Origin: Staphylospora marina | GTDB lineage: Bacteria; Bacillota; Bacilli; Thermoactinomycetales; Thermoactinomycetaceae | Length of the DNA stretch: 64,000 nt | Direction of reading: 5' to 3' | NCBI RefSeq assembly: GCF_003856495.1 | Contig: NZ_CP034118.1 | Span: 910,001-974,000, forward strand | Part shown: piece by piece, positions 1 through 64,000 of the stretch | How the letters are laid out: each line of letters begins with the position of its first letter | Position numbering within the stretch: position 1 is the stretch's first letter | Notes under the pieces: generated by a model | Databases searched by the model: none | The model's input: only the letters and a program-made list of their open reading frames with translations | Told to the model about the DNA's origin: nothing | Translations under genes and position numbers: made by a program

Positions 1-25
1 CCGGGAAACGTTCCGATGAACCTGC

Positions 26-70
26 AAAAAAAAGAACAAGGCTCCGCTTTGGCCAAGCGGCGCCTTGTTC
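26..70 (-). terminator. Intrinsic terminator of the tRNA-like unit
   Basis: On the minus strand a 9-bp arm (62-70 with 34-42) encloses a second 6-bp stem (55-60 with 44-49), and eight U residues follow (plus-strand A26-A33). It ends the minus-strand unit that starts near 209. If the tRNA-like region is instead a leader for a gene beyond the left edge, this would be its attenuator. Confidence 0.85.
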
Positions 71-72
71 CG

Positions 73-141
73 GTTGCGGGAAGGATTGGTTACCTTCATC
101 TCCACCCTGCCAAGGTGACGCTTTGATTAAGCGACCGCAAC
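73..141 (-). ncRNA. tRNA-like element 2 (cloverleaf, anticodon position GGC)
   Basis: Read on the minus strand it folds as a cloverleaf: 7-bp acceptor (141-135 with 79-73), 4-bp D-arm (132-129 with 123-120), 5-bp anticodon arm with one U-G pair (118-114 with 106-102) and 5-bp T-arm (97-93 with 84-80). The 7-nt anticodon loop has U33 followed by GGC, an alanine anticodon by position. It is not a normal tRNA: the D-loop is 5 nt (AATCA) without GG, the T-loop is 8 nt (TAACCAAT) instead of TTCRANY, and no CCA is encoded. D-loop, variable loop (AGAT) and T-loop nearly match those of element 1, so the two are paralogous. A tandem four-way-junction riboswitch is the main alternative. Confidence 0.6.
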
Positions 142-210
142 GCACGGGGAGGATTGGGTACCTCCATCTCCCGCGGGAAAGGCGGGTATTCTGATTGAAC
201 TACCGTGCGT
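140..210 (-). ncRNA. tRNA-like element 1 (cloverleaf, anticodon position TTC)
   Basis: Minus-strand cloverleaf: 8-bp acceptor (210-203 with 147-140), 4-bp D-arm (200-197 with 191-188, one G-U pair), perfect 5-bp anticodon stem (186-182 with 174-170) and perfect 5-bp T-stem (165-161 with 152-148). The anticodon loop CTTTCCC puts TTC, a glutamate anticodon, at positions 34-36, with an unusual C at 37. The D-loop is AATCA with no G18-G19, and the T-loop is TACCCAAT. A good promoter places the transcript start at the first base of the element, and element 2 follows without a spacer. By analogy with non-canonical tRNAs it probably does not serve elongation, but that is inference. Confidence 0.6.
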
Positions 211-214
211 GAAT

Positions 215-243
215 ATATTATCAAATCCTGATATATTTGTAAA
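215..243 (-). promoter_or_regulatory. Promoter of the tandem tRNA-like unit
   Basis: On the minus strand the -35 is TTTACA (243-238), the spacer is 17 nt and the -10 is TAATAT (220-215). Initiation is expected about 5-7 nt later, at 208-210, which is the first base of tRNA-like element 1. The region lies in the AT-rich gap ahead of the divergent SDR gene. Confidence 0.7.
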
Positions 244-282
244 CAGGTTGAACAGATATTGATATTGAAAAGGAATGTTTTT

Positions 283-1371
283 ATGGAAGAAAAGCAACAA
301 TCGCCGAAAATCAAGTGTTATGTTTGCAAGACCCCGCTGGATGAAGCGCATCCGGAGTATTCCAAGTTGTGCGTGGAATGCGGGGAGTTCAATGCATCGA
401 AGCGGGATGCACGGCATGATTTGGAGGGATGGATCGCTCTGGTGACCGGCGGGCGGACCAAAATCGGGTACCACACCGCGCTCCGGTTGCTCAGGGATGG
501 CGCACGGGTCATCGTGACCACCCGTTTTCCCCATGATGCCGCCCGCCGTTATCTGCAAGAACCGGATGCTCACCAGTGGCAGGACCGGCTTCGCATCCAT
601 GGTCTGGATTTCCGGCAAATCGACCGGGTGGAGCAGTTTGCTCTTGCTCTGGACCGGGAGCTTCCGTGGTTGGATGTGATCATCAACAACGCCGCCCAAA
701 CGGTGCGCATGCCGGAAGAAGAATACAGAGCCTTGGCCGCCGGGGAAGAGGCGATGAGGAAGCAACTTGCCGCAAGCGGTGTTCCGGCGCTGATGGCATC
801 CGATTTTCCGGCTCCGAACGTGCAGAAAGAGGACAGGGAAGGGAGTGGCGGAGCGCTTGCCGTCTTGCCGTCCTCGTTGGAGTCCGGTGTTTTGCCTTAT
901 CGTGGAACCGATGTCCATGCCTGGTATGCCCGCCCGGAACAGATCTCCCTCATGGAGATGCTGGAAGTGCAGTTGATCAACGTGACGGCTCCGTTTTTGC
1001 TCAATACCCGTCTGAAACCGGCCATGATGAGGAGCCCGCACCGAAACCGGTTTGTCGTCAACGTGTCGGCAATGGAAGGCAAGTTCAACATGAAACGGAA
1101 GGGTCGGTATCATGTTCACACCAACATGGCCAAAGCATCGCTCAACATGATGACCCTCACCATGGCACGGGAATACAAACGGGATCGGATCTTCATCACC
1201 AGCGTCGATCCGGGATGGGTGTCCAACCAGGTTCCGGACAAAAACATTCTTCCTCCCTTGACCATGGAAGACGCCGCGGCACGCGTCTGTGATCCGGTTT
1301 ATGAAGGGAAAGATGCGGAGCGTCCGTGGACGGGCGTGTTTCTCAAAGATTACCGGGTGATCGACTGGTGA
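283..1371 (+). CDS. SDR-family NAD(P)-dependent oxidoreductase with N-terminal zinc ribbon
   Basis: A 362-residue Rossmann-fold oxidoreductase of the short-chain dehydrogenase/reductase class; substrate unknown. Residues 12-33 carry two CxxC pairs (C12, C15, C30, C33), a small zinc-ribbon-like segment ahead of the SDR domain. The cofactor motif TGGRTKIG, the NNAA motif, the structural Asn (LINVTAP) and the catalytic Ser (VVNVSAMEG) are present. The usual YxxxK is TNMAK: the lysine stays, but Thr occupies the tyrosine position, with the nearest Tyr six residues further upstream. I chose the ATG at 283 because AAAGGA lies 8 nt before it; an upstream TTG at 259 has no such site. It is divergent from the tRNA-like unit. 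The reaction cannot be assigned. Confidence 0.8.
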   Translation: MEEKQQSPKIKCYVCKTPLDEAHPEYSKLCVECGEFNASKRDARHDLEGWIALVTGGRTKIGYHTALRLLRDGARVIVTTRFPHDAARRYLQEPDAHQWQDRLRIHGLDFRQIDRVEQFALALDRELPWLDVIINNAAQTVRMPEEEYRALAAGEEAMRKQLAASGVPALMASDFPAPNVQKEDREGSGGALAVLPSSLESGVLPYRGTDVHAWYARPEQISLMEMLEVQLINVTAPFLLNTRLKPAMMRSPHRNRFVVNVSAMEGKFNMKRKGRYHVHTNMAKASLNMMTLTMAREYKRDRIFITSVDPGWVSNQVPDKNILPPLTMEDAAARVCDPVYEGKDAERPWTGVFLKDYRVIDW

Positions 1372-1453
1372 CGGACAAGGCTTCCCGGTCGTGATATACT
1401 GGACGGGTGGTCACACGTAAACGGAAAATCATGTTGCGCGAGGGGTGGGGCCC

Positions 1454-2128
1454 ATGAACCGACAGGACATGCAATCCGACGGCCAACCCCGCGTTCTCAT
1501 CGTCACCGCCGTCGATGCCGAACGGGAAGCCGTGCTGCGCGGGTTGGAGGATGATCCGCGTTTTTCCGTGATCGCGGCCGGAGTGGGCCCGGCGGAAGCG
1601 GCCGTTCGAACGACCTTGGCTTTGTCTGTCGAATCGTTCGACCTCGTGGTTTGTATGGGGATCGCCGGCGGGTTTGCCGGTCGGGCCGAAGTGGGAACGC
1701 TGGTGATGGCCGATGAAATCATCGCGGCGGATCTGGGAGCGGAAACACCGGACGGGTTTCTTTCGTTGGACGAGCTGGGTTTTGGCAGCAGCCGGATCCC
1801 CGTGGACCGTGATCGGGCCGGGAGATGGACGGAAGCCTTGAGGAAAGCCGGTCTCCCGGTGACGATGGGACAGGTGCTGACGGTCTCAACGGTCACGGGG
1901 ACGGCGGAATCGGCGGACAGGCTGGTCCGGAGGAATCCGAATGCGGTGGCCGAAGCGATGGAAGGATTCGGTGTGGCGCTGGCCGCACGGGCGTTCGGCG
2001 TTCCGGCGCTGGAGCTGCGGTCCGTGTCCAATCCGGTGGGGCCGCGGGACAAATCGTTGTGGAAAATGGCCGAAGCTCTGGAGAAATTGACGCAAGCGAG
2101 TGCAGTGATCAGGGAGATGACAGGATGA
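1454..2128 (+). CDS. mqnB: Futalosine hydrolase
   Basis: A 224-residue nucleoside-phosphorylase-fold hydrolase. The family removes the base from futalosine to give dehypoxanthine futalosine in the alternative menaquinone pathway. Seen: the N-terminal strand VLIVTAVDAERE, the glycine-rich CMGIAGGF loop, and the C-terminal EAMEGFGVALAA and ELRSVSNPVG segments typical of MqnB. The start is ATG 1454, behind AGGGG with 8-nt spacing; an in-frame GTG at 1445 lies inside that site. Its stop overlaps the start of mqnD (ATGA), so the two are co-translated. MqnA, MqnC and MqnE are not in this window. Confidence 0.9.
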   Translation: MNRQDMQSDGQPRVLIVTAVDAEREAVLRGLEDDPRFSVIAAGVGPAEAAVRTTLALSVESFDLVVCMGIAGGFAGRAEVGTLVMADEIIAADLGAETPDGFLSLDELGFGSSRIPVDRDRAGRWTEALRKAGLPVTMGQVLTVSTVTGTAESADRLVRRNPNAVAEAMEGFGVALAARAFGVPALELRSVSNPVGPRDKSLWKMAEALEKLTQASAVIREMTG

Positions 2129-2955
2129 TGAAGATCGCGTTTTCCCCTTGTCCCAATGACACGTTCATTTTTCACGCCTGGGTGCACGGCTTGGTGCCCG
2201 GGGCGCCGAAATTGGAGGTCACCTACGCGGATATCGATGTGACCAATGAGCTGGCCACCCGGCCGGACGGACCCGATGTGCTCAAAATTTCCTGTGCGGC
2301 CTTGCCGTGGGTGTTGGACCGGTATGCACTGGTGCCGTGCGGCGGTGCATTGGGCAAAGGGTGCGGGCCGCTCATCCTGACCCGTGAACCGGTCATACCG
2401 GCCGATCTGTCCGGGAAACGGGTGGCCATTCCGAGCGAGCGGTCCACGGCGTATTTGCTGTTCCGATTGTGGACGTCCGGACATGTTTCCGGTGGTGTGG
2501 GTGAAATCACGGTGATGCCGTTCCACGAAATCATGCCGGCCGTGAAAGAAGGTCGGGTGGATGCCGGGCTGGTGATCCACGAGGCCCGTTTCACCTATCC
2601 GCAATACGGGCTTCACATGTTGGTGGACCTGGGTGAATGGTGGGAAGCGGACACCGGGCTGCCGATTCCGTTGGGGGCGATCATTGCCCGGCGGACGTTG
2701 GACCGTGAGACCATCGCAGGCTGGATTCGCGCCTCGCTCGATCATGCCTGGACACATCCGGAAGCTTCCATGGAATACATCCTGAAGCATGCCCAGGAGA
2801 TGGACCCTGAGGTGGCAAAAGCCCATATTCGCCTGTATGTGAATGAGTACTCCGCCAACCTCGGGGACGGCGGCAGGGACGCCATCGGCACCCTGCTGAC
2901 CCGCGCGGCGAAGGAAGGACTGGTTCCCCCGTTTGATCCGGCGAGCCTGGAGTAG
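2125..2955 (+). CDS. mqnD: 1,4-dihydroxy-6-naphthoate synthase
   Basis: A 276-residue protein with a periplasmic-binding-protein-like fold. MqnD converts cyclic dehypoxanthine futalosine to 1,4-dihydroxy-6-naphthoate in menaquinone synthesis. The family N-terminus FSPCPNDTFIFHAW is clear, followed by the KISCAALPW and GLPIPLGAI stretches. Translation starts at ATG 2125, inside the mqnB stop codon, with GGGAG 8 nt upstream; the next codon is also ATG. A longer reading in this frame from 1825 is only read-through under mqnB. The gene ends in a convergent region with two large inverted repeats before the multicopper oxidase. Confidence 0.93.
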   Translation: MMKIAFSPCPNDTFIFHAWVHGLVPGAPKLEVTYADIDVTNELATRPDGPDVLKISCAALPWVLDRYALVPCGGALGKGCGPLILTREPVIPADLSGKRVAIPSERSTAYLLFRLWTSGHVSGGVGEITVMPFHEIMPAVKEGRVDAGLVIHEARFTYPQYGLHMLVDLGEWWEADTGLPIPLGAIIARRTLDRETIAGWIRASLDHAWTHPEASMEYILKHAQEMDPEVAKAHIRLYVNEYSANLGDGGRDAIGTLLTRAAKEGLVPPFDPASLE

Positions 2956-3033
2956 ACGGCCCATCCAATCTATTCCCGATGCTTTCGTTCTTTGGGAGCA
3001 TGTACACTTGAGGCTGCTTGCATGGTTGGGGAA

Positions 3034-3088
3034 CCGGAAACGGTTTCAAGGGAATAACAGTGAGGAGCGAGTCTGAAACCGTTTCCGG
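3034..3088. repeat. 15-bp inverted repeat with 25-nt loop
   Basis: Arms 3034-3048 and 3074-3088 are exact complements. Each arm holds a GAAAC-GTTTC-type dyad resembling LacI-family operators. It lies between the convergent mqnD and multicopper oxidase genes, just before the larger inverted repeat at 3103-3152. It may be part of a double terminator or a protein-binding site. Confidence 0.6.
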
Positions 3089-3102
3089 CAAACAGGCTTC
3101 GG

Positions 3103-3152
3103 AAACCGCAAACCCCTGCCAAGAATGATGAAATGGCAGGGGTTTGCGGTTT
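3103..3152. terminator. Bidirectional terminator, 19-bp perfect stem
   Basis: Arms 3103-3121 and 3134-3152 are perfect complements around a 12-nt loop. Position between the convergent mqnD (+) and multicopper oxidase (-) fits a terminator for both. No strong U-tract follows on either strand, so efficiency is uncertain. Confidence 0.65.
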
Positions 3153-3165
3153 GTATGAATGCCGT

Positions 3166-4626
3166 TCAATCCGGGTGATTGCCCGATTTGGTGCCGATCC
3201 GATGCGGGGTGGTTACCCCTTCGTAGTTGATCATCATGGACATCCCGAGATAGGCGTGAGTCAGGTTGTGGCAATGGATCATCCACAAGCCGGGATTGTC
3301 CGCCAGGAAGGCGATTTCATAGCTTTCGTCCTGATTCACGTTGACGGTGTCCATCACCAGCGGATGCGGAAGCGGAGCACCGTTCTTGCTCAGCACGGCA
3401 AAGCGGTGTCCGTGCAAATGCATCGGATGGGGGGCGCCGCCTTTGGCCACGATGCGCAACCGGATCCATTCTCCTTCCCTCACGACGATCGGCGGGATTT
3501 CATGCATCACTTTTCCGTTGATCGTGAACCGGTGCGGAAAGCTCCAATCCAGCTCCAGGGTGTGCGTCTGGTCAAACGATTTCGGCGCGGGAAGCGGAGA
3601 CCGGGAGGCGGCATACCGGGTCAGATCCAGTTCCGGCCAACGGTTGCCGTCGGATGCGGGAGGTTCCGGGCCCCGGCCCAGCACCACCGACTCTTTCTTT
3701 TCGCCACCGGTGATCTTGACGGCTCCCTGCGCAGGCATGTTCACCAGCAGATCCAACCGCTGCCCGGAACCGACGGGGATCCGGGCTTTTTCCACCGGAG
3801 GGGGGTTCATCAGATCATTTCCGTCGATGGACACCACCTTCACCGGGGCCCCGGAGACCGTCAATCGCTCGGTGGAGTTCCGGCTGTTGATGACGCGCAG
3901 ACGGACGGTTTCCCCCGGATCGGCATGGACGTGAAGCCGGTTGGCCAGATTGGCCAGCTGTTCGTCGTCCAGCTCCTGCAGCAAGACCGTCACGTCTTTG
4001 TCGTAAGCAAACGTCGGCTTTTTCGGTTCCACCACCAGTTTGCCGATCAAGCCCTTTCTCGCTTGAAGAGAGCTTTGCTGGTGGGAATGATACCAATAGG
4101 TTCCCGCATGACGCGCAATCCATTCGTACGTGAAGGTCTCACCCGGACGAATCGCGTCCTGTGTCACTCCGGCCACTCCGTCCTGGGAGCAGGGGAGGAT
4201 CACGCCGTGCCAGTGAATGGTGACGCCTTCCCGGATGTTTTCGTTTTTCACATGCACGATGACCCGATCGCCTTCCTGGACACGCAGTTCCGGCTGCGGA
4301 TCCGGTCCGTAAAACATCCATGCGTCTTCCACCGTTTTGCCCGAATCCAATTGCAAAGAGCCTGCTCTGGCCGTCAAATGGAAGGTTTTGACCGGTTCAC
4401 CCGCTTGGGGTTTTTCTTTCAGATCGGTACAGGACACCGCATTTGCGGTTTTTTTCCCGTGTGACGACGGGTGATGCCCTCCCGCGGTGACATCATGCTC
4501 TTCCGGCATGTGGGGACCGCAGGCGGAAAGAAGCAGGGCAAAGGCGGAAAACAGCTTCACCAGGCGGAATGCCGTGAAACGAATTCGCCGTCTCTTTCCC
4601 TTTGCGTCAACGGTTGGCTTCGTCAT
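3166..4626 (-). CDS. Multicopper oxidase, lipoprotein
   Basis: A 486-residue cupredoxin-domain oxidase. All copper-site motifs are present in order: HWHG, HSHQQSS, HPMHLHGH, and HCHNLTH ending with the axial Met of the type-1 site (LGM). The N-terminus has basic residues, a hydrophobic stretch and a lipobox ending LSAC (Cys36), so it should be anchored on the outer face of the membrane. Such enzymes oxidise metals or phenols using O2; the substrate is not visible. The start is ATG 4626, because AGAGGTGAT lies upstream at suitable spacing; the TTG at 4632 is too close. No copper chaperone gene is adjacent. Confidence 0.88.
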   Translation of the reverse strand: MTKPTVDAKGKRRRIRFTAFRLVKLFSAFALLLSACGPHMPEEHDVTAGGHHPSSHGKKTANAVSCTDLKEKPQAGEPVKTFHLTARAGSLQLDSGKTVEDAWMFYGPDPQPELRVQEGDRVIVHVKNENIREGVTIHWHGVILPCSQDGVAGVTQDAIRPGETFTYEWIARHAGTYWYHSHQQSSLQARKGLIGKLVVEPKKPTFAYDKDVTVLLQELDDEQLANLANRLHVHADPGETVRLRVINSRNSTERLTVSGAPVKVVSIDGNDLMNPPPVEKARIPVGSGQRLDLLVNMPAQGAVKITGGEKKESVVLGRGPEPPASDGNRWPELDLTRYAASRSPLPAPKSFDQTHTLELDWSFPHRFTINGKVMHEIPPIVVREGEWIRLRIVAKGGAPHPMHLHGHRFAVLSKNGAPLPHPLVMDTVNVNQDESYEIAFLADNPGLWMIHCHNLTHAYLGMSMMINYEGVTTPHRIGTKSGNHPD

Positions 4627-4723
4627 CTCCAATCACCTCTTTTTCTCCAAGATCCAAAGTGATTCATTGCAAATACGCGGTGCATGCCCGGACCACATGC
4701 GGATCACGCTCCATCCCTCCGAA

Positions 4724-4927
4724 TCAGGTTGCTGCTTCGTGTTCCCGATTTCCGGTGCGCCTGTAAACCAACAGAGCGCAGAGAACACCCGTCAGCAACG
4801 CCAGAAATCTGATGCCGATGAACTTTCCCCACAGAAGGAAGCCGAGCATGCCGATCCATTCCGAAAGCACCAGTCCGACGATGGATCCGATGATGAATGC
4901 CAATATGGTCAAGAGAGCCTTTTTCAC
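4724..4927 (-). CDS. Small membrane protein, DUF5957-like
   Basis: A 67-residue hydrophobic protein with two predicted membrane helices (about residues 3-25 and 38-56) joined by a short loop, and a charged C-terminus (YRRTGNREHEAAT). It resembles the DUF5957 family, whose function I do not know. It starts at GTG 4927, preceded by AAGGAGAG with 7-nt spacing; an out-of-frame ATG inside that spacer is not used. It lies upstream of and parallel to the multicopper oxidase, separated by 97 bp. Confidence 0.65.
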   Translation of the reverse strand: MKKALLTILAFIIGSIVGLVLSEWIGMLGFLLWGKFIGIRFLALLTGVLCALLVYRRTGNREHEAAT

Positions 4928-5070
4928 GGTACATCTCTCCTTTTTGCGTGATGGTGTGCCATCCGGTTGTTCCGCGGGATGGCCTGTTCATCATATCAAC
5001 CCGATGTTGCGGACTTTTGACGATGCGTTGCGCGTTTGATGAAATTCCAAAGACGGGGGAATTTCGGGGG

Positions 5071-5076
5071 TATAAT
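5071..5076 (+). promoter_or_regulatory. -10 element of the two-component operon
   Basis: A perfect TATAAT lies 35 nt before the response-regulator ATG at 5111. No convincing -35 is seen 16-18 nt upstream, so an activator may be needed. Its position argues against the upstream in-frame starts at 5036 and 5075. Confidence 0.55.
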
Positions 5077-5110
5077 GAGGAAAAACACGCGGGAAAGGAA
5101 GAAGTGGCCC

Positions 5111-5800
5111 ATGGCTCGCACACTGCTCTTGGTGGATGATGAACAAAGCGTGCTGGATTTCATGGAACCGTTTTTGCGCCAGGAGGGGTATGAGACGATC
5201 ACGGCTCGGACGGGGACGGAAGCGGTGCGGCTGGCCAAAGAGAAGCGTCCCGCTCTGGTGGTGCTGGACTGGATGCTGCCGGAGATGAGCGGTCTGGACG
5301 TGTGCCGGCAGCTGCGAACCATCGGAAACATGGGCATCATCATGGTGACGGCCCGGACGGATGAAGCGGACAAAGTGATCGGACTGGAGATGGGAGCCGA
5401 CGATTATTTGACCAAGCCGTTTTCGCTCCGGGAATTGGCCGCGCGCATCCGGTCCGTGTTGAGACGGATTGACGGTTCGGAGACGACCGTGGAACAACGG
5501 ATGGTGCGGGGCGACCTGATCATTTCGGAATCCGAGTGCCGGGTGTGGAAGGGGGACCGGGAGATTCCGCTCACGCCGACGGAATTCAAGCTGCTCACCA
5601 CTTTGGCTGCCCGACCGGGCATTGTGTACAGTCGGCTTCAACTGTTGCAGTCGGTCCTCAGGGATGATTATCTCAGCGACGAGCGGACCGTGGACGCCCA
5701 TGTCAGCCGGCTTCGCAAGAAGCTGGAGGATGACCCCGCCCACCCGGTGTACATCCAAACGGTATACGGATTCGGTTACCGGTTCGGTGACCGCTCATGA
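5111..5800 (+). CDS. OmpR/PhoB-family response regulator
   Basis: A 229-residue response regulator: a receiver domain (about 1-120) with acidic pair D9-D10, phospho-acceptor D53 in LVVLDWMLP, conserved Thr (VTART) and Lys (TKPF), then a winged-helix DNA-binding domain (about 130-229) with LTPTEFKLL and the C-terminal QTVYGFGYRF wing. The start is ATG 5111 (MARTLLLVDDE), behind AAGGAAG and downstream of the TATAAT. Its stop overlaps the kinase start (ATGA). The stimulus is unknown; the downstream M23 peptidase hints at a cell-envelope role. Confidence 0.92.
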   Translation: MARTLLLVDDEQSVLDFMEPFLRQEGYETITARTGTEAVRLAKEKRPALVVLDWMLPEMSGLDVCRQLRTIGNMGIIMVTARTDEADKVIGLEMGADDYLTKPFSLRELAARIRSVLRRIDGSETTVEQRMVRGDLIISESECRVWKGDREIPLTPTEFKLLTTLAARPGIVYSRLQLLQSVLRDDYLSDERTVDAHVSRLRKKLEDDPAHPVYIQTVYGFGYRFGDRS

Positions 5801-7137
5801 CCGTTCGCCGAAAGCTCAGAATCGCGCTCGCTGTCTGGATTGTCATTATGGGACTGATGTACGCGTTTGTCACCAAAGTGGTGGTGGGAGATGCCCTGGA
5901 TCCCCTCGTTCGTTCCGCACGCAGCGCGGAACTCGATGTCTGGACGAAGCGCGTGACGGATTGGGTGAAAAACCGCGGTACGCTGGAAGGAATCGACCGG
6001 GCGGGATGGAAGGAAGCCTCGGTGACGGAAGGGGAACGAAATACCACCGTCATCCTGGTGGAAGAAGAGAAGATGATTCGCTTGACGGGACAGGAGCCGG
6101 AGAATTTCGTCCTTCTTTTCGGAATCCGGAAACCGGTGGAAGTGGACGGGAAAAAAGTGGCCGTCCTGTATTACCATGATGACGAAGTGGATCGGATGAA
6201 CAAGCAGAAGATGGGCATTGAATCGTCAACGACCGTTCTGTTGGCGGTCGGCACCCTGTTTTTCATCCTGGTTTCCAACATCATGGCGTTCTGGCTGGCT
6301 CACTCCCTGACGGCTCCGCTCCGTTCGCTCTTGCCGGCGATTGACCGTCTGGGCCGGGGAGAACTCGGCGTGAAGGCGCCCGAGCACGGCAAAGATGAAT
6401 TCGGCAAGGTGGCGAAGGCGTTCAACGACATGTCAGAGCGGCTCATGCAGGCGGAAGAGGCGAGAAGAAACCTGACCGCCGACGTGGCGCATGAATTGAG
6501 GACGCCGCTCACCGTCATCGGAGGAACGTTGGATTATTTGCAGCAGAAGGGGGAGCCGGTTTCCCCGGAACAGCTTTTGCCGCTTCAGGATGAACTGATC
6601 CGCCTGACCCGCCTGATCGACGACCTCCACGTGTTGTCGCTCGCCGAAGCGCGAAGGCTTCCGCTGGAAAAACGGCCGACCGACGTCGTCTCCTTGCTGC
6701 GTCGAATCATGGAGCGGGTTTCCCATGATGCGGAAAACAAAAAGGTGTCTCTCGGATTGGAGGTTCCCGATGAACCCTTGGTGATGGAGGCGGATCCGCA
6801 TCGCCTCACCCAAGTGCTGCTCAATCTGTTGGTCAATGCCGTTCGCTACACGCCGGAGCAGGGAGCGGTCACCGTTTCCGTCCGGAAGACGGACACGGAA
6901 CAGGTGGAAATCCGCGTGGCCGACACCGGGATCGGTATCGAACCGGAGCATTTGCCGCATGTCTTCAATCGTTTTTACCGTACCGACAAAGCCCGGTCCC
7001 GTCACAGCGGCGGTTCCGGTCTTGGACTCGCCATCGCGCGGGAACTGGTGCTGGCGCACGGCGGAACGATCGATGTGGAAAGCGAACCGGGGAAAGGAAC
7101 CACCTTCACCGTTCGGCTTCCGGGGCACCATTCATGA
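5797..7137 (+). CDS. Membrane sensor histidine kinase
   Basis: A 446-residue kinase paired with the preceding regulator. Membrane helix 1 (about residues 9-30), an extracellular segment of about 110 residues, helix 2 (about 145-168), HAMP (about 168-222), then the dimerisation/phospho-acceptor helix with H232 in ADVAHELRTPLT. The ATPase domain has the N box (LLVNAVRYTP), G1 (VADTGIGIEPE), F box (FNRFYR) and G2 (GGSGLGLAIA). Start and stop are consistent with translational coupling to the regulator. The sensed ligand is not predictable. Confidence 0.92.
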   Translation: MTVRRKLRIALAVWIVIMGLMYAFVTKVVVGDALDPLVRSARSAELDVWTKRVTDWVKNRGTLEGIDRAGWKEASVTEGERNTTVILVEEEKMIRLTGQEPENFVLLFGIRKPVEVDGKKVAVLYYHDDEVDRMNKQKMGIESSTTVLLAVGTLFFILVSNIMAFWLAHSLTAPLRSLLPAIDRLGRGELGVKAPEHGKDEFGKVAKAFNDMSERLMQAEEARRNLTADVAHELRTPLTVIGGTLDYLQQKGEPVSPEQLLPLQDELIRLTRLIDDLHVLSLAEARRLPLEKRPTDVVSLLRRIMERVSHDAENKKVSLGLEVPDEPLVMEADPHRLTQVLLNLLVNAVRYTPEQGAVTVSVRKTDTEQVEIRVADTGIGIEPEHLPHVFNRFYRTDKARSRHSGGSGLGLAIARELVLAHGGTIDVESEPGKGTTFTVRLPGHHS

Positions 7138-7265
7138 TCACCGATTTTGAATCAACCGGAGCTTTTCCGGACAAGCGGAGAGCATCTTTCGGACTGTTTG
7201 CGAATCACCCCGGGTAATACAGAAAAAGAAGGAAACGCTCAATTTCCGGAAAGGAGCAGTCTTGA

Positions 7266-8129
7266 TTGAGACGAACGGCGTGGATCCTGCTCCTGCTGGG
7301 GCTGGCCGGAGCGGCTACCTGGTGGGTGTACGAAAAACAGAAACATGAAGTGATCGAACTGCGGGTGCCCGGAGAGTTGGCGCCCCTCTACGTGAAAGTG
7401 GCCAGGGAGCAAGGCATTCCCTGGGAAGCGCTGGCGGCAATGGATGAAGTGGAACACCGTTACCGGAAAACGGACCAGGCTTCGATCGAGCGGCAGGCAC
7501 GCCGTTTGAAGGAAGCATTGGACGGTGAAAAGCCGAACGAGGACAACATTGCCGATGCATGGGAAAAGATGTATTCCAAAGCCAAAGCGGAACGGATGAA
7601 GCACATCATGGAAGCGTACATGTGGCAGGCGGCATCGATGGCCGACGGCAGCGGTTTTCCGTTTCGCGCGGAGGACAGAAAGCACGTTTCTTATGAGGAT
7701 ACTTGGGGAGCATCCAGAACATACGGAGGCAAGCGGCAGCATGAGGGAACCGATATCATGGCTCCGAAGGGGACTCCCGTCGTTTCGGTGTCGGACGGGG
7801 AAGTGGTGCGAAAGGGATGGAACCGGCTCGGGGGATGGCGTCTGATGATCCGGGATGAACATCATCCGCAAATGCACTACTACTATGCCCATTTGAGCAA
7901 ATACGCTGACGGAGTGGAAGAAGGCGAAAAAGTGAAGCGGGGGCAGGTCATCGGCTATGTCGGCGACACGGGATACGGCCCGGAAGGAACCACCGGAAAA
8001 TTCCCGCCCCACCTTCACTTCGGCCTGTACGTGAGCGAAGGATTGCTTCCATACCCGTGGAAACCCGTCAATCCGTACGCCCTGCTCCGGGTGTGGGAGG
8101 ATCAAGCGGAAGCGAGGGCGAGAGAATGA
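7266..8129 (+). CDS. M23-family metallopeptidase, membrane-anchored
   Basis: A 287-residue protein with an N-terminal membrane helix (about 4-22), a helical middle part and a C-terminal LytM/M23 domain. The zinc motif is seen as HEGTD and HLHFG, with HYYYAHL between. Family members are peptidoglycan endopeptidases or degenerate activators; retained metal ligands suggest an active enzyme facing the cell wall. The start is TTG 7266, with AAAGGAG 9 nt upstream; a TTG at 7263 is out of frame. It lies 128 bp after the two-component pair and may be in its regulon or operon. Confidence 0.85.
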   Translation: MRRTAWILLLLGLAGAATWWVYEKQKHEVIELRVPGELAPLYVKVAREQGIPWEALAAMDEVEHRYRKTDQASIERQARRLKEALDGEKPNEDNIADAWEKMYSKAKAERMKHIMEAYMWQAASMADGSGFPFRAEDRKHVSYEDTWGASRTYGGKRQHEGTDIMAPKGTPVVSVSDGEVVRKGWNRLGGWRLMIRDEHHPQMHYYYAHLSKYADGVEEGEKVKRGQVIGYVGDTGYGPEGTTGKFPPHLHFGLYVSEGLLPYPWKPVNPYALLRVWEDQAEARARE

Positions 8130-8181
8130 AACGGTTCCGGGGCGCACACGATACCTCTTGAGCGGAAAGGAGGTTCACAAC

Positions 8182-8340
8182 ATGCAAAAACGTAAGTGGG
8201 TGCGCACCCGGGAACCGGAAATCGCCCCGGGCCTGGATGACCATGAAGAACTGGATCGTCCCGCCACCGAAGAGGAAATCCGGCGGGGCGACTATACGGA
8301 AGTCACGCAATTGTCATGGGATGAGACGGACAAGTCTTGA
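8182..8340 (+). CDS. Small acidic protein of unknown function
   Basis: A 52-residue polypeptide rich in Glu and Asp, with two Trp (WVRTREPE and LSWDET). A strong AAAGGAGGT lies 8 nt before ATG 8182, which is the best evidence for translation. It follows the M23 peptidase by 52 bp and is closed by a good terminator at 8376-8402, so it is probably the last gene of that transcript. I recognise no family. Confidence 0.6.
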   Translation: MQKRKWVRTREPEIAPGLDDHEELDRPATEEEIRRGDYTEVTQLSWDETDKS

Positions 8341-8375
8341 GAAAACCGTCACGGACGGAGATGCGAGGTTTACGG

Positions 8376-8402
8376 AATCTGCGCAACGCGGATTCTTTTT
8401 TT
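8376..8402 (+). terminator. Intrinsic terminator after the small acidic gene
   Basis: An 8-bp stem (8376-8383 with 8387-8394, one G-U pair) and a 3-nt loop are followed by a C and a run of seven T. Confidence 0.8.
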
Positions 8403-8454
8403 GTGCACGACAAAAAATGGACAGTGTCTTCGAAAGGGATTAAAGAAGATTTAT

Positions 8455-8495
8455 CAAACAAATAAAAATCGAATCAATTTGAAATTATTTGTTTG
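8455..8495. promoter_or_regulatory. AT-rich 11-bp inverted repeat before the RelE-helicase gene
   Basis: Arms 8455-8465 and 8485-8495 are exact complements, spaced 19 nt. The surrounding 90 bp are strikingly AT-rich compared with neighbouring genes. It is the kind of site expected for a dimeric repressor, or for a promoter region acquired together with the downstream gene. No clear sigma-A pair is visible inside it. Confidence 0.5.
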
Positions 8496-8553
8496 GTGGC
8501 CGTCCTGATCCATTCACCAATCGCAGTTACAACCCGAAGGAGGCATTGTTCAC

Positions 8554-8769
8554 ATGACCGGAAACGTCTTCGTGCACAAATGGTTCACGCAATCCGTGGT
8601 GAAACTTCCTCCGAAAATCCAGGTGCAGGCTTGGAACATGGTTCATCAATTTATGGAACATCCCGGAGCGCCCGGGCTGAACTTTGAAAAATTGCACGGG
8701 GACCGAAATCTGTATTCCCTGAGAGTGAATGATCAGTATCGGGCCATCCTGTTCAAGCCCGAAAAATAG
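8554..8769 (+). pseudogene. RelE/ParE-like N-terminal part of a helicase, cut by TAG
   Basis: 71 residues from ATG 8554 (site GAAGGAGG upstream). The sequence FEKLHGDRNLYSLRVNDQY followed by RAILFK has the look of a RelE/ParE toxin fold. The frame stops at TAG 8767-8769, but the same frame continues after it with EIYLLVWVDNHDEAYNWA, which supplies the expected last strand of that fold, and runs without another stop into the helicase. So this appears to be the 5' part of one long gene (8554-10665) interrupted by a single amber codon, not a free-standing toxin. No antitoxin gene is next to it. Confidence 0.6.
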
Positions 8770-8784
8770 GAGATCTACCTGCTT

Positions 8785-10665
8785 GTGTGGGTCGACAATC
8801 ATGATGAAGCCTATAACTGGGCGAAGCGGAAGCGGTTTGAAATCAACCCGCGGACCGGGACCTTTCAGATCTGGACGCATGCAGAGGTAAAGGAATCTCC
8901 CGATTGGCGGGAGCCTGGGGTGTTTGAACGGTACACCCGCGAACAGCTGTTGGAACTGGGGGTTCCGGAAGACGTGCTTCCCGTGGTGTACAACATCCGC
9001 AATGAAGACGAATTGCACGATCAAGTGGAGAAAATCCCCAACGATGTGTTTTTGTATCTTCTCTGGCTTTTGCAGGGGGAACCGATTGAAGACGTGTTGG
9101 AAGTGGCGAAGGAAGAGCGGTCGGTCGAGGCGCGGGAGGAAAGGGAGCGTTCGGCCTTCTTGAATGCCTTGATCCGCTCCGGCAGTGAGATCACCGTCAT
9201 TTCTTCCGATCTGGAGCTGGAAGAAATGATGCGTCATCCGCTGGAAACATGGCGGCTGTTCCTGCACCCTAGCCAGAAGAAACTGATTGAAGCCGACCAC
9301 AGCGGTCCCGTTCGCGTGTTGGGAGGAGCGGGTACCGGCAAAACGGTGGTGGCCTTGCATCGGGCGCGAAAATTGGTCAGGGATTTGCTGCGTCCGGGTG
9401 AAAAGTTGCTGGTCACCGCTTTCAATCTGAACTTGGCGGAAATCATCCGGGACCAGCTTGCCTCCATGTGCACGGAGGAAGAAATGAACCGGATCGACGT
9501 GATCCCCATCGACCAGCTGGCCAGAAACATCGCGGAAACACATGCAGGAATCCGGATTCACTGCATGATGGGGAATGAAGAGCGGGAAGCCTTGTGGAAG
9601 CAGGCCGGGGATGCCTTGGGGCTGGAAGCGGATGAGATTTCATTCATCCGTGCGGAATATGAGCGGTTCATTCTGCCGGAATACATCGAAGACAAAGAAA
9701 CCTATCTCCGGGTCATGCGAAAAGGCCGGAAGAAAAAGCTGACGCAGGAGCAGCGGGAAAAAGTGTGGGATGTCGTACAATTCGTGGAATCGCAAAAAAA
9801 GGAGAAGGGTTGGTACGATTATCCGGACATTCTCCGGATCGCCCGGCGCTGGGCGGAAGCCCATCCGGGAACGGTGACATACCGGGCGGCGGTGATCGAT
9901 GAGGCCCAAGACTTTACCGAGGATGCGTTTTGCCTGATCCGGGCGCTGGTTCCAAAGAATCGGAATGATCTGTTCATCGTCGGTGATCCGCTTCAACGGT
10001 TGTACAACCGTCCGGTGGTGCTGTCCCGGTGCGGCATCGACGTTCGGGGCCAGCGTTCGAAGCGGCTGCGCATCAATTACCGGACGACGGAACAGATTCG
10101 CAAGCTGGCGGTTCAGGTGTTGGTGGAAACCGGCTATGATGATCTCGACGGCGGCGTCCACACGGCGGACGATTTCTCCCTGATGTCCGGGGCGGAACCG
10201 GTATGCCTCTCCTTTGCCGAACAGGAGCAAGAGAAGGAATTCATCGTGCGCTGCATCCGGGAGCTGCAAAATCAAGGCGTGAAATTGAACGAGATGGTGA
10301 TGTTGGCACGCATCTCCAAACGGTTGAACAAATACCGGGAAGCGCTGGAAGAAGCGGGGATCCCCTGCCAACAGTTGACCACCCGCTCCCATCTGGGGGA
10401 TGAAGGCGTGCACTTCGGAACCATGCATCGCAGCAAGGGGCTGGAATTCCGGGTGGTGTTTCTCGTGGGGGTGAACGAGGGAGACGTGCCGTTCACGTAC
10501 GTGCTGAACAAAGCGCTGGACGATGAAGAATCGGAGGAGTTGCTGAAAAAAGAGCGCTCTCTGCTGTATGTCGCCAGTTCCCGGGCAAGGGAAAAACTGT
10601 TCATCACGTCCCATGGACGGCCGTCCCCCTGGTTCCGGTTCAAGAGCGCGGAAAAAGAGCATTGA
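8785..10665 (+). CDS. UvrD/Rep-like superfamily 1 helicase (3' part of a broken RelE-helicase gene)
   Basis: A 626-residue open frame with SF1 helicase motifs: Walker A LGGAGTGKTV, motif II IDEAQDF, motif III-like VGDPLQRLYN, the YRTT motif, and the C-terminal HRSKGLEFRVVF and LLYVASSRAREKL motifs. The N-terminal 30 residues complete the RelE-like fold begun at 8554. Re-initiation at GTG 8785 is possible: the TAG codon sits inside AGGAG (8768-8772), 12 nt upstream. If so, the helicase could still be made without an intact RelE domain. The family's job is uncertain, probably nucleic-acid processing. A good terminator follows. Confidence 0.75.
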   Translation: MWVDNHDEAYNWAKRKRFEINPRTGTFQIWTHAEVKESPDWREPGVFERYTREQLLELGVPEDVLPVVYNIRNEDELHDQVEKIPNDVFLYLLWLLQGEPIEDVLEVAKEERSVEAREERERSAFLNALIRSGSEITVISSDLELEEMMRHPLETWRLFLHPSQKKLIEADHSGPVRVLGGAGTGKTVVALHRARKLVRDLLRPGEKLLVTAFNLNLAEIIRDQLASMCTEEEMNRIDVIPIDQLARNIAETHAGIRIHCMMGNEEREALWKQAGDALGLEADEISFIRAEYERFILPEYIEDKETYLRVMRKGRKKKLTQEQREKVWDVVQFVESQKKEKGWYDYPDILRIARRWAEAHPGTVTYRAAVIDEAQDFTEDAFCLIRALVPKNRNDLFIVGDPLQRLYNRPVVLSRCGIDVRGQRSKRLRINYRTTEQIRKLAVQVLVETGYDDLDGGVHTADDFSLMSGAEPVCLSFAEQEQEKEFIVRCIRELQNQGVKLNEMVMLARISKRLNKYREALEEAGIPCQQLTTRSHLGDEGVHFGTMHRSKGLEFRVVFLVGVNEGDVPFTYVLNKALDDEESEELLKKERSLLYVASSRAREKLFITSHGRPSPWFRFKSAEKEH

Positions 10666-10687
10666 TGGACGAAGGAAATATTGGATC

Positions 10688-10721
10688 GGGGAATTCCTTG
10701 AATCAGGAATTCCCCTTTTTT
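10688..10721 (+). terminator. Intrinsic terminator after the helicase
   Basis: An 11-bp perfect stem (10688-10698 with 10705-10715), a 6-nt loop, then six T. Confidence 0.9.
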
Positions 10722-10764
10722 GATGGCAGGGGAGGGTCTGCCTTTGATCGCCGTCTTTTTTCTT

Positions 10765-10793
10765 TTGAATTCAAGATACCGGATGGCTAGAAT
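10765..10793 (+). promoter_or_regulatory. Sigma-A promoter of the radical SAM gene
   Basis: -35 TTGAAT (10765-10770), 17-nt spacer, -10 TAGAAT (10788-10793). It lies 38 nt before the start codon at 10832. Confidence 0.7.
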
Positions 10794-10831
10794 AGAGAAA
10801 GCAACTCTCACGGGAACGAGGTGGAAGGCCC

Positions 10832-12595
10832 ATGAAAGTGGTGTTGTCAACGCTCAATGCCAAATACATTCACACCTCGCTGGCCCTCCGGTATCTGAAG
10901 GCATTCAGCGGTCGGGAGTTTGACATGGAGATTGCCGAGTACACCATCAAGGACCCGGCGATGAACATTGTCTCCGACCTGTACGGAAGAGCTCCGGATG
11001 TCGTCGGCTTTTCCTGTTACATCTGGAACATCGAAGAGACCGTCACCGTCATCGACATGCTGCGCAAGGTCAAACCCGATGTGAAGATCGTGTTGGGCGG
11101 ACCTGAAGTCTCTTACGATACCGAATATTGGATGGAGCGATTGCCTCAGGTCGATTTCATCGTGGTCGGCGAAGGGGAGGAAACGTTTCACCATCTGCTT
11201 ACCGAACTGAGGGGCGACGGGAATTTCCGTTCCGTGTTCGGACTTGCCTGGCGCAAGGAAGGCCGGACGGTGATCAATCCTCCCAGACCCAAGTTGGATT
11301 TGAACCGCATCCCGTCTCCGCATCGTTTTGCGGAGGATTTGCCTCACCTTCCGAACCGGGTGGTCTATTTCGAAACCAGCCGGGGTTGTCCGTTCAATTG
11401 CCAATTCTGCCTTTCCAGCATCGAGGTGGGCGTGCGCTATTTTGACATCGAACGGACGAAGGAAGATTTGTTGTACCTGATCCGAAACGGTGCGCGGCTG
11501 ATCAAGTTCGTCGACCGCACGTTCAACATCCGGCGGGATTATGCCATGGAAATCTTCCGGTTCCTGATCGAGAACCACGGCGGATGTGTCTTTCAGTTCG
11601 AGATCACCGCGGACATTCTCCGGCCGGAAGTGGTCGATTTCCTCGCCGAACATGCGCCGCCCGGCATTTTCCGCTTTGAGATCGGTGTGCAGTCCACCAA
11701 TGATCCCACCAATCTGGCCGTGAAACGCCGCCAGAATTTCGAAAAGCTCTCCCGGACGGTGACCCGCATCCGGGAAAGCGGGAAAATCGTCCAGCATCTG
11801 GACTTGATCGCCGGCTTGCCGCTGGAGGACTACGAAACGTTCAAAAAAACCTTCAATGATGTGTTTGCCTTGCGGCCGGAAGAATTGCAGCTTGGATTTT
11901 TGAAGATGTTGCGGGGCACCGGCCTGCGGCGGGAGGCGGACAAATGGGGATATGTGTTCATGGAGCGCGCCCCGTATGAAATTCTGGGCAGCGACGTTCT
12001 TCCGTTTTCCGACATCCTTCGCATCAAGCGGGTGGAAGATGTGCTGGAGAAATATTGGAACGCGCATCGCATGGACCATACCGTCGAATATCTTCTGAAG
12101 CACGAATTTCCGTCTCCGTTTGACTTTTTCCAGGAATTCGGGGACTACTGGGAAGAACGGGGCTGGCAACGGATCGGTCACCAACTGGAGGATTTGTTTT
12201 CCCGGTTGTGGGAATTTCTCGGCCGGCGCGGCACCGGTCACTCCGACATCATTCTCGGTCTGATGAAATACGATTTCTATCTCAACCATCGTCACCGCCC
12301 CCGAAAGGTGTGGTGGGAGAAGAAGGTGGACAAAGAGCGGCAATCCCGCTTGGTGCGGCTCGCGGTGGAGCACCCCGATCGGGTGTCCGGTGATTTTTCA
12401 ACGATCGGCATGACGGAACGGGACATGTACAAGCATGCCGTGGTGGAAGTGCTTCCGTTTGATCTGGAACACTATCTGAAGAGCGGTGAAACGGTCGAAC
12501 GGGAGACGGCCTTGTTCGCGGTGTACCGTCCCGATGTGGAACGTCCGGTGCAGTGTTACACGATGGTCTTGGAAGAAGAGACGGCCGGATTGTGA
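10832..12595 (+). CDS. B12-binding radical SAM protein with DUF4080
   Basis: A 587-residue protein of three parts: an N-terminal cobalamin-binding Rossmann domain (about 1-140, with VLGGPEVS and VVGEGEETF), a radical SAM barrel with the cluster motif CPFNCQFC (about residue 190), and a C-terminal DUF4080 region. Proteins of this build are found across Firmicutes and presumably do methylation or other radical chemistry; the substrate is not known to me. The start is ATG 10832 behind GAGGTGGAAGG. No terminator is visible between its stop and the hairpin array that begins 26 bp later, so transcripts could run into the array. Confidence 0.85.
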   Translation: MKVVLSTLNAKYIHTSLALRYLKAFSGREFDMEIAEYTIKDPAMNIVSDLYGRAPDVVGFSCYIWNIEETVTVIDMLRKVKPDVKIVLGGPEVSYDTEYWMERLPQVDFIVVGEGEETFHHLLTELRGDGNFRSVFGLAWRKEGRTVINPPRPKLDLNRIPSPHRFAEDLPHLPNRVVYFETSRGCPFNCQFCLSSIEVGVRYFDIERTKEDLLYLIRNGARLIKFVDRTFNIRRDYAMEIFRFLIENHGGCVFQFEITADILRPEVVDFLAEHAPPGIFRFEIGVQSTNDPTNLAVKRRQNFEKLSRTVTRIRESGKIVQHLDLIAGLPLEDYETFKKTFNDVFALRPEELQLGFLKMLRGTGLRREADKWGYVFMERAPYEILGSDVLPFSDILRIKRVEDVLEKYWNAHRMDHTVEYLLKHEFPSPFDFFQEFGDYWEERGWQRIGHQLEDLFSRLWEFLGRRGTGHSDIILGLMKYDFYLNHRHRPRKVWWEKKVDKERQSRLVRLAVEHPDRVSGDFSTIGMTERDMYKHAVVEVLPFDLEHYLKSGETVERETALFAVYRPDVERPVQCYTMVLEEETAGL

Positions 12596-12620
12596 TGCTT
12601 GCACAGCTCGATTCCGTCAA

Positions 12621-13943
12621 CACTGCCGGTCCATCCCCTGTGAGTGCCTTTGCCATCGCAACGAAACGAGCAGGGGATGGACTCGGCAAAGATGCCAATG
12701 CAGAGAATGCGGTCGTTATTCCCCGCTCCGTTCCACAGCTGTCGCAAAGTCACTCGCGGGGAACAGCGACCGACATGCACGGCAACACGGCCGGAACACT
12801 GCCGGTCCATCCCCTGTGAGTGCCTTTGCCATCGCAACGAAACGAGCAGGGGATGGACCCGGCAAAGATGCCAATGCAGAGAATGCGGTCGTTATTCCCC
12901 GCTCCGTTCCACAGCTGTCGCAAAGTCACTCGCGGGGAACAGCGACCGACATGCACGGCAACACGGCCGGAACACTGCCGGTCCATCCCCTGTGAATGCC
13001 TTTGCCATCGCAACGAAACGAGCAGGGGATGGACCCGGCAAAGATGCCAATGCAGAGAATGCGGTCGTTATTCCCCGCTCCGTTCCACAGCTGTCGCAAA
13101 GTCACTCGCGGGGAACAGCGACCGACATGCACGGCAACACGGCCGGAACACTGCCGGTCCATCCCCTGTGAGTGCCTTTGCCATCGCAACGAAACGAGCA
13201 GGGGATGGACCCGGCAAAGATGCCAATGCAGAGAATGCGGTCGTTATTCCCCGCTCCGTTCCACAGCTGTCGCAAAGTCACTCGCGGGGAACAGCGACCG
13301 ACATGCACGGCAACACGGCCGGAACACTGCCGGTCCATCCCCTGTGAATGCCTTTGCCATCGCAACGAAACGAGCAGGGGATGGACCCGGCAAAGATGCC
13401 AATGCAGAGAATGCGGTCGTTATTCCCCGCTCCGTTCCGCAGCTGTCGCAAGGTCACTCGTAAAGAACAACGACCGACATGCACGGTAACACCGCGGAAC
13501 ACTGCCGGTCCATCCTCTGTGAATGCCTTTGCCATCGCAACGAAACGAGCAGGGGATGGACCCGGCAAAGATGCCAATGCAGAGAATGCGGTCGTTGTTC
13601 CCCGCTCCGTTCCGCAGCTGTCACAAGGTCACTCGTAAAGAACAACGACCGACATGCACGGCAACACCGCGGAACACTGCCGGTCCATCCCCTGTGAGTG
13701 CCTTTGCCATTGCAACGAAACGAGCAGGGGATGGCCACGACAGAGATGCCAATGCAGAGAATGCGGTCGTTATTCCCCGCTCCGCTCCGCAGCTGTTGCA
13801 AAGTCACTCGCGGGGAACAACGACCGGCATGCATGGCAACACGGCCGGAACACTGCCGGTCCACTGCCGGTCCATCCCCTGTGAGTGCCTTTGCCATCGC
13901 AACGAAACGAACAGGGGATGGACTCGGCAAAGATGCCAATGCA
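12621..13943. repeat. 176-bp tandem repeat array (7 full units plus one partial), two hairpins per unit
   Basis: Units start at 12621, 12797, 12973, 13149, 13325, 13500, 13675 and 13851; spacing is 176 bp, or 175 for units 5 and 6. Each full unit holds hairpin H1 (in unit 2: arms 12800-12816 and 12847-12864, one bulge, 30-nt loop) and hairpin H2 (arms 12887-12902 and 12932-12947, one mismatch and one G-U, 29-nt loop). Unit 8 keeps only H1 and has an 11-bp duplication at its start. Inner units are almost identical; outer units diverge. The array fills the gap between the radical SAM gene and the end of pbuX. 176 is not a multiple of 3, and the open frames inside have no ribosome-binding sites, so it is not coding. 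Confidence 0.95.
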
Positions 13944-13952
13944 AACAAATAT

Positions 13953-13979
13953 GCCCTGTCCCGATGCTTGGGACAGGGC
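13953..13979. terminator. Terminator between the array and pbuX
   Basis: A 10-bp GC-rich stem, GCCCTGTCCC with GGGACAGGGC, around a 7-nt loop. T-rich sequence follows on both strands. It most probably ends the minus-strand xpt-pbuX transcript and may also stop transcription coming from the repeat array. Confidence 0.75.
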
Positions 13980-14011
13980 CGTTCTTTTGATGCAGAGATT
14001 GGGGTTTCCGA

Positions 14012-15313
14012 TCAGGATTCGGACGCTTTGGTTTCCTTGCCGGCTGCCAGGGAGAGGCCTTTTGTCAGCCGGAAGAAGAGATGCAGGAACATGGCGGTGA
14101 GGCTTCCAGCCACGATTCCGCTGTCCGTGAGGACTTTGATGCCTTTGGGCATCGCCTTGAAGAGGTCCGGAACGACCGTGACCCCCAGACCGATGCCGAC
14201 GGAGCAGGCGATGATCAACAGATTTTCATTGTCGGTGAAATCGACTTCGCTCAGGATCCGGATGCCCGATGCGATCACCATGCCGAACATGGCCACCATC
14301 GCGCCGCCCAGGACCGGGTTCGGGATGACCGTCGTGACGGCGGCGATTTTCGGAACCAGCCCCAGCAGCATCAAAATGCCGCCGGCGGCGAAAATGACAT
14401 TGCGCGTTTTGACCCCCGAAAGTTGCACCAGACCGACGTTTTGAGAGAAGGTCGTGTACGGGAAAGCGTTCATGAAGGCACCGATCAGCGTGGCGATTCC
14501 CTCCGCCCGGTAGCCGCGGACGAGATCATCCGGCTTCACTTCTTTGTCGCAGATTTTGCCGAGAGCCATGAACACGCCGGTGGATTCCACCACGCTGACG
14601 ATCGACACCAGGATCATGGTGAGGATGGCGCTCACTTCAAACGAAGGAGCGGCGATGAAAAGCGGCTCCGGCAGATGGAACCAGGAGGCATTGGACACAG
14701 CGGAGAAATCCACTTTTCCCAACAGCCATGCGGCAAACGTTCCGGTCACCAGTCCCACCAAGACGGCGACGGCGCGCAGGAATCCGGTCGAAAAACGATG
14801 AACGATCAGGATGAGAGCCAACACGCCGAATCCCAGCAGCAGGTTTTCGGAGGAGCCGAAATCGGGAGCTCCGTCTCCGCCGGCGAGATTGTTGACGGCG
14901 ACCGGGATCAGGGTGATGCCGATCAGGGTGACGACCGATCCGATCACCACCGGGGGGAAGAAGCGGATGATCTTGCCGAATACCCCGGAAAAAGCGAGAA
15001 GAAACAGACCGGATGCCAGGATCGCTCCGTAGACGGCGGGCATGCCGTGCGCCGATCCGATGGCGATGATCGGACCGACCGCGGTGAACGTGCATCCCAA
15101 CACGACCGGGAGACCGATTCCGAACCAGCGGTTCTTCAGCACTTGCAAAATGGTGGCGATGCCGCAGGTCAGAAGGTCCACGGCAATCAACCATGCGGTT
15201 TGTTCAGTGGAAAGGTTCAGGGCTCCGCCGATGATCAGCGGCACGACCACGGCTCCGCCGTACATGGCCAGCACATGTTGGAAGCCCAGGGAAAGGATTT
15301 TGGCTTGATTCAC
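14012..15313 (-). CDS. pbuX: Xanthine permease (NCS2 family)
   Basis: A 433-residue polytopic membrane protein of the nucleobase:cation symporter-2 family, about 14 hydrophobic segments. Typical stretches are the N-terminal LGFQHVLAMYGGAVVVPL and the NCS2 motif QNVGLVQLSGVKTRNV. It imports xanthine, possibly other oxopurines, by proton symport. The start is GTG 15313, with AGGAGTG 7 nt upstream inside the end of xpt; only 6 bp separate the genes, so they form one operon under the guanine riboswitch at 15913-16108. Confidence 0.92.
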   Translation of the reverse strand: MNQAKILSLGFQHVLAMYGGAVVVPLIIGGALNLSTEQTAWLIAVDLLTCGIATILQVLKNRWFGIGLPVVLGCTFTAVGPIIAIGSAHGMPAVYGAILASGLFLLAFSGVFGKIIRFFPPVVIGSVVTLIGITLIPVAVNNLAGGDGAPDFGSSENLLLGFGVLALILIVHRFSTGFLRAVAVLVGLVTGTFAAWLLGKVDFSAVSNASWFHLPEPLFIAAPSFEVSAILTMILVSIVSVVESTGVFMALGKICDKEVKPDDLVRGYRAEGIATLIGAFMNAFPYTTFSQNVGLVQLSGVKTRNVIFAAGGILMLLGLVPKIAAVTTVIPNPVLGGAMVAMFGMVIASGIRILSEVDFTDNENLLIIACSVGIGLGVTVVPDLFKAMPKGIKVLTDSGIVAGSLTAMFLHLFFRLTKGLSLAAGKETKASES

Positions 15314-15319
15314 GGGTTT

Positions 15320-16108
<789 letters not shown>

Positions 16109-16142
16109 CGTGGAACCATCTGAATATGCGGCTTTTGAATGG

Positions 16143-16171
16143 ATTTTAGCAGAAAAGACAAGGGTTGAAAA
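16143..16171 (-). promoter_or_regulatory. Promoter of the xpt-pbuX operon
   Basis: On the minus strand: -35 TTTTCA (16171-16166), 17-nt spacer, -10 TAAAAT (16148-16143). The start would lie about 30 nt before the riboswitch aptamer. Confidence 0.55.
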
Positions 16172-16238
16172 GGGGGGAAGGGAATCATTAACGAACATTA
16201 TTGCATAATGGCGTGTGGATTGTTATGAAATAAAGAGA

Positions 16239-16270
16239 GAAACCCTGTCTCATGACATTGACAGGGTTTC
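16239..16270 (-). terminator. Terminator of speE
   Basis: An 11-bp perfect stem (16270-16260 with 16249-16239) and a 10-nt loop, followed on the minus strand by a T-rich tail. It lies just after the speE stop. Confidence 0.8.
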
Positions 16271-16287
16271 CCGTCACATTCCCGGTT

Positions 16288-17136
16288 TCACTTGAGCCGG
16301 AGAAAAGCCGGAAGGTCAAAGCAGGAATTCAGGATGGATTGGTTGACATAGCGGGTGTCTTTGTCAAATTCTTTCACGTGGACGGAATCATACTTTTTGC
16401 TGCCGAGCGTGAAGCTCCAGAACGCGCCCGGATAGGTGGGAACGGTGGCGTAATACGGTTTGGTGACCGGGAACAGGTCGGAGATGTTGTCAAACGTTTG
16501 TTTCATCACGTCCCGGTGAAAGAGCGGGGACTGGCTTTGACAGACCATGAGCCCGTCTTCCTTGAGCGCTCCGTAAATGTCTTCGTAAAAACTCCGTTCA
16601 AAGAGCGCTTTGGCCGGTCCGACCGGGTCCGACGAGTCCACGATGATGACGTCGTAATGATTCCGGTATTCTTTCACGTGTTTCATGCCGTCATTGAAAA
16701 TGAAGTTGACGCGGGGATCGGAAAGATTGCCGGACACTTCCTGCAAATGTTCCTTGCAGGCTTTGACCACCAGTTCGTCGATTTCCACCATGTCAATTTC
16801 CTTGAGATGGGGGTATTTGGCCGCTTCCCGTGCAGCTCCGCAATCTCCTCCGCCGATGATCAGCACGCGTTCGGCGTTCGGGTGGATCGACAAGGGGATG
16901 TGGGTGATCATTTCGTTGTAGATGTGTCCGTCCAGAGACGTGGTCTGCACGACGCCGTCAAGCACGAGCATGTTTCCGAAGTCGCAGGAGTCCACGATCA
17001 TGACATGCTGAAAGGGAGACTGTTCGGAATAGATCACTTTGTTGATGCGGTAGCTGATTTTCATGTTTTCCCGTTCATCTTCGACCAGCCACAATTGTCC
17101 GTTCACTTCCTGGAGGAATTTGGGCATTTCGGTCAT
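16288..17136 (-). CDS. speE: Spermidine synthase (polyamine aminopropyltransferase)
   Basis: A 282-residue aminopropyltransferase that moves the aminopropyl group of decarboxylated S-adenosylmethionine to putrescine. Seen: the cofactor site VLIIGGGDCGAARE, the acidic strand MVEIDELVV, and the catalytic loop VDSSDPVGPA. The start is ATG 17136 behind AAGGAGGTT. No speD or speB is adjacent. The gene runs opposite to the marR-racE block. Confidence 0.95.
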   Translation of the reverse strand: MTEMPKFLQEVNGQLWLVEDERENMKISYRINKVIYSEQSPFQHVMIVDSCDFGNMLVLDGVVQTTSLDGHIYNEMITHIPLSIHPNAERVLIIGGGDCGAAREAAKYPHLKEIDMVEIDELVVKACKEHLQEVSGNLSDPRVNFIFNDGMKHVKEYRNHYDVIIVDSSDPVGPAKALFERSFYEDIYGALKEDGLMVCQSQSPLFHRDVMKQTFDNISDLFPVTKPYYATVPTYPGAFWSFTLGSKKYDSVHVKEFDKDTRYVNQSILNSCFDLPAFLRLK

Positions 17137-17351
17137 CTCGGAACCTCCTTTTCACAAGCAGACTTTGCCCGTTTTCGTCGCCTGCCCCGGGTGCCGGTGC
17201 TGACCGGGCAATTTGTGAATTCGAGAAACCATTTTATCAGATTTTGTACGGTTTTTGCAGGGAGAGAATCGTTTCGCGGACGGATGAGAAGATCGCGAAT
17301 ATTGACACGAAGATTTTGTTGGCCAAACTGTCCGAAAGCAGTGGTTTGTGT

Positions 17352-17357
17352 TATAAT
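17352..17357 (+). promoter_or_regulatory. -10 box of the marR leader transcript
   Basis: TATAAT, with no good -35 at 17-18 nt (TGTCCG is the nearest). It lies 334 nt before marR, implying a long 5' leader that contains the fold at 17395-17505. Confidence 0.5.
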
Positions 17358-17394
17358 AACCATCTGAATACGCAATTTGTTTCGAACAGATCCG

Positions 17395-17505
17395 GTGACA
17401 GCGGGGGAGAGAAGCGGATGGAACGGTTTGTGTTCGGGCGATGGTGCCGGGATAGCATTGGAGCTGAGTCTCTCCCCGACCGGACGCTGGCCGGGAATCT
17501 GTCAC
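17395..17505 (+). ncRNA. Structured RNA leader of unknown class
   Basis: A branched fold is supported by pairing: a 7-bp closing stem (17395-17401 with 17499-17505), directly inside it a 10-bp stem (17402-17412 with 17469-17478, one bulged G), and a small CCGG hairpin (17480-17494). No T-box, purine, SAM, FMN, TPP, lysine, cobalamin or M-box signature is seen. It sits between a TATAAT and the marR start. It could be a cis-regulatory leader or an independent small RNA; no terminator directly follows. Confidence 0.4.
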
Positions 17506-17551
17506 AGCCGGCGCGAAGAGAAGGGGACATTATTGTTAAATTCGGAAAAAT

Positions 17552-17584
17552 TACAATTAGATAGTAGGGCTTTCTTTAATTGTA
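17552..17584. promoter_or_regulatory. Candidate MarR-family operator
   Basis: Inverted half-sites TACAATTA (17552-17559) and TAATTGTA (17577-17584) lie 107 bp before marR, in an AT-rich stretch. The half-site resembles known MarR/OhrR-type operators. Autoregulation is an inference. Confidence 0.45.
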
Positions 17585-17690
17585 TAGAAAATTAAAACAT
17601 ATACAGATGAACTTTGCAGCCGGATTGTTGTTTGACGTCATGAGTTGAAGCGAAAGTTCAAAATCAGGCAGACAGAAGGGGAGCATCAAG

Positions 17691-18140
17691 ATGGAAGCAA
17701 AGCAACCGGTCACCATGCAAACCGTCGGGGAGATTGAGCGTCTGCTCAGGGAAATCAGTACGATCGTGAAAATCAAGGGCAGGGAGATCCTGAACGCGTT
17801 TCCGATCACCAATCCCCAGTTCGACGCCCTGTATCTGCTTCACCAGGAAGGGGACATGACCATCGGCGAACTCAGCCAGAGAATGTTTCTGGCTTGCAGC
17901 ACCATGACGGATTTGGTGGACCGCATGGAGAAAAACGGTGTGGTGGAGCGTGTGAGAGACAATCGGGACCGGCGGGTCGTTCGGATTCACATGCTGGAGA
18001 AAGGGCGCAAAGTGATTCATGAGGTCCTGGAGGCCCGGCGCAAATATCTGGCGGATGTTCTGTCCGGCCTTTCGGACAGCGAAAAGCTGGAGATCAAAAC
18101 CCATCTCGCCGTATTGTATGAAGAAATGAAGAAATCATGA
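17691..18140 (+). CDS. MarR-family transcriptional regulator
   Basis: A 149-residue winged-helix regulator. The recognition region reads LSQRMFLACSTMTDLVDRMEK and the wing carries DNRDRRVVRI, the standard MarR DxRxxR motif. Its place directly before racE matches ysmB of Bacillus subtilis. The start is ATG 17691 behind AGAAGGGGAG. A terminator follows at 18150-18178, so it is probably transcribed separately from racE. Targets and ligand are unknown. Confidence 0.9.
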   Translation: MEAKQPVTMQTVGEIERLLREISTIVKIKGREILNAFPITNPQFDALYLLHQEGDMTIGELSQRMFLACSTMTDLVDRMEKNGVVERVRDNRDRRVVRIHMLEKGRKVIHEVLEARRKYLADVLSGLSDSEKLEIKTHLAVLYEEMKKS

Positions 18141-18149
18141 GATTTTGAC

Positions 18150-18178
18150 CCCTTTTCCATTGTGAAAGGGGGTTTTTC
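18150..18178 (+). terminator. Terminator of marR
   Basis: A C4T4C arm (18150-18158) pairs with GAAAGGGG (18165-18172) with one bulge; T5 follows. Confidence 0.75.
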
Positions 18179-18301
18179 GATTCTTGCTGAACCGTCCATT
18201 CATTCTATTTCGATTGAACATATGATATGATGACGAAGCAATTGACAGTTGGTTCTGCCTGGACGCGTCGGGCGAACGGACAGAAGTGGAGATGACATTC
18301 A

Positions 18302-19129
18302 ATGATGAATCCCCTCCGCAGTGATGCGATTGCAATCCTTGATTCGGGTGCGGGCGGCTTGACCGTGGCCCGGGAAGTGATGCGGCAGCTTCCGAGGGAG
18401 ACCGTGATATATGTGGGAGACACGGCACGTTGTCCCTACGGTCCCCGTCCGGAAAGCGAAGTTCGCCGGTTCACGCTGGAGATCGTGCAATTCCTGATGC
18501 AATTTCGTCTCAAGGCACTGGTGATCGCCTGCAATACCGCCACGGCGGCAGCTTTGGAAACGGTGAGATCCCGACTTGCCGTTCCGGTGCTCGGCGTGAT
18601 CGAGCCGGGGGCCCGTGCGGCGATCAAGGTGACGAAGCGAAATCGCGTGGGAGTGATCGGCACGCAAGGAACCATTCGAAGCGGCGCGTACGAGAAGGCC
18701 CTCCGACGCCTTCATCCGGGCATCACGGTGTTCAGTCTCGCGTGTCCGGCATTCGTTCCGCTCGTGGAAGGCGGGAAACGCGGATCGGAAGAGGCCGGGC
18801 GAATCGTCGCCGAGACGCTCGAACCGTTGAAAGAGACCGGCATCGATTCGCTGATTCTCGGGTGCACGCATTATCCGCTTCTCGCCGATCCGATCAGCTG
18901 CGCGATGGGAGAGTCCGTCGCCATCATCAGTTCCGCCGAAGAAACCGCAGCTGAACTCAGCACGATCCTGCAGCATCAAAACCTCCTTTCCGACATTGAA
19001 ACACCCCGTCACCGGTTTTTCACCACCGGATCACCGGAGACGTTTGCCCGGATCGCCGAAGATTGGTTCGGCCATCCGATTCATGTGGAACAGGTGGCGC
19101 TGGAACCGCTTGAACCGGTGACCGGTTGA
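18302..19129 (+). CDS. racE: Glutamate racemase
   Basis: A 275-residue cofactor-independent racemase that supplies D-glutamate for peptidoglycan. Both catalytic cysteine motifs are present (ACNTATA and LGCTHYPLL), as are the N-terminal DSGAGG and the YVGDTARCPYG segment. The start is ATG 18302, followed by a second ATG, with GGAG 10 nt upstream. It precedes gerM as in Bacillus subtilis but is separated from it by a terminator. Confidence 0.96.
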   Translation: MMNPLRSDAIAILDSGAGGLTVAREVMRQLPRETVIYVGDTARCPYGPRPESEVRRFTLEIVQFLMQFRLKALVIACNTATAAALETVRSRLAVPVLGVIEPGARAAIKVTKRNRVGVIGTQGTIRSGAYEKALRRLHPGITVFSLACPAFVPLVEGGKRGSEEAGRIVAETLEPLKETGIDSLILGCTHYPLLADPISCAMGESVAIISSAEETAAELSTILQHQNLLSDIETPRHRFFTTGSPETFARIAEDWFGHPIHVEQVALEPLEPVTG

Positions 19130-19161
19130 GCGAACCGCGGCGGTCCGTGTCCGGGCCAGGA

Positions 19162-19189
19162 TACCGCCTCATTCGGGGCGGGTTTTTTT
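19162..19189 (+). terminator. Terminator of racE
   Basis: A short GC stem, ACCGCC with GGCGGGT, with seven T after it. Confidence 0.75.
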
Positions 19190-19216
19190 GTGCCCTTCAC
19201 CAAAAAGGCAATTCTG

Positions 19217-19245
19217 GTCTATTTCGGGACAGGGCTCGTATACAT
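19217..19245 (+). promoter_or_regulatory. Possible sigma-E-type promoter of gerM
   Basis: GTCTATT (19217-19223), 13-nt spacer, CGTATACAT (19237-19245). This resembles the mother-cell sigma-E consensus (ATATT-like -35 and CATACA-T -10) and would suit a sporulation gene. Only the pattern supports it. Confidence 0.35.
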
Positions 19246-19280
19246 GAAACAAGACTGATCCTGTCCAAGGGGGGATTGTC

Positions 19281-20336
19281 ATGGGAAAGAAACGGTGGAG
19301 GGCCGTTGCGGTCCTGCTCCTGATGCCTTTGGTGCTGACCGGATGTCTGTTCGGGCCTGAGGAGAAAACGTCGAGGCAGATCGACCCGCCGCCGGACCAG
19401 GCCAAAGCGGATGCGCAGCCGGTGGGAGCGATGAACGAAAAGAAAACGGAAGCCCAAAAGGAACAGGGCAAAACGGCTGACACGCAGCTGTATTTGCTGA
19501 GCCATACGGGTCATGTGGTTCCGTGGACCGTCAAGATTCCGGCCGGAAAAAGCGTGGCCAAAACCGCGCTTGAGTACATGGTCAAGGGAGGCCCCGGAGA
19601 GGCGATGCTTCCCAAGGGGATCTCGCCGATTCTGCCCAAAGGAACCAAGGTCAAGGGAATCAACATTGAAAACGGGACAGCCGTGGTCGATTTCTCCAAG
19701 GAGTTTCTTCAATATGAAGCCGACAAAGAAGAACAGTTGCTGAACGCCGTCACTTGGACGCTCACCGGATTTTCGAACGTGAAAGAAGTGAACATCTGGG
19801 TCGATGGCAAAAAGTTGTCGGAGATGCCCAAAAACAAGACGACGGCACAAGGATTGACCCGAGGCCGTGGCATCAATCTGGAACCCGTCTCCGGCGTGCA
19901 TGTCACCCGGAGCATGCCGGTTACCGTGTATTTCCTCGGACAAACGGACGATCATCAAGTTTATTACGTACCGGTGACGAGGATGGTGGAACGGTCCGAC
20001 AACGTTGCCGAAGCGGTTCTCGGCGAACTGATTCGCGGTCCCTTGGAGCAATCGGGCTTGTCCGGTGCTCTGGCTCCTTCGCTGCAGGTTCTCAAAGTGC
20101 AGGAGCAGGGAGATGTGGTCACGGCCGACTTTGATGAAGCACTTCTCCAGTATCACGGTCAACAGGCCGCTTCCAAAGAAGCGTTGCAATCCATCGTGCT
20201 CTCCTTGACCGAAAACACCCAGGCGAGCAAAGTGAAAATCACGGTTCAAGGGAAGCAGCAGGTTCTCACCGGAAAGGACCAACCGCTCAGTCAACCGGTC
20301 AGCCGTCCCAAATGGATCAATCCGGCCCAATTGTAA
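19281..20336 (+). CDS. gerM: Spore germination lipoprotein GerM
   Basis: A 351-residue secreted lipoprotein: basic N-terminus, hydrophobic segment and lipobox LTGC (Cys22), then a low-complexity linker (about 23-65) and two GerMN domains (about 70-190 and 210-335). Domain hallmarks are TALEYMVKGGP, TAVVDFSKEF and DVVTADFDEALL. In Bacillus it is needed for sporulation and germination-related cortex functions. The start is ATG 19281 behind AAGGGGGGA. Order racE-gerM-rph is conserved. Confidence 0.93.
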   Translation: MGKKRWRAVAVLLLMPLVLTGCLFGPEEKTSRQIDPPPDQAKADAQPVGAMNEKKTEAQKEQGKTADTQLYLLSHTGHVVPWTVKIPAGKSVAKTALEYMVKGGPGEAMLPKGISPILPKGTKVKGINIENGTAVVDFSKEFLQYEADKEEQLLNAVTWTLTGFSNVKEVNIWVDGKKLSEMPKNKTTAQGLTRGRGINLEPVSGVHVTRSMPVTVYFLGQTDDHQVYYVPVTRMVERSDNVAEAVLGELIRGPLEQSGLSGALAPSLQVLKVQEQGDVVTADFDEALLQYHGQQAASKEALQSIVLSLTENTQASKVKITVQGKQQVLTGKDQPLSQPVSRPKWINPAQL

Positions 20337-20388
20337 TCAGCGGCAAGACGGGATGGATCACGCCGCGACGAGTTCATGCGGAAAATCG

Positions 20389-20449
20389 CCGGCGCTTTTC
20401 CCGGTTCCGAGATGGCGTTTATTCGGGGGATTGTCGGGAAAAGCACCGG
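20389..20449. repeat. 15-bp inverted repeat in the gerM-rph gap
   Basis: Arms 20389-20403 and 20435-20449 pair with one mismatch around a 31-nt loop. The 397-bp gap (20337-20733) also holds a terminator-like hairpin at 20592-20620 and the rph -10 box. Open frames across the gap lack ribosome-binding sites, and I see no gene there. Confidence 0.55.
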
Positions 20450-20591
20450 CACTTGCATGTTTGCGGGGACTCTGTTCGCGTTTCGTCTCCCGTTCATTGT
20501 TGATCGCAAATCAAGGATCTTGGGGGAAATTGCCGGCCTTGAAAGGTTCGCCGGATGTCGCTTCCCGTTTTCACAAAACCGTCCGATTTCC

Positions 20592-20620
20592 GGGAGCGGC
20601 TCCGGCTCCCTTGTTGTTTG
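20592..20620 (+). terminator. Likely terminator upstream of rph
   Basis: A 6-bp stem, GGGAGC with GCTCCC (20592-20597 and 20605-20610), followed by TTGTTGTTTG. It may end gerM transcription. Confidence 0.55.
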
Positions 20621-20696
20621 TCGGTTGTTTGAAAGCCCGTTCCGGCGCGATTCCGTGAACATGAGATTTTCATTCGGATTCCCGTTGGGGGTATGC

Positions 20697-20702
20697 TATA
20701 CT
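20697..20702 (+). promoter_or_regulatory. -10 box of the rph operon
   Basis: TATACT, 32 nt before the rph start. The -35 at 17-18 nt spacing is poor (TTCGGA or TCGGAT). Confidence 0.45.
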
Positions 20703-20733
20703 AAAGTGACTCGGCACAGGAGGGAGACAACTC

Positions 20734-21501
20734 TTGAGAATTGACGGTCGCGCAAACGATGAACTGAGAACGGTGGAGATTGTCAGAAATTACATCAAGA
20801 ATGCCGAAGGCTCCGTCTACATAACGATCGGCGACACTCGTGTCATCTGCACGGCATCGGTGGAGGAACGGGTTCCGCCGTTTCTCAGAAATACCGGCAA
20901 AGGGTGGATCACCGCGGAATATTCCATGTTGCCAAGGGCCACTCAAACCCGAACGCCCCGTGAGGCTTCCAAAGGGAAATTGAGCGGAAGAACCATGGAG
21001 ATCCAACGCCTGATCGGTCGCGCTCTTCGCGCCGTGGTGGATTTGGAGAAACTGGGAGAGCGCACCCTGTGGCTCGATTGCGATGTCATTCAGGCGGACG
21101 GGGGAACGCGGACCGCTTCCATCACCGGTGCCTTCGTGGCGATGGTGGATGCATTGATTCCCCTGGTGAAAAACGGGACGTTGCCGTCTTTGCCCGTCAA
21201 GGATTTCCTGGCAGCCACCAGTGTCGGCATCGTGGGAGAGGAAGCGGTGCTGGATCTTTGCTATGAAGAAGACTCCGGTGCCACCGTTGACATGAACGTT
21301 GTCATGACGGGATCCGGCGAGTATGTGGAGATTCAGGGAACGGGCGAGGAATCTCCCTTCTCTCCGGACCAATTGTCCGCTCTTCTCGCCCTGGCGAAAA
21401 AGGGAACCGCGGAATTGATCCGTTTGCAGAAGGAAGCTCTCGGAGAAGACGCGGCACTGGTCGGCGCCGCACCGATCGGGACGCAGACTTCCGGTCAATG
21501 A
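20734..21501 (+). CDS. rph: Ribonuclease PH
   Basis: A 255-residue phosphorolytic 3'-5' exoribonuclease that trims tRNA 3' ends. The family signatures [14 protein letters not shown] and [20 protein letters not shown] are intact. It starts with TTG 20734, preceded by AGGAGGGAG at 7-nt spacing. It heads rph-rdgB-yfcE, followed by tRNA-Arg, as in Bacillus subtilis. Confidence 0.97.
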
Positions 21502-21577
21502 CCGGCCCCTCCGTCGGTTGCTCCGGCACATGAACCGTTTTTCCCACGTGGACAAGCCAGAGGAGGAGGAACCGGAT

Positions 21578-22219
21578 TTGAAGACTAGCTGGCCGTTTTC
21601 CCATGTGATCATCGCCACCCGCAACAAGGGGAAAATCGCCCAGTTCCGGGATTTGTTCGCGCAGGAACTGGGCCTGGGCGTAAAGAGTTTGCATGATTAT
21701 CCTGATTTGCCCGAGGTGGAGGAAGACCGGGACACGTTTGAAGGAAATGCCGTCAAAAAGGCGGAGACCATTTCACGCCTTCTCGACATGCCCGTGATCT
21801 CGGATGATTCGGGACTGGTCGTACCCGCTCTGGGGGGAGAGCCGGGCGTTTATTCCGCCCGCTACTCGGGGCCGAATGCCGATGATGAACAAAACAACCG
21901 CAAACTGGCGGAAAAAATCCGCGAAGTTCCGAAGACGGACCGGAAAGGCATTTACGTGTGCGTGATGGCTCTTGCGGTACCGGGACGGGAAACCAGGCTG
22001 GTCCGGGGGGAATGTGAGGGAATCATTCTCGACGAACCGAAGGGGTCCGGCGGTTTCGGGTATGACCCGTTGTTTTATGTCCCGTCCGAGGGCAAAACGA
22101 TGGCGGAACTTTCCGCGGACAGAAAGTATGCAATCAGTCACCGGGCAAAAGCCACCCGCCGTCTTGTCGCCGTTTTGAAGGAGGAATTCATCCGGGAAAA
22201 AGCGGGGGATCATGCATGA
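21578..22219 (+). CDS. rdgB: XTP/dITP diphosphatase (house-cleaning NTPase)
   Basis: A 213-residue Ham1/RdgB protein that hydrolyses non-canonical purine triphosphates such as ITP and XTP to monophosphates. Seen: ATRNKGK near the start, ISDDSGLVV, PGVYSARYSG, GGFGYDPLF and SHRAKA. The start is TTG 21578, because AGGAGGAGG lies just before it; ATGs at 21518 and 21530 have no such site. Its stop overlaps the next start (ATGA). Confidence 0.93.
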   Translation: MKTSWPFSHVIIATRNKGKIAQFRDLFAQELGLGVKSLHDYPDLPEVEEDRDTFEGNAVKKAETISRLLDMPVISDDSGLVVPALGGEPGVYSARYSGPNADDEQNNRKLAEKIREVPKTDRKGIYVCVMALAVPGRETRLVRGECEGIILDEPKGSGGFGYDPLFYVPSEGKTMAELSADRKYAISHRAKATRRLVAVLKEEFIREKAGDHA

Positions 22220-22716
22220 GAGTGCTGATTGTCAGCGATTCCCACGGACGTGAAGAACTGCTTCGTCAGATCGTTCGGCGGGAACAGGCGGATCATGTCA
22301 TCCATTGCGGAGATTTTTGCACGGACCGGGAACGGTTGCCCGACGTTCCCATGACGGTGGTCCGGGGCAATTGCGACTGGGAACCGGTGCCGGAAGAGCA
22401 GCTTTGGGAAGCGGACGGGCTTCGGATTTTGGTGGTGCACGGGCACAGGCACGGAGTCAAACGGTCTCCGCTTCCGCTGCGCTTCCGCGCCCTGGAAGTC
22501 GGGGCAAACGTGGCCTGTTTCGGACATTCCCATGTTCCCTTCTGTGAAAAGGACGGGGAAGTGCTGCTCATCAATCCCGGAAGCATTTCCCTGCCGAGAA
22601 TCGTGAAAGAACCCACATATGCCGTGTTGCAGTGGAGTGACATTTCCCTCAAAGTTACATATCATACTCCTGACGGCACCCTCGTTCCCGGCTTCGGATA
22701 CGAGGAGAAACGATGA
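22216..22716 (+). CDS. Metallophosphoesterase, YfcE/YsnB type
   Basis: A 166-residue calcineurin-like phosphodiesterase. The dimetal motifs appear in order: VSDSHG, HCGDF, RGNCD, HGHRHG and GHSH. The YfcE family cleaves simple phosphodiesters; the natural substrate is unknown. ATG 22216 overlaps the rdgB stop, so it is translationally coupled. It corresponds to ysnB in Bacillus subtilis. Confidence 0.93.
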   Translation: MRVLIVSDSHGREELLRQIVRREQADHVIHCGDFCTDRERLPDVPMTVVRGNCDWEPVPEEQLWEADGLRILVVHGHRHGVKRSPLPLRFRALEVGANVACFGHSHVPFCEKDGEVLLINPGSISLPRIVKEPTYAVLQWSDISLKVTYHTPDGTLVPGFGYEEKR

Positions 22717-22781
22717 TGAACGGGAGGGGGCGGCATTCACCTTCCGCCCCCTTGCCGATTGCCCAAAACACAAATTTCCTC

Positions 22782-22811
22782 TTGACGCGGATTTGAGGGA
22801 TGAGTTATCAT
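22782..22811 (+). promoter_or_regulatory. Promoter of tRNA-Arg
   Basis: -35 TTGACG (22782-22787), 18-nt spacer, -10 TATCAT (22806-22811), 24 nt before the tRNA. Confidence 0.65.
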
Positions 22812-22834
22812 ATAGTTGCTGTCGCTTCAAACGA

Positions 22835-22911
22835 GTCCCAGTAGCTCAGCTGGATAGAGCAGCGGCCTTCTAAGCCGTCGGTCGAGGGTTCGAATCCTTC
22901 CTGGGACGCCA
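22835..22911 (+). tRNA. tRNA-Arg (anticodon TCT)
   Basis: A 77-nt canonical cloverleaf: acceptor GTCCCAG with CTGGGAC, D-arm with AGCTCAGCTGGATAGAGCA, anticodon loop CTTCTAA giving TCT (codons AGA/AGG), T-loop TTCGAATC, and an encoded CCA end. It is a useful contrast to the degenerate elements at 73-210. Confidence 0.98.
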
Positions 22912-22917
22912 AGACAC

Positions 22918-22950
22918 ATCGCACCGGCCCTGATCCGGTGCGATTTTTCT
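22918..22950 (+). terminator. Terminator of tRNA-Arg
   Basis: A 10-bp stem (22918-22927 with 22935-22944) and 7-nt loop, then T-rich sequence. Confidence 0.88.
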
Positions 22951-23020
22951 TGTCCGGGTTTCTGGCGGTGGATGCCGGAATGCCGGATCGTTCCCGCATT
23001 TTGAAGCCACTTCCAGCTTC

Positions 23021-23064
23021 TTTACACGCGGGAGGGCCATGTATTAAGATATAGAAAGTGTAAA
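23021..23064 (+). promoter_or_regulatory. Promoter and inverted repeat before tig
   Basis: -35 TTTACA (23021-23026), 18-nt spacer, -10 TAAGAT (23045-23050). TTTACAC at 23021 and GTGTAAA at 23058-23064 form an inverted repeat flanking the promoter, so a repressor could cover it. No CtsR-type direct heptad repeat is seen. Confidence 0.45.
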
Positions 23065-23221
23065 TGCATGGGTTTGCGCTGATGTCAGCCGGGTTCACGA
23101 AAGAATGCGTGCAGACTCCGACAGGGGTTTTTTGTTTTTGTGCAAGGGCTTCAACCGTGACAGAAAAACCCGGAGGCCGCAAGAACCTTCACTGATTTGA
23201 TGGCAGGAGGGTGCGACTTAC

Positions 23222-24514
23222 ATGAAAGCAACGTGGGAAAAAACCGAAATCAACCGCGGCGTTCTGACCGTCGAAGCGGACGTCGAAGCGGTAAACCAAG
23301 CGCTTGACAAGGCATTCAAAAAAGTGGTTGCCAAAGTGCAGGTGCCGGGCTTTCGCAAAGGAAAAGTTCCGCGCGTGATTTTTGAGAAACGCTTCGGTGT
23401 GGAAGCGCTCTATGAAGATGCTCTGGAAATTCTGCTTCCCGAAACGTATGAAGCAGCCGTTGAGGAAACCGGCATCGAACCGGTGGACCAGCCGGAGATC
23501 GAGATTGAACAGCTGGAAAAAGGCAAATCCCTGATTTACAAAGCAACCGTCACCGTCAAACCGGAAGTGAAGCTTGGCCAATACAAAGGCCTGGAAGCGG
23601 AAGAAAAAGACGTCACCGTCAAACCGGAGGACGTGGATGCCGAGCTGGAACGCATGAGAAAACAGCAAGGGCAACTGGAATCCGTGGAAGACGGCACCGT
23701 CGAAAACGGCGATCGCGTCATCATCGACTTCGAAGGATTCGTGAACGGCGAAGCTTTCGAAGGCGGCAAGGCCGAGAAATACACGCTGGAAGTGGGTTCC
23801 GGCACGTTCATCCCGGGCTTTGAAGATCAACTGATCGGCATGAAACCGAACGAAGAGAAAGAGGTCCATGTCACCTTCCCCGAACAATACCATGCCGAGG
23901 AACTCGCGGGCAAACCGGCCGTGTTCAAAGTGAAGCTTCATGAGATCAAGCGTTTGTCCTTGCCGGAGCTGGACGATGAATTCGCTCAGGATGTCAGCGA
24001 GTTCGACACGCTGGCCGAACTGAAAGCCGACATCGAGGCCAAACTCAAGGAAGCCAAAGAGCGCGAAGCCGAGCACGAATTGCGCAACGGCCTCGTCGAG
24101 CTGGCATCCGCCAACGCCGAAGTGGAAATTCCGGAAGTGATGATCGAAAACGAAACGAAAAACATGCTCCGCCAATTCGAACAACGTCTCATGATGCAAG
24201 GCCTGAACCTGGATCTCTACGCCCAGTTCACCGGTCAGGATCAAGATGTCCTCAAGAACCAGTTCAAGGAAGACGCCGCGAAGAAAGTGCGCGCATCCCT
24301 GGTTCTCGAAGCGATCGCCAAGGCCGAAAACATCGACGTGACCGATGAAGAAGTGGAAGCCGAAATCGCGGAAATGGCCAAAGAGATGCAACGGGAAGCC
24401 GATGAAGTCCGCCGGATCCTGGAAGCTCAGGGAGCCATGGATTCCGTGAAGGAACAGGTTCGCGTGAGGAAAACGATCGATCTACTTGTATCGAGCAGTA
24501 AAAATAAGGCATAA
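23222..24514 (+). CDS. tig: Trigger factor, ribosome-associated chaperone and PPIase
   Basis: A 430-residue protein with the three expected parts: an N-terminal ribosome-binding domain with [11 protein letters not shown] (about 33-43), a central FKBP-type prolyl isomerase domain (about 155-245, [20 protein letters not shown]), and a helical C-terminal chaperone domain. The start is ATG 23222 behind GGAGGG. It is followed by a terminator, then clpP and clpX. Confidence 0.97.
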
Positions 24515-24533
24515 TGGTGATAGGAGACTTCGC

Positions 24534-24568
24534 AAAACAGGGCACGTGAACAACGTGCCTTGTTTTTA
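24534..24568 (+). terminator. Terminator between tig and clpP
   Basis: GGCACGT with ACGTGCC (24541-24547 and 24553-24559), then TTGTTTTT. Read-through or a further promoter must serve clpP. Confidence 0.8.
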
Positions 24569-24600
24569 AAATCAGCCCCTTGCGAAACGAGGTGGATTTC

Positions 24601-25188
24601 ATGCCATTGGTGCCCATGGTGGTGGAACAGACCAACCGTGGAGAACGGGCGTATGACATATACTCCCGACTGCTCAAGGATCGAATCGTCTTCATCGGCG
24701 GTCCGATCGACGATCATCTGGCCAACCTGGTGGTGGCACAGATGTTGTTTTTGGCTGCGGAAGACCCGGAGAAAGACATTCACCTGTACATAAACTCTCC
24801 CGGCGGTTCCGTGACTGCCGGCATGGCCATTTATGATACCATGCAGTACATCAAGCCCGATGTGTCCACGATCTGCATCGGATTGGCCGCCAGCATGGGT
24901 GCTTTTCTGCTCGCGGCCGGGACCCGCGGCAAGCGCCTCGCGCTTCCCAACAGCGAAGTGATGATTCACCAACCGCTCGGAGGTGCGAGAGGTCAGGCCA
25001 CCGACATCAAGATTCATGCGGACTGGATCTTGAGAACGAGGGAACGGATCAATGACATCCTGGCGGAACGGACCGGGCAACCTTTGGAGAAAATCGCCCG
25101 CGACACCGACCGTGATTACTTCATGACGGCCGAAGAAGCCAGGGCTTACGGACTGGTTGATCGGGTCATCACCCGTGTGGGTCAGTAG
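24601..25188 (+). CDS. clpP: ATP-dependent Clp protease proteolytic subunit
   Basis: A 195-residue serine peptidase forming the ClpP tetradecamer; partner of ClpX encoded just downstream. The catalytic Ser is in GLAASMGAF and the catalytic His in MIHQPLGG. The start is ATG 24601 ([11 protein letters not shown]) behind GAGGTGG; an in-frame upstream ATG or related start at 24580 lies before that site. In Bacillus subtilis clpP is elsewhere, so the tig-clpP-clpX order here resembles other phyla. Confidence 0.97.
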
Positions 25189-25204
25189 GAAGGGGTGAAC
25201 CGAA

Positions 25205-26470
25205 GTGTTCAAGTTCAACGAGGAAAAAGGACAGCTGAAGTGCTCCTTTTGCGGAAAATCGCAGGATCAGGTCCGCAAGCTGGTCGCAGGTCCCGGAGTG
25301 TACATCTGTGACGAGTGCATCGAGCTGTGCAACGAGATTGTCGAAGAAGAACTGGGCAACGACGAAGAAATCGATCTGAAAAATCTCCCGAAGCCGCAGG
25401 AGATTTGCGACATTCTCAACCAGTACGTGATCGGTCAGGATTTGGCGAAAAAATCGTTGTCCGTGGCCGTTTACAACCATTACAAACGGATCAATTCCGC
25501 CCGCAAGTCCGATGATGTGGAACTGGCGAAAAGCAACATTCTGCTCGTCGGACCGACGGGAAGCGGAAAAACGTTGTTGGCACAAACCCTTGCCCGCATT
25601 CTCAACGTGCCGTTTGCCATCGCCGACGCAACCAGCCTGACCGAGGCGGGGTACGTGGGCGAGGACGTGGAAAACATTCTGCTCAAGCTGATCCAGGCCG
25701 CTGACTATGACATTGAGAAAGCGGAAAAAGGGATCATCTACATCGACGAAATCGACAAAGTCGCCCGCAAATCCGAAAACCCCTCCATCACGCGTGACGT
25801 GTCCGGTGAAGGGGTTCAGCAGGCCCTGCTGAAAATTTTGGAAGGGACCGTGGCCAGCGTGCCGCCGCAAGGAGGCCGCAAGCATCCCCATCAGGAGTTC
25901 ATCCAAATCGACACCACGAACATTCTGTTCATTTGCGGCGGGGCGTTTGACGGACTGGAAACGATCATCAAACGCCGGCTGGGCAAAAAAGTCATCGGGT
26001 TCTCCGCGGAAGGCCAAAGCGTGTACATGAAGCCGGGTGAATATCTGAAGCACGTGTTGCCGGAAGACCTGCTCAAATTCGGTCTGATTCCGGAATTCGT
26101 GGGACGTTTGCCGGTGATCTCCACGCTGGAGCCGCTGGATGAGGAGGCGCTGGTCCGCATCCTGACGGAGCCGAAAAACGCGCTGGTCAAACAGTATCAG
26201 AAGCTGTTGGAAATGGACAATGTGGAACTCCAGTTTGACAAGGACGCGCTGCAGGCCATCGCTTCCGAAGCGATCAAACGCAAGACGGGAGCACGCGGTC
26301 TGCGGGCGATCATTGAATCGATCATGCTGGATGTGATGTTCGAACTTCCGTCCCGCGACGACGTCACCCGGTGCGTGGTCACCCGGGACACCGTGATCAA
26401 CGGCGAATTGCCGAAACTGGTAACCCGTGACGGTCACGTGATCACGACCAAAAAGGAAGAAAGTGCTTGA
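25205..26470 (+). CDS. clpX: ClpX, AAA+ unfoldase of ClpXP
   Basis: A 421-residue ATPase. The N-terminal zinc-binding domain has CSFCGK and CDECIELC; the AAA+ core has Walker A GPTGSGKT, Walker [10 protein letters not shown], and the pore and sensor regions ([17 protein letters not shown]). It starts with GTG 25205 behind AAGGGGTG, 16 bp after clpP. A strong terminator follows. Confidence 0.98.
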
Positions 26471-26493
26471 GGGCAAATTGTCGGATTTCTTTC

Positions 26494-26523
26494 GCATCTG
26501 CTGAACAGGCGGATGCTTTTTTT
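26494..26523 (+). terminator. Terminator of clpX
   Basis: GCATCTGC (26494-26501) pairs with GCGGATGC (26509-26516), 7-nt loop, seven T after. Confidence 0.88.
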
Positions 26524-26772
26524 GTTCGGAACGTGTATGTTAAAATGTAGAAGTTTCAATGGAAGTGGCTGTTTTCAGAGTTCTTCGTTCCGCCGTCCGC
26601 ATATTTTCCGGCAGCTCGGTCAGAGAAGTCGGGCATCGGGCACTCTCCGGAAAAAGAGCGGCGGGGGAGAAAGACGGATTTTGATTTCGGAAGGCGGAGT
26701 GTCCGGCACGTTTCCCGATACTTGGAAGGGAATCAGTGCCGTGTCCGGTGTGACAGAGGTGATCAGACATCC

Positions 26773-27909
26773 ATGTTGACTGTCAGCATTGTCGACCGTG
26801 AACATTACTTGGAGTTCGTGGAACGCCATCCATACCGTACGTTTTTGCAATATCCCTCTTGGGCGGACCTGAAATCCCAATGGAAATGGGTGGGTGAATT
26901 CTTGGGCTGGTTCACCCAGGACGGCATGATGGTGGGTGGCGCGTTGGTTCTTTACCGAAAAGTGCCTGGACTCAACAAATACCTGGCATATATTCCCCGT
27001 GGGCCGATGATTGACTGGTTTTCGGAAATACCGCTCTCGGAGTGGTTTCGTCCGTTGTTTGCACACCTGAAAGAGCGACATGTGTTCAGCGTGAAAATGG
27101 ATCCTCCCCTCGTGCGGAAAAAGTGGTCCGCGGAGACCATCGCTCACGCATTGCAGGAGTTTCGTTCACTCGGGCTGAAAAACCGTCGGCTCACCGACAT
27201 CCGCCCCGACCAGGTATTCAACGAAGTGGAGTATGTCGGGCAAGAGCTCCGGGAGATGGGGTGGAACAAGAATCCCGGAGAAGACAGTTTTGATACCGTA
27301 CAGCCTCAATACGTGTATCGCCTGAACATGAAGGGAAAATCATTGGAGCAGATTTACGCGGGCTTCGATGTTCACTGGCAATATCAAATCCGCCAGGCGG
27401 AAATGGAAGGAGTTCTCGTCCATGTGGGCACGGAGCGGGATCTGCATGAATTTCACCACTTGCTCCAGCTTGAAGCGCAACGGGATCAGGCAAAAGTCCG
27501 GGATGTGGTGTATTTTGAGAAAATGTTCGAAAACCTGATCCTGGAGGATCCTTACCGTGTGAAGCTGTATCTCGCCAAAAAAGGGGACACGCTGGTCAGC
27601 GCCTCGTTGGCCATCCGGGTGTCCGGACACACCTGGGACCTTTACAACGCACGACTGCAACCTGTCGTGGATGATCCGGCAAGCATTCTTTTGCGGTGGA
27701 AAATGATTCAGGATGCTTTTCATCAAGGAGATCGGATCTTTGATTTTCGTGGCATCAGCACCACGCTGGATGAGCAAAACGGGCTGTTTGAATTGCTCGC
27801 ATTCAAGATGGGGTTCGGAGGGGAAGCGTGCGAACTGATGGGCGAGTGGGATTATCCGGTCATCCCCATGCTTCATTGGGCGTTTGACATGTACATGAAA
27901 AGGCGCTGA
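26773..27909 (+). CDS. Fem-type peptidoglycan bridge aminoacyltransferase
   Basis: A 378-residue protein of the FemABX family. The family transfers amino acids from aminoacyl-tRNA to lipid II or nucleoprecursors to build interpeptide bridges. Seen: the N-terminal FLQYPSWADLK, AYIPRGPMIDW, the long double-GNAT body, and LYNARLQPVV plus FDFRGIS near the end, all typical. The start is ATG 26773 with GAGGTGAT upstream; a longer frame from 26722 has no such site. It is inserted between clpX and lonB, which are adjacent in Bacillus subtilis. The amino acid it transfers cannot be read from sequence. Confidence 0.88.
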   Translation: MLTVSIVDREHYLEFVERHPYRTFLQYPSWADLKSQWKWVGEFLGWFTQDGMMVGGALVLYRKVPGLNKYLAYIPRGPMIDWFSEIPLSEWFRPLFAHLKERHVFSVKMDPPLVRKKWSAETIAHALQEFRSLGLKNRRLTDIRPDQVFNEVEYVGQELREMGWNKNPGEDSFDTVQPQYVYRLNMKGKSLEQIYAGFDVHWQYQIRQAEMEGVLVHVGTERDLHEFHHLLQLEAQRDQAKVRDVVYFEKMFENLILEDPYRVKLYLAKKGDTLVSASLAIRVSGHTWDLYNARLQPVVDDPASILLRWKMIQDAFHQGDRIFDFRGISTTLDEQNGLFELLAFKMGFGGEACELMGEWDYPVIPMLHWAFDMYMKRR

Positions 27910-28019
27910 CCGCTTGGTTCCCGCGCAAGATGACGGTGAAGAATGGCAGGAGTACCGGCGCATGGACCCGGGCATCCTACACGATAAGCAAAAAAGGTGC
28001 ATGCCTGGAGGATTGCAGG

Positions 28020-29702
28020 ATGAACTGGACAGCGCTTTTGATGTTTCTGCAAGTGTTCTTCTCCGTCATCATCGGTTTGTATTTCTGGAACCTGCTCAAA
28101 AGCCAACAACTGGGTCGCCATGCCTCGGACAGGGAATCCCGCAAGGAATTGGAAAAGTTGCGGAACATGCGCAGCATGTCCCTGACCGAACCGCTGGCGG
28201 AAAAAACAAGGCCTTCCTCGCTCGGCGAGATCGTCGGTCAGGAAGAGGGAATCCGGGCCTTGCGTGCGGCGCTGTGCGGACCCAACCCCCAACACGTCAT
28301 CATTTACGGTCCTCCCGGCGTCGGAAAAACGGCGGCGGCCCGTTGTGTCCTGGAAGAAGCGAAAAAGAACCCCGCATCTCCGTTCGGCAAGCATTCCCGC
28401 TTCATCGAAATCGATGCCACCACCGCCCGGTTTGACGAACGGGGCATCGCCGATCCCCTGATCGGTTCCGTCCATGATCCCATCTATCAAGGAGCCGGAG
28501 CGATGGGAGCCGCGGGAATTCCCCAACCCAAACCGGGGGCCGTGACCCGGGCACACGGAGGTGTGTTGTTCATCGACGAGATCGGTGAACTTCATCCGGT
28601 CCAAATGAACAAATTGCTCAAGGTCCTGGAAGATCGGAAAGTATTCTTGGAGAGCGCCTATTACAACGCGGAAGATCCCAATGTGCCCGGCCACATTCAC
28701 GATATTTTCCAGAACGGGCTGCCGGCCGATTTCCGCTTGATCGGCGCAACCACCCGGACTCCGGAGGAGATCCCGCCCGCGATTCGTTCCCGTTGCATGG
28801 AGATCTTTTTCCGTCCGCTCTTCCCGGAAGAGATTGAAAAGGTGGCGTCGCAGGCCCTGAAGCGGATCGGAATGGCTTACTCGCCCGATGCGGTGAAATT
28901 GATCACCCGGTATGCCACCAACGGCCGCGATGCCGTCAACATCGTGCAAACGGCGGTGGGGATCGCCATGTCCGAACAACGGGATCACATCGAAGTGTCC
29001 GACGTGGAGTGGGTGGTGAACAGCAGCCGGTTGAGCCCGCGTCCGGATCTGCGCATGCCTGATTCGCCGCGGGTGGGACTGGTGGCTGGTCTCGCCGTCC
29101 ACGGCCCCAATATGGGCTCGATACTGGAAATCGAGGTTTCCGCCACGCCCGCCGGTCCCGGTCAGGGAAGCATCCGTCTCACCGGCATGGTGGAAGAGGA
29201 AGAAGTGGGTGCGCACAGCCGGAAGCTCCGCAGAAAAAGCATGGCACGGGGATCCGTGGAAAATGTGCTCACCGTCTTGCGGGGAACGGGACTCAAGCCG
29301 GATGATTATCATTTGCACATCAATTTTCCCGGAGGCATGCCCGTGGACGGCCCTTCGGCCGGGATTGCCCTGGCGGTCGCGATTTGTTCGGCCATCCGCA
29401 AAGTTCCGGTCGATCATTTGACGGCCATGACGGGTGAACTCAGCATCCACGGCTTCGTGAAGCCGGTGGGCGGAATCGTGACGAAGGTGGAAACGGCCCG
29501 ACGTGCCGGGGCCCGCCGCGTATTGATTCCGGCGGGAAACATGCAGGATGTTTTCCGGACGATGGAAGGAATTGAAGTGATCCCTGTGGAAAGGGTCGAA
29601 ACGGTGCTGGAACTGGCTTTGTTGCCGGAGAAAGCGGAGAGCGAAGAGCAGGAAGAGAACGTGGCCGTTGCCGCAACCTGGACAACGGCCCCCGTGATGT
29701 AA
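28020..29702 (+). CDS. lonB: LonB, sporulation-type ATP-dependent protease
   Basis: A 560-residue Lon-like protease with an N-terminal membrane helix (about 5-25), an AAA+ domain (Walker [11 protein letters not shown], Walker B VLFIDEIGE) and a C-terminal Lon protease domain with the catalytic Ser in DGPSAGIA and Lys in HGFVKPVGG. It lacks the large N-domain of LonA. In Bacillus subtilis LonB acts in the forespore. The start is ATG 28020 with GGAGGA 7 nt upstream; longer in-frame readings have no site. Confidence 0.95.
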   Translation: MNWTALLMFLQVFFSVIIGLYFWNLLKSQQLGRHASDRESRKELEKLRNMRSMSLTEPLAEKTRPSSLGEIVGQEEGIRALRAALCGPNPQHVIIYGPPGVGKTAAARCVLEEAKKNPASPFGKHSRFIEIDATTARFDERGIADPLIGSVHDPIYQGAGAMGAAGIPQPKPGAVTRAHGGVLFIDEIGELHPVQMNKLLKVLEDRKVFLESAYYNAEDPNVPGHIHDIFQNGLPADFRLIGATTRTPEEIPPAIRSRCMEIFFRPLFPEEIEKVASQALKRIGMAYSPDAVKLITRYATNGRDAVNIVQTAVGIAMSEQRDHIEVSDVEWVVNSSRLSPRPDLRMPDSPRVGLVAGLAVHGPNMGSILEIEVSATPAGPGQGSIRLTGMVEEEEVGAHSRKLRRKSMARGSVENVLTVLRGTGLKPDDYHLHINFPGGMPVDGPSAGIALAVAICSAIRKVPVDHLTAMTGELSIHGFVKPVGGIVTKVETARRAGARRVLIPAGNMQDVFRTMEGIEVIPVERVETVLELALLPEKAESEEQEENVAVAATWTTAPVM

Positions 29703-29758
29703 CCCGTTTGGACGGCCGGCTCGCCGACAACACTGCGGGGAGTCGGCTTCGGATGTCA

Positions 29759-29787
29759 TAGACAAACGCGAATGAATAGGATACAAT
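29759..29787 (+). promoter_or_regulatory. Promoter of lonA
   Basis: -35 TAGACA (29759-29764), 17-nt spacer, -10 TACAAT (29782-29787), 49 nt before the ATG. Confidence 0.7.
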
Positions 29788-29836
29788 CGTACAATGTTGC
29801 AATGTTCCTTGTGTGACAGCAAGCGGAGGTGCATGT

Positions 29837-32176
29837 ATGGCTGAGAAAGAAATACGCACCTTGCCGCTCCTGCCGCTTCGAGGACTCATCGTGTTTCCGA
29901 CCATGGTTCTCCACCTGGATGTGGGTCGTGAGCGATCAGTCGAAGCATTGGAGCGAGCCATGGTGGACGATAATCTGATCGTGCTCTCTGCGCAAAAAGA
30001 GGTGCAAATCGAAGAGCCGACGGAAGAGGACATTTACCGGACCGGAACGATTGCCAAAGTTCGTCAGATGCTGAAGCTTCCCAACGGAACCATTCGCGTG
30101 TTGGTGGAAGGTTTGAAGCGGGTCAAGATTACGGATTACGTGAACACCGACAAGTGCTTCGTGGTCCGTTACGAGGAAGCCGAGGATCTGGACGAGGGCG
30201 GTCGCGACACGGAAGCCCTGATGCGTGCCGTGCTCGATCACTTTGAACAATATTTGCGCCTTTCCAAAAAGCTGTCGCCGGAAACGTATTCGGTCGTCTC
30301 CGACATCGAAGAACCCGGTCGGCTGGCGGACGTGATCACTTCCCATCTGCCGCTCAAGATTTCGGACAAACAGATGATTCTGGAAGAAGTCAACGTTCGT
30401 CAGCGCCTTGAGAAATTGCTCGGCATCCTGCACAATGAGCGGGAAGTGCTGGAACTGGAGAAGAAAATCAGCAGCCGGGTTCGCAAACAGATGGAAAAGA
30501 CGCAGAAAGAATATTATCTGCGTGAACAGATGAAGGCCATTCAGAAAGAGCTCGGGGAAAAAGAAGGACGCAGCGCGGAAGTGGAAGAACTGCGTGCGCT
30601 TCTTGAGAAGCTGGAGGCCCCCGATTCCGTGAAGGATAAAATCTCCCGCGAAATTGACCGGTTGGAGAAGATCCCCACCAGCTCGGCGGAAGGCGGCGTG
30701 GTTCGCACGTACATCGAGTGGCTGTTGGAACTTCCCTGGCAGAAGGAAACGGAAGATGACCTGAGTCTGGACCGGGCGCAAAAAATCCTCGATGAAGATC
30801 ACTACGGACTGGAAAAAGTGAAGGAACGGGTCCTGGAATACCTGGCCGTCCGCAAAATGGTCCGTCACATGAAGGGACCCATTCTGTGCCTGGCCGGGCC
30901 GCCCGGGGTGGGGAAAACGTCGCTGGCCCGTTCCGTCGCCCGGGCACTGGGACGCAATTTTGTGCGGATTTCGCTGGGAGGCGTGCGGGATGAAGCGGAG
31001 ATCCGGGGACACCGGCGCACTTATGTGGGGGCGATGCCGGGACGGATCATCCAGGGCATGAAGCAGGCCGGAACGATCAATCCGGTGTTTCTGCTGGATG
31101 AAATCGACAAAATGTCGATGGATTTCCGGGGAGATCCTTCGGCAGCCCTGCTTGAAGTTCTCGATCCCAACCAGAACAACGCTTTCAGCGATCACTACAT
31201 CGAGATTCCGTATGATCTGTCCAAGGTGATGTTCATCACCACGGCCAACGCGGTTCACAACATCCCCCGTCCGCTTCTGGACCGGATGGAAGTGATCTAC
31301 ATCTCCGGCTACACGGAGATTGAAAAGGAACATATCGCCAAGTCCTATCTGCTTCCCAAACAGATGAAGGAACACGGTCTCACACCGGATCACTTGCAGA
31401 TCCAGAGCGGGGCCATCCTTCGGCTCATCCGCAATTACACGCGTGAAGCGGGCGTCCGCAATCTCGAAAGGACGATCGGTACGCTTTGTCGCAAGGCTGC
31501 CAAAATGATCGTATCCGGGGAAAAGAAGAAAGTGGTCATCACGGCCAGAAGCCTGGAACAGTATTTGGGGGCGGAAAAATACCGGTACGGTCGGGTGGAA
31601 GAGACCGATCAGGTCGGAGTGGCCACCGGTCTTGCTTGGACGGAAGCGGGAGGTGACACTTTGTCGATCGAAGTGTCGCTTCTTCCGGGCAAAGGAAAGC
31701 TGACGCTGACGGGTCATCTCGGAGAAGTGATGAAAGAGTCCGCGCAGGCCGCATTCAGTTTTATTCGCTCGCGGGCCGGTGAGCTGAACGTTGACGAGGA
31801 ATTTCATGAGAAACACGACATCCATATCCACGTTCCCGAAGGAGCGATTCCCAAGGACGGACCTTCGGCGGGGATCACCATGGCCACGGCTCTTGTTTCG
31901 GCGCTTACAGGCATTCCGGTTTCCCGGGAAGTGGCGATGACCGGGGAGATCACGCTGAGAGGACGAGTGCTCGCCATCGGCGGCCTCAAAGAAAAAACGC
32001 TGGCCGCTCATCGTGCCGGAATTCGAAGAGTGCTTCTGCCCCGGGATAACGTAAAGGATTTGGAAGAGATTCCGAAAAGCGTGCGCAAGGATTTGGAACT
32101 CATCCCCGTTGCGCACATGGATGAAGTATTGAAGCTCGCATTGGTGAGGGATCCGTATGCTGGTGAAGAAAGCTGA
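29837..32176 (+). CDS. lonA: Lon protease LonA
   Basis: A 779-residue housekeeping Lon: N-terminal substrate-binding domain (about 1-210), coiled-coil linker, AAA+ module with Walker [11 protein letters not shown] and Walker B FLLDEIDK, and protease domain with catalytic Ser in KDGPSAGIT and Lys in [10 protein letters not shown]. The start is ATG 29837, behind AGCGGAGGT; an alternative ATG at 29833 is out of frame. Its end overlaps engB by 20 bp. Confidence 0.97.
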
Positions 32177-32792
32177 GTTTGTGACCAGTGCCGTTCGTCC
32201 GGATCAGTATCCGGAAGACGCCCTGCCGGAAATTGCTCTGGCCGGGCGTTCCAATGTAGGCAAATCTTCGTTGATCAACTGTTTGGTGCAGCGAAAAAAA
32301 CTGGCGCACACCAGCTCCAAGCCCGGAAAGACACAAACCATCAATTTTTACCGGATCAACGGCGAGCTGTATTTGGCGGACGTTCCGGGCTACGGCTTTG
32401 CCCGGGTGTCCAAAAGCGTCCGCCAGTCCTGGGGAAAGATGATGGAGCAGTATCTGCGGCGTCGGGCCACTCTGCGGGGCGTGATCCAGGTGATCGATCT
32501 CCGTCACCCTCCCACCGCCGATGACAAACAGATGCATCAATACTTGCAGGCTTGCGGAATTCCCACCATCGTCGTTGCCACCAAGGCAGACAAAATTTCC
32601 AAAGGAAAATGGCAGCAGCACCTGAAAATTGTCAGAGAAGGTCTGCAACTCCCGAAAGGAGAATCCGTCATTCTCTTTTCCGCCGAAACGGGACTCGGCA
32701 AGGAAGAGCTGTGGAATGCCATCCGAGTCCTCGCCCTGGATCCGGAAGAAGACGGGACGGAGCAAGACATAGGCGGATCGACGGGGGAATAA
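32157..32792 (+). CDS. engB: Ribosome-biogenesis GTPase YsxC/EngB
   Basis: A 211-residue essential GTPase for large-subunit assembly. G motifs: GRSNVGKSS (G1), TINFYR region (G2), DVPGYGFA (G3), ATKADK (G4). ATG 32157 lies inside the end of lonA, so translation is coupled. In Bacillus hemA follows directly; here about 13.3 kb of other genes intervene. Confidence 0.96.
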
Positions 32793-32826
32793 AGGTAGCA
32801 ATAAGCACGGGAAAGGATGGGAGAGG

Positions 32827-33987
32827 ATGAAAAAGAAACTGCGTGTGGCCGTCCTGTTCGGGGGGAAATCGGGAGAACATGAAGTTTCGCTTTCTTCCGC
32901 CGCTTCGGTGATCCAGTCGATGGATCCGGACAAGTACGAAGTGATTCCGGTGGGAATCACCAAAGAAGGCGTGTTCAAGCTGGGACGTGCCGCTATGCCG
33001 ATGATCGAAGGAAACTTGAGTCAGGAGCGTGTGAAGCTGCTTCAGGAAAGCCTGCAAACCCCTTTGTCCGCGGGAAACATCGATGGCCATGGCGGCGACA
33101 CGGGTTCCGTACCCGTACCTTCGACGCAGTCGGGGGAAGGCCATTTGCCGTCTTTCCGGCCCGGTGAAATCGATGTCGTCTTTCCGGTATTGCATGGTAC
33201 ATACGGCGAAGACGGTACCATCCAAGGCATGCTGGAAATCGCCCAGCTTCCCTATGTGGGAGCCGGTGTGCTCGCATCGGCCGTCGGCATGGACAAGGTG
33301 GTGGCGAAACAGATCTTCTCCCAAGTGGGTCTGCCTCAAGCCAAATACGTTCATTTCCTCAAATCCCGGATCTTGAAGCAAAGAGAGGAAGTTCTCGACA
33401 CGATTGAACGGGAACTGGGGTATCCCTGTTTTGTGAAACCGGCCAACCTTGGATCCAGCGTGGGGATCTCCAAAGCCAAAAACCGGGAGCAACTGTCGGA
33501 GGCTCTCGACTTGGCTTGCCAATATGACCGGAAAATCGTGATCGAAGAATTCATCCCCGCCCATGAAGTGGAAGTGGCGGTGCTCGGAAATGATGAGCCG
33601 CAGGCATCCGTACCCGGAGAAATCATTTCGTCCAATGAATTCTACGATTATCGCGCCAAATACATCGACGGAAAATCCGTCATGCGCATTCCGGCCGACC
33701 TGCCGGCCGAGACGGCGGAACGGGTTCGGGAGATGGCCATTCGCGCTTTCAAGGCCGTCGACGGTTCCGGATTGGCGCGGGTTGACTTCTTCATCCGCAA
33801 AGACACCGGTGAGCCCTTGATCAATGAAATCAACACCATGCCCGGTTTCACTCCGTTCAGCATGTACGCCAAACTGTGGGAACACTCGGGCATCAGCTAT
33901 TCCGGGCTGGTGGATCGCTTGATCGAGCTGGCCATCGAACGTTACGAAGAGAAGTCCAAACTGAAAACGACGTTTGAAGTGGAGTGA
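32827..33987 (+). CDS. ddl: D-alanine--D-alanine ligase
   Basis: A 386-residue ATP-grasp ligase making the D-Ala-D-Ala dipeptide of peptidoglycan. Seen: VLFGGKSGEHEVSL at the N-terminus, FVKPANLGSSVG, IIEEFI-like strand, and the C-terminal NEINTMPGFTPFSMY. It is slightly longer than the shortest family members because of an insert at about 85-115. The start is ATG 32827 behind GGGAGAGG, 34 bp after engB. A very strong terminator closes the lon-engB-ddl unit. Confidence 0.96.
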   Translation: MKKKLRVAVLFGGKSGEHEVSLSSAASVIQSMDPDKYEVIPVGITKEGVFKLGRAAMPMIEGNLSQERVKLLQESLQTPLSAGNIDGHGGDTGSVPVPSTQSGEGHLPSFRPGEIDVVFPVLHGTYGEDGTIQGMLEIAQLPYVGAGVLASAVGMDKVVAKQIFSQVGLPQAKYVHFLKSRILKQREEVLDTIERELGYPCFVKPANLGSSVGISKAKNREQLSEALDLACQYDRKIVIEEFIPAHEVEVAVLGNDEPQASVPGEIISSNEFYDYRAKYIDGKSVMRIPADLPAETAERVREMAIRAFKAVDGSGLARVDFFIRKDTGEPLINEINTMPGFTPFSMYAKLWEHSGISYSGLVDRLIELAIERYEEKSKLKTTFEVE

Positions 33988-33998
33988 CTTCCTGCCGC

Positions 33999-34034
33999 GC
34001 TCCCGTCCCGACATGGGACGGGAGCATTTTTTTT
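33999..34034 (+). terminator. Terminator of ddl
   Basis: An 11-bp perfect stem (33999-34009 with 34015-34025), 5-nt loop, then A and eight T. Confidence 0.95.
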
Positions 34035-34110
34035 GTCAAATCGGGAAATTTGAATGTTGTAGTCGGAACATCCAAAAACTTCTATCCTTTTGACGACAGG
34101 AGGGAGTGCC

Positions 34111-35037
34111 TTGTGGATCAAGAGGATATGGTGGGTACCGGCTTTCATTGTCGCGGTGATGTTCATTGCTTCACTGCCCGGTTGGATCCGTATCGCAAAA
34201 GGGAACGTGAGGACATCCATCGACGCTCCACCCGTGCCGCGCGGTGAAGCCGTCCGGCAATTGACGAAGGAAACGGTGGAGTATGTGAAAGGGATTTGGA
34301 GCGGAGAAAGCTTCATTTATCAGAAGCGGCTCTTCTCCCAAAAAGAAGCCAAGATTGTGCACGAACACAGGAATTATATCGAGGATGCGGGACCGATGTT
34401 CCTGTTTTCCGCGACCCATTTGATGGTGACGGGATCATTGGCTGTGTTCTTTGGGGTCATGACGGGCCTGCTCTTGGCAAGATCGGGCGGGGTGGTCCGG
34501 GAAGTGCTGGAGTTTTTGGTGACGGTTCCGGATTTTGCGCTGGCGTTCTTTCTTCAGTTGTTGATGGTGTTCATCTACAAACGGACGGGGGTCTTGCCCG
34601 GGGAGGTGTTCACCACCGAATCGGATACGGCCGTTCTGTTGCCGCTGATCACGTTGTTTCTTCTCCCGTTTGTTTATACGGTGAGGCAGTCTTCCGCCCA
34701 GGCGTATCAAGTGTTGACGGAGGATTACATTTTGCTGGCCAAGGCGAAAGGACTCGGCAAAACGTGGATCTGGCTGCAGCATGTCGCCCGAAACGTTCTC
34801 CCGGTGATCGAGGCGGACCTGGTTCGGCTCTCGGCCATCTTGACCGGAAATTTGATCGTCATCGAGTACTTGTTCAATTCACCGGGGGTCACCCGATTTT
34901 TCTTTCACTCCCAAGTGGTCGAAACGTACGGGACGATGCTCAATCATTTGTGGATGCTCATTCTTCTGTTTCTGATCACCTTTTTGACGATGTGGGGGAC
35001 TCTTGGTGCGATGAAGCGGGGGATGGCCCATGATTGA
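34111..35037 (+). CDS. ABC transporter permease, DppB-like (module B1)
   Basis: A 308-residue membrane protein with an N-terminal helix, a roughly 90-residue loop and a C-terminal block of about five helices. The coupling (EAA-type) region reads EDYILLAKAKGLGKTWIW and ends GNLIVIEYLFNSPGVTR, as in DppB-class permeases. It is paralogous to the C-terminal half of the next gene. I chose TTG 34111, which has AGGAGGGAG at 34098-34106; the longer frame starts before that site. No solute-binding protein or ATPase gene is adjacent, so the substrate is unknown. Confidence 0.8.
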   Translation: MWIKRIWWVPAFIVAVMFIASLPGWIRIAKGNVRTSIDAPPVPRGEAVRQLTKETVEYVKGIWSGESFIYQKRLFSQKEAKIVHEHRNYIEDAGPMFLFSATHLMVTGSLAVFFGVMTGLLLARSGGVVREVLEFLVTVPDFALAFFLQLLMVFIYKRTGVLPGEVFTTESDTAVLLPLITLFLLPFVYTVRQSSAQAYQVLTEDYILLAKAKGLGKTWIWLQHVARNVLPVIEADLVRLSAILTGNLIVIEYLFNSPGVTRFFFHSQVVETYGTMLNHLWMLILLFLITFLTMWGTLGAMKRGMAHD

Positions 35038-37033
35038 ACGGACACGGCAGGGCCGGATTCGTTTGTGGACCGGAGGTGCCATTCTGTTTCTGCTTTGTGT
35101 GCTGGCCATGACGGGACCGTTCATCGCTCCGTATTCTCCCGAGTTCGAGGAGCCGGTTCGGTTTGTGAACGGAGAGCCGGTCACCGCCCCGGAACCTCCC
35201 TTTGAAGACCACTGGCTGGGCAAGGACCAGCGTGGCAGGGACTTGCTGTCACTGATGTTGTACGGGCTCAGATTCACCCTGTTTTTCGTGGCGGGTGTGG
35301 CGGCGGTACGGGTGGGGATCGGCTTGTTACTCGGCGTATGGTCGGGAATGAGCGGGAAGGATCGGGCGGAACCCGCTTTGCGACGCGGACCGGAAGAGCT
35401 TCTTTCTCTGAGCGGTTGGTTCTCCGGAATTCCGGTGATCTTTTTGCTGGTCATCCTTCTGCCTCATCTGCTCGCAGAGATGTCTGTTGACATGTCCGTT
35501 CTCATGCAAGGGTTGGTGATTGCGGCGTTCGGAATTCCGCCGGTGACTTCCGTGGTTCGGGCGCATACCCTTCAATTGCGGGATCGGTTGTCCGTTCAGG
35601 CAGCCGGAGCGATGGGAGCCACGCGGGGTTGGATCATCCGCAAGCATATTCTTCCGATGCTTCGGGAGCGGATCCTGATTTTGTTCGTCCAGGACATGAT
35701 CCTGGTGCTCAACACGTTGGGGCAACTCAGTGTCTTTCAGTTGTTCCTCGGCGGAAGCGCATGGGATGAGATCGCTCCCGGTGAAGAGCATGCATTCTCC
35801 AATAGTCATGAATGGGCGGGACTGATCGGCCAAAACAAGACTTGGGTGATTGTCTATCCGTATCTGGTATGGATTCCGCTGCTGGCGTACATGATATTGC
35901 TTCTGGCGTTTTTTCTGGTGGCGAGAGGACTGGAGCTTCGCTGGCGGGAGAAGGAGGGGAAAGTTCCGCATCTCGATCTCGGGTTCACGGAACGGTACCG
36001 GCTTGCCTGGAACCTCTTCGTGTATTGGGTGGGATGGCTGGCTGCACGGTTGGCGTTTCATTGGCGTCGGATTCGAAGACCGGCCGCATGGCTGGCGTTT
36101 GTTTTCGGCGTGCTCTTGCTCGCGGCTCTTCCGGGGGCATTGGACAAGCTTCTCACGGAGCCGGAGGTTCCCCCGGGAATGGACCAGCCGCCCGTCACGG
36201 AAGTGCTGATTCAGACGGGAGAGCAAATCTTGGCGTATTTGGCGGGGATTTTCGACGGCAGCAGTTTCGTGTATGAACAAGAAGTTTCTTCCCAATATGC
36301 CGAAACGGTAACGCGAAGTTTCGTGGAGGAGATTCGGCCGTTGTTTCTGTATTCGGCCGTCCATCTGCTGGCCGTGTCTCTCTGTGCTCTCATCTTGGGC
36401 ATTTCGGCGGGGATGGCATGGGCCCGTTCGGGGGGATGGCTGAAGTCATTGATGGAATTTCTGGTTACCATCCCCGATTTCATCATCGTGATGTTTTTGC
36501 AGCTGACGGTGGTGTTTGTGTACCAACGGACAGGATGGAGAATGGCGGAGATCTACACGCTGAACGATGATGATTTTGCTTTGTTGCTGCCGTTTGTGGC
36601 ACTATTCATATTTCCGTTCGTACTCTTGATGAGGATGACGGCCAACCGTACACTGGAGGTCCTGACGGAGGATTACATCCGGACGGCGCGGGCCAAAGGT
36701 TTGGGGAAGCTCACCATTTATGTGCGGCATGTGCTGTCCAATGTCCTTCCGGTGGTCAAGGCGGAACTTCCGCGCATGGTGTCGATTCTTTGCGGCAATC
36801 TGATCATCGTGGAACTGTTGTTTCATTCCCCGGGGATCACGAGGTTTCTGGAGCCGGGCCTCATGCGGAATTTCACCACTGAGCGGCAGTTTTCCCTGCT
36901 TAAGCCCAATCCTTTGGATCAGTACGAAGTGCTTGTCAATACCTTGTGGTGTCTGGTGCTTTTGTACCTGCTCACATGGGGATTCCTGCGACTGGTGGTT
37001 GCCGGAACGGAAAGGTGGTTGAATCGTGACTGA
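35030..37033 (+). CDS. Fused ABC permease: DppC-like (C1) joined to DppB-like (B2)
   Basis: A 667-residue fusion. Residues 1 to about 315 are a DppC-type permease (APYSPEFEEPV, HWLGKDQRGRD, MGATRGWIIRKHILPM). Residues about 335-667 are a DppB-type permease (EDYIRTARAKGLGKLTIY, IIVELLFHSPGITR). The first half is a close paralogue of the following gene and the second half of the preceding gene. So a B-C pair seems to have been duplicated and C1 then fused to B2. It overlaps both neighbours by 8 bp. A single polypeptide would need to place both halves correctly in the membrane. Confidence 0.85.
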   Translation: MIERTRQGRIRLWTGGAILFLLCVLAMTGPFIAPYSPEFEEPVRFVNGEPVTAPEPPFEDHWLGKDQRGRDLLSLMLYGLRFTLFFVAGVAAVRVGIGLLLGVWSGMSGKDRAEPALRRGPEELLSLSGWFSGIPVIFLLVILLPHLLAEMSVDMSVLMQGLVIAAFGIPPVTSVVRAHTLQLRDRLSVQAAGAMGATRGWIIRKHILPMLRERILILFVQDMILVLNTLGQLSVFQLFLGGSAWDEIAPGEEHAFSNSHEWAGLIGQNKTWVIVYPYLVWIPLLAYMILLLAFFLVARGLELRWREKEGKVPHLDLGFTERYRLAWNLFVYWVGWLAARLAFHWRRIRRPAAWLAFVFGVLLLAALPGALDKLLTEPEVPPGMDQPPVTEVLIQTGEQILAYLAGIFDGSSFVYEQEVSSQYAETVTRSFVEEIRPLFLYSAVHLLAVSLCALILGISAGMAWARSGGWLKSLMEFLVTIPDFIIVMFLQLTVVFVYQRTGWRMAEIYTLNDDDFALLLPFVALFIFPFVLLMRMTANRTLEVLTEDYIRTARAKGLGKLTIYVRHVLSNVLPVVKAELPRMVSILCGNLIIVELLFHSPGITRFLEPGLMRNFTTERQFSLLKPNPLDQYEVLVNTLWCLVLLYLLTWGFLRLVVAGTERWLNRD

Positions 37034-37970
37034 TCGGCAGCGACGAATCAATGTGCCCTTGTGGACAGGGAGCCTGCTGCTCATGGTGTTTCTGTTCGTC
37101 GCGGTGTTCGGTCCGTGGTTGGCTCCGTATGCTCCTTCCGATGAAGAGCCGCTTCAATACGTGGGAGAGAATCCGATGACCAGTCCCGAGCCGCCCTCCA
37201 AAGAGCACTGGTTCGGAAAGGATCCACGGGGACGGGATGTGTTTTCCCTCATGCTGCACGGGCTGAAATACACGTTGTTTTTCGTGGTGACCGTCTCGCT
37301 GCTCCGGGTGGGGATCGGCGGATGGACCGGCATTTGGTTGGGCATGAGGAGACCATTGGACGAGGTGGAGAAACCGGCGGGCACGAAGGGGCATTTCCGC
37401 ATCTCTTCCGGTCTGTTCGGAGGCATTCCCGGGGTGGTGATTTTGGTCCTTCTGCTGAGCACATTCAGCCAGACGCTCCCGTTCCGGGAAGTGCTCTTGA
37501 TCCAGGGGACCGTGTTGATCCTGTTCGGGTTGCCGCCGGTGATCGCCTCCATCCGGACGAGGACGGAAGAACTGAAACGACGGTTGTCCGTGCAAGCGGC
37601 ACTGGTGATGGGGGCCACCCGGGGCTGGCTGATACGAAAACACATCTATCCCATGCTGAAAGACACGTTCGTCATTTTGCTGGTCCAGGACATGATCGTG
37701 GTTCTGGGAGTGCTGGGTCAGCTCAGCCTGTTTCGGATTTTTCTTGGCGGGACCGACATCGCGCAGGAAAAAGAACGGATCGAGTACTGGTCCCGCAGTC
37801 TGGAATGGACCGGATTGATGGGGCAGTACCGGGATTGGATGATCGTGCATCCGTATCTCGTCTGGGTGCCGCTCATCGCTTACGTGGCGCTTCTGTTGGT
37901 GTTTCATCTGCTGTCGGTAGGGCTGGAGAGGCGCTTCCGGCAAGATCATCAGCGGCATCCGTATCTGTGA
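37026..37970 (+). CDS. ABC transporter permease, DppC-like (module C2)
   Basis: A 314-residue membrane protein resembling the N-terminal half of the preceding fusion: APYAPSDEEPL, HWFGKDPRGRD and MGATRGWLIRKHIYPM followed by the QDMIVVLGVLGQLS helix. It starts with GTG 37026, overlapping the previous stop by 8 bp, with AAGGTGG upstream. It completes a B1, C1-B2, C2 set. A bidirectional terminator follows. Confidence 0.82.
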   Translation: MTDRQRRINVPLWTGSLLLMVFLFVAVFGPWLAPYAPSDEEPLQYVGENPMTSPEPPSKEHWFGKDPRGRDVFSLMLHGLKYTLFFVVTVSLLRVGIGGWTGIWLGMRRPLDEVEKPAGTKGHFRISSGLFGGIPGVVILVLLLSTFSQTLPFREVLLIQGTVLILFGLPPVIASIRTRTEELKRRLSVQAALVMGATRGWLIRKHIYPMLKDTFVILLVQDMIVVLGVLGQLSLFRIFLGGTDIAQEKERIEYWSRSLEWTGLMGQYRDWMIVHPYLVWVPLIAYVALLLVFHLLSVGLERRFRQDHQRHPYL

Positions 37971-38127
37971 CGTCGGGAAACGGACGGGGCATTGAAAACC
38001 GCTTGATGGCAGACGGGGAAGTCTCCTGCGGAGTGTTGCGCAGCTGCGTGCAGCGGAAAAACAGGGGAGAAATGGAAGTCGAAGGAGTCCGGCGGCACCG
38101 GACAAGGCGATGCCAAAAAAGTCGGGA

Positions 38128-38183
38128 GAGAAAAAGCGTCAGGTGGGATTAGGGGGATGATCACCACCATGACGCTTTTTCTC
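38128..38183. terminator. Bidirectional terminator between the permeases and map
   Basis: 14-bp perfect arms (38128-38141 and 38170-38183) contain A5 and T5 runs, so each strand ends in a T-tract. An inner GGTGG/CCACC stem extends it. Confidence 0.88.
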
Positions 38184-38192
38184 AGCATGACT

Positions 38193-38984
38193 TCAATTTC
38201 GACAAGAATCCATGTTTTTCCTGTTTTTTCGCGCCTCGTTTTGCTCGGTCAGAATCATTGGTCCGTCTGCCAGGATGGCCACGGTGTGTTCATACTGGGC
38301 GGACAGAGATCCGTCCACCGTGCGGGCGGTCCAGCCGTCGGCGTCGATTTTCACTTCATGGTTGCCCAGCGTGAGCATCGGCTCGATCGTGATCACCATG
38401 CCTTCCCTGAGTTCCGGACCGGTTCCGGGTGACCCGTAATGGGGCACTTCCGGAGGCTCATGGATGCGCTGGCCGATTCCATGTCCGATGAACGGGCGGA
38501 CGACGGACAAGCCGTGCGACTCGGCAAACGACTGAATGGCATGGGAGATGTCTCCGATCCGGTTCCCGGGACGGGCGGCCCGGATGCCGACGTACAGGGC
38601 TTCACGGGTCACGTCCAGAAGTTTTCTCGCCTCCCTGCCGATGGTCCCGACCGAATACGACCACGCGGAGTCCGCCATCCACTCATCCAGTTCCACCACC
38701 ATGTCAATCGTGACAATGTCTCCGTTTTTCAGGGGAACATCGCGGGGCATTGCGTGACAGACTTCATCATTGACGGAAGCACAAATGGCATGGGGATATC
38801 CGAGATATCCTTTCTGGGCGGGACGGGCTCCACGGGCGGACAGCCAGTTTTCCACCCAACGGTCGATCTCCAGCGTGGTGACGCCGGGACGAATCAGGCG
38901 TCGCAGCTGACGGTGACAGGCGGCGAGCAGCTTTCCCGCCCGATGCATGAGACGAATTTCGTCGGATGTTTTCAGTTGGATCAT
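38193..38984 (-). CDS. map: Methionine aminopeptidase, type I
   Basis: A 263-residue cytosolic metallopeptidase that removes the initiator Met. Metal ligands are recognisable: the two Asp in TIDMVVELDEWMADSAWSY, His in PFIGHGIGQ, Glu in ITIEPM and Glu in QYEHTVAI. The start is ATG 38984 with AAGGAGTCC upstream. This copy is not beside the ribosomal-protein operon where Bacillus map lies, so it may be a second paralogue. Confidence 0.93.
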   Translation of the reverse strand: MIQLKTSDEIRLMHRAGKLLAACHRQLRRLIRPGVTTLEIDRWVENWLSARGARPAQKGYLGYPHAICASVNDEVCHAMPRDVPLKNGDIVTIDMVVELDEWMADSAWSYSVGTIGREARKLLDVTREALYVGIRAARPGNRIGDISHAIQSFAESHGLSVVRPFIGHGIGQRIHEPPEVPHYGSPGTGPELREGMVITIEPMLTLGNHEVKIDADGWTARTVDGSLSAQYEHTVAILADGPMILTEQNEARKNRKNMDSCRN

Positions 38985-39139
38985 GATCGGACTCCTTCCG
39001 GAAGAACGTTTCCTCCATCCTATGAAAAATGGCCCGCAAACGGGTCGGTATCAGCCGGATGTCGATTTGGACAGAGAAAACGGCCGGATGTCCGGAGAGC
39101 GGGGGCTCGTACACCGTTCGCCGGAAATTCGCCCGATCG

Positions 39140-39613
39140 TCATCCTTTTCGTGTCAGGAAAACGAAGCCGAGCACAATGATCAAAACGGGCCAGACTTTG
39201 TGCATTGCCGACGTGAGGGGGGCGAACACCGGCAATTCCGTGATGCCCGGATAGGCCAAAATGCCCGACAGGAACAAAGTGGCTCCCACAATGGCCGAGT
39301 TGGTGTTTTTGGTCACGCCGAAGTGCAGAAGGACCGCCATACCGACCAGAGCAAGCAAAATGCTCCAGTGACCGGGCCATCCCTGCACCGACGCTTTGCC
39401 CCAAATCGCCAAAAACAGCGCGGCGATCAGGCCTCCGGTCAACACCAGCGACCCGTTTTTCTTCACAAATCCGAAAAACAGCAAGACCGCGCCCAAAAGG
39501 AAGAAGAGAAAAGGCCAAGAAACAAAGTCGGCCACTCCCACCAGTCCGAGCCAGACCAGAAGCAGAAGTGAGCCGGCAAGGATGAGCAAGAAGCCGATCA
39601 CTTTCGATTGCAT
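39140..39613 (-). CDS. Polytopic membrane protein, LiaF/LiaI N-terminal-like
   Basis: A 157-residue very hydrophobic protein with about six membrane segments and few charges, ending LTRKG. The FLLILAGSLLLLVWLG and WPFLFFLLGAVLLFFGF stretches are like the LiaI/LiaF-type transmembrane region (DUF5668-like). The start is ATG 39613 with GGGAGGA upstream. It lies between map and an MFS gene, all on the minus strand. Function unknown. Confidence 0.65.
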   Translation of the reverse strand: MQSKVIGFLLILAGSLLLLVWLGLVGVADFVSWPFLFFLLGAVLLFFGFVKKNGSLVLTGGLIAALFLAIWGKASVQGWPGHWSILLALVGMAVLLHFGVTKNTNSAIVGATLFLSGILAYPGITELPVFAPLTSAMHKVWPVLIIVLGFVFLTRKG

Positions 39614-39714
39614 GAATCACAATCCTCCCGGATGGAAATCATTTCTTCCATTCTATCACAATTTGTTCAATCTTTCGAAGGGAGGGAGTGATCTGGAAGA
39701 ATCAAGGATGTTTC

Positions 39715-40947
39715 TTACGCCTGCCGGCTTTCTTCGCGGACCGACCAATCTGCCGCCGGCATGTTCGTCATCAAGGATGCCAGCGTTGCCGACACAATGA
39801 TCATTGCGCCCCCGACAAACACGTGGGCCGGGTGCCAATGTTCCGCCACCCAACCGGCGAGCACGACACTGAGAGGAGCGAGCAGCGTGGAGACCAGTCT
39901 GGATGCACTGATCACCCGCCCCAACATGTGTTCCGGGACGCATGTCTGGAACAGCAGATGAATCAGTCTTGAATTAAGACCGACGCAGAACATCAGGAAA
40001 CAAACGGAAATACCGACGAACAACCAGTGTTCCTGGAAGGGGATGGAGAGAAGGGAAACAGACACCACGAGCGATGACACGAACAGAATTCTTCCGGACC
40101 GGAACGCCGCCTGTACTCGGGAAAACATCAGCCCGCTGAGCAATCCGCCCACCGCGGCCATCGTCATGATGATTCCGATCTGCGACGTCTGAAGATTCAT
40201 GACTTCCTTCAAATGGTAAAGCAAAATCAGAACGGCTCCACTGAGACCGAAGTTGACGAACAGGTTCCAGACCAGGATGGAACGGAACAGGTTGTTGGAC
40301 AGCGTGTATCGGAGCCCTTCCTTGCTGGCGGACCAGATGGCTCCGGGAGAAGACAGGTCCGTTTCCCGCGCCGGCTTGTAATGACGAATCAACGACAGGG
40401 TGGACAGGAGCAGCAGAAAGGCCCCCACGTTGATCCAAAGAGACGCGAAAAGCCCCAGGGCGGTGATGATCAGTCCGGAGACGGCCGGACCGGTTGCTTC
40501 CGCCGTCGAGATGGCCATCTGCATGATGCCGTTGGCTCTCGGCAAATCCCGTTTTTCCACCAGTTGCGGGATGATCGAAGTATCGGCAACCCGGTACAGA
40601 GCGATGCAAAGATCCAACACAAAAGCCACCAAGAACACAGACGCCACGTCAAAAACGTCCAGGGAAGCGGAGATCGGAAGGAGGCTGATGAACAATGCCT
40701 GCAATGCCGAAATGATCATGAGAAGCTTCTTCCGATCCATCATGTCCACGATGCTGCCGCCGAAGAATCCGACCAGAAATTCCGCGACAAAGCCCAATGC
40801 GTACATGAAACCCATCAGGACGGAAGATCCGGTCGCATTAAGAATCAACAAAGGGATGGCCAAATCGTACAATTGCTCCGCCATCTTGTGGATGAAATGG
40901 CTGGTCAACACGAACAGAAATGACCTGTTTTTGAGTATTCCGGACAC
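39715..40947 (-). CDS. MFS transporter, MFS_3/EntS-like exporter
   Basis: A 410-residue major-facilitator protein with about 12 membrane segments. The DRKKLLMI loop after helix 2-3 and the gene layout fit the drug or siderophore exporter class (MFS_3). The substrate is unknown. I prefer GTG 40947, which follows GGGAGGT by 8 nt; the ATG at 40971 places that site inside the coding sequence. Confidence 0.8.
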   Translation of the reverse strand: MSGILKNRSFLFVLTSHFIHKMAEQLYDLAIPLLILNATGSSVLMGFMYALGFVAEFLVGFFGGSIVDMMDRKKLLMIISALQALFISLLPISASLDVFDVASVFLVAFVLDLCIALYRVADTSIIPQLVEKRDLPRANGIMQMAISTAEATGPAVSGLIITALGLFASLWINVGAFLLLLSTLSLIRHYKPARETDLSSPGAIWSASKEGLRYTLSNNLFRSILVWNLFVNFGLSGAVLILLYHLKEVMNLQTSQIGIIMTMAAVGGLLSGLMFSRVQAAFRSGRILFVSSLVVSVSLLSIPFQEHWLFVGISVCFLMFCVGLNSRLIHLLFQTCVPEHMLGRVISASRLVSTLLAPLSVVLAGWVAEHWHPAHVFVGGAMIIVSATLASLMTNMPAADWSVREESRQA

Positions 40948-41357
40948 CCGTTGCCGACCTCCCTGAAACATGGTTCAATGGAAGAACGATGGACTGGATC
41001 TGCTGGCGGCACTTTTTTCTGGTTTATTGATAGAAAATGCGATTCTTTCTCTATTATTTTTGTGCATTTCCTGTTGGATTTTTTGTGCAAGAAAATGTAT
41101 AGGTGATGCGTTGATCTCCCACAATTGTTTCATTCTTGTTAAAAATCAGATGGGTGGATCTGTTTCAATCTTAACATGATGATATGAATTCGTCTGAAAA
41201 ATTTTTGGTGGAGAGGAGACGTGTCACCACTTTGGTCGGGACATTCCTTGATCAACGGGCAGACCGGACGGGAAAAAATCAGGGTGGGAAGAATTGTAAA
41301 ATTTGTATAAATATTATTGGGTTTCAGATCTATTTTTGATAAATAGAATAAAATTCG
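40948..41357. other. AT-rich divergent intergenic region
   Basis: About 410 bp between the divergent MFS and acyl-CoA synthetase genes, much richer in A and T than the genes around it. Apart from the promoter at 41358-41386 I see no gene: short open frames lack ribosome-binding sites. It probably holds divergent promoters and operator sequences. Confidence 0.6.
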
Positions 41358-41386
41358 TTCACAATTCGCCAAAAATCATCTAATAT
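41358..41386 (+). promoter_or_regulatory. Promoter of the acyl-CoA synthetase gene
   Basis: -35 TTCACA (41358-41363), 17-nt spacer, -10 TAATAT (41381-41386). The start codon is at 41435. Confidence 0.7.
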
Positions 41387-41434
41387 GGAAATGACATATC
41401 CAAATCTGTGGTTGCAAGGAGGGGTTGTCAACGC

Positions 41435-42961
41435 ATGAGCGTGATCGGAGATCTGCTGCGTCATCGCACCCGGTTGTCCCCGGAACTGGAAGCCGTGGTG
41501 AGCCCGACAAAACGGTGGACGTACCGTGAATACAACCGGATGGTGAACAAGCTGGCCCACTATCTGCTCAAGATGGAAGTGAAAAAAGGCGACCGGATCG
41601 CGATGGTCTGCAAAAACAGCCATCATTTTCCGCTCATTTACATGGCTGCCGCCAAAATCGGTGCCATTACCGTCCCGATCAACTGGCGGCTCAAAACCGA
41701 AGGAATTCAATACATACTTGAGGATTGCCAACCGAAAATCCTGTTTTACGACGCGCAATACGACCAGGTGAAGCCGCTTCTGGGCGTGTATCCGTTCATT
41801 CGGCAAGAGATCCTGGTGACTTTGGAGAACGATGTTTCCTTGCTGGAACAACTGATCGAACCGTATCCCGACGAGGAACCGGTGGCAGACGTAAATCCGG
41901 AAGATCCGTTGCTGATCATCTACACGTCCGGAACGACCGGACGTTCCAAAGGGGTGGTCTGCACCCACCACAACCTGTACTTTGCCTGCATCGCCAATAC
42001 GTCCACGCTCGACTGGCGGTATCGGGATCGCTTCCTGATGGTGACCCCGCTCTTCCACATCAGCGGGATGGTGATCAGCGTTTGTGCCCTGTTCCGGGGA
42101 TTCACCCTGGTTGTGAACGACCAATTCCACCCCATGCAGACCTGGGATCTTTTGGAATCGGAGAAGATCAATATCATGTTCTCCGTTCCCGGCATGTTGA
42201 ACTTCATGTATGAGTCTCTCAAACAACGCTTTGTGGAGGCGGCTTCGCTTCGCATGATCATCTGCGGAGGGGCCAAGGTTCCGGCAGATCTGATTCGCGG
42301 TCTGTACCATTTCGGATACAATGTGGTGCAGGTGTACGGTGCGACGGAATTTGCGGGGGCCGCCACGTTCTGGCTGCCGGAGTACGGCATCGAAACCTGT
42401 GAATCGGCAGGAAAACCGGTGCTCCTGACCGGGATGAAAATCGTGGATCCCAAGACGGGCGAAGTGCTTCCGCCGGGAAAAATCGGCGAAGTGGCATGCC
42501 GGGGACCGCTGATGTTCGCCGGGTATTGGAACATGGAAAAAGAGACGGCCGAAGTGGTTCGCGATGGTTGGTATCACACGGGAGATTTGGGCTACATGGA
42601 CGAAAACGGGCTCCTCTACGTCGTGGACCGGCTCAAAGACGTGATCATCACCAACGGGGAAAACGTGTTCCCGGCACAGGTGGAATTGGTCATCAACCGA
42701 TTGGAAGCCGTGGCGGAGTCCGCCGTCGTCGGAGTTCCGCACCCGGTGTGGGGCGAACTGGCCCGGGCTTATGTTGTTCTGAAAGAAGGCCGTTCGGCGG
42801 AAGCCGGGGAAGTCATCGCGCATGTCCGACGGTCCTTGCCGGATCACCACCTGCATGAAGTGGTATTCGTCGAGGAGTTGCCGAAAAACGGCATGGGCAA
42901 GGTGATGAAATTCCTGCTGCGTCAAGAAGCCGTCCGGGAACAGCAATCATCCCAAGACTGA
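41435..42961 (+). CDS. Long- or medium-chain acyl-CoA synthetase (AMP-binding)
   Basis: A 508-residue ANL-superfamily adenylate-forming enzyme. Motifs: YTSGTTGRSKGV (P-loop), VYGATEFAG, WYHTGDLGYMDENG, and the C-terminal catalytic Lys region PKNGMGKVMK. It should activate a carboxylic acid to its CoA thioester; chain length or aromatic acid choice cannot be told. The start is ATG 41435 behind AAGGAGGGG. It is a single-gene transcript flanked by a promoter and a bidirectional terminator. Confidence 0.88.
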   Translation: MSVIGDLLRHRTRLSPELEAVVSPTKRWTYREYNRMVNKLAHYLLKMEVKKGDRIAMVCKNSHHFPLIYMAAAKIGAITVPINWRLKTEGIQYILEDCQPKILFYDAQYDQVKPLLGVYPFIRQEILVTLENDVSLLEQLIEPYPDEEPVADVNPEDPLLIIYTSGTTGRSKGVVCTHHNLYFACIANTSTLDWRYRDRFLMVTPLFHISGMVISVCALFRGFTLVVNDQFHPMQTWDLLESEKINIMFSVPGMLNFMYESLKQRFVEAASLRMIICGGAKVPADLIRGLYHFGYNVVQVYGATEFAGAATFWLPEYGIETCESAGKPVLLTGMKIVDPKTGEVLPPGKIGEVACRGPLMFAGYWNMEKETAEVVRDGWYHTGDLGYMDENGLLYVVDRLKDVIITNGENVFPAQVELVINRLEAVAESAVVGVPHPVWGELARAYVVLKEGRSAEAGEVIAHVRRSLPDHHLHEVVFVEELPKNGMGKVMKFLLRQEAVREQQSSQD

Positions 42962-43092
42962 CCGGTCTCCGGTTATGCACGGATGACTTGCGGGACAAGC
43001 CGCCGTCACTTCAGTGGAGGAGTCGGGCGCGCAAGGGGAGAGCGAGACTTCGAAACATCCATAAGATTGTCAGTGTTCCCGAAGACATAAGC

Positions 43093-43125
43093 ACGGGCCT
43101 CTCCGCTCAAGCCGGAGAGGCCCGT
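43093..43125. terminator. Bidirectional terminator
   Basis: A 13-bp perfect GC-rich stem (43093-43105 with 43113-43125) and 7-nt loop between the convergent acyl-CoA synthetase and ABC permease genes. Confidence 0.82.
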
Positions 43126-43169
43126 CATCTTTGGAGAAAAACAGTTTCGGAACCCTTTTCTTCCCGTGC

Positions 43170-43979
43170 TCATCCGGATTGTCGATGACCGGGCAATCTT
43201 GCTTCCAACCAGGCAATTCCCTGATACATTCCCGTGGCAATCACGGCGACGATGACCAGGCTGAGCATCACCAGATGCAGATTGAACACTTGAAATCCGT
43301 AGATGATCAGATAACCGAGTCCTCCTTTGGAAACCAGGAATTCTCCGACAATCACGCCGACCCAGGCGAGCCCGACGTTGACTTTCAGTGCGGCCAGCAT
43401 GTCGGGAATCGCCGAGGGGAAAATGATCATCCGATAGAGCTGGCCGCGGGTGGCTCCGAACGAACGGGCCAGGATCAGCAAGTTGCGGTCCGTTTCACGG
43501 AAACGGGTGTGGATCACCAAGGTGGTGATGATGATGGTGATGGCCACGGCCATGGCAAGTATGGAGATGAATCCCGCACCGAGCGCCACGATGAAGAGGG
43601 GACCGAGCGCCACTTTGGGCATGCTGTTCAGGATGACGAGATAAGGATCGAGAACGCGCGACAGGAACGGAGAGAACCAGATCAGGGTGGCCAGGCCGAT
43701 GCCGGAAGCGGTGCCGAGCAGGAATCCGCAGACCGTCTCCAGCGAGGTGATCCAGATGTGGCGCCACAGTTCACCGGATGCCGAAAGTTTGACGGCTTCC
43801 TGCCAGACATGGGTCGGGCTGCTGAACAGAAACGGGTCGATCCAGCCCAGCCTGACGGCTCCTTCCCAGAGAAAGATGAATCCCAGCAGCAAGGTCAATT
43901 GCCAAAACCGAACCCAACGGGTTTGTTTCTTCAATCGTCGAATCCATTGGCGATGTTCGGGACTTTGCCGTTCGCTCAT
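43170..43979 (-). CDS. ABC permease, SsuC/TauC/ThiX type
   Basis: A 269-residue inner-membrane permease with about six helices. The coupling loop RSFGATRGQLYRMIIFPSAI and the following GLAWVGVIVGEFL stretch are typical of nitrate/sulfonate/taurine or pyrimidine-precursor importers. Its ATG overlaps the ATPase stop (ATGA), showing translational coupling. It is the last gene of the importer operon. Confidence 0.9.
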   Translation of the reverse strand: MSERQSPEHRQWIRRLKKQTRWVRFWQLTLLLGFIFLWEGAVRLGWIDPFLFSSPTHVWQEAVKLSASGELWRHIWITSLETVCGFLLGTASGIGLATLIWFSPFLSRVLDPYLVILNSMPKVALGPLFIVALGAGFISILAMAVAITIIITTLVIHTRFRETDRNLLILARSFGATRGQLYRMIIFPSAIPDMLAALKVNVGLAWVGVIVGEFLVSKGGLGYLIIYGFQVFNLHLVMLSLVIVAVIATGMYQGIAWLEARLPGHRQSG

Positions 43980-44743
43980 GAGGCGTCCACCTCCCTCCAG
44001 AGCTCCCGAAACAGGGCGCGGAACTCCGGATGGTTTCGGCTCTCCAGCGGGGGAAGCCGCCGGATGGATTCGGGAATGGTCAGCTGACGGCGGATTTCTC
44101 CGGGTTTTCCGCCCATGATCAGGATGCGGTCGCCGGTGGCGAGAGCTTCCTCGAGATCATGGGTGACCAGAATCACCGTCTTTTTTTCTTCCCGCACGGT
44201 CCGGAGGAGGAGATCTTCCAACTGGATCTTGGTGCGAATGTCCAAGGCGGAGAACGGTTCGTCAAGCAGCAGGATGTCCGGATCCACGGCAAGGGTGCGG
44301 GCGATGGCCACCCGTTGCCGCATCCCGCCGGAGAGTTCGTGCGGATAGCGATGGCGGGCATCGGACAATCCCATTCGTTCGAGCCAGTGAAGCGCCCGTT
44401 TCCGGTTTTCCGGGGTGGCCTGCCGGCGGATGCGAAGGCCCAACATCACGTTCTCCTCCACTGTTTTCCATGCGAGAAGCCCGTCTGTTTGAAGCATGTA
44501 TCCCGTATGCCGGGTCGGACGGCGGACTTCCCGGTCAAAGAGGAGAATCTTGCCGCGGGTGGGCGGAAAAAGGCCGGCGATCAGGGAAAGCAGCGTGCTT
44601 TTTCCGCAGCCGCTCGGTCCGACGATGACCAGAAATTCCCCGGCTTCCACTTCGAAGCAAACGGAGCGGATCGCCTGCGTTTCGGCGATCGGACTGAAGT
44701 ATGACTGGGTGACGGACTCCACGCGGATCACCGGTGATGTCAT
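43976..44743 (-). CDS. ABC transporter ATP-binding protein, SsuB/TauB type
   Basis: A 255-residue ATPase: Walker A GPSGCGKST, Q-loop (MLQTDGLL), signature LSGGMRQRVAIAR, Walker B ILLLDEPFSALD, and switch His in VTHDLEEAL. The start is ATG 44743 (MTSPVIRV), with AGGGGG upstream; the longer frame runs back across the gap toward the binding-protein gene. It powers the permease encoded directly after it. Confidence 0.92.
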   Translation of the reverse strand: MTSPVIRVESVTQSYFSPIAETQAIRSVCFEVEAGEFLVIVGPSGCGKSTLLSLIAGLFPPTRGKILLFDREVRRPTRHTGYMLQTDGLLAWKTVEENVMLGLRIRRQATPENRKRALHWLERMGLSDARHRYPHELSGGMRQRVAIARTLAVDPDILLLDEPFSALDIRTKIQLEDLLLRTVREEKKTVILVTHDLEEALATGDRILIMGGKPGEIRRQLTIPESIRRLPPLESRNHPEFRALFRELWREVDAS

Positions 44744-44759
44744 GGGAGAATGCCCCCTT

Positions 44760-45806
44760 TCAGGGTGATTGGGTGATCTCCCGTTTGGCTTCCTCGGCAA
44801 AGCGGATGTTCACCAGCTGCTCATACGGAATGTCCTTGGGCAATTCACCCGCCGTGCGCATGATGTCCAGCAGTCTGTCGTACTCCTCCCGATCGATGAT
44901 CGGGTCGGCGGCATACGATTCCTGTTCTTTGTAGCGACGGATCACCTTGAGCAAAATGTCGTCGGATGTGTCGGGGAAGTGTTCTTTCATCACTTGGGCG
45001 ATTTCTTCGGGGGAGTGCGTGGACACCCACAGCTGTCCGTTTTGGATGGCCCGGGTGAATTTTTTGATCAAATCGGGGTTTTGTTCGAGGAACTGTTTTC
45101 GGGCAAGATAGCACGTATAGGGAAGGTGTCCGCTTTGCGTGCCGAACGAGGCCACCACGTAACCTTTGCCTTCCTGTTCCAGTTTGGAGGCGATGGGCTC
45201 GAACAGCTGGGCGAATTCCCCGGTCCCGGCGGCAAAGGCATTGCCCAGGTTGGCGTAATCCACGTTCTGGATGATCTTGACGTCTTTGTGGGGAATGAGG
45301 TTGTTGCGTCTTTGGACATATTCGCTGACCATCTGCGGCATGCCGCCGCGGCGTTGTCCGAGCAGGGTTCTTCCTCTCAGCATGCTCCAATCGAAGTTTT
45401 CGATCGGTTCCCTGGAGACGAGGAACGAACCGTCCGTCTGCGTCAGTTGGGCGAACGCCTGAACGGCGTTTTGTGACGATCTCGCGGTCACGTAGACGGC
45501 TGCTTCGGCGCCGACCAGCGCCACGTCCGCCTGATCCGAGACGAGGGCGGTCATGGTCTTGTCACCGCCGTTGCCGTTGGACAGCTCAATGTCCAATCCT
45601 TCTTCCTTGAAAAACCCCTTGCTCATCGCCACATACTGCGGGGCGTAAAACAGGGAATGCGTCACTTCCACCAAGCGGATTTTGACAAGTCCTTCCCGAT
45701 CATCCGGCACCGTCCGGCAACCCGCGAGCACCATCGCAAGAACGAGCATCCATGCCAAAGCCGGGATGATTCGGCTTCGAGTCCGGCTGAATATCAAGGG
45801 AAACAC
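44760..45806 (-). CDS. ABC substrate-binding lipoprotein, NMT1/THI5-like
   Basis: A 348-residue lipoprotein: signal segment and lipobox LAGC (Cys30), then an NMT1/SsuA-like two-lobed domain (SLFYAPQYVAMSKGFFKEEG is the family opening). Such proteins bind aliphatic sulfonates, taurine, nitrate or thiamine-precursor pyrimidines; with no thiamine or sulfonate genes and no TPP riboswitch nearby, the ligand stays open. It starts with GTG 45806; the ribosome-binding site is weak. It is the first gene of the operon. Confidence 0.88.
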   Translation of the reverse strand: MFPLIFSRTRSRIIPALAWMLVLAMVLAGCRTVPDDREGLVKIRLVEVTHSLFYAPQYVAMSKGFFKEEGLDIELSNGNGGDKTMTALVSDQADVALVGAEAAVYVTARSSQNAVQAFAQLTQTDGSFLVSREPIENFDWSMLRGRTLLGQRRGGMPQMVSEYVQRRNNLIPHKDVKIIQNVDYANLGNAFAAGTGEFAQLFEPIASKLEQEGKGYVVASFGTQSGHLPYTCYLARKQFLEQNPDLIKKFTRAIQNGQLWVSTHSPEEIAQVMKEHFPDTSDDILLKVIRRYKEQESYAADPIIDREEYDRLLDIMRTAGELPKDIPYEQLVNIRFAEEAKREITQSP

Positions 45807-45832
45807 CCCGTTTCGGATCGTGGGATCAAAAC

Positions 45833-45844
45833 ATTGAATTCAAT
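45833..45844. promoter_or_regulatory. 12-bp palindrome before the importer operon
   Basis: ATTGAATTCAAT is a perfect palindrome 26 bp upstream of the binding-protein start, inside the expected 5' leader. It is an operator candidate. Confidence 0.35.
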
Positions 45845-45900
45845 CAAATGAACATGTTGTTTTTCTTATATTCGGTTTTTTCAGACTCCAATTTAATGAT

Positions 45901-45913
45901 ACCAAATTTTGGT
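45901..45913. promoter_or_regulatory. 13-bp palindrome in the hemA/importer divergent region
   Basis: ACCAAATTTTGGT forms a perfect dyad about a central base. It lies upstream of a possible minus-strand promoter (TTGGAG and TATAAG, 15-nt spacing). It may be a regulator site for the importer. Confidence 0.4.
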
Positions 45914-45997
45914 CTAAGGCGCGAGAGACCACCGGGCGGTTTTTGGCGCTTCAAAATGTGTTCACAGCAAAAACATCGGGATTGGGGAACCCTGTGC

Positions 45998-46003
45998 TAT
46001 AAT
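45998..46003 (+). promoter_or_regulatory. -10 box of the hem operon
   Basis: A perfect TATAAT 83 nt before hemA. The -35 at 17 nt is weak (ATCGGG). Confidence 0.55.
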
Positions 46004-46086
46004 GAGAGATGATTTATGGACGAAAAGGACCCCGGAAGTCATGCAAATAACAGACAGAAACGCTTTCCGGGTTGAGGTGATCGACC

Positions 46087-47436
46087 ATGCATATTCTCGT
46101 CGTGGGACTCAATCACAAGACGGCACCGGTCGAACTTCGGGAACGCTTGTCGTTTGACGGGGAGCGGCTGGAACTGGCTCTTCGTACGCTGCACGGGATG
46201 AAGAGCGTGCTGGAATGCGTGATCGTCAGCACATGCAACCGCATGGAATTGTATGCGGTCTGCGATCAACTTCATACAGGCAAATATTATGCCAAATCTT
46301 TCCTTGAAACCTGGTTCCGCCTCCCTCGGGAGGAGTTTTCCCCTCACCTGTACGTGAAGTCCGGGGACGAGGCGATCCGTCATCTGCACCGGGTGGTATG
46401 CGGTCTCGACTCACTGGTGATCGGTGAAACGCAGATTCTGGGGCAGGTCAAGGACGCGTTTCTGGCAGCACAACGGGCCAAAGTGACGGGAACCATCTTC
46501 AACATGCTGTTCAAGCAAGCCGTCACGTTCGGAAAGCGGGTTCACTCCGAAACCGAAATCGGTCAGAACGCCGTATCCGTCAGCTATGCCGCGGTCGAAC
46601 TCGGACGCAAAATGTTCGACACCCTGGAAGGAAAAACGGTGCTGTTGGTCGGAGCGGGCAAGATGAGTGAATTGACCGCCCGGCATTTCCGCTCCGTGGG
46701 AGCCGGGAAAGTGCTTGTCGTCAACCGGACGTTTGAGCGTGCCCGGGAATTGGCGGATCGTTTTTCCGGAGAAGCTCGTCCGTGGGAGCACTTGTCCGAC
46801 AGCCTGCGCGAAGCGGACATCGTGGTCAGTTCCACCGGGGCGAGAGAACCGGTCCTGACCTTCGGACTCGTGTCCGAGGCCGTGAAGAACCGTCGACGCC
46901 CGTTGTTTCTCATCGACATTGCCGTTCCGAGGGATATCGTGCCGACCGTTCACGAGCTGGACCAAGTGTTCTTGTACGACATCGATGATCTGCAGGGGAT
47001 TGTCGACTCCAATCTGGCTCTGCGGGAACAGGAAGGACGAAGAGTGGAAACCTGGATCGAAGGGGAACTGGCCGCTTTCCGCGACTGGATGGATACGCTG
47101 GGCGTGGTTCCGCTGATCAGCGCCTTGCGGGAAAAGATGCTGGCCATCCAGGAAGAAGCCGTCCAGCGCATCGAGCGGAAACTTCCGGAACTGACCGAGC
47201 AGGAGAAGCGCGTGATCCGCAAACACACCAGAGGTATCGTCAACCAGCTTTTGCATGATCCGATCGTGCGGATCAAAGAACTGGCCACCACGTCGAAAAA
47301 AGCGGAAGCGCAGGAAATGTTTGTTTATCTGTTCGCTCTGGAGGATACGATGGAAAAAAATGGATCCGGAGAGGAAAAGGAGACTTCGGCCAAACAGCCC
47401 CGTTGGATCCCTGCCGGTGCAGCCGTCCGCCAATAG
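46087..47436 (+). CDS. hemA: Glutamyl-tRNA reductase
   Basis: A 449-residue enzyme that reduces Glu-tRNA(Glu) to glutamate-1-semialdehyde, the first committed haem step. The catalytic Cys50 is in STCNRMELY; GLNHKTAPVELRE opens the protein; the NADPH domain has LVGAGKMSEL; and a C-terminal dimerisation helix bundle follows. The start is ATG 46087 behind GAGGTGAT. It heads hemA-hemX-(sirC remnant)-hemC-cobA/hemD-hemB. Confidence 0.97.
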   Translation: MHILVVGLNHKTAPVELRERLSFDGERLELALRTLHGMKSVLECVIVSTCNRMELYAVCDQLHTGKYYAKSFLETWFRLPREEFSPHLYVKSGDEAIRHLHRVVCGLDSLVIGETQILGQVKDAFLAAQRAKVTGTIFNMLFKQAVTFGKRVHSETEIGQNAVSVSYAAVELGRKMFDTLEGKTVLLVGAGKMSELTARHFRSVGAGKVLVVNRTFERARELADRFSGEARPWEHLSDSLREADIVVSSTGAREPVLTFGLVSEAVKNRRRPLFLIDIAVPRDIVPTVHELDQVFLYDIDDLQGIVDSNLALREQEGRRVETWIEGELAAFRDWMDTLGVVPLISALREKMLAIQEEAVQRIERKLPELTEQEKRVIRKHTRGIVNQLLHDPIVRIKELATTSKKAEAQEMFVYLFALEDTMEKNGSGEEKETSAKQPRWIPAGAAVRQ

Positions 47437-47454
47437 AGCGGAAGGGGGACCGTG

Positions 47455-48273
47455 ATGTTTGCGGAACGCTGGTTGTACGATCTGCTCATCTATCTGTATG
47501 CGCTTTCTCTGGCATTCTCATTCTCCGATCTCCTGCACCGGAGCGGCCAGGCTTGGCGGATCGGCACCGGTCTTCATTTTTTGGTCTGGCTTTTGATGAT
47601 GGGCCGGTTTTTGGCGGGAATGCTGGAACTGGTTCCGTTCTCCGTGAGGGTGGACACCTTGTACATTTATTCACTCGCACTCGTCACGTTCACGCTGGCT
47701 CTCAGCCTGAATCGCCGGATGGCGTTGTTTTCCTGGATCGCCAATCTGGTTGGATTTCTGGTGCTGGTGCTCAATCTGTTCTTTGCCCGCGGCACAACGT
47801 CCGAATTCCAGAATCTTTTGCTCACGGAATTGGTGTTTGTCCATGTGACGACGGCGGTGTTCGCCTATGTGGCTTTGTCCCTCTCCAGCATCGGCGCCGG
47901 TTTGTATTTGCTGGAAAACCATTTGCTCAAAAAGCGCAAATGGAACCGGCTGTTGGACAGGCTGCCCAGCCTGGGGAGCCTGGAGATGGTTTCCACATGG
48001 TTGGTGGCAGGCGGAATCCTGTTTCTGCTCGTTTCGTTGGTGCTCGGCATCTTGTACGCCTACCAGACGGTGGGGGCCGTTTTCTGGAAAGATCCCAAGC
48101 CTTGGAGTTCGCTCGTGGTCGTGGCCGTGTACGGCTGGGTGCTGGTCGGACGTCATCTGTTCCGATGGCCGATTCGCCGGCAGGCTTGGTGGAATGCGCT
48201 GGCCTTGCTGTTTCTGGTGGCCAACTACCTCGTTCCCAAATTGCTGCGCACCTCGTTTCATCATTGGATTTAG
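47455..48273 (+). CDS. hemX: HemX-like cytochrome c assembly-type membrane protein
   Basis: A 272-residue protein with about eight membrane helices of the CcsA/HemX class. In Bacillus HemX lowers the amount of HemA protein. The conserved segment HVTTAVFAYVALSLSSIGAG with its His, and the C-terminal LGILYAYQTVGAVFWKDPK, fit the family. The start is ATG 47455, 6 nt after GGAAGGGGG; the GTG at 47452 is too close. Confidence 0.9.
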   Translation: MFAERWLYDLLIYLYALSLAFSFSDLLHRSGQAWRIGTGLHFLVWLLMMGRFLAGMLELVPFSVRVDTLYIYSLALVTFTLALSLNRRMALFSWIANLVGFLVLVLNLFFARGTTSEFQNLLLTELVFVHVTTAVFAYVALSLSSIGAGLYLLENHLLKKRKWNRLLDRLPSLGSLEMVSTWLVAGGILFLLVSLVLGILYAYQTVGAVFWKDPKPWSSLVVVAVYGWVLVGRHLFRWPIRRQAWWNALALLFLVANYLVPKLLRTSFHHWI

Positions 48274-48294
48274 TCAAAAAGGAGTCGGGCCGAC

Positions 48295-48744
48295 ATGAAG
48301 CCGTACTGTTCAATGACGGAGGAGATTCGGTATCCCCTGCCCGGCGGTGGCCGGCGGCCGTGCCGCGGAACGGAAACCGCCTCCCCGTTTGGAGCGGGAG
48401 CGGACGTCCGTCCGGTCAGCCCCGTGGTCACGCCGGTGATCAAGGAATGGTCGGCGACCGGCGTGCTCCGGTGGAAACCGTGGTCTTGCCGGAACGGAGA
48501 CGGAGAAGGTGGTCTCCTTGTGTCGGCGGCCACGGCCCGGGAAGATGGAAACCGGCAGGTTCACCACGACACCATGGCCAGCGGCCGATGGGGCAATGTG
48601 GCGGATCAGCCGGCTTTGTGCAATTTCACCGTTCCTTCCGTGATGCGACGCGGCCGGCTGGCCGTCACCCGCAAAAATGCGGAGGTGCCGGAAGGACGGA
48701 ATGGAGAGGAAACACTTGTGAAAGGAGGGGAAAGTCATGCGTGA
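48295..48744 (+). pseudogene. Decayed precorrin-2 dehydrogenase (sirC-like)
   Basis: The 149-codon frame from ATG 48295 (AAAGGAGTC upstream) keeps clear SirC/Met8 pieces: MKPY at the start, GAGADVRPVSPVVTP, NRQVH, and NVADQPALCNFTVPSV. The NAD-binding loop, however, is in another frame: between about 48325 and 48385 the +2 frame reads AVAGGRAAERK, matching the usual VVGGGRVAERK. The end is lost: after GRLAV the expected serine-rich turn and dimerisation domain are missing, and the frame runs into the hemC start. A functional enzyme would be about 200 residues. At least two indels plus a truncation are needed, so it is most likely a pseudogene. Confidence 0.75.
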
Positions 48745-49663
48745 ATGGGTGGTGGGCTCCCGACGCAGTCAACTGGCGCTGACCCAGACCGGTTGGGTGA
48801 TCGACCGGATTCGGGAAGCGGCCCCCGACAGATCGCTTCGGGTGGAGAAGATCGTCACCAAGGGCGACCGCATTTTGAACGTCACCTTGTCCAAAGTGGG
48901 GGGCAAGGGTCTCTTTGTGAAAGAGATTGAAGAAGCGCTTCTCAGCGGACGCATCGACCTTGCGGTGCACAGCATGAAGGACATGCCTTCCGAAATGCCG
49001 CCGGGATTGGTGATCGGCGCGATCCCCGTCCGGGAAACCCCCTTGGATTGCCTCATTTCCCGGAACGGGCGGAAATTGGCTGAGCTTCCCTCCGGGGCAT
49101 TGGTGGGAACCAGCAGTCTGCGCCGTCAGGCCCAGGTGTTGGCCGCGCGGCCCGATCTGCGGGTGGAACCGGTCCGGGGCAACCTGGATACCCGTCTGGA
49201 GAAATTGAACCGGGGAGAGTTCGATGCCATTTTGCTGGCGGCCGCCGGGCTGAACCGACTGGGTTGGTCGGACCGCATCACGGAAGAGCTGCCCATGGAC
49301 GTGATGCTGCCGGCAGTCGGACAGGGGGCTTTGGCGATTCAGTGCCGGGAAGACGACCATGAACTGCTGGAAGTTCTCTCCCGCATTCATCATGAAGAGA
49401 CGGCACGGGCCGTCCGCGCCGAGCGCGCTTTCATGGGAGCGTTCGAAGGAGGGTGCCATCTGCCGCTGGCCGCTCATGCGGAAGTCATCGGTGACCGGGT
49501 CCGGCTCACCGGATTGGTGGGAGATCCCGACGGAACACGCGTCTTGCGCGGGGAAATGGAAGGAACCGATGAGAAGGCGACGGGAATGGCTTTGGCCGAA
49601 GACCTTCTGAGCCGGGGAGCCGGCGAATTGCTGTCCAGGGTCAAAGAAGGGATGGTTGGATGA
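48737..49663 (+). CDS. hemC: Porphobilinogen deaminase (hydroxymethylbilane synthase)
   Basis: A 308-residue enzyme that joins four porphobilinogens into hydroxymethylbilane. Seen: the N-terminal GSRRSQLALTQT, the HSMKDMPSEMP loop with catalytic Asp nearby, GTSSLRRQAQ, and the dipyrromethane-cofactor Cys in FEGGCHLPL. The start is ATG 48737 behind AAAGGAGGGG. Its stop overlaps the next gene (ATGA). Confidence 0.97.
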   Translation: MREWVVGSRRSQLALTQTGWVIDRIREAAPDRSLRVEKIVTKGDRILNVTLSKVGGKGLFVKEIEEALLSGRIDLAVHSMKDMPSEMPPGLVIGAIPVRETPLDCLISRNGRKLAELPSGALVGTSSLRRQAQVLAARPDLRVEPVRGNLDTRLEKLNRGEFDAILLAAAGLNRLGWSDRITEELPMDVMLPAVGQGALAIQCREDDHELLEVLSRIHHEETARAVRAERAFMGAFEGGCHLPLAAHAEVIGDRVRLTGLVGDPDGTRVLRGEMEGTDEKATGMALAEDLLSRGAGELLSRVKEGMVG

Positions 49664-51189
49664 ACGGAAAAGTCGTGCTGGTGGGAGCGGGTCCGGGTGA
49701 TCCCGGCCTCATGACCGTGAAAGGGCTCGAAGTGATTCAAAAGGCGGATGTGATCGTGTATGACCGGCTCACCAGCCCGCTTTTGCTGAAACACAAAAAT
49801 CCGGGAGCGGAATTGGTGTATGTGGGGGAATTGCCCGACCGGCACGCGCTGACGCAGGAAGAAATCCATGAACTGTTGGTGCAAAAGGCAAAGGAAGGAA
49901 AATTCGTGTGTCGCCTCAAAGGCGATGATCCGTTCTTTTTCGGACGGGGTGGAGAAGAAGCGGAACGGTGCGTGGAAGAAGGCATTCCATATGAGGTGGT
50001 TCCGGGAGTCACCTCGGCGGTCGCGGTACCGGCCTATGCGGGCATTCCCGTGACACACCGTGACTTCAACGCCTCCTTTGTCGTCATTGCCGGACAAGAC
50101 CGGGCGGAAAAGGCGGAAACCTCCGTCCGGTGGGATCTGATCGCCGCCGCGCATGATACGTTGGTGTTTCCGATGGAGGTCGGAAATCTTCCTTACATCA
50201 CCGAGCAACTCATCAAACACGGAAAATCCCCGGAAACACCCGTGGCGCTGATCTGCCGGGGAACGCGCGTCGAGCAGGAGACCCTGACCGGCACGCTTGC
50301 CGACATCGCGGAAAAGATGCGCCAAACGGATTTCCGCTCACCGGCGGTCATCGTCGTGGGGGAAGTGGTGAAGCTTCGGGAAAAGCTCGCCTGGTTCGAG
50401 AAAAAACCGCTTTTCGGCAAACGGATCTTGGTCACCCGGGCGCGGAGCCAGATGAGCGTTCTGTCGGAGAAAATTCGCGAACTGGGGGGCGAACCGTTGG
50501 AATTCCCGGTCATTCGCATCACGTCTCCGGCGCGTCAGGATCTTCTTGATCAGGCGCTCCGATGCCTGGGGAGTTACGACTGGGTCATCTTCACCAGCGC
50601 CAACGGGGTCCGCCGCTTTTTCCTCCGGCTTCGGGAACTGGGCATCGACATTCGCAGCATGCACAAGGCCAAAGTGGCGGCCATCGGACCGAAAACGGCG
50701 GAGCCGCTGCTGGAGCGCGGGATTCAGGTGGAACTTCTGCCTGATGAATACCGGGCGGAATCGTTGGTGGAAGTGCTGCGTCCGCATGTCAAACCGGGCG
50801 AACGCATCCTGCTTCCCCGTGCGGACATTGCCCGCAAGGTGCTGTCCGAGGAACTGGCGGCCTTGGGGTGCGAAGTGACCGAAGTGGATGCGTACGATAC
50901 CCGAATGAACGCGGAAAATGCCGGTGAAGTGGTGAAGCTGCTGAAAGAAGAAGCCATACATGTGATCACTTTCACAAGTCCTTCCACCGTTCGAAATTTC
51001 CTTAAAGCGGTCGGAACGTTGGAACCGGATGTTCACTCATTGCTGGCTCGCCCTTCCATTGTTTGCATCGGGCCGGTCACGGCCAAAGCGGCGGAAGAAG
51101 AAGGGTTGAACGTGGATGCCGTCGCTGATGACTACACGATCGACGGACTGTTGGATGCGGTCCGCAAATTGCCGGCTGGGGGGAAATGA
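49660..51189 (+). CDS. cobA-hemD: Fusion of uroporphyrinogen-III methyltransferase and uroporphyrinogen-III synthase
   Basis: A 509-residue bifunctional enzyme. Residues 1 to about 245 are a SUMT/CobA methyltransferase (VGAGPGDPGLMTVKG, RLKGDDPFFFGRGGEEA, VPGVTSA), which makes precorrin-2. Residues about 250-509 are HemD (ILVTRARSQMS, FTSANGVRRFF, TFTSPSTVRNF), which cyclises hydroxymethylbilane. One protein thus stands at the branch between haem and sirohaem/corrinoids. Start overlaps hemC; only 3 bp separate it from hemB. With sirC decayed nearby, a second source of precorrin-2 dehydrogenase would be needed for sirohaem. Confidence 0.95.
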   Translation: MNGKVVLVGAGPGDPGLMTVKGLEVIQKADVIVYDRLTSPLLLKHKNPGAELVYVGELPDRHALTQEEIHELLVQKAKEGKFVCRLKGDDPFFFGRGGEEAERCVEEGIPYEVVPGVTSAVAVPAYAGIPVTHRDFNASFVVIAGQDRAEKAETSVRWDLIAAAHDTLVFPMEVGNLPYITEQLIKHGKSPETPVALICRGTRVEQETLTGTLADIAEKMRQTDFRSPAVIVVGEVVKLREKLAWFEKKPLFGKRILVTRARSQMSVLSEKIRELGGEPLEFPVIRITSPARQDLLDQALRCLGSYDWVIFTSANGVRRFFLRLRELGIDIRSMHKAKVAAIGPKTAEPLLERGIQVELLPDEYRAESLVEVLRPHVKPGERILLPRADIARKVLSEELAALGCEVTEVDAYDTRMNAENAGEVVKLLKEEAIHVITFTSPSTVRNFLKAVGTLEPDVHSLLARPSIVCIGPVTAKAAEEEGLNVDAVADDYTIDGLLDAVRKLPAGGK

Positions 51190-51192
51190 GAC

Positions 51193-52176
51193 ATGTCTTC
51201 ATTCATTCGTCATCGCCGTCTGAGAAGCTCGGAAGTGCTCAGACGGATGGTTCGGGAACATCATTTGCATGTGGAGGATCTCATTTATCCGTTGTTCGTC
51301 GTGGAAGGGACGGGCATTCGGGAAGAAGTGCCGTCCATGCCCGATGTGTATCATTTTTCCGTTGACATGTTGGATGACGAGCTTCAAGAGGTGACCCGGC
51401 TGGGCATTCCGTCGGTCATCGTGTTCGGTGTGCCGGCGGAGAAGGATGAAATCGGAAGTCAGGCGGATTGTCCGAACGGGATTGTGCAGCGGGCCATCCG
51501 CCGGATCAAGGAACGTTTTCCGGGACTGTATGTCATCGCCGATACCTGCCTGTGCCAATACACGTCTCACGGCCATTGCGGCATCGTGGAAAACGGGGAG
51601 GTGCTGAATGATCCGTCCCTGGAGCGGCTGGTGTCCACCGCCGTGTCGCAGGCCCGGGCCGGTGCCGACATGATCGCTCCTTCCAACATGATGGACGGAT
51701 TTGTGCAGGCCATCCGGAAGGGATTGGATGAGGCGGGCTTCTCCCATGTACCGATCATGTCATACGCCGTCAAATATGCGTCCGGTTTTTACGGCCCGTT
51801 CCGAGATGCCGCCCATTCCGCTCCGGAATTCGGCGATCGCCGCTCGTATCAAATGGATCCGGCAAACAGCCGTGAAGCCTTGCGTGAGGCGGCATCCGAC
51901 GTGGCGGAAGGGGCCGATGTCCTGATGGTCAAACCGGGACTTGCCTATTTGGACGTGATTCATCGGGTGCGTGAGCGGTTTGACCTTCCCGTGGCGGCGT
52001 ACAACGTCAGCGGAGAGTATTCCATGATCAAGGCGGCGGCGAAAAACGGCTGGCTCGATGAAAAACAGGTGGTGCTGGAGACGTTGACGGCGTTCAAGCG
52101 GGCCGGTGCGGACCTGATTCTCACCTATCATGCCAAAGATGCCGCACGTTGGCTCAAAGAAGACGAATCCGCTTGA
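51193..52176 (+). CDS. hemB: Delta-aminolevulinic acid dehydratase (porphobilinogen synthase)
   Basis: A 327-residue enzyme that condenses two aminolevulinates. A cysteine-rich zinc-type loop is present ([14 protein letters not shown]). The two active-site Lys are in [14 protein letters not shown] and [10 protein letters not shown]. The start is ATG 51193 with a GGGGGG-type site upstream. Confidence 0.97.
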
Positions 52177-52315
52177 CCCGTGAAGACGAAATTGCGTCAT
52201 CCGTCAGCTCGGATGTTGACGAAATAGAATCCGTCCGGTTTTCATCCGACATGCCTGACCGGCTCATTCCGGTGCCGGTCAGGCCACAATTCTGGTTTCA
52301 AGGCGGTGATTCCAC

Positions 52316-53611
52316 ATGTCGCACAATGGGTTTGATCGTTCCGTCTCTCTCTATGCCGAAGCCGTCAAATACATCCCCGGTGGTGTCAACAGTCCGGTCC
52401 GTGCGTTTCGTTCCGTCAAAATGAACCCGGTGTTTGCCGAACGCGCGTACGGTTCCCGGGTGGTGGATGCAGACGGCAACGAATACATCGACTATATCCT
52501 TTCCTGGGGACCGTTGATCCTCGGGCATGCACATCCCGAAGTGGTGAAAGCGATTGCGGAGACCGCCGCAAAGGGAACCAGTTTCGGCGTGCCGACGGAG
52601 CTGGAGACGGAGATGGCCAAACTGGTGATCGATCGCATGCCTGGCGTGGAAATCGTGCGCATGGTCAATTCCGGCACGGAAGCGACGATGAGCGCGCTCA
52701 GGCTGGCCCGTGCGTATACGGGGAGAAACAAAATTCTCAAGTTTGAAGGAAGTTATCACGGGCATTCCGACAGCTTGTTGATCAAGGCCGGTTCCGGCGT
52801 GGCCACCCTGGGACTTCCGGACAGCCCGGGCGTGCCGGAAAACACGGCACAGCACACCCTGACCGTTCCGTACAACGATCTGGAAAGCGTGAAGCTTGTC
52901 TTTGAAAAATTCGGCGAAGATCTTGCCGCCGTCATTCTGGAGCCCGTTGCCGGCAACATGGGCGTCATTCCGCCGGAACCGGGATTCCTGGAGGGACTCA
53001 GGGAAATCACGCGCCGCCACGGCACGCTGCTCATCTTTGACGAAGTGATGACCGGATTCCGCGTCGGTTATCACTCCGCACAGGGATTGTACGGCATTGA
53101 TCCCGACCTGACCACCATGGGCAAGGTGATCGGCGGAGGTTTGCCGGTCGGAGCCTACGGCGGCAAACGGGAAATCATGGAACGGATTGCACCCGTGGGA
53201 CCCGTCTATCAAGCGGGGACACTTTCCGGAAATCCGCTGGCCATGGCGGCCGGATTCGCCACGCTCACCCGACTCACTCCGGAAGCGTATGACGAACTGG
53301 AGCGCAAAGGACGGGTGTTGGAAGAAGGATTGCGTCAAAATGCAAGAGAAGCGGGGATTCCCCACTGGATCAATCGCGTCGGCTCCATGGTTTGCCTGTT
53401 CTTCACCCATGAAAAGGTGTCTGACTACGCCGGTGCCAAGACTTCCGACACGGACCTGTTTGCGAGGTACTTCCGTCTCATGTTGGAGGAAGGCGTGCTC
53501 GTTCCGCCGTCCCAGTTTGAAGGCATGTTCCTCTCCACCGCCCATACGGATGAGGACATCGCCCGCACGCTGGAAGCCAATCGGCGCGCACTGAAAAAAC
53601 TTGCCGGATGA
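52316..53611 (+). CDS. hemL: Glutamate-1-semialdehyde 2,1-aminomutase
   Basis: A 431-residue class-III aminotransferase-fold enzyme that converts glutamate-1-semialdehyde, the HemA product, to 5-aminolevulinate. Seen: [30 protein letters not shown], the FDEVMTGFR metal/PLP loop and the PLP-binding Lys in [15 protein letters not shown]. The start is ATG 52316 behind AAGGCGGTGA, 139 bp after hemB. A strong terminator follows. Confidence 0.97.
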
Positions 53612-53624
53612 CCGTAACGAGTCA

Positions 53625-53658
53625 CATCCCTGATCCCAAGGATCGGGGATGTTTTTTT
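53625..53658 (+). terminator. Terminator of hemL / the hem operon
   Basis: A 12-bp stem with one G-U pair (53625-53636 with 53640-53651), 3-nt loop, seven T. Confidence 0.92.
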
Positions 53659-53689
53659 GTGCCCTCTTTCGGGTTTGTCCCCACCTTCA

Positions 53690-53719
53690 GTTATAACCCC
53701 TCTTCACGCGCATATAGAT
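53690..53719 (+). promoter_or_regulatory. Possible sigma-E-type promoter of spoVID
   Basis: GTTATAA (53690-53696), 14-nt spacer, CATATAGAT (53711-53719), similar to a mother-cell -10. It matches the known sigma-E control of spoVID in Bacillus, but it is pattern-based only. Confidence 0.35.
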
Positions 53720-53804
53720 GGAGTAGCGTCCCAAATGCGCAGGAATCGGCTGAACAGCCGGAGCTTGCGGTTTCGGAGCGACCCCGTAGAAGGAGGGACA
53801 AGAG

Positions 53805-54899
53805 TTGGAAAACCCGTTTGCGCAACTTCGCTTTGACATCTCGGAAAAAGTGCGCCTGCATCCGCAACAGCCGGGCATTGACACCCTCCTGGAGATGGAC
53901 CTGTATCCGGACGTGGAGATCAAAGATGAAGGACAACACCTGAAAATCCAAGGCTATCTCCGGTTGAGCGGTACGTACCTCGCCTCAAAAGATTCGGTTG
54001 AAACCGGGGCCGGGGATGGGGAGCGCACGGAAATACCGGAAGAAGAATTGCGGCACGAGCTGGCATACGTGATTCCGGTGGAAATCACCCTGCCGGCGGA
54101 CCGGGCGGAGCAGAATCGCATCCTGGCCGAGGTAGAATCGTTTGATTACAGCGTGTTGTCTCCCTTTGAGCTGAAAATTGAGGCCGTTTTGATGATCGAT
54201 GGTCTGATCCCGGATCAAAAGGACGTGGAGGCGGCCCGGGAGGAGGAAGAAGAATTGCCGGAGGTGCCCGCGTTCAGCGGGGCTCCCGCCAGACCGCTGA
54301 CGATTCAAGGATCGGAGGATCGACAAGAAGAAGCGGAAGATCCTGATCGGGCGGAAGAGCCGGAATCCCGATCCGGGAAGGAACAACCGGTTTTTGAAGG
54401 ATGGGACCGCGGAGAAAGTCCGGCCGAGTCGGGAGCCTTGTTCCCGGATACTACGGGATTCCGCGCGGGAAGGCCGGAAGAGGAGAGCCCCCGCGGCCTG
54501 AGTGAGGAATGGGAGTCTCCCGTTCAGCATCGGGGCCAACCCCCCGAAGAGTTTTGGAAAGAACGGCAGGAAAGCAGGAAGTTCCGGGACGGCGACAACG
54601 ATGGTCACGAGCCGTCGCAAATTCGCCCGGAAGAAGCGGATGAGCGGCATGGGCTTCATGAAGAAGCGGAAGGAGCGGTGCGGAAACAGACGGATTGGAT
54701 TCGCTGGCTCATCGGCAACAAACCGGAACAGTTCACCCCCATGCGGATGGTGATCGTCCGGAAAGAGGAGTCGGTCAACCAGCTGGCGGACCGATATGAA
54801 GTGTCCGCGAACCAGCTGATTCGAGTCAACCGGTTGACAACGGACCTTCTTGAAGAAGGTCAGATTCTTCATATTCCTGACCGAAAAAACGCGCCGTGA
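53805..54899 (+). CDS. spoVID: Spore coat/cortex assembly protein SpoVID
   Basis: A 364-residue protein: an N-terminal beta-rich SpoVID domain (about 1-145, FDISEKVRLHPQQPGI), a long acidic low-complexity middle (about 145-300), and a C-terminal LysM domain (VRKEESVNQLADRYEVSANQ, about 318-360). In Bacillus it is needed for coat encasement of the forespore. The start is TTG 53805 behind AAGGAGGGAC. Synteny hemL-spoVID-ysxE-valS is conserved. The linker is only weakly conserved in this family. Confidence 0.9.
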   Translation: MENPFAQLRFDISEKVRLHPQQPGIDTLLEMDLYPDVEIKDEGQHLKIQGYLRLSGTYLASKDSVETGAGDGERTEIPEEELRHELAYVIPVEITLPADRAEQNRILAEVESFDYSVLSPFELKIEAVLMIDGLIPDQKDVEAAREEEEELPEVPAFSGAPARPLTIQGSEDRQEEAEDPDRAEEPESRSGKEQPVFEGWDRGESPAESGALFPDTTGFRAGRPEEESPRGLSEEWESPVQHRGQPPEEFWKERQESRKFRDGDNDGHEPSQIRPEEADERHGLHEEAEGAVRKQTDWIRWLIGNKPEQFTPMRMVIVRKEESVNQLADRYEVSANQLIRVNRLTTDLLEEGQILHIPDRKNAP

Positions 54900-54922
54900 G
54901 GATGGGAAAGGAGCTGGTTCGG

Positions 54923-56002
54923 GTGAATGTTCCGCCGTTTTCCCGTGCGCATGAACTCGGGAACGTGTTTCGTCAATACGGATGGGAGCCCTCGGAAGTC
55001 GTGCAGGTCGGCGGCGTGTTTCGCGTGGTGACCAAAGAAGGAGTATACGCACTCAAAAGATCGGGGGCCCCACCGGAAAAGCTGGCTCTTCTTCACCGGA
55101 TGTTGCATGAGGTCTCTTCCGGTGGCTTTCCCCATTTGCTGCCATGGGAAAAAACCCGTCGGGGAGAGGTGGTAGCGGAAACGGACGAATCGGCCTGGTA
55201 CGCCACTCCCTGGATCGGGAATCCGGACGGCACGAAGACGGAGCCGGACGCCGAGGAAGTGGTGCGGGCCCTTGCGCGGTTTCATCGGGCGACGGAGACG
55301 TTCGCGGACAATTACCCCCGATTGAAAATCAGGGCGGGAGAAGCCCGCGTTTCCCGTTGGAAGAGGAAGCGGGAACGACTTCGGCAGATCATCGGGGAGA
55401 TCGAAAAGAAGGAGTATCCCACTCCGTTTGAACAATGCCTGCTCCGTGGACGGGAGAGTGTGGACAAATCGTTGCAATTCGCCATTCTCGGGCTTGAGCG
55501 GTTCATCGAAACGGAGGGGGGAGAAGCTCCCGTCTACGCCCTTTGTCACCGGCGACTCCATCCGACAAACGTGGTGGCGGACGAGACCGGGTTCTGGTTC
55601 ATCGATTTCGATCACGCCCAGTTCGATTCACCGGCGAGGGATCTGGCGGCAGCCATCAGGCGGTTCACCCGTCCGGGGGAAGGAGCGGATCGTGCGTTTG
55701 ACCTCTTCCAGGCATATTCGGAAGAACGACCGCTGTCCCCGAAGGAAAAACGGCTCACCGCCCTGTACCTTGCTTATCCGGCAAACATCCTGAAATCGCT
55801 GGCCAGATACGGGGAACAACCGCGGGTGGCCCACCACGAAGTGAACGTGTCCGGGCGGCTGGAAAAAGAAATCGAACAGCTTGAGGGCATGCAAGACCTG
55901 ATCCGTTCCCTGTGGCCGCGTCGGAAAAGGGCGGAAGGGACGGTTCGCGTGGCCGGACGGAATGGTATGCGCAAGCCGCCCGGGCGCGGACGCCCCCGGT
56001 GA
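54923..56002 (+). CDS. ysxE: Spore coat-associated kinase-like protein YsxE (CotS family)
   Basis: A 359-residue aminoglycoside-phosphotransferase-fold protein related to CotS. The fold landmarks are LCHRRLHPTNVV and FWFIDFDHAQFDSPARDLA, which correspond to the catalytic and metal loops (HxDxxxxN-like and D). The first Asp of the loop is replaced (HRRLHPTN), so kinase activity is doubtful. I chose GTG 54923, 9 nt after AAAGGAG; earlier in-frame starts at 54896 and 54902 lie before this site. Confidence 0.85.
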   Translation: MNVPPFSRAHELGNVFRQYGWEPSEVVQVGGVFRVVTKEGVYALKRSGAPPEKLALLHRMLHEVSSGGFPHLLPWEKTRRGEVVAETDESAWYATPWIGNPDGTKTEPDAEEVVRALARFHRATETFADNYPRLKIRAGEARVSRWKRKRERLRQIIGEIEKKEYPTPFEQCLLRGRESVDKSLQFAILGLERFIETEGGEAPVYALCHRRLHPTNVVADETGFWFIDFDHAQFDSPARDLAAAIRRFTRPGEGADRAFDLFQAYSEERPLSPKEKRLTALYLAYPANILKSLARYGEQPRVAHHEVNVSGRLEKEIEQLEGMQDLIRSLWPRRKRAEGTVRVAGRNGMRKPPGRGRPR

Positions 56003-56083
56003 ATTTCCGAAAGGACACCGGTCCGGTCGGCGGGAATGAGCGGTGTTCAACCGTTCGCGGAAAAATGAATCTGCGGCGGATTT

Positions 56084-56108
56084 TCCGGGATGTTTCCCGG
56101 ATTTTTTT
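56084..56108 (+). terminator. Terminator of ysxE
   Basis: TCCGGGA and TCCCGGA (56084-56090 and 56095-56101), tetraloop-sized loop, seven T. Confidence 0.9.
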
Positions 56109-56135
56109 CATTTTCCGGACGGATTCGGTGGAACG

Positions 56136-56163
56136 TTGATCATCCGATCCGATACATTATAAT
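56136..56163 (+). promoter_or_regulatory. Promoter of the small membrane-protein gene
   Basis: -35 TTGATC (56136-56141), 16-nt spacer, -10 TATAAT (56158-56163). Confidence 0.65.
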
Positions 56164-56295
56164 AAAGAAAGGGCGAATGTCATTTCGTCACATGATGACC
56201 GCCCGAGCGGTCTGGACAGATGAAGTCAAAACGTAGAGAATAAGAATATGTTGATGTGAAAAGAATTGGAGTCTCACAGGAAGGGGAACTCGACC

Positions 56296-56454
56296 TTGAG
56301 CGTAGTGAAGTCCGTCGTCAAGAAGGCGTACAGAGGGGCTCTTTTCCTCGGATTCCTGAGCATCCTTCTCCTGGTTACTGTATTGCTGCTCGCTTTCTTG
56401 GCCAACCCGGAAGCCATGTACGAAGCCGTGAAGAAGATTTTCGGAATCACGTGA
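56296..56454 (+). CDS. Small single-helix membrane protein
   Basis: A 52-residue peptide with a basic N-terminus (KSVVKKAYR), one strong membrane helix (about 15-36, LGFLSILLLVTVLLLAFLA) and a short amphipathic tail. It starts at TTG 56296, behind GGAAGGGG with 9-nt spacing, and has its own promoter. It sits between ysxE and the valS leader. No family recognised. Confidence 0.6.
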   Translation: MSVVKSVVKKAYRGALFLGFLSILLLVTVLLLAFLANPEAMYEAVKKIFGIT

Positions 56455-56563
56455 TCCGTTTCGTCACCGAAATGTGGCAGGGATCTTGTCGGTTTCACAT
56501 CCCGGACTCATATCACCTCCTTCGGCGGCAACCAGGGATTGCCGCTTGTGTTTTTGGTCCGAT

Positions 56564-56593
56564 TTGACGGTGATGTGCTTCCCGTTGTATGAT
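56564..56593 (+). promoter_or_regulatory. Promoter of the valS leader
   Basis: -35 TTGACG (56564-56569), 18-nt spacer, -10 TATGAT (56588-56593). Confidence 0.7.
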
Positions 56594-56599
56594 AAGAGA

Positions 56600-56895
56600 C
56601 AACATCAGCCAACTTGAATCTGATCAATGAATCATCGGCATTGACAGGGAGGAGTAGGCGTCCTTGTCCGACCAGAGAGGAGAGCCCGCCGGCTGAAAGG
56701 CTTTCCCGGAACAAGCCGCCGAACGTCGCCCTGGAGCCGGCAACCCGAACGTTCGCGGATGCGGACTGCGTAGGGTTGCCCGGAACCGGCCGTTATCCGG
56801 TTGAGTGCGCCCGGTCGGAGAAATCACTCCCATGGGCGAATAAAGGTGGTACCGCGGAAGAATCCTTTCGTCCTTTGATGGCGAAAGGTTTTTTT
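56600..56895 (+). promoter_or_regulatory. T-box riboswitch (tRNA-Val sensing) of valS
   Basis: The leader has the T-box AAGGTGGTACCGCGG (56843-56857) that pairs with the uncharged tRNA 3' end, and a terminator (56864-56872 with 56880-56888, then seven T). In Stem I the probable specifier is GTC (56725-56727), a valine codon, in the expected context before GCC and GGAG. Uncharged tRNA-Val should favour the antiterminator and turn valS on. Confidence 0.92.
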
Positions 56896-56924
56896 ATTTA
56901 TTCCCGAAACGGAGGAGAACGCGT

Positions 56925-59591
56925 ATGGCAGAACAGATGAAAAGCAAGCTGCCGACGGCCTATGACCCGAAACAGACGGAGAAGAAGTGGTATGACCGCT
57001 GGCTGGAAAAAGACCTGTTCAGGGCCGGCACCGATCCGGCGAAAAAGCCGTACACCATTGTGATCCCGCCGCCGAACGTGACGGGAAATCTGCACATCGG
57101 ACATGCGCTCAACAGCACGCTGCAAGACATCCTGATCCGGTTCAAGCGCATGCAGGGGTATGACGCTCTTTGGTTGCCGGGCATGGATCATGCGGGAATC
57201 GCCACGCAGGCGCGTGTGGAAGCCAGACTGCGCGAACAGGGCATCAGCCGACACGATCTGGGACGCGAGAAATTTTTGGAACAGACATGGAAGTGGAAGG
57301 ATGAGTATTCCGCCAACATCGCTTCCCAGTGGGCACGGATGGGACTGTCGCTCGACTATTCCCGCGAACGCTTCACCTTGGACGAAGGGTTGTCCGATGC
57401 CGTGAAGGAAGTGTTTGTCCGCCTGTATGAGAAAGGACTGATCTACCGCGGGAAATACATCATCAACTGGGATCCCGAAGCCCGCACCGCTCTCTCCGAC
57501 ATCGAAGTGATTCACAAAGAAGTGAAAGGGGCTCTGTATCACATCCGCTATCCGCTGAAAGACGGATCCGGACACATCCAGGTGGCCACCACCCGTCCGG
57601 AAACGCTGCTCGGCGACACGGCGGTGGCGGTCCATCCGGACGATGAGCGGTACAGGGATTACGTCGGAAAAACGGTCGTGGTCCCGTTCGTCAACCGGGA
57701 GATTCCGATCGTTGCCGACGAGTACGTGGACAAAGAGTTCGGCAGCGGCGCGGTGAAAATCACCCCGGCCCATGACCCCAACGATTTTGAGCTCGGCAAC
57801 CGGCACGATTTGCCGCAGGTGCTGGTCATGGACGAATCCGGCCGCATGAACGAAAACGCCGGAAAATATCAGGGACTCGACCGTTTCGAATGCCGCAAAC
57901 AGATCGTGAAGGATCTGGAGGAACTGGGGCTCTTGGTCAAAGTGGAGGAGCACGTCCACTCCGTGGGGCACAGCGAACGGTCCGGCGCCGTGGTCGAACC
58001 GTATTTGTCCACCCAGTGGTTCGTGAAAATGAAGCCGCTCGCCGAGCGGGCCATCCAGGCTCAAAAAAGCGGACAGGGAGTCCGGTTTGTGCCCGAGCGC
58101 TTCGAGAAAATTTACCTGAACTGGTTGGAGAACATCCGTGACTGGTGCATTTCCCGTCAGCTGTGGTGGGGGCATCGCATCCCGGCCTGGTATGCGCCGG
58201 ACGGTGAAGTGTTCGTCGCCCGCAACGAGGAAGAGGCATACGAGAAAGCCCGGGCAAAGTATGGGGAGGACGTCGTTCTCACGCAGGACGAAGACGTGCT
58301 GGACACCTGGTTCAGCTCGCAACTGTGGCCGTTTTCCACGCTGGGCTGGCCGGAAAAAACCCCCGATCTTCAGCGCTATTTCCCGACCGACTGTCTGGTG
58401 ACGGGTTATGACATCATCTTCTTCTGGGTGGCCCGGATGGTCTTCATCTCGCAGGAGTTCACCGGCCAAATGCCGTTCCGTGACGTGCTTCTCACCGGCC
58501 TGGTGCGGGATGCCGAGGGACGGAAAATGTCCAAGTCGCTGGGCAACGGGGTCGACCCGATGGACGTGATCGACAAATACGGGGCGGACGCCATGCGCTT
58601 CATGCTTTCCACAGGCGTGACACCGGGCAATGATTTGAGATTCCGCTGGGAGAGGGTCGAGTCGGCACGAAACTTTGCCAACAAGATCTGGAATGCTTCC
58701 CGTTTTGCCTTGATGCACCTGGAAGGCGTGTCCGCGGAAGAACTGGAGCTGAGAGGTCCCTTCTCCACGGCCGACCGCTGGATTCTCCATCGCCTGAACG
58801 AGACGGTGAGGGACGTCACCCGGATGCTGGACCGTTATGAATTCGGGGAAGCCGGTCGCATTCTGTACAACTTCATCTGGGATGAATTCTGCGACTGGTA
58901 CATCGAATTCTCCAAACTCCCGCTGTACGGCGATGACGCGGAAGCCAAACGGGTCACGCGTTCCGTGCTGGTGCACGTGCTGGACCAATCGCTTCGCCTG
59001 CTTCATCCGTTCATGCCGTTCATCACCGAGGAGATCCGCCATCACCTTCCGGTGAAGGGAGACAGCATCGTCATTGCCGAATGGCCGAGCGTGAATGAGG
59101 CCTTCACGGATGAAGAGGCGGCTGAGGAAATGCGGACCTTGATCGAAACCATCCGGGCGGTGCGCAATATCCGGGCCGAAATGGAAGTGGCTCCCAAACA
59201 GCAGGTGGAGCTCTTGATCCGCCCCGATGCGGGCCGCGAAGAGGCGTTCCGTCGGAGCGAAGGAGCCATCCGCCGGCTGTGCAACGTGGGAACGCTTGTC
59301 ATCGATCCCGGACTGACCAGGCCCGGACAATCCATGACGGCCGTGGTTTCCGGAGGGGAATTGTTCCTCCCGTTGGCCGGATTGGTGGACATCGGACAGA
59401 CCGTTTCCCGTCTGAAAGCCGAATTGAAAAAGCTGAACGCGGAAGTGGAACGCGTGGAGAAGAAATTGTCCAACCCCGGTTTTGTCGCCAAAGCACCCGC
59501 CCACGTGGTGGAAGCGGAGCGCAAAAAAGGAGAGGAGTACCGCGAAAAACGCGAAAAGGTGCTCGCCCGTCTGAAAGAATTGGAAGGTTGA
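56925..59591 (+). CDS. valS: Valyl-tRNA synthetase
   Basis: An 888-residue class-I synthetase: HIGH-type motif in [15 protein letters not shown]1 editing domain, KMSKS as [11 protein letters not shown], anticodon-binding helices, and a C-terminal coiled-coil arm (about 820-888, rich in K and E). The start is ATG 56925 behind GGAGGAG. It is controlled by the T-box leader. A terminator follows before folC. Confidence 0.98.
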
Positions 59592-59598
59592 TCGTTCC

Positions 59599-59626
59599 GG
59601 GGAGTTCCCTCCGTCCGAGGGCTCCC
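59599..59626 (+). terminator. Terminator of valS
   Basis: GGGGAG-(TT)-CCCTC pairs with GAGGG-CTCCCC; a T/C-rich tail follows. Confidence 0.7.
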
Positions 59627-59727
59627 CTTCCTTCGATTGACGGAATGATTGTTTCCGGGGAAAATGGTCAAGTAGTAATTATTTCGCCACAAAATGACAG
59701 GGAACCATGCGGAAGGGATCGAATCTC

Positions 59728-61059
59728 ATGAACACTGTGCCTCTGACTTCGGCAAGCGATGTGTTTGCTTGGATGGACCGGGCTCTTGCCCGAAACATCA
59801 AACCCGGCCTTGAACGGATGGAGTGGGCCCTGGAACGGCTCGATCATCCGCAACGCCGGCTCAAGTACATCCACGTCGCCGGAACCAACGGCAAAGGATC
59901 CACGGCCGCGATGATTGACGCTGTCCTGCGGGAAGCCGGCTATCCGACCGGCATGTTCATCTCGCCGTATGTGACCTCCTGGAGAGAGCGCATCCGGTTT
60001 GACGGTGAGCCGATTCCGGAAGAGTCGTTTGTCCGTTGGGCGAATGAGTTGCGCCCGCTGGTCGGGGAAATGGCGGAATCGGGGCCGGGAGCACCCACTC
60101 CGTTTGAATTTTGGACATTGCTGGCGATTTTGTATTTTGCCCATGAGGCTTGCCCTTGGTTTGTCGTCTGGGAAACGGGACTCGGAGGGCGATTGGACTC
60201 CACCAACGTGGTTTGGCCGCTCGTTTCCGTCATCACCACGGTGGGGATGGAACATCGGGAATGGCTGGGTGACACCGTGTCGGAGATCGCCCGGGAAAAA
60301 GCGGGGATCATCAAGGCGGGAGTGCCCGTCATCTGCGGGGAAACCTCTGAGGAAGCCCTGTCTGTGATCGCGGAGACGGCCAAAAACAAACAATGTGACC
60401 TGTACGTTCGGGATCGGGATTTCGCGGTGGAGTCCGTTTCATCCGACCTGGACGGGCACCGGTTCCATTTCAGGAATGTGTACCGTCGCCTGGAAGACCT
60501 GCGCATTCCGCTGGCCGGGGCGCATCAGCTTTCCAATGCCGCGGTGGCTGCCATGACGCTGGAAATTCTCCGGCAACGATACGCCACGGTGATCGACCCC
60601 GAACATTTCCAAGAGGGATTGGCCAAGACGGATTGGCCGGGCAGGTTGGAGAAAGTGTCAAACCGACCGATGATACTCCTGGACGGCGCTCACAATCCGG
60701 ACGGGATGAATGCACTGGCGGAGACGGTGAGGCAATATGGCGACGGAAAAAGGATTTTCGTTGTCGCGGTGATGAAGGACAAGGACGTTCGGGACATGCT
60801 CCGTCCGATTGCGGACCTGGCGGACCTGTTCGTGGCCACCCAGGTCGGCGGCGAATCGCGGAGTCTTCCGGCGGAAGAGTTGGCTGCCGAACTGCGCGGC
60901 TTGTCACCGGATACGGAAACGGTGGTCGAGCCCGTGGCGGAGAATGCCGTTCGTCTGGCGAGAGGGCGTGCAACGGAACAAGACCTGATCACGGTGGCCG
61001 GTTCCCTCTTTTTGGTTGCAGAGGTGCGGCCGATGCTTGTCCGGACGGAGGAAGCATGA
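59728..61059 (+). CDS. folC: Folylpolyglutamate synthase / dihydrofolate synthase
   Basis: A 443-residue Mur-ligase-fold enzyme that adds glutamate to dihydropteroate and folates. Seen: P-loop VAGTNGKGST, FISPYVTSWRERIR, TGLGGRLDSTN, and C-terminal LLDGAHNPDGM. I chose ATG 59728 (MNTVPLTSASD) with GGAAGG upstream; ATG 59707 is possible. It lies after valS as in Bacillus and is followed closely by murC. Confidence 0.95.
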   Translation: MNTVPLTSASDVFAWMDRALARNIKPGLERMEWALERLDHPQRRLKYIHVAGTNGKGSTAAMIDAVLREAGYPTGMFISPYVTSWRERIRFDGEPIPEESFVRWANELRPLVGEMAESGPGAPTPFEFWTLLAILYFAHEACPWFVVWETGLGGRLDSTNVVWPLVSVITTVGMEHREWLGDTVSEIAREKAGIIKAGVPVICGETSEEALSVIAETAKNKQCDLYVRDRDFAVESVSSDLDGHRFHFRNVYRRLEDLRIPLAGAHQLSNAAVAAMTLEILRQRYATVIDPEHFQEGLAKTDWPGRLEKVSNRPMILLDGAHNPDGMNALAETVRQYGDGKRIFVVAVMKDKDVRDMLRPIADLADLFVATQVGGESRSLPAEELAAELRGLSPDTETVVEPVAENAVRLARGRATEQDLITVAGSLFLVAEVRPMLVRTEEA

Positions 61060-61087
61060 GCATCAAAGACAAAGGCTGGTGATCCGT

Positions 61088-62473
61088 TTGCAAAACATCA
61101 AACGCGTGCACTTCATCGGCATCGGCGGTTACGGAATGAGTGCGATTGCCCGTGTGCTTTTGGATCTGGGCTGGGAAGTGACCGGATCCGACGTGGCGGA
61201 AAACGCGCTGGTGCAGAAACTGATCGAGCGGGGAGCCAATGTGTCGATCGGTCACCGCGCCGAAAATGTGGGAGACGTGGACATGGTGGTCTACTCTTCC
61301 AGCATTGCCCCGGACAACGTGGAACGTCTTGCGGCCGAGGAACGGGGAATCGAAGTTCTGCATCGTTCGCAGATGTTGGCACGTCTGCTCAATGACAAAA
61401 AGGGAGTCGCCGTGGCCGGTGCGCACGGCAAGACCACCACGTCGTCAATGATCGCGCAAACCTTGGAGTTGTGCGGTGCTGATCCCACCTATGTCATCGG
61501 AGGGGAAATTGTCAGCCTGAAAGGCAACGCCAAAGCGGGAAGCAGCGATTGGGTGGTGGCCGAAGCGGATGAAAGCGACGGCACGTTCCTTGAATATTTT
61601 CCGCATATTGCGGTGGTCACCAACATCGAGCCGGACCATTTGGAAAATTACGGAGGGGACTTTGAGAACCTGAAAAACGCTTATCGCTCTTTCCTGCGGC
61701 AGGTGCGGCCCGAGGGAATTGCCATCCTTGGATGGGACGACCCGTATGTCCGGGAGATGGCCGGAGAAGTTCGCGGCCGCGTCACCACGTACGCCTTGGA
61801 CAGGCCGGCCGATTTCACCGCGCGGAACATCCGCCATCGCTTGAGGGAAACGACATTTGAGGTGTACCGCGGCGAAGAGATGCTCGGGGAAATCACCTTG
61901 CGCATTCCGGGTCGCCACAATGTGGCCAATGCTCTTGCCACCGTGATCGCCGCATTGGAAGCGGGGTTGGCGTTCGACGACATTGCCCGCGCCCTGTATG
62001 AATTCCAGGGAGCGAAACGACGCTTCCAAGTGATCGGGGAAGTGGACGGGGTCCTGGTCGTGGACGATTACGCCCACCACCCGACGGAAATCGCCGCCAC
62101 CCTGAAAGGGGCTCGTGCCCTGAACCGCCGGATTGTTGCCGTATTCCAGCCGCAAAGATATTCCCGCACCCATCTGTTGTTCGATGAATTCAGCCGCTCG
62201 TTCGGTGAGGCGGATGAAGTCATCATCAACACGGTGTATGCACCGCCGGGCGAAAAACCCATTCCGGGCGTCAGCGCGGAACGACTGGCGGAGCGCATCA
62301 GGGAAAACAGCAATCCGAACGCCCGTTTCTTCGAGACCAAGGAAGAGATCGAGGAGTATCTGCTCGACACCGTCCGACCCGGAGATCTGGTCATGACGAT
62401 GGGGGCCGGAGACATTTGGAGATTGGCACACGGTCTGGTGCCGAAGTTGGAAACACGTGTCCGGAAAGCATGA
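61088..62473 (+). CDS. murC: UDP-N-acetylmuramate--L-alanine ligase
   Basis: A 461-residue cytoplasmic ligase adding the first L-Ala of the peptidoglycan stem. Seen: N-terminal VHFIGIGGYGMSAIA, ATP loop AGAHGKTTTSS, AEADESDGTFL, and C-terminal DDYAHHPTEI. The start is probably TTG 61088, 6 nt after GGTGAT; an in-frame GTG at 61079 is the alternative. It is 28 bp after folC and likely co-transcribed, an arrangement not seen in Bacillus subtilis. Confidence 0.95.
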   Translation: MQNIKRVHFIGIGGYGMSAIARVLLDLGWEVTGSDVAENALVQKLIERGANVSIGHRAENVGDVDMVVYSSSIAPDNVERLAAEERGIEVLHRSQMLARLLNDKKGVAVAGAHGKTTTSSMIAQTLELCGADPTYVIGGEIVSLKGNAKAGSSDWVVAEADESDGTFLEYFPHIAVVTNIEPDHLENYGGDFENLKNAYRSFLRQVRPEGIAILGWDDPYVREMAGEVRGRVTTYALDRPADFTARNIRHRLRETTFEVYRGEEMLGEITLRIPGRHNVANALATVIAALEAGLAFDDIARALYEFQGAKRRFQVIGEVDGVLVVDDYAHHPTEIAATLKGARALNRRIVAVFQPQRYSRTHLLFDEFSRSFGEADEVIINTVYAPPGEKPIPGVSAERLAERIRENSNPNARFFETKEEIEEYLLDTVRPGDLVMTMGAGDIWRLAHGLVPKLETRVRKA

Positions 62474-62500
62474 GCTCTCATCCTTTTTCATCCTGACCGG

Positions 62501-62526
62501 TGAGGCGGCTGGCATCCGCCGCCTCA
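62501..62526 (+). terminator. Hairpin after murC
   Basis: TGAGGCGGC (62501-62509) pairs with GCCGCCTCA (62518-62526), 8-nt loop; no clear T-run. Confidence 0.5.
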
Positions 62527-62584
62527 TTCCGGCGGAAAGGAAGGGCACGTCCGCGAAGGATCAAGACGGCTTGAGGAGAAAAGT

Positions 62585-62623
62585 GGGATCCCGCCCGTCG
62601 ACGTACGGGGGATCCCTTTTTTT
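62585..62623 (+). terminator. Intrinsic terminator before the SCO gene
   Basis: GGGATCCC (62585-62592) and its mate (62609-62616) enclose CCCGT/ACGGG; seven T follow. Confidence 0.88.
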
Positions 62624-62719
62624 CGGCTGCTCCGTTGTGTCAATTCGGTGAACCGTTTCCGGAATCCGTCGCCGTTGTGGTATGGTAAGGGCAGACAAGG
62701 ATTCGAGGAGGACAGGCAG

Positions 62720-63382
62720 ATGAAGCGGTTGGTTATGGCTCCCGCGGTGCTGGCGGCGACGATGGCGCTGGTGTTGGCCGGATGCGATTCTTCCGGGAAA
62801 CAGGCCGGACATGAGCATCACGGCACTTCCGAACAGGAAGCTCCGCAAACGACGAACAATGATGTCTCCTCGCTGAACTGGCGAGTTCCTGATTTCACCT
62901 TCACCGACCAGGGCGGGAAACCGTTCGGATTGAAAGATCTCAAGGGGAAATTCTGGCTGGCTGACTTCGTGTTCACCCGTTGTCCCGATGTATGTCCCCC
63001 GATGACCGCCAACATGGCCCGTGTCCAAGAGCATCTGAAAAAAGCGGGAGTAAGTGTGGAAATCGTCTCTTTCAGTGTCGATCCCGAGTATGACACGCCG
63101 GAGCGATTGACCGCTTTTGCCGAAGATCATCAGGCGGATCTTTCCACCTGGCATTTTCTGACCGGATACAAGGTGGAAGAGATTGAAAAGATCGCCATGG
63201 AAGCTTTCAAGGGACCCGTCCGGCAGCAGAAGAGCCCCTCACCCGAAGTGCCCATTCTGGTGACGCACCCCACCCAGTTTTACCTGATTGACGATACCGG
63301 CAAAGTGGTGCGGTTTTATGACGGTCTGAAGCCGGATCCGGACCGGATTTTGGAAGATGTCAAACAATTGACGGGAAAATGA
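62720..63382 (+). CDS. SCO1/SenC-family copper-handling lipoprotein
   Basis: A 220-residue thioredoxin-fold lipoprotein: lipobox LAGC (Cys22), linker with HEHHG, and the copper motif TRCPDVCPP with the third ligand His in VTHPTQFYLID. SCO proteins load copper into the CuA site of cytochrome c oxidase or act as thiol reductants outside the membrane. The start is ATG 62720 behind GAGGAGG; the longer frame lacks a signal at its start. Confidence 0.94.
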   Translation: MKRLVMAPAVLAATMALVLAGCDSSGKQAGHEHHGTSEQEAPQTTNNDVSSLNWRVPDFTFTDQGGKPFGLKDLKGKFWLADFVFTRCPDVCPPMTANMARVQEHLKKAGVSVEIVSFSVDPEYDTPERLTAFAEDHQADLSTWHFLTGYKVEEIEKIAMEAFKGPVRQQKSPSPEVPILVTHPTQFYLIDDTGKVVRFYDGLKPDPDRILEDVKQLTGK

Positions 63383-63401
63383 GTGATCGGCGAACATCGG
63401 A

Positions 63402-63439
63402 CTTCCGCGCCGCCTGAGGGCGATGCGGAAGTTTTTTTT
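63402..63439 (+). terminator. Terminator of the SCO gene
   Basis: CTTCCGC (63402-63408) and GCGGAAG (63425-63431) with inner pairing, then eight T. Confidence 0.88.
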
Positions 63440-63567
63440 GGCGATAAGATCCCCTTCGCCAAAACAGGAACCGTCATCGGTCGCGGGAACGGTTCGTGGT
63501 GACGCTTGGTTGTCGTGAATGATTGTGAAATGTTTTTTTCTTTCACCTTCAGATTCCATGGTTGCCA

Positions 63568-63573
63568 TATAAT
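63568..63573 (+). promoter_or_regulatory. -10 box of the right-edge gene
   Basis: TATAAT, 51 nt before ATG 63625; -35 not convincing. Confidence 0.45.
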
Positions 63574-63624
63574 GATCTTGTCGGAAATTTTGATGAAGGC
63601 TTCTTGACGGGGGAATGGAAGTAC

Positions 63625-64000
63625 ATGGGGAAGAAACGGACGGAGACGAAACAGTGGATCCTGCGCCTGAACGGGCGGGAGACGGAAATTCGGGCCGAGT
63701 GGCAAGAGAATGGCGGCACCCTGACGGTGGACGGGAAAGAAATGGAGAAGTGGGAATCCGTCTGGAACCATTTGAACGTGCGTCGAACCGTGCGGGTGGG
63801 AGATCATCGGGTGGTGCTTCATCTTTCGAAGGAGACGGAATACGAAGAGTTTGTGGCGGATCTCAGCGTGGACGCCATCTCGGTGACGACCGGGAGGAAA
63901 GTGGAGGAGTTGCGGCCCACACCCGTGTACGGCATCGACAAGGTCTGGAACATTCGGTTGAGTGACGGGGAGCATGAAGTTCGTCTGAAACACGCTCGGA
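63625..64000 (+). CDS. Beta-rich protein, possibly FAIM-like, partial at the right edge
   Basis: An open frame from ATG 63625, with GGGGGAATGGAAG upstream, that runs off the window after 125 codons. It begins MGKKRTETKQWILRLNGRE, has TLTVDGKEMEKWESV, then a second similar start, KVWNIRLSDGEHEVRLKH. The pattern of W-x-(I/V)-x-L-s-D-G-x-H and VDGKE resembles the FAIM (Fas apoptosis inhibitory molecule) beta-sandwich, seen here as two tandem repeats. No signal peptide. Because the end is missing, the assignment is tentative. Confidence 0.5.
   Translation, partial: MGKKRTETKQWILRLNGRETEIRAEWQENGGTLTVDGKEMEKWESVWNHLNVRRTVRVGDHRVVLHLSKETEYEEFVADLSVDAISVTTGRKVEELRPTPVYGIDKVWNIRLSDGEHEVRLKHAR

Follow-up and report, generated by a model that had tools for sequence, protein, structure and literature searches.

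The RAYT transposase accounts for REP repeats of the GTAG class; among intergenic stem-loop repeats such as ERIC, YPAL and Efa-1, some are called MITEs. Passages of PMC2267715 give lengths of 127 bp for ERIC and 169 bp for YPAL, and describe predicted stem-loops for families of the ERIC, YPAL and Efa-1 type. The parts of PMC8266576 and PMC2817692 that deal with REP and BIME sequences accompanied by RAYT describe short, imperfect, intergenic palindromes, present in dozens of copies, featuring mismatches within the stem and organized in regular arrays, where different hairpin variants alternate. These features are shared by a hairpin family, found mainly in Thermoactinomycetales, the order of Staphylospora marina, the organism of the window (the whole analyzed stretch of DNA, 64,000 nucleotides long). 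The tandem array located in the window is probably a BIME-like expansion: a REP-like DNA hairpin, non-autonomous and dispersed over the genome, would have been multiplied at this site by recombination, and its core would be read in folded form by a putative protein.

Tandem Repeats Finder places the array at 12619-13943, with a period of 176, 7.5 copies and 95% matches. Hairpins were located by R2, a covariance model built from 40 sequences of several genera: each 176-bp unit contains H1, on the + strand, followed by H2, on the - strand, and seven such units are followed by a terminal H1. The eight H1 are located at 12625-12687 (unit 1, 75.7 bits), 12801-12863 (unit 2, 76.9 bits), 12977-13039 (unit 3, 69.2 bits), 13153-13215 (unit 4, 76.9 bits), 13329-13391 (unit 5, 69.2 bits), 13504-13566 (unit 6, 65.8 bits), 13679-13741 (unit 7, 67.4 bits) and 13866-13928 (terminal, with no H2 partner, 76.7 bits). 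The seven H2 are found at 12710-12771, 12886-12947, 13062-13123 and 13238-13299 (units 1 to 4, 43.4 bits each), at 13764-13826 (unit 7, 44.9 bits), and at 13414-13476 and 13589-13651 (units 5 and 6); these last two are decayed, as they score 29.9 and 28.6 bits, vs 43.4-44.9 for the other five. The original prediction of a 176-bp tandem array, with two hairpins per unit, is confirmed by the two programs, and its division into seven complete units and one H1-only unit is borne out by the R2 matches. Its count of 15 hairpins also stands, although only 13 of them are well preserved.

When one unit is used as query, H2 matches H1 on the opposite strand, and the two align through the whole core; in the alignment, the H2 of unit 1 features the A.G variant of the core, described below. 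Judged from these matches, H1 and H2 are one family in opposite orientation, rather than two independent designs: H2 is a diverged copy of H1, so that the 176-bp unit is a pair of related hairpins, about 88 bp each. Units 1-4 are mutually 99-100% identical, identity between units 5 and 6 is 98%, and unit 7 shares 88-94% with the other units. This pattern suggests that the array was amplified in two or more rounds.

Upstream of the array, at 10832-12595 on the + strand, a gene encodes a B12-binding radical SAM protein with DUF4080 (Pfam PF02310, PF04055, PF13311); downstream, at 14012-15313 on the - strand, the convergent neighbor encodes a xanthine/uracil permease (Pfam PF00860). A terminator scan, which reports 4 sites in the region vs 2.0 (sd 1.4) in shuffles, finds no site between the end of the radical SAM gene (12595) and the array, in agreement with what had been claimed, and one between the array and the permease gene, at 13953-13979, where a terminator-like hairpin can be read in either direction. 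At this locus, the array would at most extend the 3' end of the radical SAM transcript by a structured tail. A coding array was rejected, in line with the absence of coding logic already noted: 176 bp is not divisible by three, which keeps any ORF from continuing through the whole array. The ORFs inside the array do not exceed 175 aa; another one, of 248 aa, extends beyond it.

Folded as RNA, the 176-nt unit reaches -83.5 kcal/mol, whereas 200 shuffles average -57.8 (sd 3.9); on the opposite strand, z is -5.3. H1 alone, folded as DNA, scores z = -6.7 and -5.6 on the two strands, relative to shuffles; H2 alone is not significant as DNA (z = -1.5 and -1.6), since 17 and 14 of 200 shuffles, respectively, fold equally well. 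In the H1 fold, G and A face G and A above the long stem: these bases may be read as sheared G.A pairs. No Rfam family matches the hairpins in the stretches tested, where one search was extended to E 5, and a tRNA search found nothing.

Stems differ widely between genomes, yet remain paired, and show compensatory changes. Shuffle controls overstate significance for related sequences: with this proviso, the stem covariation score is 0.626, not attained by any of 500 shuffles (0.186, sd 0.014), nor by slid controls (maximum 0.250), while by a weaker measure, the number of pairs changed on both sides, the observed 19 is reached by 11 of the 500 shuffles. The interior, GAGTGCCTTTG-loop-CAACGAAACG, is nearly fixed, with one unpaired position switching between C.A and A.G. 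An R2 search of 84 chosen loci gave 157 matches, 150 of which were aligned, in 106 distinct rows: among the 105 sequences with letters at position 24/65, 83 feature C.A, 17 A.G, 3 A.A, 2 T.A and none C.G. In one genome of the order, G039, both states of the core are found on the same stem (8 C.A, 7 A.G, 1 T.G). Switching between C.A and A.G is not expected from simple palindrome maintenance, and points to the folded strand as the likely target of selection.

Mismatches within the stems show no strand bias of G.T over C.A: 55 G.T vs 64 C.A cells are counted in set A1 (52 chosen copies), and 35 vs 26 in set A3 (40 chosen copies), each being a selection among the copies. This approximate equality speaks against a strand-specific RNA. 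As no excess of G.U is seen on one strand, a locus-specific RNA role, either as a sponge or as an RNase target, finds no support.

In the genome of S. marina, 66 matches are found with the one-unit query, and 82 with the model R1 (E<=0.01). The latter correspond to 78 sites, after subtraction of 4 opposite-strand matches at the same site; 64 sites are located outside the window. Copies are either single or clustered, with 3-13 copies per cluster. Within clusters, neighbors are mostly spaced by 82-95 bp; the spacing is 105-112 bp in L029 and L030, and L024 contains two gaps, of 121 and 133 bp. Strands strictly alternate in the window array and in one L023 group, are mixed in L024 and in the other L023 group, and run head to tail in L022, L029, L030 and L031. 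When 30 clusters were built from 76 of the 78 sites, two weak ones being dropped, 26 were free of overlap with the calls of a purpose-made ORF caller; the ORF calls that overlap the other four are taken to be over-extended or spurious frames.

Relatives do contain the conserved hairpin, whose absence from them had been named by the original prediction as an argument for neutrality: of 42 genomes searched in the order, 14 give R2 matches at E<=1e-5, and the richest contain 118, 68, 55, 45 and 33 copies. In a sample of the class, the family is present in 14 of 299 genomes, 12 of the 14 being from the order. Two genomes of families outside the order, G096 and G200, have one or two matches each, with long stems around a recognizable core: by their sequence these matches look genuine and, taken as such, show that the family is wider than the present account covers. 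Members of this kind are L163:1501-1561 (G200), flanked by A/T runs and similar to a two-way terminator, and L164:1501-1567 (G096).

Exact core matches in named genomes occur in 47 stretches, 42 of which are from Paludifilum halophilum, one from Kroppenstedtia guangzhouensis and 4 are strays. The Kroppenstedtia stretch (L113) is a true member, at 51.5 bits. The strays, from Pseudomonas, Verrucomicrobia and Coriobacteriaceae, are treated as chance matches: L103 and L128 give no match to the model at E<=0.05, while L123 and L125 reach 24.6 and 17.7 bits by the short core alone. Both L113 and the strays are excluded from the Paludifilum counts. From copies with identical flanks, we infer that G041 is Paludifilum. 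In this organism, the hairpin is found at 37 places between ORF calls and at one inside. The gaps involved are tandem in 28 cases, convergent in 6 and divergent in 3, vs 89, 15 and 22 for the other gaps: the difference is not significant (Fisher p = 0.20 for divergent, 0.58 for convergent), and a bias toward the 3' ends of genes was rejected on this basis. Plasmid and phage records contain no match to the hairpin, and no viral contig contains it, when searched by exact patterns.

In Paludifilum, the hairpin occupies the center of a 137-142 bp element, with ends CTAGAAGC(G/A)TTGTGA. Arms were counted around core matches, allowing up to 4 mismatches out of 15, or 3 out of 13. Those of the CTAGAAGC type flank both sides of 38 of the 43 Paludifilum matches, and one side of the other 5; in G039, where a strict core pattern catches 17 matches from 20 stretches, they are found on both sides of 8, on one side of 7 and on neither side of 2. 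A different frame surrounds the hairpin in G037: arms of the TAGGGCGTGTCTG type are present on both sides of 14 of 15 matches, and the frame ends, TAGGGC(G/C)TGTCTG, are unrelated to CTAGAAGC. Neither frame is found around any of 5 copies from G001, nor around any of the 32 S. marina copies outside the window caught by the strict core pattern; a search of the S. marina genome for CTAGAAGC-ended elements, with up to 1 mismatch, gave no match to the end pattern. The MITE-like frames of three relatives, along with dispersal of the family in the S. marina genome and in 13 other genomes of the order, and with the conserved hairpin interior, favor the selfish repeat and the protein-binding array among the options first listed.

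The 22 Paludifilum copies picked for CTAGAAG and CT(T/C)CTAG ends show no further duplication outside CTAG, which may be either a duplicated target or the end of the element. In CTAG-ended elements from G039, a GCGAGACCGGGAACGGAGTGACCTGGCGAGACTTGTGC-like repeat is found inside one arm, or replaces it (L171:700-950 and 2945-3190; L201, L204, L207, L216), indicating that these elements are mosaics. Ends of the CTAGAAGC type are also seen where contigs of G031 break off; the DNA next to them is different, and may be that of the parent insertion sequence. Behind these ends, a possible gene start is visible by eye (L165:1-165, and the ends of L166 and L168).

The profile for Y1 transposases, PF01797, also takes in other IS200-type enzymes. 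It is matched in 7 of the 14 genomes containing the hairpin, vs 15 of the 28 hairpin-free genomes of the order. Y1 transposases are present in the copy-rich G041, G037 and G001, and were not found in 7 of the 14, including G039 and S. marina, whose genome gives no match. An origin from RAYT or IS200 is unsupported for S. marina.

A purpose-made detector finds no CRISPR array in the window, where the array consists of one 176-bp unit repeated. The absence of CRISPR-like spacers, as originally stated, holds for the window array; other copies of the hairpin, though, adjoin the ends of CRISPR arrays. At 2405.7-2411.4 kb of the S. marina genome (L021:7700-13400), ten groups of a first CRISPR repeat are found in tandem, with genes for Cas6 and Cas_APE2256 about 6 kb away. 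Repeat orientation marks the leader and trailer ends of CRISPR arrays, and was used to judge which end is the distal, or trailer, one. In 8 of these ten groups, a hairpin is located 68-72 bp beyond the distal repeat, and the constant distance indicates that it was duplicated along with the CRISPR array. None of six further groups of this repeat has a hairpin at the distal end (8 of 16 overall), though in two of the six a hairpin follows the opposite end, at a distance of about 160 bp. The second CRISPR repeat is accompanied by a hairpin in all of its three groups, at 94, 26 and about 0 bp. Relative to the adjoining CRISPR repeat, the hairpin is inverted in the second type compared with the first, and copies adjoining the second are followed, as judged by eye, by separate hairpins with T runs. 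In other genomes, a CRISPR array is found at 3 of 112 scanned loci, two being the same site; the 112 loci are not all distinct sites, and some contain no hairpin.

Some features of these clusters may be described separately. Between the CRISPR groups of L021 lie leader-like stretches, which contain a second palindrome. One of the groups lacks the full hairpin (L021:10980-11040): by eye, the left arm is kept, and what followed it has been lost between short direct repeats, a loss that resembles slippage over a hairpin. In Paludifilum halophilum, L122:2438-7467 contains nine short CRISPR arrays within 5 kb, and one hairpin element between two of them; many short arrays are similarly arranged in the S. 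marina cluster, so that the same layout is seen in another genus.

These observations bear on alternative explanations. The hairpin beyond the distal repeat in 8 of the ten clustered groups of the first repeat and in all three of the second, and the single hairpin amid nine short Paludifilum arrays, could indicate that the family belongs to CRISPR biology, for instance by delimiting CRISPR arrays, or serving in adaptation, at their trailer end. Such a role appears extremely improbable: the spacing of 68-72 bp is that of a hairpin copied with its array, this end is free of the hairpin in the other six groups of the first repeat, few loci of other genomes are near CRISPR arrays, and the window array itself has no CRISPR. 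A CRISPR-associated function is weakened accordingly, and the association is treated here as a curiosity. The location of hairpins at distal ends of CRISPR arrays may also be seen as an indication that they are RNA elements, either terminators or 3' stabilizers, forming the tail of the radical SAM mRNA at this locus and the 3' ends of genes, or of CRISPR precursors, elsewhere. A terminator-like site is absent before the window array and present after it; AAA is found just 5' of the stem in 25 of the 52 S. marina copies of A1, equivalent to TTT after the stem when the opposite strand is read (only 2 of the 52 have TTT after the stem on the + side), and A and T runs flank the distant relative L163. 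We consider this explanation unlikely, as stems feature no one-strand excess of G.U, none of the five window rows of A1 has a T tract, and gene orientation around Paludifilum copies is not significantly biased. Moreover, orientation relative to the CRISPR repeat changes with the repeat type, and next to the second type it is separate hairpins that carry the T runs.

The neutral minisatellite, which the original prediction had kept as its alternative, fits the tandem amplification of the unit: the near identity of units 1-4 and of units 5-6 is that expected from recent slippage or unequal exchange, and two H2 have lost most of their score. An array without any role, whose arm pairing is kept by template-switch correction of quasi-palindromes, is nevertheless very unlikely. 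Correction of this type would perfect the core too, yet C.G is never found at position 24/65, and families with different stems retain the core, a conservation not explained by neutrality.

A BIME-like expansion of a dispersed hairpin repeat, read in folded form, would have the following history. A pair of H1 and H2 variants, in opposite orientation and about 88 bp apart, would have landed between the two convergent genes, and would then have increased in number through unequal recombination, probably over two or more rounds. The family may spread inside miniature transposons, an arrangement seen in relatives only, with insertion sequences supplying the transposase in trans; copies of the S. 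marina genome would once have moved in the same way. Duplication together with neighboring DNA, such as CRISPR arrays, would provide a second route. A putative protein, able to recognize the folded core as single-stranded or cruciform DNA, would keep the core conserved.

Comparison with known repeats may be summarized as follows. A literature search, by titles and the beginnings of abstracts, found nothing on this hairpin family. A GC-rich stem, and A/T runs beside some copies, are also features of two-way transcription terminators; unlike these, the hairpin conserves about 30 nt of its interior, and the five window rows lack a T tract. The Paludifilum elements of 137-142 bp, and those of G039 and G037, resemble ERIC, YPAL and Efa-1, as the hairpin lies between inverted repeats; in contrast to them, one core is common to two frames with unrelated ends, and neither frame surrounds the S. 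marina copies examined. Palindromic repeats tagged by CGTC, as described in the relevant part of PMC3733652, similarly have no dedicated transposase, but their stems are of 8-9 bp, and the CGTC tag is missing here: near the stem end it is found in 15 of 116 copies, below the approximately 28% expected by chance.

The architecture resembles that of REP and BIME sequences, with some differences. The hairpin is about 63 bp long, vs the 20-50 nt given in the relevant part of PMC8266576. It has no GTAG tag (GTAG or CTAC occurs within 24 nt of either stem end in 6 of 116 distinct copies, when approximately 28% would be expected by chance, for uniform composition), and no Y1 transposase was found in half of the genomes containing it, S. 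marina included. Finally, its interior is nearly fixed between genera, while stems change. The family resembles a BIME by architecture, is placed outside the REP/RAYT group by tag and enzyme, and is found inside MITE-like frames in three relatives. Tentatively, the core might be the recognition site, as a folded single strand, of a non-Y1 recombinase or of a host protein; the family could then be a third large class of REP-like repeats, beside those tagged by GTAG and CGTC, kept across several families of Bacilli, riding unrelated MITEs and building alternating arrays by itself. The interest of the family, which R2 is able to detect, lies in a well-kept folded core: a REP-like architecture and a conserved interior, in a genome where no Y1 enzyme is found, offer a clean test of how such repeats are maintained and spread.
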